From positions 1 through 23,679 of IMG/VR virus record IMGVR_UViG_3300017763_000193: a stretch of DNA of 23,679 nucleotides; one strand, 5' to 3'. Origin of the DNA: a virus. Positions 1 to 23,679 of the stretch are shown here, in pieces. Position 1 is the stretch's first letter, and each line of letters opens with the position of its first letter. The notes below the pieces were generated by a model. That model saw nothing but the letters and a program-made list of their open reading frames with translations, was not told where the DNA came from and did no database searches. A program made the position numbers and the translations under genes.

Positions 1-1386
1 ACCAAACAATAAGTCACCTTTGGCTCTAACAGCATCTTTAACTCTATCGGTGAGGTCTTTAACATAAGACATTGATTCTGTACTTCTTGCGATAGTTGTA
101 GAATCTCTGTAAGTACTAGACAGAGCTATTAACTCACCCATATGGTTAGTATTTATATCACTACGGCTTTCAAAGTAATCTCTAAGTTGGTCTGAAGTAG
201 GTACTGTATTAAAACCAAATTTAGTGTAGTCTCCAGTAATCATGGCTTGACTTAAATCTTCCTCATAATTTTCTCTGTTTGAAAGACTTTCATTCGTATC
301 CATGAGATTAATGTTTCTCATTTTTTCAAAAAAAGTCACAGATTCTGGATGTTTTAAAGCTTGTACACTTACTTCACCACCCTCTTGTATTGTTTGTAAT
401 ACTGACTTTTTTTCGTTTTTTATACTTTCACTTAATTCATAGGCTTCTAACTTTTTAGCTCTATCAAAATCACTTTCAATAAGATTTAGTACTGTGTTTC
501 TTGCCTTAGAAATCTTTACTCTTTCCTTACCTCCTAGTAGTACTCCCTGTACTGAGTTTAAGGCATCCATATCTCGATTCTCGATAGCATAAGCTATAAC
601 TGAATCTGTAATTATTTCTTTTCTTTTAAACTTATTTATTGATGTAGTTTCACCTGCTAGTTTATCAAGAGCCTGTAAACTCTTAGTTACATTTAAGTTT
701 GTAGAAGAAGTTACAGTCCCATTAGCGTCAGTTGATGATTGTGTAATTGTGTTATCAGTAAGTACTAAAGAAACTTTGTCATAGAAAGACTCTACCTGAA
801 CATCTTGATGGAAAGCAGCAGCCCTAGCTGCCCATGTGCTTTCATTCTGGTTCAATATTGCATTCATTCCTGCAATAGCCCCTGCACCAAAGAAACTTCT
901 GTCACCTACTTCTGTGGCTAATTTGTCCCTAATGGCATCAATAGCATTTTGTCTAGAAGCTGTATCGTTGATAAGAGCAGGGTTTTTGTTAATAATGTCT
1001 ACCTGCTTCTGAGTCCAGTCCTTTGCGTAGCGTCTACCAATGGCTTCTGTAATACTTGCTAGAACTATAGGTGACTTATCAGGAAAGATTTCTCCCACCT
1101 GTGCTTTACTATATAAACCTAGTTCCCTGTCTTTTAGAAACTCTGCAGCAAAGAAGTCTGACCTAGCTATATCAAGCTTCTCTTTTTCTGCTCTAGCATC
1201 AGCACCAAATCTATTAATTCTGCTACCAAAGTTACCTAGTGCCTGTCTTAAATTTTCGGCATTCCTTACAACACTTGTATCTATATTAGGAGCACCAGAG
1301 TTGGCATTAATTTGTTGAAAAGCCTCAGTACTTGTCCTGTTGAGATTTCTGAGTTTCTCAAGCTTCTGTCGTGTTGGTGATGCCAT
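1..1386 (-). CDS. Internal virion protein, T7 gp15-like by position (C-terminus cut by window edge)
   Basis: The frame is open from an ATG at 1386 to the left edge, giving 462 codons with no stop, so the C-terminal part is missing. The start is two bases past the stop of the gp14-like gene and has AAGG about 9 nt upstream. The protein is hydrophilic, probably mostly helical, with many Lys, Glu, Asn and Ser residues and no obvious membrane segment. In T7 the gene after gp14 is gp15, an ejected core protein of about 747 residues that helps build the trans-envelope DNA channel. The role here is inferred from gene order, because I see no diagnostic motif. A large gp16-like protein would be expected next, outside the window. 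Confidence 0.75.
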   Translation of the reverse strand, partial: MASPTRQKLEKLRNLNRTSTEAFQQINANSGAPNIDTSVVRNAENLRQALGNFGSRINRFGADARAEKEKLDIARSDFFAAEFLKDRELGLYSKAQVGEIFPDKSPIVLASITEAIGRRYAKDWTQKQVDIINKNPALINDTASRQNAIDAIRDKLATEVGDRSFFGAGAIAGMNAILNQNESTWAARAAAFHQDVQVESFYDKVSLVLTDNTITQSSTDANGTVTSSTNLNVTKSLQALDKLAGETTSINKFKRKEIITDSVIAYAIENRDMDALNSVQGVLLGGKERVKISKARNTVLNLIESDFDRAKKLEAYELSESIKNEKKSVLQTIQEGGEVSVQALKHPESVTFFEKMRNINLMDTNESLSNRENYEEDLSQAMITGDYTKFGFNTVPTSDQLRDYFESRSDINTNHMGELIALSSTYRDSTTIARSTESMSYVKDLTDRVKDAVRAKGDLLFG

Positions 1387-1388
1387 GA

Positions 1389-1919
1389 CTAACTACCTTT
1401 TAATGCTTTGATATTATCTGGTGTTGAAAAAGAAGAAACAGCCGATACAAATGGTGTTAAATAGTCAGGTGTTGGTACAGCAGGGATTCCATTTATAGCA
1501 GAAATCATTTTGTGAATATTTTGTGTATGTGTGTTTCTTATTGATTCAATATTGTTCTTGTAAGTAATCTTATTTCTTAGGTCTATCTGACCTCGCTGTC
1601 TTTCTACATCATTGACAACATCCTCTACAGACTGCCCAGTCACTCCTGATTCACCAGAAGCCACATTAGCTGAAGACTTTAGCTCCATAGCTGCTATTTT
1701 TGAGTCTACCTGTTCCTGTACATAGGCTCGTTCTTGTTCTTCAGCTTTTCTTAGACTTATCTTTGTATTTAATTTTAGGTCTTCTTTAGCACTGTCAGTA
1801 AGCATATCACTTCTTATCTGAGCCATTCTTGCGTTAGACTCAGTAGCAGACATTCCCATCCCCATCTGAGCACCACTAGTGGCTGCACTAATAATCATTG
1901 CTTCTGCTCCAGTACACAT
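1389..1919 (-). CDS. Internal virion protein, T7 gp14-like
   Basis: This encodes 176 residues. It opens with MCTGAEAMIISAATSGAQMG, a Cys at position 2 followed by a small-residue hydrophobic stretch. T7 gp14 has a similar start (MCWAAAIPIAISGAQ), and that protein is ejected and forms a pore in the host outer membrane. The rest is polar and helical (about residues 30-145), as expected for a core protein. It lies between the gp13-position gene and the gp15-like gene, which is the T7 order. A Shine-Dalgarno GAGG sits 8 nt before the ATG. The short Met-Cys-Thr-Gly start recurs in the gp7.3-like protein at 8908-9237. The gp14 assignment rests on position, length (T7 gp14 is 196 aa) and the N-terminus. 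Confidence 0.75.
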   Translation of the reverse strand: MCTGAEAMIISAATSGAQMGMGMSATESNARMAQIRSDMLTDSAKEDLKLNTKISLRKAEEQERAYVQEQVDSKIAAMELKSSANVASGESGVTGQSVEDVVNDVERQRGQIDLRNKITYKNNIESIRNTHTQNIHKMISAINGIPAVPTPDYLTPFVSAVSSFSTPDNIKALKGS

Positions 1920-1921
1920 AT

Positions 1922-2371
1922 TTAAATCCTCTTTCTTAGAGAAAACGCTTTGTCACCATAGCCAAGACGTTCAAATAGGCTTGCAGTCCTTTCAGAGTTA
2001 ACTCCAGTGGATACCCCAATTAGCATCTCTTTTACTCCTATTTCCTTTGCCCATCTCTCATATTGTTTAATTAATTTTGTTGCTGTCATAGAACCACGTT
2101 CACTAGGAATGATGTAACACGCTAAGTCACAGGACATCTTGTCTGTACCAAACCAGTGTTGATTACTTATGCCTAGAAAGAAGCCAATAATCTGTCCTTC
2201 TTTTACTGCAACTAATGCACATGATTGTTCTGGTGTATTTACTAGGTTGGTTACAAACACCTTTAACTTGTCAAAGTTGTAATCAAAGTGCCTGAAATAG
2301 GATTCTTCATGCATTGCTTTTCCAAGTTCTATGCAAAAATCAACATCCTCTTCCGTCATATTTCTTATCAT
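1922..2371 (-). CDS. GNAT-fold acetyltransferase-like protein in the gp13 position
   Basis: This encodes 149 residues with a GNAT layout. The N-terminal part (MIRNMTEEDVDFCIELGKAM) fits beta1-alpha1. A central strand pair lies around VAVKEGQIIGFFLG (about residues 54-67). An acetyl-CoA-binding loop of the type x-P-x-x-R-G-x lies near residues 88-95 (IIPSERGS). The C-terminal half ends with ASLFERLGYG, typical of the last GNAT helix. The ATG overlaps the stop of tail tubular protein B (ATGA), so translation is probably coupled. T7 places internal virion protein gp13 between gp12 and gp14, and this gene occupies exactly that slot. It may therefore be a virion assembly factor with a GNAT fold, an active acetyltransferase, or both. 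Activity is not shown by sequence. Confidence 0.8.
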   Translation of the reverse strand: MIRNMTEEDVDFCIELGKAMHEESYFRHFDYNFDKLKVFVTNLVNTPEQSCALVAVKEGQIIGFFLGISNQHWFGTDKMSCDLACYIIPSERGSMTATKLIKQYERWAKEIGVKEMLIGVSTGVNSERTASLFERLGYGDKAFSLRKRI

Positions 2372-4455
2372 ATTCTTCTAGACCTTATGTGGTAAAACCC
2401 TTCCCACTCTGCATTCTGAAAAGCACAAGGAAGATAACTGTCAGAAGAAACTGAAATAGCTACCCTGTCGTTCTTAGATTGAACAGGGAAACGGAATGTA
2501 CCATCAGATAAGATGACATCCTCAATAGTAGAACTGGCTTGGTTTAGTACCACACCTGCAAATTCATATTCGTTTGTAGTTCTAGCTTCTGGTGTAACTT
2601 GTATTTTAAAGAACCCAGTGTTCTCGTAGTTTACCCTCATAGTCCTCAGTTGTAGCCTTCCTGACTGTACTGATTGTGTCCCCTCCTTTTCCCTAACGTG
2701 CTGTGTAGAGAACTGGTAGGTCATTATATAAGGCACTCCTACTATCACACTTGCTGCACTGTAGTCTCCTGTTGCAGCTATAGTTGTAGTGGTGGGTCTT
2801 GTGGTTGTAATATCAACACCCTTACGGCTTGCCCAACTGCCTGACTTAACGACAGTCATAGCTCCGTCATACACGTAAGGAACTGTCCATGTAGTTGTAT
2901 TGGTAGTTGAGTTGTATGTCCCTGTAAGAGAAGTCTTCCTGTCGGCTCTGACGTTGAATGTAAGCCCTGTATCGTCAGGGTACTGTAGCTTCATCTTTTC
3001 AATAAACACCCCATCAGACCTGCTTATAACGAGATACAGGTCATTCTCTAGGATGTGTGTATCCAAGATAGATGTGCCTGTTGCAAACTCCCATGTTGAC
3101 CAACTGGACTGTAGCTTTCGTTGTCCATCAGTAAACCATTTGTAGACATATAGTTTGCTCCTATCCTCAGAAGACAAGCAGACCAGAATATCTTCGTTAC
3201 TTGATGTTGATAATTTTGTGATATTTTTTGGAACATACTTAGGAACGTGAGCCGTCACCTCTAGGGCATCGGTAATCACTGTATCCGATTGTATGTAGTA
3301 TTCTCTGACAGATGAGTAGTCACCCTTAGTAGACACAAAGTATAAGTAGTTTCCTGCCCCTACTGGAGCTACTGCAGCATCATTTTCAAATTCTGTACTT
3401 GGAATAATTGATATTGTCTTAGGTGTAAGTGACCCTAAGTTCTCAATAGTAAACTGTGTATTATCTGCAAAAAGTGTTAATGATTCATTAAATGATACTG
3501 CGTGTTTTAGTAAAGATACTTTAGTGTGGGATACAGATACATCTATAGGGTCATCATCTAATAAAGTTGTTACTGTTTTTTTGAAAAATCTAAAGAAATC
3601 CCCTGCAGCAGACATAACAACATTTTCATCTGCTAAGAAACCTAATCTGTTCTTAAAGAAAAACATATTAGATAACTTCTTGCCCACAAAAGATGGGAAA
3701 GGCGAACTAGTAGAATCACCTACAGTTCTGTTACCATAACTTACAAAATCTAACTGAAAATAATTACCATTTGGATTTTCAGAAGTAATATATGAAGCGT
3801 CTGTTAGTGGTACTAATTTCATAGGCATTGTAAGATTATCTAATGCAAATGTTTCTCCAGGCTTTGCTGTCTCTTCATATGTATTTGCACTTAATGCTTT
3901 TACATAAAACTGGTCAAAACTATTTGTTTCTGAACCAATAACTTTATAAAGATTTCCTACAGATGCATTAGTAGGTAAATCAGCAAACTCTTGTACCTCT
4001 GTAGACTGTAATGAACCTGAAATTGTTGCTGTAGATGCTGCTACTGTTTTGGTTCTATTAAGAATAAATGTGAAGTCAGCAACAGTAAGAAACTGTAAGT
4101 CTTGTGCAGGGTTAGCACACTTTAGGTAATTAAGTTGTGTAGCACTTGCGTTAGTTACTGTTACTGCATTACCTTGTAAGTCATATACGTTTATAGATGC
4201 AGTGCTTGCAGTAGCCTGAATGACTAAGATGTGTTGTAATCCCTCACCCCTGTCAATAACGTGAATAGCAGCATTACTTACTGCACTGTTGATAATCTTT
4301 GCTATGTGCTCTGTAGGGGGTCTTTTAATAAGCCCATCAATAACACTGGACAGAGCATTAACTTGAGATTCCCCCTGTGTGACTTGCCTAATGCTAGAGG
4401 GTTGTTGACTTACCCCATTTAGCAAGTTTGGAATACTTGTGCTTACGAGTGCCAT
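2368..4455 (-). CDS. Tail tubular protein B (nozzle, T7 gp12-like)
   Basis: This encodes 695 residues (T7 gp12 is 794). The start, MALVSTSIPNLLNGVSQQPS, with VTQGESQVNAL and KRPPTEHIA downstream, is the hallmark N-terminus of podovirus gp12 nozzle proteins. The long middle is beta-rich, as in the propeller domains of gp12. It forms the distal tail tube below the gp11 ring and carries the tail fibres. It sits 2 nt after tail tubular A and overlaps the start of the GNAT-like gene, as expected in a coupled tail operon. It is about 100 residues shorter than in T7, presumably in variable surface insertions. Confidence 0.95.
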   Translation of the reverse strand: MALVSTSIPNLLNGVSQQPSSIRQVTQGESQVNALSSVIDGLIKRPPTEHIAKIINSAVSNAAIHVIDRGEGLQHILVIQATASTASINVYDLQGNAVTVTNASATQLNYLKCANPAQDLQFLTVADFTFILNRTKTVAASTATISGSLQSTEVQEFADLPTNASVGNLYKVIGSETNSFDQFYVKALSANTYEETAKPGETFALDNLTMPMKLVPLTDASYITSENPNGNYFQLDFVSYGNRTVGDSTSSPFPSFVGKKLSNMFFFKNRLGFLADENVVMSAAGDFFRFFKKTVTTLLDDDPIDVSVSHTKVSLLKHAVSFNESLTLFADNTQFTIENLGSLTPKTISIIPSTEFENDAAVAPVGAGNYLYFVSTKGDYSSVREYYIQSDTVITDALEVTAHVPKYVPKNITKLSTSSNEDILVCLSSEDRSKLYVYKWFTDGQRKLQSSWSTWEFATGTSILDTHILENDLYLVISRSDGVFIEKMKLQYPDDTGLTFNVRADRKTSLTGTYNSTTNTTTWTVPYVYDGAMTVVKSGSWASRKGVDITTTRPTTTTIAATGDYSAASVIVGVPYIMTYQFSTQHVREKEGTQSVQSGRLQLRTMRVNYENTGFFKIQVTPEARTTNEYEFAGVVLNQASSTIEDVILSDGTFRFPVQSKNDRVAISVSSDSYLPCAFQNAEWEGFYHIRSRRI

Positions 4456-4457
4456 AA

Positions 4458-5066
4458 TTAAAACCTTACTGCTCTGCGAGGTGCTCCCCTACTAATTATC
4501 TTAAATGCATCATAGTTATCTGTTAGTACATTATTATCTTCATTAAGCTTCTCAGCCCTTTCAAAGGCAACTAGAGCTTCTCTTTCATCTATTTCAGTAA
4601 ATGCAGCTAAACCCTCAGAACCCATAAATCTACCTTGAAATCTTCTTGCAGCTTTAACTGTAATGTAACGTCTAGCGTGTTGGGGCAATTCATTAAAATC
4701 TAATAGTAGAACCATGTCTACATAATATGTTCCTGAAAAGGTTGTATAGCTTCGTTTTATTTTGTCGTATAATCGGTTACCTCTTTGTGCTACATCAACA
4801 TCTTTACTTTCCCCTACTGTGTCTATTCTTGCACAATTGGTAGGTACTAATATTTCCCCATTTACATTAGGTGTCATTGGGAAGTTAATTTCTGTATTAG
4901 AGTGTAACCCTTGGGATTGTATATCTATGGATGTTTCATTTAATATTGATTCGGCTAACGATACATCAACTAAGCTAGGGTCATTTAAACTAGATACAGG
5001 AGATTCACCAATAGCACTCAACATTATATTGACGGCTTCTATCTTCGTAGTAGGTGTTAATGCCAT
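4458..5066 (-). CDS. Tail tubular protein A (adaptor, T7 gp11-like)
   Basis: This encodes 202 residues, close to T7 gp11 (196). The N-terminal segment with EAVNIMLSAIGESPVSSL, followed by helical ILNETSIDIQSQG and the later strand NGEILVPTNCARID, is characteristic of gp11-type adaptor proteins. These form a dodecameric ring between portal and nozzle. The gene follows the HNH ORF by 9 nt and precedes tail tubular B by 2 nt. The ATG at 5066 has AAGGAG a few bases upstream. No unusual feature was seen. Confidence 0.95.
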   Translation of the reverse strand: MALTPTTKIEAVNIMLSAIGESPVSSLNDPSLVDVSLAESILNETSIDIQSQGLHSNTEINFPMTPNVNGEILVPTNCARIDTVGESKDVDVAQRGNRLYDKIKRSYTTFSGTYYVDMVLLLDFNELPQHARRYITVKAARRFQGRFMGSEGLAAFTEIDEREALVAFERAEKLNEDNNVLTDNYDAFKIISRGAPRRAVRF

Positions 5067-5075
5067 GATTACTCC

Positions 5076-5300
5076 TTATGAATTTCTTGACCTGTTTGCA
5101 CTCTTAGAGGCAATTTTCAGGTTATTAATACTGTTGTTTCTAGGGTTTCTGTCCTTATGGTCTACATCCTTACCCTGAACAGCCTTCTTTCCTCTTTTTT
5201 TGATTAGCAAAGCCCTAGCAGCATTCCTCTTAGCTCTATTCTTCTTTTGCTTTGGTTTGCTGTGATACTTGTCATACTCTGATTTGTAATTCCTAGACAT
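5076..5300 (-). CDS. Small HNH-type endonuclease-like protein
   Basis: This encodes 74 residues. The first 40 are very basic (Lys/Arg-rich). The C-terminal half contains VDHKDRNPRNNSINNLKIAS: the DH pair, the following Asn residues and the NNL segment match the beta-beta-alpha metal core of phage HNH nucleases. The final His of the classical motif is not seen (it ends SANRSR), which fits the shorter HNN-like variants. It lies just past the capsid terminator and before tail tubular A, with AGGA 7 nt ahead of the ATG. Such small HNH genes are often mobile or degenerate homing nucleases. A packaging-related role is possible but not shown. Confidence 0.75.
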   Translation of the reverse strand: MSRNYKSEYDKYHSKPKQKKNRAKRNAARALLIKKRGKKAVQGKDVDHKDRNPRNNSINNLKIASKSANRSRNS

Positions 5301-5319
5301 TGCTAATTCCTAAAAAACT

Positions 5320-5354
5320 AAAAAAAAGCGTCAGCCCAGTTAAGGACTAACGCT
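5320..5354 (-). terminator. Strong intrinsic terminator after the capsid gene (Tphi equivalent)
   Basis: Read on the minus strand, AGCGTTAGTCC pairs with GGGCTGACGCT across a TTAACT loop, an 11-bp stem with two G-U pairs, followed directly by eight T residues. On the plus strand the two G-U positions become A-C mismatches, so the structure is optimised for leftward RNA. It lies 11 bp beyond the capsid stop codon, the position of T7 Tphi after gene 10. It is likely to reduce transcription into the tail genes. Confidence 0.92.
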
Positions 5355-5365
5355 CTAGAATTAAA

Positions 5366-6319
5366 TTAAGCAGTCTGGATTTGAACTGCAGCTTCAGGTC
5401 TTAGTACTCCATGACCCATAGCGTATTTGGCAACCATTAGTGTGCCTTGTCTACGGATGTCGTACTCAGACTCAACAGCTAAGTCCATAAGTTTGACTGT
5501 TCCCACAGCAGAAGTGTGGGTAATGATTGCGACAGTGTTTGAAGCATCAACGACTTGTGCTCCACCTGCACCACCTGCATCAACACCAGTACCAGTGACG
5601 TTGGCAGTTGGGAGATGTGATGTTTTGATGAGGTTGATACCTGCCAACTGAGGGATTGTACCATCAGCAATAGAACCTCTACCTGAGAAGTCTACGTTTA
5701 CTGCGTTAGTAGCATTAGCAAGTAGGTAATACTGAGCAGGTTTTAGGAAGCAGAATCTTCCTTCAGATGGAACGTATGCATCATCAAGATTTTCTGCAGC
5801 CGTAAAGATTGAAGAAATTAGTGATGTAGCACTTGTGTCAGCATCAGCGTCAGTAATGATTGTACCTGCAGCGTATCCTGAGTCACCTACGTTAGCAGAT
5901 GCAGCAGCAGCCTGAACCATTGTTTGTAGTACGTGCTTGTCCATTTGGAAAGCTAGTGCTCTACCCATTTCTGAGGAATATACAGAACGTACATCGTAGT
6001 GATTTTTTGCCTCTTGTATATTTGCAATGAAGTGGTTTGAGATTAGAAGGTCATTGATTGTAATGATTTTCTCTGCATGATTTAGTGCAGTACCTGTAAT
6101 CTCATTTCCTGGGGTATGGTATGAAGCAGAACTTCTACCCATAACTGGAAACTGAGCAGATTTTCCATTAGCAATGGTACGAACCATATGCTTATCTGCA
6201 GTTACAGTGGCTTGCTCGAAACTGGAAAGGACTTCTCCACTGAATACTTTGAGAAACAAAGCATCAGCAGTACCTGTGTTGTTGACCTGACCAATATCGG
6301 AGATAGTTGCGTTAGACAT
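5366..6319 (-). CDS. Major capsid protein (T7 gp10-like)
   Basis: This encodes 317 residues (T7 gp10A is 345). The protein has the HK97-fold pattern of podovirus capsids: an N-arm followed by SGEVLSSFEQATVTADKHMV, then FPVMGRSSASYHTPGNEI, and MGRALAFQMDKHVLQTM for the spine helix region. It is flanked by scaffold upstream and tail tubular A downstream, in T7 order. A strong AAGGAG sits 6-7 nt before the ATG, suiting very high expression, and a strong terminator follows. I see no second, extended product like T7 gp10B: the frame ends cleanly in QIQTA. Confidence 0.96.
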   Translation of the reverse strand: MSNATISDIGQVNNTGTADALFLKVFSGEVLSSFEQATVTADKHMVRTIANGKSAQFPVMGRSSASYHTPGNEITGTALNHAEKIITINDLLISNHFIANIQEAKNHYDVRSVYSSEMGRALAFQMDKHVLQTMVQAAAASANVGDSGYAAGTIITDADADTSATSLISSIFTAAENLDDAYVPSEGRFCFLKPAQYYLLANATNAVNVDFSGRGSIADGTIPQLAGINLIKTSHLPTANVTGTGVDAGGAGGAQVVDASNTVAIITHTSAVGTVKLMDLAVESEYDIRRQGTLMVAKYAMGHGVLRPEAAVQIQTA

Positions 6320-6428
6320 AATTGTCTCCTTAGTTAAAGTTAAAAATATTGGTGTTTCCTGTAAAAATTTCGTGCAAGGGTATTCACCTCAGTGAGCCTA
6401 ACTTTCAATATAAGTTGGGAAACGAAAG

Positions 6429-6444
6429 CATCCTGAATAGGATG
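6429..6444 (-). promoter_or_regulatory. Short hairpin directly after the scaffold stop codon
   Basis: On the minus strand CATCCT-ATTC-AGGATG forms a perfect 6-bp stem with a 4-nt loop, starting one base after the scaffold TAG. No T-run follows, so it is not a classical terminator. The gap to the capsid start (6320-6445) otherwise holds an AT-rich leader and the capsid ribosome binding site. It could be an RNA stability or processing element separating scaffold and capsid messages. Confidence 0.5.
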
Positions 6445-6445
6445 A

Positions 6446-7201
6446 CTACAATTTACTTCGAGATAGTTTCTTCTGAACTGATTCTCGAAAGGCAGGGTCT
6501 TTTTGATATTCTGGATTTGCCATGTCTTTGGTTACTTGCCTCCATGATTGGTAGGATTCAACAGAAGCTGAAGCTTTACCTGATACTAAATTAGGTTCTA
6601 CTCCACCATTTGTTCTGTACCTTGACATCATTCCATCAATAGCTAGACGAGCCTCAGATTGATTTTTAGATGTGACGGATTTATTAAAAGCGTCTATTTC
6701 GCTTTCGGATAAATTTTCAGATGCCCACTGGGACATTTCTTGATAAGTATTTTCTCCTCCTGCAAATTCATATATTTCCTTGAGGTATTGTTCACCTAGT
6801 GATTTTTGTCCCTCAATGTAAGAGTCAACCATAGCTTTAGGTATTCCCTTACTTTCCATCTCCTTATATGTCTCTTCAGACAATGTATTATTTTGATTAA
6901 ACTCTGATTGTATTTTATCAAAGTCTAATCCTGCGTTTTCGACTGTCTGCCTAGCATCTTCAGTAGATACTTCTTCAGTAGGCTCATTAGCGTCATTATC
7001 ATTTTGATTAGATTCTTGACGAGATTGAGTAAACTTTTTCTCCAATTCTGAATATGCTTTAGAAAGGTCTTCAGGAGACTTAAACTTTTCTGGAAGCCAT
7101 TCAGGACGTTCTCCATTATTAGATACACTTGATTCAGTATTTTCCTCAACTGGTTTTTCACTTCCTGTAACATTCCCTTCCATTTGTACTTGTTCAACCA
7201 T
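6446..7201 (-). CDS. Capsid assembly scaffold protein (T7 gp9-like)
   Basis: This encodes 251 residues, highly charged, Gln/Asn/Glu/Ser-rich and probably mostly disordered or helical, as expected for an internal scaffold that is released on maturation. The segment EWLPEKFKSPEDLSKAYSEL (about residues 33-52) is a recurrent signature of podovirus gp9 scaffolds. The C-terminus is basic (KKLSRSKL), where scaffolds contact the capsid shell. The ATG overlaps the end of the 52-aa ORF by 8 nt, and the gene precedes the capsid gene, matching T7 order portal-scaffold-capsid. Confidence 0.92.
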   Translation of the reverse strand: MVEQVQMEGNVTGSEKPVEENTESSVSNNGERPEWLPEKFKSPEDLSKAYSELEKKFTQSRQESNQNDNDANEPTEEVSTEDARQTVENAGLDFDKIQSEFNQNNTLSEETYKEMESKGIPKAMVDSYIEGQKSLGEQYLKEIYEFAGGENTYQEMSQWASENLSESEIDAFNKSVTSKNQSEARLAIDGMMSRYRTNGGVEPNLVSGKASASVESYQSWRQVTKDMANPEYQKDPAFRESVQKKLSRSKL

Positions 7202-7352
7202 CAGATTTAGTACCCTTTTGGATTAAGTTTCCATTGGCATCTATATACTTCACACCAATTTCAGCTTTATCTCCACCTTGCCACTTTGGGTAGGACGGTT
7301 CTTTTACTTTTTTGGTTTCTTTGGTTTCTGATATTTTTTTGTCATTTTCCAT
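7194..7352 (-). CDS. Small 52-aa protein between portal and scaffold
   Basis: This short frame begins with an ATG at 7352 (MENDKKISETKETKK) and ends with TGA overlapping the scaffold start by 8 nt. It starts 7 nt after the portal stop and has AGG about 6 nt ahead. The first 18 residues are Lys/Glu-rich. The rest (YPKWQGGDKAEIGVKYIDA, then GNLIQKGTKSDG) looks like a compact beta segment. T7 has no gene here. I do not recognise it. Tight coupling on both sides and sensible composition support a real gene, perhaps a capsid or portal accessory protein, but that role is inference. Confidence 0.7.
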   Translation of the reverse strand: MENDKKISETKETKKVKEPSYPKWQGGDKAEIGVKYIDANGNLIQKGTKSDG

Positions 7353-7359
7353 TATTTAC

Positions 7360-8898
7360 CTATTGTGCTTGTTGGTTTCCTTTAACAACTTCTTTCATCA
7401 CAGCAGGTGCAGCACTTTGTATAGTTTGTTGTGCCATTTGAGCCTGTTGAGCTTCTTGCTGTTGTTGAAGTTCAGCTTGAAGTTGTTCTTCAGTCTTAAT
7501 TAAACCTACAGTATCAATTCCATGACCAGTGGCTAATCGTGCTACTAAGTCACCAAAATCAATTCTTTGTATGGTTTCTGGGCTGACGTTTGCTAGTTGA
7601 ACTAAATCTAAAATATATGTTCTTAGCTTTTGTAAGTCATTACCTCTACCCAAGGCTTCTACTCCAGTAACAATAACTGGTGTAACTGTGCCTTTTGGTA
7701 ATTTAGGTATTTTTTGTGCAGACTGCATTCTATCCATTAGTATGTTTACTAAAGGTAGTTGCAATTCTTGAGATAGAATAGAGTAAACACCACCTAGTGA
7801 TGACTCTAATTCCTGTGCCATATAACGTATCTCTTCAGCAGTAACACGTTCTGCTTGTCTTTGTATGGCTGTGTTAAGAAGAAAAGCAAACGCTAATCTT
7901 TCTTCTATTCGTTGTACTGTCTCTAAGACTACCCTCATATCAGGGTATTTTTCTGTTTGTAATACTCTTACATCTTCTGGTTGTCCTAGTATTACATCCC
8001 CATTCTTAGATTGGGCTAAATCTCTACGCTTTACTGAAGCATTAGGACGTACTAAAAATACTAACTTTGCAGAAGCTGCTGCAGATGATACTAAGGCTTC
8101 CATAAGCCCCTCTAAACTTTTTAAATCACCTATATATTCTTCTACAAATGAACGTCCATAATCTTCGTTATCAAGATGTACCATCCTTAGTGCAACCCAA
8201 GGTAGTAAATTATTTTTATATCTACCCTCTGAGTCAGGAACTATTTGTCCTTCTACTTCTTGATAAGCATAATAGTAATCTTTATTTTCTTTATATACTT
8301 TAGTATAAATTTTTACATCTTTTTCAGAACTATAATCAATACCATCCATACCCTCTGGCAATGTTTTAGGAGAAACAACTTCTTCTACAATAATTTCTAA
8401 TAATTCTCCTGAGGGGTCACGCTTAATTACATAACTAGATAAAGGAAAAACTCTTAGTCCTGCTTTTTTAGGGAGGTGGATGAGTACGTTGCCACCTACA
8501 ATAAGGTGCTTTAGTGCCTCAAAGACATACACTCGCAGTGCTCTGTTTTCTATTTCACCCATTACTTCACGTTCAATGAGTGCCAAGCCCTGCTCTATCT
8601 CTGCTCTTAACTGTCCTTCTCCGTCTAATTCAGACTTTGTTTTGGTGTCCATTGATAATCGAAAAAATGGACTATTGGGAGGAAATAACAATAACATTAG
8701 TTTAGAAGCTAAATTGTTTACCCCTCTAGCTCCTATACTTTGGAAAGGCTGATATAAATCTGTAGCTGAACTAAAACCCTCTGGTGTAATTAAAGCAGGT
8801 AAAGTTAATTCAGAACATTCTCTAGCTCTGTCTAAGTATATTTCCCTGTCAGTAGCAAGTTTACTATATCGCTTTGCACAGGAAATATTATCATACAT
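7360..8898 (-). CDS. Portal (head-tail connector) protein, T7 gp8-like
   Basis: This encodes 512 residues (T7 gp8 is 535). The N-terminal YSKLATDREIYLDRARECSEL, then LPALITPEG and the segment GARGVNNLASKLMLLLFPP (about residues 57-75), are characteristic of T7-type portals. So is the VTAEEIRYMAQELESSLGGV helix region about three quarters along. The C-terminus is Gln/Ala-rich (LQAELQQQQEAQQAQMAQQT), a likely flexible helical barrel tail. The protein forms a dodecamer at one capsid vertex for DNA packaging and tail attachment. AGGA lies 7 nt before the ATG. Confidence 0.95.
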   Translation of the reverse strand: MYDNISCAKRYSKLATDREIYLDRARECSELTLPALITPEGFSSATDLYQPFQSIGARGVNNLASKLMLLLFPPNSPFFRLSMDTKTKSELDGEGQLRAEIEQGLALIEREVMGEIENRALRVYVFEALKHLIVGGNVLIHLPKKAGLRVFPLSSYVIKRDPSGELLEIIVEEVVSPKTLPEGMDGIDYSSEKDVKIYTKVYKENKDYYYAYQEVEGQIVPDSEGRYKNNLLPWVALRMVHLDNEDYGRSFVEEYIGDLKSLEGLMEALVSSAAASAKLVFLVRPNASVKRRDLAQSKNGDVILGQPEDVRVLQTEKYPDMRVVLETVQRIEERLAFAFLLNTAIQRQAERVTAEEIRYMAQELESSLGGVYSILSQELQLPLVNILMDRMQSAQKIPKLPKGTVTPVIVTGVEALGRGNDLQKLRTYILDLVQLANVSPETIQRIDFGDLVARLATGHGIDTVGLIKTEEQLQAELQQQQEAQQAQMAQQTIQSAAPAVMKEVVKGNQQAQ

Positions 8899-8907
8899 AT
8901 CTTAATC

Positions 8908-9237
8908 CTAACTGGCTATATTAACCCCTGTTCCACCTGTCATACCTCCAACAGATGATTGGGTAGGTGCAGTACGTTTAACTCTAAGTTTATCTATACC
9001 TTTCATCGCACCTCTTTGGTATTGATTAGATACTAACAGTGGGTTATTAGAATCATCTTCCATAGCTGCTATCTTTTCTTCAAAGGAAGTTTTTTGTTTA
9101 TCAGCCATGTCTTTTTGTTGTTTAACAGTTTTTTTGAAATTATCTTCTGATTTTCTAGCTTGGTCATCAGCATATGTTTTAGCAACTCCTCCAGTAACTA
9201 AAGCTGCTATAATTGCTCCTTCTAATCCAGTACACAT
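8908..9237 (-). CDS. Small virion protein, gp6.7/gp7.3-like
   Basis: This encodes 109 residues. It begins MCTGLEGAIIAALVTGGVAK, a Met-Cys start followed by a small hydrophobic segment. A Lys/Asp/Gln-rich helical middle (about residues 22-65) follows, and it ends with LRVKRTAPTQSSVGGMTGGTGVNIAS. The basic Leu-Arg-Val segment followed by GG-x-G-hydrophobic-N-I matches the C-terminal pattern I associate with T7 gp7.3-type proteins (T7 gp7.3 ends in GGGINI). gp6.7 and gp7.3 are small ejected virion proteins encoded just before the portal gene, as here. The Met-Cys start recalls gp6.7. It may combine features of both. The assignment is by motif and position. Confidence 0.7.
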   Translation of the reverse strand: MCTGLEGAIIAALVTGGVAKTYADDQARKSEDNFKKTVKQQKDMADKQKTSFEEKIAAMEDDSNNPLLVSNQYQRGAMKGIDKLRVKRTAPTQSSVGGMTGGTGVNIAS

Positions 9238-9443
9238 TATTCTTCCTCATCATTAGGGTTTTCAGTCCTACGTTTGAGTTCTAACAACCAGTTAACTACT
9301 GACCTTTGACCTGCTCTAAACCATACCTCTCTATCAGACCATTCTAATTTGGCTGATTCATCTGGGAATATATTGTCTAGTATTTCAATTAGCTGAACTA
9401 CGTTTGTAGGTAAACTTATTACTTCTATGTTATTGTCTGACAT
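9237..9443 (-). CDS. Conserved-looking 68-aa protein of unknown function
   Basis: I place the start at the ATG at 9443 (MSDNNIEVISLPTNVV), which has AGAGGA about 7 nt upstream. An upstream in-frame start at 9464 has no such site. The stop overlaps the ATG of the gp7.3-like gene by one base (TAATG). The middle reads LIEILDNIFPDESAKLEWSD and then REVWFRAGQRSVVNWLLELK, likely an amphipathic helix. It ends with an acidic tail (NPNDEEE). It sits at the junction between the nucleotide-metabolism genes and virion genes. No function can be assigned. Confidence 0.75.
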   Translation of the reverse strand: MSDNNIEVISLPTNVVQLIEILDNIFPDESAKLEWSDREVWFRAGQRSVVNWLLELKRRTENPNDEEE

Positions 9444-9468
9444 TTTAAGTCCTCTTATATGCACCCAA

Positions 9469-11151
9469 TTATTCGCATTCTTTCTGTCCTGTTTCAGGAT
9501 TTATGTAACACGCTTCTGCTTTTTCTTTTTCTTCTTTTACTTCGTTTAATATTCCATACCTTTTTCCATCGGCACGGAAGGTAGTAATCCCCTTGCATCC
9601 TGATTTCCAAGCATCATAGTATAAGGTTTTAAATTCATCGTAAGTTACATCAGAACCCACATTACAAGTCTTAGAAACTGCACTGTCTATATACTTAGAA
9701 GTAAGTGCTAAAACATTTAAGTGGTCTTGTGCAGATATTTCATTTGCAGTCCTACCATGTACACCCATTGTGTAGGCATAATCCTCAACTCTCTGTACCT
9801 CATGTCCATCAAACTGTTGGATAGTCCTGTCGTAGTACAAAGAGAATGGTGGTTCTATACCTGAAGAAACATTATCGGCAGTCAATGAGATTGTCCCTGT
9901 AGGAGCAATAGAAGTCAGATGTGAGTTTCTGATACCCTGCTTCTCAATCATTTCCTGAACCCAATCACTCAAGGTAGAAACAAACTTCCCCTTCATGTAC
10001 TGGTATTGGTCATATAAAGGAAAAGCACCTTTCTCTGACGCTAAGTCTGATGAGGCTGCATAGGAATAATCTCTCAGTGTCTGAAGTACTTCTTCTGTGA
10101 ATGACATAAACTCTGGAGAGGCATAAGGCTTACCACACATTTCTGCAGCATTAGCCAAACCTGTAATACCAAGCCCCATCCTACGCTTGTTCTTAGCTTC
10201 CTGCTCCTGCTCTGGTAGAGGGTAAATGGTTCTGTCTATGACATTATCCATCGCTCTGACCACTGTGTAGATGTCCCCAGTAAACAGACCAAAGTTGAAT
10301 TTTTTGTCTGTTACGTATTTTGTCAGATTGAATGACCCAAGTAGACACGCACCAAAGGGTGGTAGAGGCTGTTCCCCACAGGGATTGGTAGCTTCTATAG
10401 TTTCACAGTAATAAAGGTTGTTCTTCTTGTTTATGGTATCAATGAATAAAACCCCAGGTTCTGCCCAGTCCCATGTGCTCCTCATAATCATGTCCCAGAG
10501 AGCCACAGGGTCTACTTCCTTGTAAACTTTACCTTCATACTTCAAGGGAAAAGGTGTCTTGTTTTCTAGACATTCCATGAACTCATCAGTAACTCCTACA
10601 GAGATGTTGAAGCCTGTTAGAGATGAACCATCGTTCTTTGCAGTAATAAACTGCTCAATGTCAGGATGGTCAACCCTCAATACTCCCATCTGTGCTCCTC
10701 TCCTGTGACCAGAAGAAGCTATAGTCTGACAGATAGAGTCATAGATATTCATAAAAGACACTGCCCCTGAAGCTCTACTGTCTAGGGATTTGATTCGGTC
10801 ACCTCTAGGTCTAAGCCTACTGAAATCATATCCGATACCTCCACCTCTCCTCATGGTTTCTGCAGCCTGTGTAGCTCTGCCCATAATGGAGTCCATAGAG
10901 TCATCAATAACCCCTGAGACAAAACAGTTGTAGGCAGTGGTTTGTCTAGCTGCTCCCATAGCATTTTGTACTCTACCTGCAGGGAGAAACCTCATACTTC
11001 TGAGGACATCTTTAAAATCCTCAAAATGCATAGGAGTATCTTTTAGTGAACTGGCAATCCTTACAATTTTACTGTAGAAGTCTTCACCTGTTTGTCTGTA
11101 TTTCTGTGAATCTATTTCCTCAGAAATTGGTAAAGTCATGCCATAGTTCAT
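9469..11151 (-). CDS. nrdJ: Ribonucleotide reductase, class II (adenosylcobalamin-dependent) type
   Basis: This encodes 560 residues. It reduces ribonucleotides to deoxyribonucleotides for phage DNA synthesis. Seen motifs: YNCFVSG with the first redox Cys (C76), the radical-site triad in NPCGEQPLPPFGACLLGS (N256, C258, E260), WDWAEPGVLFID, the late AWKSGCKGITTFRADG, and a C-terminal Cys pair (C548, C559) that would serve as the reductant shuttle. NPCGEQPLPPxGACLLGS is the class II signature. No small R2 subunit gene accompanies it, consistent with class II, which would depend on host or environmental cobalamin. The ATG overlaps the DUF3310 gene stop (ATGA) and has AGGAG 8 nt upstream. Class II RNR genes are common in marine T7-like phages. 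Confidence 0.93.
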   Translation of the reverse strand: MNYGMTLPISEEIDSQKYRQTGEDFYSKIVRIASSLKDTPMHFEDFKDVLRSMRFLPAGRVQNAMGAARQTTAYNCFVSGVIDDSMDSIMGRATQAAETMRRGGGIGYDFSRLRPRGDRIKSLDSRASGAVSFMNIYDSICQTIASSGHRRGAQMGVLRVDHPDIEQFITAKNDGSSLTGFNISVGVTDEFMECLENKTPFPLKYEGKVYKEVDPVALWDMIMRSTWDWAEPGVLFIDTINKKNNLYYCETIEATNPCGEQPLPPFGACLLGSFNLTKYVTDKKFNFGLFTGDIYTVVRAMDNVIDRTIYPLPEQEQEAKNKRRMGLGITGLANAAEMCGKPYASPEFMSFTEEVLQTLRDYSYAASSDLASEKGAFPLYDQYQYMKGKFVSTLSDWVQEMIEKQGIRNSHLTSIAPTGTISLTADNVSSGIEPPFSLYYDRTIQQFDGHEVQRVEDYAYTMGVHGRTANEISAQDHLNVLALTSKYIDSAVSKTCNVGSDVTYDEFKTLYYDAWKSGCKGITTFRADGKRYGILNEVKEEKEKAEACYINPETGQKECE

Positions 11152-11378
11152 AGTGAATTCTCCTGTTCATATTTAATTAAAAAATCTATATACTGTCTTG
11201 CTTTCTTTAAGTCAGCTATTCCGTTCTTGTCTCTCCATCTCATTACATACTTAACTACATTACCTTCACAAAAATCTAACTGGTTCTGCATAATAAATGT
11301 GATGGGTTCTATCTTCCATTTGTTGTAGTGTTGAGGGTCAATTCCATCTACATAATCGTTTACATCTTCATCATTCAT
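11148..11378 (-). CDS. DUF3310 family protein (related to the C-terminal part of T7 gp1.7)
   Basis: I choose the ATG at 11378 (MNDEDVNDYVDGIDPQHYNK), which overlaps the exonuclease stop as ATGA and has GGAG 6 nt ahead, over an ATG 12 nt upstream. The product is 76 residues. The pattern PQHYNKWKIEPITFI, then LDFCEGNVVKYVMRW, then KNGIADLKKARQYIDFLI is the hallmark of DUF3310 proteins. T7 gp1.7, a nucleotide kinase that phosphorylates dTMP and dGMP, carries a related segment, and these proteins are often annotated as nucleotide kinases. Placement beside RNR fits a nucleotide-pool role, but this short form lacks a visible P-loop. Confidence 0.85.
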   Translation of the reverse strand: MNDEDVNDYVDGIDPQHYNKWKIEPITFIMQNQLDFCEGNVVKYVMRWRDKNGIADLKKARQYIDFLIKYEQENSL

Positions 11379-12100
11379 TTTGCACTCCATAGTATTGGTT
11401 TCTTGTTTACATCATCCCAATCACTAGACCTTAGAATTCTTGCTAGTCTAGCTTGTGTAAGGGCTTCTTCTTCTGTGTACCCTGCTTTTATGTAAGCAGT
11501 AATTACACTGTCCCATGTAGGTGTTTTAAGTATCTCAGCAGCTCTCTTAGCCCCTACACCTTTTAGTCCACCATATCCATCAGTAGAGTCACCAACTAAT
11601 GTCTGGTATAAATGGTTATAGTCAGCTTCCTTTTGGCTTATAGTAAGAAGCTCCCCACTTCTCCAAAGGAAAGAAGGTATAGTCATTAAGTCCTTATCTT
11701 CTGAAACGATAATTGCTTCTTTGCCATACTTATCAGAAGTAGCTAGAATACCTAGAACATCATCAGCTTCTAGACCTGACCATTGTTCTGATGGGTACTC
11801 TCCCTGTATCCATTCTTTTAATGGCTTGTAACAGATAGGTTTTCTCTTACCTTTCCTGCTTGCCTTGTATTCTGGATAGATACTTTTTCTAAAGTTATCC
11901 TTGTCACTGAAACAAAAAACTAAATCTTCTGTACCAGTCATTTCCTGAAGGTTTTCAAGATATTGTAGGATTAACTGCTTTGCTTCTTTTGCATCTGACC
12001 ATAGTGACCAAACGTCATCTCCCCAATCGACTTCATGTTCTACAGTAGAGGAGTATTGATATAGAACAATGTCACCATCTATAAGTAACGTGTTAGGCAT
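11375..12100 (-). CDS. 5'-3' exonuclease (T7 gp6-like, FEN family)
   Basis: This encodes 241 residues (T7 gp6 is 300). The acidic metal-ligand motifs are visible in order: LLIDGDIVLYQYSS at the N-terminus, FCFSDKDNFRKSIYPEYKASRKG (about residues 82-105), GLEADDVLGILA, IIVSEDKDLMTIP, and the helix-hairpin-helix region DSTDGYGGLKGVGAKRAAEIL. It would remove RNA primers and degrade host DNA to recycle nucleotides. A GGAGG site lies 5 nt before the ATG, within the end of the preceding gene, which overlaps by 8 nt. Confidence 0.95.
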   Translation of the reverse strand: MPNTLLIDGDIVLYQYSSTVEHEVDWGDDVWSLWSDAKEAKQLILQYLENLQEMTGTEDLVFCFSDKDNFRKSIYPEYKASRKGKRKPICYKPLKEWIQGEYPSEQWSGLEADDVLGILATSDKYGKEAIIVSEDKDLMTIPSFLWRSGELLTISQKEADYNHLYQTLVGDSTDGYGGLKGVGAKRAAEILKTPTWDSVITAYIKAGYTEEEALTQARLARILRSSDWDDVNKKPILWSAK

Positions 12101-12617
12101 TAGTTCCTCCAGTGGATAGTTGTTTATATAATTTTAGAGTGTCAGTGGAGAACAACTTAGATAGGTTTACTAAATACATCTTTGATGCATAGTTATCACC
12201 TCCATTTACCACTCTGTGCTTGTCTAGTTTTTCTACAATTTTTTTAAGATTTTTAGTAGAAAATACTAAAGTACAGTAAACATCATCATCGACAGCTAAG
12301 TTATGAAACCAATAGTCTGACTCTGTAGCATTAATGCCAGATGGTTTACCATAGCTTTCAAATTCTATTGCAATGTTTCCTGTAGAAGTCCACATCCCAC
12401 GCTCAGTTTTTACTTCAATCTTTTTACCTTGAAGCATTTCTGCAATCTTATCTTCATGCATCTGTCCGTAGGCTAAATCTAAATCAAATTTCTTTCTATT
12501 ATTTTTAGTGGGTTTCAGCCCAGTTGTTTCCGACTTTATATTCTCCAGTGAGTTCACATCGAACTCTGAAGAAATGTCCTGCCCTACCGATACTTTGTAC
12601 TGCGAGTTTTCCGACAT
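12093..12617 (-). CDS. PD-(D/E)XK nuclease-fold-like protein overlapping the DNA polymerase gene
   Basis: This encodes 174 residues if started at the ATG at 12617, which has GGGAGG about 11 nt upstream inside the polymerase gene. The likely domain begins at KKFDLDLAYGQMHEDKIAEM (about residues 42-61). It continues with GKKIEVKTERG, holding the E-x-K pair (E68, K70), then TGNIAIEFESYGKPSGI and TESDYWFH. This order (acidic helix, E-x-K strand, GN-x-x-IE strand, SDYW) is typical of phage restriction-endonuclease-like proteins. The first 38 codons lie in the +1 frame relative to the polymerase end. No other ATG precedes the domain, so long overlap or frameshifting is implied. It may be a resolvase-like or DNA-processing nuclease. 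Confidence 0.75.
   Translation of the reverse strand: MSENSQYKVSVGQDISSEFDVNSLENIKSETTGLKPTKNNRKKFDLDLAYGQMHEDKIAEMLQGKKIEVKTERGMWTSTGNIAIEFESYGKPSGINATESDYWFHNLAVDDDVYCTLVFSTKNLKKIVEKLDKHRVVNGGDNYASKMYLVNLSKLFSTDTLKLYKQLSTGGTNA
12111..12120 (-). promoter_or_regulatory. ACTATCCACT element upstream of the exonuclease gene
   Basis: This is an exact copy of the repeated 10-bp element, reading leftward, 10 bp before the exonuclease ATG and just before its GGAGG ribosome binding site. It lies within the last codons of the preceding gene, where it encodes Gln-Leu-Ser-Thr, so coding constraint is an alternative explanation. Upstream of it is an AT-rich stretch (ATTATATAAACA). Confidence 0.4.
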
Positions 12618-14268
12618 TGGCTTCCATACCTCCCTTTACTTCAAGTTGAATTTCATCATGTACCCAAGAGACAAGTTTACAGTGTTCGTGTAGATTAGTT
12701 TCATGTAGTGACTTGTTAAATTCTCTTATCCATTGTTTACAAATTAACGCACCTGCAGATTGCAGGAGTGTATTTAGGGCTGCATACTCTGCCCTCACTC
12801 GTACTCGTCTTCCATCCAGACCAATCAAATAACCTTTCTTTGATGCAGTCTGTACACCTTCAATTAAAGTATTTAAGGCAGGTAAGGATTTAAGGAAACG
12901 CTTCTTTAGTACTGCACCTTCCTTTGCTCCTTTACCAATTATACTTCCTATCTTTTCTGCTCCTGCTCCGTAGAGGAAGCCATAGATGAAGGTCTTAGCC
13001 TGAGAACGGCTTGGTAGGTTTGCAGCTTCTTGATTGGCAGTATGAACATCTCCATTAACCACAGTCTCTGCATATGCCCCTCCATCATATCTAGCCATGT
13101 AGTGAGCCAGACATCTAAGCTCTAAGCCTGAGACATCAACTCCTACAAGCTTGTTCCCTTGTGAGACTGTGAAGAGTTGTCTACAGGCTTTCCCATAAGG
13201 AACTCCCACAGCAGGGACTTGTGCCACATTAGGAAAGGCATGAGTGGCTCTACCAGTAACAGCCCCATTAGTGTTAACACTTCCATGTATCCGTCCATTC
13301 TTTTCCACCTTTAGCCATGCTTGGTTGCCATCACCTAGCTGCCCCAAGCGTTTGATTAATGTGTAGTACTCCACCAACAGTTTGGCTTCTGGGTACTGCA
13401 GTTTTGACAAGACTTCTTCATCCACCTTGGGCTTGCCATCGTTAGTAAAGTCTTTAGGCTTCCATCCTCTAATAGTTTTTAGCCTGTTAGCAACATGGTC
13501 ACGACTGGCAGGATTGAACTCCATAAGTTTGACCTTATGAGTAGGAACACCCTTCTCGTAACCAAACTTCTTGGAATTAACTTTTGGAGTGAACGGAGTT
13601 TTTACTTCCCAGTCTGGAAACACAGACCTAAGTTCCTTTTCTATCTCAAGCTTCCTAGCTGACAGTTTAGCGTAGAGAAGCCCTGCAGATTTCTTGTCGA
13701 AAGCAAAACCATTTACCTCTTGTTGATAAATAATCTCAGCTATGTCGTGCTCCAACTCTATGGATTTCTCAGAATAATTTCTTTCTAAAATTTTTTGCCA
13801 TAAAGTATTTGTTACCTCACAGTCCTGAAAGCAATACGTCATCATTTCATCAGAGTACTCCTCCCAACCTGCATCATAGTCATCCTTGTAGTTTCCTATT
13901 CGGTGACCCCATGCTCTGAGGCTGTGAGAACCTACAAGTTTTGTAGGAAAGTAGTTGAAATTTTTCCTATTGAAATCACTTTGCTTTATGTCTGCCCAAA
14001 TAAGTCGAGTGCAAACAAGTGTATCTCTTACTAGTCCTTTAGGTTCAAACTTCCCTAACTTCTGTAACACTGGAATGTCATACTTGATGATGTTGTGTCC
14101 AACAATCAGTTCAGCTTCTTCAAGTTTAGGCACAGCTTCAGACCAGACACCATTTCCTGTGTATCCAGTAATCTCTCCTGTATCTATGTTCTTCAGTGCC
14201 AAACAGTGAACTTTAGTAACATCATCAAGCAGTCCATCAGTCTCTATATCAAAGACATATTTATTCAT
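12505..14268 (-). CDS. DNA polymerase, family A, with 3'-5' exonuclease domain (T7 gp5-like)
   Basis: This encodes 587 residues from the ATG at 14268 (MNKYVFDIETDG), which has AAGGGA upstream. A GTG 33 nt earlier overlaps the MazG-like gene and is less likely. The exonuclease acidic residues are D7/E9 (FDIETDG), D64 (GHNIIKYD) and D149 (CFQDCE). Polymerase motif A is VGVDVSGLELRCLAHY (D378), the O helix is KTFIYGFLYGAG, and motif C is VSWVHDEIQ (D538, E539). It ends NNWAETH, like the T7 GPNWAICH end. It is about 117 residues shorter than T7 gp5. Between FPDW (217) and FNPASRDH (251) only about 35 residues replace the T7 thioredoxin-binding segment. It replicates the genome with the primase-helicase. 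Confidence 0.97.
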   Translation of the reverse strand: MNKYVFDIETDGLLDDVTKVHCLALKNIDTGEITGYTGNGVWSEAVPKLEEAELIVGHNIIKYDIPVLQKLGKFEPKGLVRDTLVCTRLIWADIKQSDFNRKNFNYFPTKLVGSHSLRAWGHRIGNYKDDYDAGWEEYSDEMMTYCFQDCEVTNTLWQKILERNYSEKSIELEHDIAEIIYQQEVNGFAFDKKSAGLLYAKLSARKLEIEKELRSVFPDWEVKTPFTPKVNSKKFGYEKGVPTHKVKLMEFNPASRDHVANRLKTIRGWKPKDFTNDGKPKVDEEVLSKLQYPEAKLLVEYYTLIKRLGQLGDGNQAWLKVEKNGRIHGSVNTNGAVTGRATHAFPNVAQVPAVGVPYGKACRQLFTVSQGNKLVGVDVSGLELRCLAHYMARYDGGAYAETVVNGDVHTANQEAANLPSRSQAKTFIYGFLYGAGAEKIGSIIGKGAKEGAVLKKRFLKSLPALNTLIEGVQTASKKGYLIGLDGRRVRVRAEYAALNTLLQSAGALICKQWIREFNKSLHETNLHEHCKLVSWVHDEIQLEVKGGMEANVGKLAVQSIGRAGHFFRVRCELTGEYKVGNNWAETH

Positions 14269-14281
14269 GTGCAGCTTTCCC

Positions 14282-14710
14282 TTAATATTTGCCCATATCA
14301 CATATCAAATCAGTTAAACTAGGTGCTTCGTAGTTCTTACCCTTCAAGACTTTTCCCTGCTCATTCTTCACAGGTTTGCCATCTTCAAGTTTGCTCATGT
14401 TGGAGCTGTGAATCCTGTTGAATGCAGGAGTGATTGGTAAACCAAATGTTACAGTAAAACCTGAAACAACATACTGAAGGTCACAAAGCTCTTTGAGTAT
14501 TTGAGTCTTGGTAACAAAAGATACTGAGCCTTTGTTAGTACACTCCTCTATAGCAATCTTTACTTCATCTTTTAGCTCATTCATCTCTTCTTCGATAAGA
14601 GCCATTCGCAACCTTAAAAGGTCTGCTGTGTATTCAACATTAATGGGTTGCCCCATAGCTTTTTGAAACTCATGCACTTTGTCTTCACTTGTTACATATC
14701 TCATTTGCAT
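14282..14710 (-). CDS. MazG-like nucleotide pyrophosphohydrolase
   Basis: This encodes 142 residues. The pattern RMALIEEEMNELKDEVKIA (E-x-x-E helix) followed by ILKELCDLQYVVSGFTVTFG (E-x-x-D helix) is the metal-binding core of all-alpha NTP pyrophosphatases (MazG/PRA-PH-like). The downstream AFNRIHSSNMSKLEDGKPV and GKVLKGKNYEAPSL are typical of the phage versions. It would hydrolyse (d)NTPs or related nucleotides, either to clean the pool or, as proposed for cyanophage MazG, to affect alarmone levels. The substrate cannot be read from sequence. The start overlaps the primase-helicase stop by one base (TAATG), with GAGGAG 5 nt ahead. Confidence 0.85.
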   Translation of the reverse strand: MQMRYVTSEDKVHEFQKAMGQPINVEYTADLLRLRMALIEEEMNELKDEVKIAIEECTNKGSVSFVTKTQILKELCDLQYVVSGFTVTFGLPITPAFNRIHSSNMSKLEDGKPVKNEQGKVLKGKNYEAPSLTDLICDMGKY

Positions 14711-16350
14711 TAAAACTCCTCTAATGGTTGCTCGTTGAAATCTGGATTACACTCATGCAATCGACTTGTCAGTGGATTGTATTGGACATGACAACATATG
14801 CCTGTCTCCCCACTAAATCGGTTCTTTAGTATTCTGACCTGAGTTCTGTTAGCTGCGTCACCTTGTTGGTTTCTCTCTAAGCCAATCACCATGTCAGACA
14901 GTTGGGCAATAGCGTGACTGCCTCTGAGTTGTGACAGTGACGTTACTGCTCCTTCCTCATGTCCTTTGTTTCCCTCAGGTCTTTTCAGGTGTGATACCAG
15001 TATCAATCCGACACCAGTTTCCTGAACTAGAGTTCTGAGTGAAGTCATAGCGTTATCTATAAGTCTTCTTTCATCCCCATCCCCAAGACCAGAAACCACA
15101 ATGGAAATATGGTCAAGAATAATCCAAGAACACTCTTCGCCTTGAGAAAGGTAACGTATTCTGGAGAGGAGATTGTCGAGAGAAGTGCTGCCAAAGCTAT
15201 CGTAGAAAAATACCCTGCCGTTACCGATACAATTGTTATACGCATCCAGAAGCTCAGACTCTTCAACAGATACAGACCCAAGATGTAAAGGTTTATTGAG
15301 GTGAAGTCCCATAAGACCCAGTGCAGTTCTCTTAACTGTCTCTTCCAACATAATAAAACCAACTTTCTCTCCCTTCTGGATTAGGTTGTACCCAATCTCT
15401 CTGACGAAAGCTGACTTACCAATACCAGAACCTGCAGTGATAGTAGTGAGTTCTGACTTCCTCAAGCCATGAGTTTTTTCATTCATGCCATCAAAAGGGT
15501 AATCGACACTGTGAACCAACTCTTGTTTAGAGATTAGACTCCAGATGTCATCACCATTGACGATACCATCAGGTCTATAAGTCTTGGCTTCCCATATCGA
15601 ACTAATGAGTTCTGATATTTTACCTTGCTGTACCATCTCGTTTGCATCTTTGAGAGGTAGCCTTGCAATCTTTGCTTTACCTGTGCTGAGTACTGCTGCA
15701 CAAGCTTGGGCTGCTCTTTGACCTGCTTCATCCATGTCGAACATAAAGACTACAGTTTCAAACTTCTCTAACCACTCCAGAGATTTCTGTATGTCTCGCT
15801 TTGCTCCTTGTGCTCCATTCTTGACAGACACACAAGCCCACTTGTTTTGTTGAGCCATAGATACTGAGAGGCAATCAATCTCACCTTCAGTTACCACAAT
15901 CATCTTACCTCCATCTCTCCATAGCCACTGACCATAGAGTCCTGAAGGCTCACCTATCCAATGGAAAGTCTTGCTAGGTGTTCTAATTTTTTGGGCAAAA
16001 ACCTTTCCGTCTTGGTAGTAGTTAGCAATTTGACATTTCTTTCCGTTGTGTTCGCCAATCTGGTAGTCAAACTTCTGGCAGGTTTCCAAGTTAATACCTC
16101 TTTTCGCCAAAGGTTTGACTTCCCCTTCCTTGAATATAGTTTCTTGCTCCTCACTATCCTCTGACGATACTGAGGTGAAACCAAATTTTTCGCTACTGGG
16201 TTGCGTTGATTCCATTCCTTCTTCTTTCTCATAATAACCACATCCAAAACAATAGCCGTGACCATCAGAGTATCTTCCAAGGTTATCCCTAGAACCACAC
16301 TTAGGACACGGCTCATGTCGAACACAAACAGAGTTACTTTCTGTTAGCAT
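14710..16350 (-). CDS. DNA primase-helicase (T7 gp4-like)
   Basis: This encodes 546 residues (T7 gp4 is 566). The N-terminal zinc-binding Cys4 is C15/C18 and C34/C37 (CPKCGS and YCFGCG). The TOPRIM primase core follows, with E155 in VVTEGEIDCLS and D205/D207 in FMFDMDEAG. The helicase part has Walker A TAGSGIGKS (about 305-313), the catalytic Glu region FIMLEE (332-337), Walker B SWIILDHIS, and NRFSGETG near the end. It finishes NEQPLEEF, an acidic tail with terminal Phe as in T7, where this end contacts DNA polymerase. The start overlaps the amidase gene by 17 nt and has AGGAG 6 nt ahead. It forms the replisome with the polymerase and SSB. Confidence 0.97.
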   Translation of the reverse strand: MLTESNSVCVRHEPCPKCGSRDNLGRYSDGHGYCFGCGYYEKEEGMESTQPSSEKFGFTSVSSEDSEEQETIFKEGEVKPLAKRGINLETCQKFDYQIGEHNGKKCQIANYYQDGKVFAQKIRTPSKTFHWIGEPSGLYGQWLWRDGGKMIVVTEGEIDCLSVSMAQQNKWACVSVKNGAQGAKRDIQKSLEWLEKFETVVFMFDMDEAGQRAAQACAAVLSTGKAKIARLPLKDANEMVQQGKISELISSIWEAKTYRPDGIVNGDDIWSLISKQELVHSVDYPFDGMNEKTHGLRKSELTTITAGSGIGKSAFVREIGYNLIQKGEKVGFIMLEETVKRTALGLMGLHLNKPLHLGSVSVEESELLDAYNNCIGNGRVFFYDSFGSTSLDNLLSRIRYLSQGEECSWIILDHISIVVSGLGDGDERRLIDNAMTSLRTLVQETGVGLILVSHLKRPEGNKGHEEGAVTSLSQLRGSHAIAQLSDMVIGLERNQQGDAANRTQVRILKNRFSGETGICCHVQYNPLTSRLHECNPDFNEQPLEEF

Positions 16351-16753
16351 TCCATTCTCCTACGTTAAAAGAAGGACACGCTTTTGATGAAACATCATTA
16401 TGTCCAATCACATCAACACCAGAATATTTTTCTTCAAGCATATCGACAGTAGTTTCTAATGTAATCCACTGCTCATCTGTGAAGTTGTCTTCAGGTTTCA
16501 TGTTCTCGTCAACTCCTCCCACCATGCAGATTCCTACTGAACTTGCATTGTGACCTTTGGCATGAGCACCAACATCTTCAATGCCTCTGCCTTCTTCAAG
16601 TTGACCATTACGTTTAATGACATAGTGATAACCAATTTTTAGCCATCCTCTTTCTCTATGCCACCTGTCAATATCTGATGCACCTATATCCATCGTTGGC
16701 TTAGTTGCCGAACAATGAATAATAACTTTTTCTGTTCTATTTCTTTTTGCCAT
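16334..16753 (-). CDS. N-acetylmuramoyl-L-alanine amidase (T7 lysozyme, gp3.5-like)
   Basis: I start at the ATG at 16753 (MAKRNRTEKVIIHCSATKPT), not the longer frame from 16918, because homology to T7 lysozyme begins here. The product is 139 residues (T7: 151). Zinc ligands H13, H118 and C126, and the catalytic Tyr/Lys pair Y42 (GYHYVIKR) and K124 (SSKACPS), are all conserved. It cleaves the amide bond between muramic acid and L-alanine in peptidoglycan. T7 lysozyme also binds and inhibits phage RNA polymerase, and its place between endonuclease I and primase-helicase matches T7. It overlaps both neighbours by 17 nt. I see no signal peptide. Confidence 0.95.
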   Translation of the reverse strand: MAKRNRTEKVIIHCSATKPTMDIGASDIDRWHRERGWLKIGYHYVIKRNGQLEEGRGIEDVGAHAKGHNASSVGICMVGGVDENMKPEDNFTDEQWITLETTVDMLEEKYSGVDVIGHNDVSSKACPSFNVGEWNANRK

Positions 16754-17174
16754 TATATAACTTTTTGACTGCCTCCATCTGTTTGGGTTTGGGTTTTTCA
16801 TGAAGCCAACTGGCAGGGATGCTTTTATCTGCATAGTTATATCCAAATCTTTCACACCACATCCCATAAGTTGTCTTCGATTTCTTACCAATCTTTGTTC
16901 TCGAATTACTGAAAACAAATCTGATATCTAAATAAGGATTTTGGTTTTTAATAAGTTTATGTTTAGACCTGTCAGAACTGAGAAACTGTCCTTTAGTCTC
17001 TACAATTATTCCGTTAGGTAATACAAAGTCTGGTTTGTACTTACTGGTAGGCTTCCTATACTCCACCCAACCTGGAGGTTCATACATAAACTTGACTCCA
17101 AGTTGGGTTAATTCATCAGCAATTTTTTCCTCTAAACCACTTCTATACCTGTTATGTTTAAAAGTCTTCTTCAT
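16737..17174 (-). CDS. Endonuclease I, Holliday-junction resolvase (T7 gp3-like)
   Basis: This encodes 145 residues from the ATG at 17174 (MKKTFKHNRYRSGLEEKIAD). A TTG two codons earlier is possible but unnecessary. Catalytic residues match T7 endonuclease I: E15 in SGLEEK, D49 in YKPDFVLPNG, E59 and K61 in IIVETKGQF. The later RFVFSNSRTKIGKKSKTTYG is also conserved. It resolves branched replication intermediates and degrades host DNA. It overlaps the SSB gene by 17 nt and the amidase gene by 17 nt. No strong ribosome binding site is visible, so translation is probably coupled to SSB. Confidence 0.96.
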   Translation of the reverse strand: MKKTFKHNRYRSGLEEKIADELTQLGVKFMYEPPGWVEYRKPTSKYKPDFVLPNGIIVETKGQFLSSDRSKHKLIKNQNPYLDIRFVFSNSRTKIGKKSKTTYGMWCERFGYNYADKSIPASWLHEKPKPKQMEAVKKLYNGKKK

Positions 17175-17763
17175 CTGCAAATACTAACTCAGAAGACTCC
17201 TGTTCCTCTGCTACATATCCATCAGTTTTATCAAAACCAAAGGACGAACCATCAGAACCTCCTCCCTTGACCAGTTCAATTACTTGGACTGCCTTGAGTC
17301 TAAGTGTTACTCCTGCACCTACTGCAGCTACATAAAATGGTACTAAGTCTGCTGACACACGCAGAGTTGAACCACCCCAAATACTGTCAAGTCCTTTAAT
17401 AATTTTTCCTTGAGAATCAAATATCTTTGGACTCATTTCGATGGTTCTTCCATCTTTAGTAGTTATCTTTGCCTTCATCTTAAACTTGAAAACATAACGA
17501 TTAGTTTTGTTACCATCTTCGTCAGTTTCGATGAAGTAAGGTAGTTCTGCTTCCTTGGCTTTTTTACCTTCAGGAATCATTTCCTTGGCTTGTTCCAAAG
17601 ATGAATTTATTTTTTCGATAATAGGTGTAGCTTCATCTTCAGATAAAGAAAGACTCACCTTATACTCACCAACAGGATTAAACTTTGTGTCAGGGTTAAT
17701 CAAGTGAGGGTAAATCGCTACTCCAGAGGGAGTAACTATATTTTGAAAATTTTGTTTTGCCAT
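17158..17763 (-). CDS. Single-stranded DNA-binding protein (T7 gp2.5-like)
   Basis: This encodes 201 residues (T7 gp2.5 is 232). The N-terminus (NIVTPSGVAIYPHLINPDTK) and the beta-rich core fit the OB-fold of gp2.5. The C-terminus is the acidic tail SSELVFADEEDF ending in Phe, the segment that in T7 contacts DNA polymerase and helicase and competes with DNA. A proper AGGAGG lies 10 nt before the ATG, inside the 41-aa ORF, whose stop overlaps this start (TAATG). It protects single-stranded DNA and promotes annealing. Confidence 0.93.
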   Translation of the reverse strand: MAKQNFQNIVTPSGVAIYPHLINPDTKFNPVGEYKVSLSLSEDEATPIIEKINSSLEQAKEMIPEGKKAKEAELPYFIETDEDGNKTNRYVFKFKMKAKITTKDGRTIEMSPKIFDSQGKIIKGLDSIWGGSTLRVSADLVPFYVAAVGAGVTLRLKAVQVIELVKGGGSDGSSFGFDKTDGYVAEEQESSELVFADEEDF

Positions 17764-17888
17764 TAATCTAAATCCTCCTGTTCAAAACTATTTTCCAGTA
17801 TATACCCATAGGACTCTACGGCTTTAACCATGATATCTATAGGTATCGGAATGTTTAATTCCTCAAGTAAATCTAAAGTATCTTCCAT
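17763..17888 (-). CDS. 41-aa acidic small protein coupled to SSB
   Basis: This short frame starts with an ATG at 17888 (MEDTLDLLEELNIPIPIDIM), continues VKAVESYGYILENSFEQEDLD, and stops at a TAA that overlaps the SSB start codon (TAATG). GGAG lies 8 nt before its ATG, a good ribosome binding site. The protein is acidic, with a leucine-rich first helix and a second hydrophobic helix (VKAVESYGYILEN). It is the first gene after RNA polymerase, directly below a strong RNA hairpin. I do not recognise it. It could act as a small regulator or as a leader peptide that couples translation to SSB. Confidence 0.7.
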   Translation of the reverse strand: MEDTLDLLEELNIPIPIDIMVKAVESYGYILENSFEQEDLD

Positions 17889-17900
17889 AGTATTTTCTCC

Positions 17901-17947
17901 ATAGGGCTAGACCAACAGGGCATCTGTCAGTCTAGTATGCACCCTAT
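17901..17947 (-). promoter_or_regulatory. Long bulged RNA hairpin between RNA polymerase and SSB genes (RNase III-type candidate)
   Basis: In leftward RNA, CTAGACUGACAG pairs with CUGUUGGUCUAG (12 bp, two G-U pairs) around a 5-nt AUGCC loop (17907-17935). An outer AUAGGG/CCCUAU stem of 6 bp adds to it across a one-sided 6-nt bulge. The G-U pairs would be A-C mismatches in rightward RNA, so the fold belongs to the minus-strand transcript. No T-run follows, so it is not a terminator. T7 has an RNase III site just after gene 1, and this is the same position. The base of the stem touches the GGAG ribosome binding site of the 41-aa ORF. Confidence 0.8.
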
Positions 17948-17973
17948 TAATTTGTTAGTGTATTCAATGCCTT

Positions 17974-17983
17974 AGTGGATTGT
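17974..17983 (-). promoter_or_regulatory. ACAATCCACT element after the RNA polymerase gene
   Basis: This is a close variant of the repeated ACTATCCACT element (8 of 10 identical), immediately after the RNA polymerase stop codon and followed by AAGG, upstream of the hairpin and the SSB operon. It is a plausible phage promoter core for the middle genes. The rest of the gap (17889-17973) is accounted for by the hairpin and a ribosome binding site. Confidence 0.5.
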
Positions 17984-20400
17984 TAAGCAAAAAAGAAACT
18001 ACTGCCTTCCACTACATCAATGTCTAGGTCACCCTTCTCAGGAGTGGCAGTAATCGCATGATGTTTATCTTCAGGAAGGATGTCCAACAGGTCATTCTTA
18101 AAGTCTTCTAAAACATCACATTGTTTATACATTTCTACAAAAGCTTTCCGTAAACACCACCATAATTCACCTGCATCTGCAGCATGAGTTCCATAACTAT
18201 CGTGAACCATAGCAAAGTTATGAATACCACACTGTTGTGCTACATTAATTGTAATCATCATATGTGATGCATCAATGCTATGAACAAAGTTAGGGCTTAT
18301 TCCGTTTGCCTGTCTGTTTTTATCAATTTTTCCAGTTTCTTTATAAATCATTGGTTGAAAAACTGAGCCTAACAGTTTGGTTTTAATTCGGTAGGGCTTT
18401 GTTGCTTTGTATGCCTGTAGTACTGGAAAGTTTACTGGTGTATCCCACCGAATAGGTAAACCTTCAGAACTAGCTACTCTTGATGCCTTTTGTAACCATG
18501 CCATTGCATCAGTTGCAGCATGAACTACTTCAGCTATGGAGTCCCATATAATCTTTGCAAGAAAGATAGAAGCCCTGAATGCATTGTCACCAAAAGGATG
18601 CTTATTACCTTTCTCTTTTTGTTCAACCAAGTGCTCCATTACAAAGTCAGAAAAAGAGTATTGTTTTCCACCATAAGGTAACACCATGCATGGACGTTTA
18701 GTACACCCTCTCTTCACACCAAATTCTAACCATTGTTTAGCGAAAGGTGAGTCCATAGTTTTTAATTTTTCTGTCACCTTATCGGCTACCTTCTGGTAGA
18801 TGTCTTGAGGTTCATCCATAGGAATAAGATTTACCTCTTTTCCTGTAGTTGTACTTCTCAACATAGCTGCAAAATGCTGAAGACCATTACAAGAACCGTC
18901 GGCAGCAATTGGTAGATGAGAAATAAACCCTTCACCCTGTTCCATCCACCCTTGCCACTCTTTACAGAAAGCTAGGAACTGAAACGGAGAGTCAGCTTCT
19001 TTTGCCCACCACAGGTCACCTAGAGGGTCTTTGGCACATGATAGTATTCTGTCCGTATTATCTACCACCCAGTTAACTCTTTCCTCCAGAGATACCTTGT
19101 CAAACCCAAAAGTGTTTGCTCCCTGTATGGCGAGATAAGAAGCACTGTCAGAGTCAATAGGCTTACCCTCAGAGAACATGAGCAAAGCTTTACTGAAGTC
19201 AGTCCCTTGAGGATTTAGGAAGTTAGGGACTGCATAAATACGTCCTCTAAAATCCAACTGGTAGACCATATAGATTGCTTCCTCATCCTTAAACTTGTCA
19301 GCCACCTGAATTGTCTTTCTCAGGAGTAGTCGCTTGGAGTCCAGACGATTGTTCTCTGTATGGATAATCACAGCTTCCCTCTTCCAATGGGTTCTGGCTT
19401 CCTTGTTGGTAGCTATATCCAATGGCTTGACAGGGATTTCATAGTTCTCTGACGGAGGTAGACTTGGAATCTGAATGCCTGTATCCCAGATTTGCTTGAG
19501 CACATCCAAGATAAACTTGTTGACCATAAAGCCTGTCCTCTGCATCGCATTCACAGCCCCATAGACTTGAGGCATATCAAAATGTTTTAGTTCAGAGAGA
19601 TACCTGTGGTTATCTGTCTTCACCAAAGTTATCTGACGAATATGATGCGTGTGGTATCCACCATCGTAAGGAGAAGTCCAGTCCTTCGGAGGAGAAACAC
19701 AAGGGTAGAACTCTGGCTTCATCACTTCCTTGAACGCATCCAAGTCCTTAATGGCTTTCATGGTTTCATCTGAAGGCAACAGGAGTCTCTTCTTCTTTCC
19801 TTCCTTCATCATTATCTTATGACTCAGCAGTCCTGTGTGTTGGATTGTTAAGTCAATCAATGCATTACCTACCAAAAGTCTCTCCCTCTGTGTCCATGAA
19901 GTCCACTCATTGCCATCTCTTCTGGATGCTTCAATAAGTTTTCTTCTTTTGTAACTGTAGGAGGAACTTCTTGATTCCAAATCCTTCATGACAACATTCA
20001 GAAGGTGAGGATTGTTTTCCTCAAAAGTACGTATCCGTATTTCATCTTCCAATGCCATGCCCAGAGCTATTGAACTGGACGTATAAGCCCTCTGTCTGGT
20101 GATTTGGTTGAGTGCTACCCTCAGAGTAATAACGGCTATTACAGAGGGTTCTAGTGTTTCAATCATGACTGCACCAGTGGCTGCTTTTCCTGCTCTGCCT
20201 TCCATACAATCCTTAACGTAATCGGCAATGGCTTTCTCCAAAGCTTCCAGAGTAACACTCATTAAATACTGTCCGTATGAAGTGGTGCTCTCCTGTCCTC
20301 TGTCTGCTTTCTTGAGATTGTTCTTGTGGTATCTTGTGACACCACTCTCACGCATCTCTTTTTCCAACAATACCTGTCTGTTACTTACGTTGTATTCCAT
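17983..20400 (-). CDS. Single-subunit DNA-dependent RNA polymerase (T7 gp1-like)
   Basis: This encodes 805 residues (T7 is 883). Catalytic residues are visible: D501 in IAADGSCNGLQHF, K568 and Y576 in TKRPCMVLPYGGK (the T7 K631/Y639 spacing of 8), and D733 in MVHDSYGT. QLDFRGRIYA (381-390) and NGISPNFVHSIDASH (699-713) are also family hallmarks. The end SSFFFA matches the T7 FAFA foot. The promoter-reading specificity loop (about 671-700, RIKTKLLGSVFQPMIYKETG) differs from T7, so its promoter should differ. GGAG lies 10 nt before the ATG. It would transcribe the middle and late genes. Confidence 0.98.
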   Translation of the reverse strand: MEYNVSNRQVLLEKEMRESGVTRYHKNNLKKADRGQESTTSYGQYLMSVTLEALEKAIADYVKDCMEGRAGKAATGAVMIETLEPSVIAVITLRVALNQITRQRAYTSSSIALGMALEDEIRIRTFEENNPHLLNVVMKDLESRSSSYSYKRRKLIEASRRDGNEWTSWTQRERLLVGNALIDLTIQHTGLLSHKIMMKEGKKKRLLLPSDETMKAIKDLDAFKEVMKPEFYPCVSPPKDWTSPYDGGYHTHHIRQITLVKTDNHRYLSELKHFDMPQVYGAVNAMQRTGFMVNKFILDVLKQIWDTGIQIPSLPPSENYEIPVKPLDIATNKEARTHWKREAVIIHTENNRLDSKRLLLRKTIQVADKFKDEEAIYMVYQLDFRGRIYAVPNFLNPQGTDFSKALLMFSEGKPIDSDSASYLAIQGANTFGFDKVSLEERVNWVVDNTDRILSCAKDPLGDLWWAKEADSPFQFLAFCKEWQGWMEQGEGFISHLPIAADGSCNGLQHFAAMLRSTTTGKEVNLIPMDEPQDIYQKVADKVTEKLKTMDSPFAKQWLEFGVKRGCTKRPCMVLPYGGKQYSFSDFVMEHLVEQKEKGNKHPFGDNAFRASIFLAKIIWDSIAEVVHAATDAMAWLQKASRVASSEGLPIRWDTPVNFPVLQAYKATKPYRIKTKLLGSVFQPMIYKETGKIDKNRQANGISPNFVHSIDASHMMITINVAQQCGIHNFAMVHDSYGTHAADAGELWWCLRKAFVEMYKQCDVLEDFKNDLLDILPEDKHHAITATPEKGDLDIDVVEGSSFFFA

Positions 20401-20423
20401 TTATAGTGTTCTCCTGTTGTGAC

Positions 20424-20455
20424 ATCCACCTTTGTATTAGTTTCCATTGGTGGAT
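20424..20455. repeat. Inverted repeat ATCCACC / GGTGGAT upstream of RNA polymerase
   Basis: Two perfect 7-bp arms (20424-20430 and 20449-20455) are separated by 18 bp, 24 bp before the RNA polymerase start. The right arm, read leftward, is part of an ACTATCCAC-type element; the left arm is an inverted partial copy. It could be a hairpin in the leader RNA, a repressor site, or two opposed promoter-like cores. Confidence 0.45.
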
Positions 20456-20458
20456 AGT
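20449..20458 (-). promoter_or_regulatory. ACTATCCACC element upstream of RNA polymerase
   Basis: This matches the repeated ACTATCCACT element at 9 of 10 bases and reads leftward toward the RNA polymerase start 48 bp away. If it is a phage promoter, the polymerase would amplify its own message. The gap 20401-20587 otherwise holds a second, weaker element and an inverted repeat. Confidence 0.5.
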
Positions 20459-20504
20459 GGCTTTGACATCAGCCAGATTGGTTTGTAGTATGAACTTATT
20501 CAGT

Positions 20505-20514
20505 AGTGGATTAA
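20505..20514 (-). promoter_or_regulatory. TTAATCCACT element in the integrase-RNA polymerase gap
   Basis: This variant keeps the ATCCACT core, reads leftward, and lies at the foot of the inverted repeat at 20514-20551. It is weaker than the others because only 8 of the 10 positions match. Confidence 0.35.
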
Positions 20515-20551
20515 GGGACTAAGGAGATAAATTATATACCCCTAAGTCCCT
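20514..20551 (-). promoter_or_regulatory. Hairpin between integrase and RNA polymerase genes
   Basis: On the minus strand AGGGACT and AGTCCCT form a perfect 7-bp stem, extended inward by AGG/CCT after one mismatch, around an AT-rich loop of about 16 nt. No long T-run follows, only CCCTTAATCC, so termination would be weak. It may attenuate lysogeny-region transcripts before the RNA polymerase gene, be an RNase III-type site, or be a protein-binding palindrome. Confidence 0.5.
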
Positions 20552-20587
20552 CAACCTAGTAATCACCTCATAGTGAGTGTCACAATG

Positions 20588-21592
20588 TCACGCATTCGTC
20601 ACACTCCTTGTTCCTTGATTGCTAGGCTCAAGAACCTTAACGGCTTGCTCCAAGTTTGTTGGGCAGAGATGAGCATATCGTAACGTCATCTTGAGGTCTT
20701 CATGTCCCAACCATTCCTTCACAACCTGTAAAGAAACACCTCTTTGTACTAAACGGCTTGCACAAGTATGTCGTAAACAATGAATCACAAACTGATTATC
20801 ATCGTCTAGTCCCATAATTGTTTTCATCCGTTGCCATGCCCATCGCAACTTATGGTAGGGCAGTTTCATATTGCCGAATCTCCTTCTAAAAATTTCTTTT
20901 GCTCTGGAAGTAAGAACTACAGTCCTTGCTTTTCCACCTTTCGTTTCCCACAGGGTCAGTCTGTTGCCATTCAGGTCACGTAGCGAAACATGATTGTTTT
21001 CACCTACACGCATCCCTGTGTCTATGAGGAACATGAATATGTCTCTTTCATCTTCCATCCCAAGTTGAGTTAAGACTTTCCACATCACAGGCTCTTCCTC
21101 TTCAGTGACATATCTCACTCTCCCCTTGGTTTCCTGTTCCCAATCAATCATCAGCTTCTTGTCTATCCATCCCCTTGTTAGGGCAAACTTTGCAGCTTTG
21201 GATATGACACAAAGTTTCCTATTGATTGTACCATTCTGGTTACCCTTGTATTTATAGTGGGCAACAAGATTATCTACCATCTCCTCATTAAGATGAGTAA
21301 GAGGTGTGTTGACTCCGACAAAATCAATAATCTCTTTTGAAATTGCCTGAGCTTTCATTCCCCAATCTGAGTTTGTCCAGTACTTGTCTCCTGTTCGTTT
21401 CAGAAGAGAAGCAATGGTCATCTCATCAGTAGAAGTGAAGTCAGATGGTATCGGTTTGCCAAGCCTATAGCATTCCTCAACCATCTTCAGCACTTCATTG
21501 GCTTGCTTTTCGGTGGTAAAGTTCTGTCGAAACGTGATGCCCTTTTTACGAACATCAACTTGCCAACTACCACCACGCTGTCTTACTGGCAT
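20588..21592 (-). CDS. int: Tyrosine recombinase (phage integrase)
   Basis: This encodes 334 residues. The start MPVRQRGGSWQVDVRKKGIT is the basic three-strand arm-binding-like domain of phage integrases. A SAM-like core-binding domain covers about residues 55-155. The catalytic residues are R195 (DTGMRVGE), a Lys in the ETKGGKART hairpin (K219 or K222), H271/R274 (HCLRHT), H297 (GHED) and Y306 (LRYAHL). It would integrate and excise the phage genome at an att site. AGGGG lies 6 nt before the ATG, and the gene follows the MarR-like gene by 8 nt, suggesting co-expression. I found no tRNA-like attP core beside it. Integrases upstream of RNA polymerase occur in marine T7-like phages. Confidence 0.96.
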   Translation of the reverse strand: MPVRQRGGSWQVDVRKKGITFRQNFTTEKQANEVLKMVEECYRLGKPIPSDFTSTDEMTIASLLKRTGDKYWTNSDWGMKAQAISKEIIDFVGVNTPLTHLNEEMVDNLVAHYKYKGNQNGTINRKLCVISKAAKFALTRGWIDKKLMIDWEQETKGRVRYVTEEEEPVMWKVLTQLGMEDERDIFMFLIDTGMRVGENNHVSLRDLNGNRLTLWETKGGKARTVVLTSRAKEIFRRRFGNMKLPYHKLRWAWQRMKTIMGLDDDNQFVIHCLRHTCASRLVQRGVSLQVVKEWLGHEDLKMTLRYAHLCPTNLEQAVKVLEPSNQGTRSVTNA

Positions 21593-21600
21593 AGTTACCC

Positions 21601-21960
21601 CTATTTATTAATGGTTTCATATAATGAAGTGGCAAAGCGTTCTCCTTTCTTTGTCAGCTTAACCAGTTTACGTCTTCGTTCCATAGGGTCTTCATAGGCT
21701 TCTATAAGTCCATGTCCCTTTTCTTTATGTCTAGACCAATCACCAAGATAAGCCACATTACGACTTACTGAGGATTGTGCTAGACCTAGTTCCTTACCAA
21801 TGTCTTGCATCTTGATTGGTAAAGGACTCTTAGCCACAACAAGAAAGACTGCTATGGTCTGTGCTTGTATTTCAGGGTCAATCCCTCTCATTTGCTCTAT
21901 CGCCTTCAATAGCATGGAAATTTCTAGTTGTTGCTCCGTAGCTTTTAATCGTGTCTGCAT
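21601..21960 (-). CDS. MarR-like winged-helix transcription regulator
   Basis: This encodes 119 residues. A helix-turn-helix is visible in MQDIGKELGLAQSSVSRNVA (about residues 50-69), followed by a wing with DPMERRRKLVKLTKKGERFA (about 91-110), the D-x-R-x-x-x-V-x-LT-x-x-G pattern of MarR-type proteins. The N-terminal helix (LKATEQQLEISMLLKAIEQM) could dimerise. The ATG at 21960 has GAGGA 6 nt ahead. Its position directly before integrase suggests control of integration or of the early promoter. A cI-like repressor is not seen in the window, so this is the main candidate for a lysogeny regulator, which is inference. Confidence 0.85.
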   Translation of the reverse strand: MQTRLKATEQQLEISMLLKAIEQMRGIDPEIQAQTIAVFLVVAKSPLPIKMQDIGKELGLAQSSVSRNVAYLGDWSRHKEKGHGLIEAYEDPMERRRKLVKLTKKGERFATSLYETINK

Positions 21961-22114
21961 GATGTCCTCTAGGAGTATAGATTAAACGGAATTTCCACCA
22001 ATACCCATAAAACTCTCCACCAAACCACTCTGAGTGCCAATCATTCTTATTACCTCTCCAATATTCAAGATAAATCGCACCTTTGAGTGGAACAGTATAG
22101 TATCTGTATAGCAT
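21878..22114 (-). CDS. 78-aa aromatic-rich protein of unknown function
   Basis: The start is placed at the ATG at 22114 (MLYRYYTVPLKGAIYLEYWR) because GGAGG lies 6 nt upstream; an ATG 12 nt earlier lacks a site. The protein is rich in Trp and Tyr (SEWFGGEFYGYWWKFRLIY), then basic. Its last 27 codons overlap the MarR-like gene by 83 nt, so the C-terminus may be poorly constrained. No family is recognised and I see no signal peptide. The good ribosome binding site and the large gap without other ORFs support it, but it is less certain than its neighbours. Confidence 0.55.
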   Translation of the reverse strand: MLYRYYTVPLKGAIYLEYWRGNKNDWHSEWFGGEFYGYWWKFRLIYTPRGHHADTIKSYGATTRNFHAIEGDRANERD

Positions 22115-22136
22115 TAACACCTCCATAATATGTGCT

Positions 22137-22146
22137 AGTGGATGAT
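22137..22146 (-). promoter_or_regulatory. ATCATCCACT element upstream of the 78-aa ORF and MarR-int
   Basis: This keeps the ATCCACT core of the repeated element (8 of 10 match ACTATCCACT). It lies 23 bp before the ATG of the 78-aa ORF and just before its ribosome binding site, in a gap (22115-22245) without genes. The upstream flank is strongly AT-rich (TTATATTATATC). Confidence 0.4.
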
Positions 22147-22169
22147 ATAATATAACACTACGCAGACAA
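22142..22169 (-). promoter_or_regulatory. Possible sigma70 promoter for the MarR-integrase unit
   Basis: Read leftward, TTGTCT and TATCAT are separated by 16 bp. Both boxes match consensus at four of six positions. It overlaps the ATCCACT element. A host promoter would allow expression of the lysogeny genes without phage polymerase. This is weak evidence in AT-rich DNA. Confidence 0.25.
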
Positions 22170-22245
22170 AAATATTTGGATTACACAATTTAATAATAAA
22201 GTTCCAAGCACAATAATTACAATGGTTAGCAGTAGTGAGCACCCT

Positions 22246-22572
22246 TCACTCATCCTTTGCCCTCACCAGTATTTCTATAGATTTATCGTTTGTAAATTGT
22301 AGCTCTAAAGTTTCTCCAACATTAACGTGCTTCTTCCAGTCCTTGAAGGAAACACGAGGGTCACCTCTGCCTTTGGTCTTAAACAATTTGATAACTGTAT
22401 CGGAAACATGAGTGAACATAGGTTTGAGGTATTGCATATCACTGTCTTCCATATGCCACTCAGCAATAAACTCTCCTTCATCCTTTCCAAAGTGCTCCAT
22501 GAAGAATTGTCGTACAACCTTGTTAGCATCAATACAGGACTTGTCGTACATGGTTTGTGTAATAGTAATCAT
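22246..22572 (-). CDS. 108-aa early protein of unknown function
   Basis: The start MITITQTMYDKSCIDANKVV overlaps the stop of the 88-aa gene (ATGA), and GGAG lies 8 nt ahead. The product is acidic in the middle (GKDEGEFIAEWHMEDSD), then basic (KTKGRGDPRVSFKDWKKHVN), and ends with a beta-like stretch (LELQFTNDKSIEILVRAKDE). It is soluble, with no membrane segment. I recognise no family. It belongs to a tight three-gene early cluster and, like other T7-type early genes, may target host functions, which is inference. Confidence 0.7.
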   Translation of the reverse strand: MITITQTMYDKSCIDANKVVRQFFMEHFGKDEGEFIAEWHMEDSDMQYLKPMFTHVSDTVIKLFKTKGRGDPRVSFKDWKKHVNVGETLELQFTNDKSIEILVRAKDE

Positions 22573-22835
22573 AGTCTAGTCTCCCTTTGTCTAAGTAAGG
22601 CATCAAAGCCTTCTGGTTTTGCCAACGGAACATGATAGTAAGTGTCCCACGCAATGGTCTTCCTACAGTTCTTCTTCTGGTCAAAGATAGGTGTCTTGGT
22701 CTGCCCAAGTAGTTCAGCTAACTCTAGACAGTTCTTCTGACTCTCAAAGGTAATCATGTGGTGAATCATTTGGTCACTCATTATGTCAGGCTGAGTGATG
22801 AGCCAGAGAGTGTAGAAGACAGATTTAACAGTCAT
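22569..22835 (-). CDS. 88-aa early protein of unknown function
   Basis: It starts MTVKSVFYTLWLITQPDIMS at an ATG 9 nt after the preceding stop, with AGG about 8 nt upstream, and its stop overlaps the next start. An N-terminal hydrophobic run (SVFYTLWLI) is too short for a clear membrane helix. The middle (HHMITFESQKNCLELAELLG) and the segment with CRKTIAWDTYYHVPLA look like an alpha/beta fold with two Cys residues (34 and 57). The codons for TYYHVP lie in a 16-bp sequence repeated in the upstream intergenic region. The family is not recognised. Confidence 0.7.
   Translation of the reverse strand: MTVKSVFYTLWLITQPDIMSDQMIHHMITFESQKNCLELAELLGQTKTPIFDQKKNCRKTIAWDTYYHVPLAKPEGFDALLRQRETRL
22625..22640. 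repeat. 16-bp direct repeat, copy A (within the 88-aa gene)
   Basis: ACGGAACATGATAGTA here is identical to the sequence at 23183-23198, 558 bp away and in the same orientation. The flanks diverge on both sides. Here it encodes part of TYYHVP on the minus strand. Confidence 0.6.
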
Positions 22836-22844
22836 TCTTGTAAC

Positions 22845-23030
22845 CTAATGGCTTGGTTCATAAAGTTCTCCTTCATCAATTTTCTTTTTGTAGTCTTCTG
22901 CTAGTTTCTTAAATAGTTCTGCCTCTTTAGTATTGCCTTCCCATTCAGCGTCATATTGTTTTTGTCTGGTTTCTTTATAGGCAACTGTGAGGTCTGTTAG
23001 TATTCTGCTTATGTCACGTTCATGAATCAT
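22845..23030 (-). CDS. 61-aa charged helical early protein
   Basis: I start at the ATG at 23030 (MIHERDISRILTDLTVAYKE), with GGAG 8 nt upstream; a TTG 30 nt earlier has no ribosome site. The rest (TRQKQYDAEWEGNTKEAELF, then KKLAEDYKKKIDEGELYEPS) is highly charged and predicted mostly helical, possibly coiled coil. It is the first gene after the early regulatory gap and probably starts the operon of three early genes. No family is recognised. Confidence 0.7.
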   Translation of the reverse strand: MIHERDISRILTDLTVAYKETRQKQYDAEWEGNTKEAELFKKLAEDYKKKIDEGELYEPSH

Positions 23031-23069
23031 ATAAACTGCTCCGATAAAATAGTTAAGCAATATATTATT

Positions 23070-23097
23070 AAAATATACAAAATTAATTCTCTGTCAA
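23070..23097 (-). promoter_or_regulatory. Leftward sigma70-like promoter for the early gene cluster
   Basis: Read leftward there is a perfect -35 box TTGACA (23097-23092), a 16-bp spacer and TATTTT (23075-23070) in very AT-rich DNA, about 40 bp before the first early ATG at 23030. Such a host-type promoter is expected for T7-like early genes, which are read by host RNA polymerase before the phage enzyme is made. Confidence 0.55.
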
Positions 23098-23119
23098 CTG
23101 GACTATTCATTTTATTTAT

Positions 23120-23151
23120 TTGACACCCCTATCTTAGTTTTGTGGTAAATT
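23120..23151 (+). promoter_or_regulatory. Possible rightward promoter diverging from the early promoter
   Basis: A perfect TTGACA at 23120-23125 lies back to back with the leftward -35 box, 22 bp apart. The best -10 candidate, TAATTT-like TAAATT at 23146-23151, has a long 20-bp spacer, so this is weak. If active it would make a rightward RNA of about 150 nt ending at the hairpin at 23276-23299, the only plus-strand transcript in the window. Confidence 0.22.
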
Positions 23152-23182
23152 GTAGAAATAAAAGAAAGAAGAAAAAGTGGGG

Positions 23183-23198
23183 ACGGAACATGATAGTA
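23183..23198. repeat. 16-bp direct repeat, copy B (intergenic)
   Basis: Identical to 22625-22640. On the minus strand the local reading SYYHVPSP resembles TYYHVPLA of the 88-aa protein, but the frame has no start codon, so this may be a fragment of a duplicated gene or a short protein-binding repeat. Confidence 0.6.
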
Positions 23199-23232
23199 GC
23201 TGACACCCTTCTGCACGATTTGAAGTCCAGTT

Positions 23233-23251
23233 GATAATGATTCTCATTTGC
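23233..23251. promoter_or_regulatory. Fur-box-like palindrome
   Basis: GATAATGATTCTCATTTGC matches the 19-bp Fur consensus GATAATGATAATCATTATC at 15 positions. In the 7-1-7 view, TGATAAT-G-ATTCTCA matches 13 of 14. It lies between the leftward terminator and the early promoter region. No iron gene is nearby. Binding by host Fur is an inference. Confidence 0.4.
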
Positions 23252-23268
23252 AAGTAGATTTTAGACAC

Positions 23269-23299
23269 AAAAAAACCTTACTAAAATTAATCAGTAAGG
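23269..23299 (-). terminator. Intrinsic terminator after the 90-aa gene
   Basis: On the minus strand CCTTACT and AGTAAGG form a perfect 7-bp stem with a 10-nt loop, followed by seven T residues. It lies 37 bp past the stop of the 90-aa gene. On the plus strand the stem is followed by CTCTTTT, so it may also act weakly in the rightward direction. Confidence 0.88.
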
Positions 23300-23320
23300 C
23301 TCTTTTAAATTAGATGTATT

Positions 23321-23330
23321 AGTGGATAGT
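23321..23330 (-). promoter_or_regulatory. ACTATCCACT element between the 90-aa gene and its terminator
   Basis: This is an exact copy of the repeated 10-bp element, reading leftward, 5 bp after the stop of the 90-aa gene and 22 bp before the terminator stem. If it is a phage promoter, its RNA would meet the terminator at once, so the terminator may act mainly on host polymerase. Confidence 0.55.
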
Positions 23331-23335
23331 TGAAG

Positions 23336-23608
23336 CTAATTTAAATCAGTGAGTATTATTTCACCTGAACTAATTTTCTTTTCTATTTCTTTAGTTGTCA
23401 TATTTAAATATTTATTTCGATATCTTGAGGTAGTCACTGAATAATCATACCTGTTTTTATCTAGATAAATATTTCCTTCGTTATCTCTTTTAGCAATAAT
23501 TGTTTGATAACTCTGAAAATATTGTGCTTCCTCAGTCCAGATTAAAAATTGATTGGCAACTTTGTTTCCGTTACTGCTTGTCATGTTTGTCACTGTTGGA
23601 GCTTTCAT
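23336..23608 (-). CDS. 90-aa conserved phage-type protein (DUF8033-like)
   Basis: I start at the ATG at 23608 (MKAPTVTNMTSSNGNKVANQ), with AGGA 6 nt upstream; a GTG 42 nt earlier has no site. The body reads FLIWTEEAQYFQSYQTIIA, then IYLDKNRYDYSVTTSRYRNK, and ends EKKISSGEIILTDLN. The pattern N-x-VANQF-x-I, F-x-SY-x-x-IA, D-x-x-x-x-DYS-x-TT-x-x-Y is one I recall from small proteins widespread in phages and plasmids (DUF8033-like). The function is unknown. It is the most upstream gene in the window and has its own terminator, so it may be expressed separately from the rest. Confidence 0.75.
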   Translation of the reverse strand: MKAPTVTNMTSSNGNKVANQFLIWTEEAQYFQSYQTIIAKRDNEGNIYLDKNRYDYSVTTSRYRNKYLNMTTKEIEKKISSGEIILTDLN

Positions 23609-23640
23609 TCTAATTCCTTTCATTAAGATTATAAAAAAAT

Positions 23641-23677
23641 AACTACCCACTGTTTAAGTATGCCACAGTGGATAGTT
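23641..23677. repeat. Inverted repeat containing the ACTATCCACT element
   Basis: AACTACCCACTG (23641-23652) and CAGTGGATAGTT (23666-23677) are inverted copies with one mismatch in 12, separated by 13 bp. The right arm is the leftward element; the left arm is an opposed near-copy. It lies 33 bp upstream of the 90-aa start, at the window edge. Confidence 0.65.
23667..23676 (-). promoter_or_regulatory. ACTATCCACT element upstream of the 90-aa gene
   Basis: This is an exact copy of the repeated element reading leftward, 59 bp before the ATG of the 90-aa gene, and forms the right arm of the inverted repeat at 23641-23677. Confidence 0.55.
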
Positions 23678-23679
23678 AA

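Follow-up and report, generated by a model that had tools for sequence, protein, structure and literature searches.

The question raised by this locus is why a strong stem-loop lies between the RNA polymerase (RNAP) and SSB genes of a T7-like marine phage, directly in front of a small open reading frame. The window, i.e., the whole stretch of DNA that was analysed, covers 23,679 nt (positions 1 to 23,679 of virus record IMGVR_UViG_3300017763_000193). The initial annotation read the stem as an RNase III-type processing or folding element controlling a 41-aa ORF and SSB. The part of that interpretation that stands is the conservation of stem and ORF and their forming a unit with SSB; RNase III processing is the part left without support. 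We consider it very probable that the whole is explained by a middle-gene promoter of a T7-like phage, from which the message opens with a stem-loop at +1 and continues into the 41-aa protein and SSB. An apparent regulatory stem is thus recast as the start of a promoter-driven message, and it is the comparison of relatives that tells the two apart.

Gene organization of the locus

The features of the locus, with the evidence for each, are as follows:

17983..20400, minus strand: gene of a T7-type single-subunit RNAP (805 aa); PHROG 414, E 1e-266; PDB T7 RNAP, E 5e-148
18382..18384, minus strand: RNAP codon 673 (Lys), equivalent to T7 N748, pairing with promoter -12 to -10 GGG; covariation and mapping to T7/T3/K11
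18355..18357, minus strand: RNAP codon 682 (Gln), equivalent to T7 Q758, pairing with promoter -8; covariation and mapping
17967..17980, minus strand: oriented repeat ATCCACTNNGGCAT, 2 nt past the RNAP stop codon; co-oriented copies in the window genome, relatives and LUZ100
17933..17949, minus strand: predicted phage-RNAP promoter (-17 to -1), TAATAGGGTGCATACTA; recurrence in its own genome and relatives, covariation with RNAP residues
17942..17947, minus strand: outer-stem 5' arm ATAGGG, within the predicted promoter and so present only in read-through RNA; folds and comparison of relatives
17932, minus strand: predicted transcription start (+1), G; 17-mer register against the T7 promoter, conserved helix opening with this base in 20/20 relatives
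17910..17932, minus strand: predicted 5'-terminal hairpin GACUGACAG-AUGCC-CUGUUGGUC; folds and conservation
17901..17906, minus strand: outer-stem 3' arm CCCTAT, adjoining the ribosome binding site; pairing limited to GGG-promoter lineages
17897..17900, minus strand: GGAG ribosome binding site of the 41-aa ORF; sequence
17763..17888, minus strand: gene of a conserved 41-aa small protein; 40-64 aa homologues in relatives, purifying selection, profile matches in roseophages
17158..17763, minus strand: gp2.5-like SSB gene, its start overlapping the stop of the 41-aa ORF by 1 nt; PHROG 112, E 4e-37
9455..9471, minus strand: second predicted promoter TAATTGGGTGCATATAA, 3' of the ribonucleotide reductase gene and before the head-tail adaptor and capsid genes; no +1 hairpin

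The RNAP and SSB identities were confirmed by PHROGs, and the gene set follows the T7 order (RNAP, gp2.5-like SSB, endonuclease I, lysozyme, primase-helicase, DNA polymerase). By gene content and order the phage fits a Pelagivirus-like member of the Autographiviridae. An integrase gene (20588-21592, minus strand) and a gene of a transcriptional regulator, phrog_9665 (21601-21960, minus strand), lie beside the RNAP gene; as in HTVC019P and LUZ100, a temperate lifestyle is probable. A tRNA/tmRNA search of the window found none.

Folding of the stem

On the minus strand, positions 17947-17901 fold into a 6-bp outer stem (ATAGGG/CCCTAT), a one-sided 6-nt bulge (TGCATA) and a 12-bp inner stem, CTAGACTGACAG/CTGTTGGTCTAG, which includes two G-U pairs and closes a loop of ATGCC. 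The folding energy is -21.6 kcal/mol, as against -17.0 for the complementary strand, whose pairing is interrupted; the strong, bulged, strand-specific stem of 18 bp described in the initial annotation is therefore real as a fold. It ranks among the few strongest local folds in a scan of 9,454 segments, and the 231-nt region around it folds 3.5 sd below shuffled sequences, beating 200 of 200. The window gave no Rfam match at the gathering cut-off, and a long-range repeat search returned no repeat involving the stem. The 41-aa ORF begins 12 nt past the stem behind GGAG; its frame is conserved and its TAA overlaps the ATG of the SSB gene by one base, as had been reported.

A predicted T7-type promoter after the RNAP gene

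The comparison of relatives places a different element over the upstream part of this stem. Searches with the RNAP retrieved relative contigs at 69-99% identity; among named phages, those of Pelagibacter come closest, at about 45%. A T7-type promoter was taken to be a 17-bp element with an AT-rich -17 to -13 segment, a specificity block at -12 to -7, an AT-rich -4 to -1 segment and a purine at +1. The sequence TAATAGGGTGCATACTA (17949-17933, minus strand), overlooked in the initial annotation, is a predicted promoter of this type, with the layout TAATA/GGGTGC/ATACTA and a G at +1, an arrangement found also in 20 or more relatives; besides the layout, it has several co-oriented copies and matches the RNAP specificity loop. 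When set in register against the T7 promoter (TAATACGACTCACTATA followed by GGG), L019 reads TAATACCCACTCCTATA followed by GACC, most relatives read TAATACCCACCATATTA followed by GACC, and the window reads TAATAGGGTGCATACTA followed by GACT.

Perfect copies of the 17-mer number exactly three in each of five near-complete genomes (G001, G005, G006, G014 and G015) and two in the window (9455-9471 and 17933-17949); all point in the direction of the genes and none is opposed. A reversed-pattern control with at most one mismatch gave 0-2 scattered matches per strand, and an 18-base pattern with 3 mismatches was found twice in the window against 0.09 expected. The first scan, carried out with the short pattern TTAATAGGGTGCA and 3 mismatches, had been chance-like, the register becoming clear only from the relatives. 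The -12 to -7 hexamer is constant at every copy within a genome, and is GGGTGC, CCCACC or CCCTGC between genomes. A typical gap in the ORF-bearing relatives reads ATCCACTNAGGCATTTAATACCCACCATATTAGACCATCAGAATGTTCTGGTGGTC..GAGG..ATG. In the L033-L046 group (about 70% identity), as in the named Pelagibacter phages, the gap is short and contains no ORF; in the L033 group a promoter-like sequence is kept, and the ORF and the stable hairpin are both missing.

A hairpin anchored at the predicted +1

Given this register, the outer 5' arm and the "bulge" of the stem appear to be promoter DNA, with structural conservation only from 17932 inward. A helix of at least 4 bp starts from the predicted +1 in 20/20 distinct relatives. 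When the downstream bases were shuffled (2000 trials), the mean was 2.65 of 20 and the maximum 8, and no other anchor position gives a helix in all 20. In a set of 16 sequences, 83% of cells pair, compared with 21-47% when the sequences are slid. Compensatory change, which the initial annotation had proposed to look for in the stem, was found in the inner stem only: 11 cells carry a change on both sides versus 5.1 in shuffles (16 sequences), and one inner-stem pair occurs as AU, CG, GC, GU and UG, while the number of pairs changed on both sides does not exceed shuffles. The outcomes named in advance as counting against the unit, i.e., a stem with neither covariation nor conservation and stop codons in the 41-aa frame, were both absent.

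Across relatives the hairpin ranges from 10 bp down to 4 bp. No strong +1 hairpin occurs at the remaining promoters of these genomes, so initiation does not require one. The feature is most likely the 5'-terminal hairpin of a promoter-initiated transcript, for which we infer G17932 as the exact start.

The 41-aa small protein

Among 22 distinct nucleotide versions of the ORF, pooled pN/pS is 0.48, with values mostly of 0.04-0.5 in informative pairs; two near-identical pairs give values near 1, on few changes. This pattern indicates that the 41-aa ORF is under purifying selection. The core motif is YxxxGxPxPxDxxxxA(V/I)xxYGF, and the C-terminal tail is variable. The protein had no match above cut-off in Pfam, NCBIfam or PHROGs. 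When 15 genomes were searched with a profile of these versions, the only matches at E <= 1 were unnamed ORFs lying between RNAP and SSB in two roseophages, CRP-114 (E 7e-5) and CRP-227 (E 1e-3); the roseophage homologues stop 3-8 nt before SSB.

A wider set of small proteins is linked from Pasto to LUZ100, BB8 and Lo5R7ANS (E 5e-4 to 2e-5) and from LUZ100 to further rhizobiophages, its members lying directly upstream of SSB wherever gene order was read. Profile-profile comparison of the window group with this set gave a probability of 87 over 20 columns; that the window group belongs with the LUZ100 set is suggested by this match, and is the weakest step of the family assignment. An AlphaFold model consists of two short helices (pLDDT 73, pTM 0.41) and is too weak for a fold search. 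As a candidate counterpart of T7 gp2 (the host RNAP inhibitor), the protein was assessed by the database searches and the pLDDT 73 model. Judging by its position, one might guess that it acts in host takeover or together with SSB. What is now defined beside SSB is a conserved protein, about 40 residues long, that has no name in current databases.

Alternative explanations

The stem had been noted to sit where T7 has an RNase III site; on a processing reading, the 18-bp bulged stem in read-through RNA would be cleaved to separate the RNAP and SSB messages. The long stem does form in read-through RNA of GGG-type genomes, where ATAGGG pairs with CCCTA in every such lineage (the window clade, L018 and L031), and in T3 an RNase III site, R1.1, is annotated between the neighbouring genes 1.05 and 1.1, beginning at the initial transcribed sequence of a phage promoter. 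CCC-type genomes never carry a matching GGG partner, however, and the outer stem is absent from all of them; a compensatory role for it was dropped for this reason. ATAGGG is absent from RNA started at +1 because it is part of the promoter, and by this comparison the outer stem is a lineage-specific possibility in read-through RNA rather than a conserved element. A site of the T7 R1.1 type would be a conserved long irregular stem of about two helical turns; the conserved helix here is 4-10 bp, only 4 bp in L088, L104, L026 and L029, and T7/T3 R1 is better matched by a longer stem at 20509-20556, just upstream of the RNAP gene. Processing by RNase III as the point of the stem is disfavoured because the outer stem is lineage-restricted and the inner stem shrinks, and we regard it as improbable. 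A related proposal makes use of both structures: the long-stem form in read-through RNA and the form with the inner stem only, in RNA begun at the promoter, would differ in stability or in access to GGAG, and the small protein and SSB would rise only after the phage RNAP has taken over. It draws on the CCC partner beside the ribosome binding site in all the GGG lineages; yet this partner is also found in L023/L024, unpaired there with the promoter, most relatives (with CCC promoters) cannot make the outer stem, and GGAG lies outside both stems. We hold little expectation that it is correct.

It is likewise improbable, in our view, that the inverted repeat acts purely at the promoter, as DNA or as an initial transcribed sequence for polymerase escape, and not as RNA structure. 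The near invariance of the outer bases (GACC/GACU at +1 to +4) would suit such an effect, but the distal arm covaries as the sequence changes, and the other promoters of the same genomes begin with GAGG, GATA or GGTA and have no hairpin. As to the ORF, translation of the 41-aa frame might matter for SSB in itself, rather than through its product, i.e., as a leader peptide. The overlap of its stop with the SSB start and the variable C-terminal tail are in keeping with this; the pN/pS values of informative pairs, the conserved PxPxD core and the roseophage homologues that stop before reaching SSB argue against it, and the leader peptide is rather unlikely.

Proposed mechanism

With a +1-anchored hairpin as the preferred reading, the following series of events is envisaged. 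Early transcripts would supply the phage RNAP, which would bind TAATAGGGTGCATACTA just past its own gene and start at G17932. The resulting message would carry the stem-loop from +1, followed by the 41-aa protein, SSB, endonuclease I, lysozyme and replication genes. We infer for the hairpin a stabilising role, in that it most likely keeps the 5' end of the message double-stranded and slows 5'-end-dependent decay, and it would leave the ribosome binding site just behind it open. Literature searches with combined terms turned up no usable report on stability and 5' hairpins in T7. Ribosomes would enter at the GGAG site to make the small protein, and because its stop overlaps the SSB start, translation of SSB is probably coupled to that of the small protein.

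Covariation of polymerase and promoter

The polymerase, too, supports the promoter. In an alignment of 27 RNAPs (about 805 columns, with N-terminal overhang columns set aside), residue 673 is the sole column that splits GGG promoters (Lys) from CCC promoters (Asp/Glu/Gln), and residue 682 is the sole column that splits -8 G (Gln/His) from -8 C (Arg/Lys). Residue 198 had also split GGG from CCC in the first comparison and failed once the L033/L040 group was added. Alignment with T7, T3 and K11 equates residue 673 with T7 N748 and residue 682 with T7 Q758; in T7, N748 contacts -10/-11 and Q758 contacts -8 (PMC5937735). The same code is obeyed by K11 (promoter GGG, Lys) and T3 (CC, Asp), whose promoter sequences were taken from records. 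On the tree the GGG label changes at least three times, on well-supported branches, with one gain and two losses being possible. The RNAP C-terminus and the adjacent promoter could have been moved together by recombination between relatives, but not the distant promoters, which switch too.

It is reasonably probable, in our judgement, that these marine relatives record repeated natural rewrites of the T7-type promoter code. On this reading, one residue (the N748 equivalent, Asp/Glu/Gln to Lys or the reverse) changed and every promoter of the genome switched with it, from CCC to GGG or back, on at least three occasions among relatives of 70-90% identity, with a second residue (the Q758 equivalent) tracking -8; the operon would in addition carry a small-protein family, unnamed and linked to SSB, that occurs in T7-like phages of Alpha-, Beta- and Gammaproteobacteria. 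The known T7/T3 specificity difference at N748/D749 involves the same residue and the same promoter positions, with Asp accompanying CC as in L020; unlike that case, the change is seen here within wild relatives of 70-90% identity, with Lys/GGG as in K11. What is added is an unusually clear natural polymerase-promoter covariation and an unnamed small-protein family. The relatives form a natural test of how a phage with a single polymerase may change promoter specificity without dying, and they suggest ready-made orthogonal polymerase-promoter pairs.

Comparison with known systems

A T7-type promoter with a 5'-terminal stem-loop is an already known kind of arrangement. Folding at the 5' end is likewise seen for the transcripts from T3 phi1.05, K11 phi1.05 and T7 phi2.5. 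T3 phi1.05 and K11 phi1.05 resemble the present locus in having a 17-bp T7-type promoter a few bases past the RNAP gene, a strong transcript hairpin at +1/+2 and a small gene next; they differ in that this gene is of another family, SSB lies far downstream, and the sequences are unrelated beyond the promoter core. The T7/T3 R1.1 and other RNase III sites share a stem-loop in the region after RNAP, and differ from the short helix anchored here at the promoter +1. ONT-cappable-seq has placed phage promoters of LUZ100 in the corresponding gap ahead of SSB (PMC10134795); phi2/phi3 lie between RNAP and SSB as well, in the form of a tandem pair with another promoter sequence and specificity. Within that gap LUZ100 also has gp14, a homologous small ORF, and it shares the repeat ATCCACTNNNGCAT with the present phage.

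Other repeats and hairpins

The 14-mer ATCCACTNNGGCAT occurs on the minus strand at 17967-17980 and 23660-23673, and in weaker form at 20498-20511, 22130-22143 and 23314-23327. Relatives have 3-6 copies per genome and Pseudomonas phage LUZ100 has 10 forward copies, two inside the mapped host promoters P1 and P2 and several 2-6 nt past stop codons; the repeat could serve as an operator for the MarR-type regulator, or as a signal in RNA. A long irregular stem (20509-20556, minus strand), which folds at -26.3 kcal/mol (z -4.6), occupies the T7/T3 R1 position between the integrase and RNAP genes, and in most relatives a strong hairpin, often ATCCAC..GTGGAT, precedes the RNAP start by 12-26 nt. Just past the major head gene there is a 13-bp stem with a U run (5325-5356, minus strand), like the T7 late terminator T-phi, and a further terminator-like stem with a U run lies among the early genes (23268-23307, minus strand). 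In Bordetella phage BB8 (L109, 300-400), an 11-bp perfect inverted repeat, TTCCGGCTGGG/CCCAGCCGGAA, surrounds a promoter-like GGGGTTGCACATATGGATAA past the RNAP gene.
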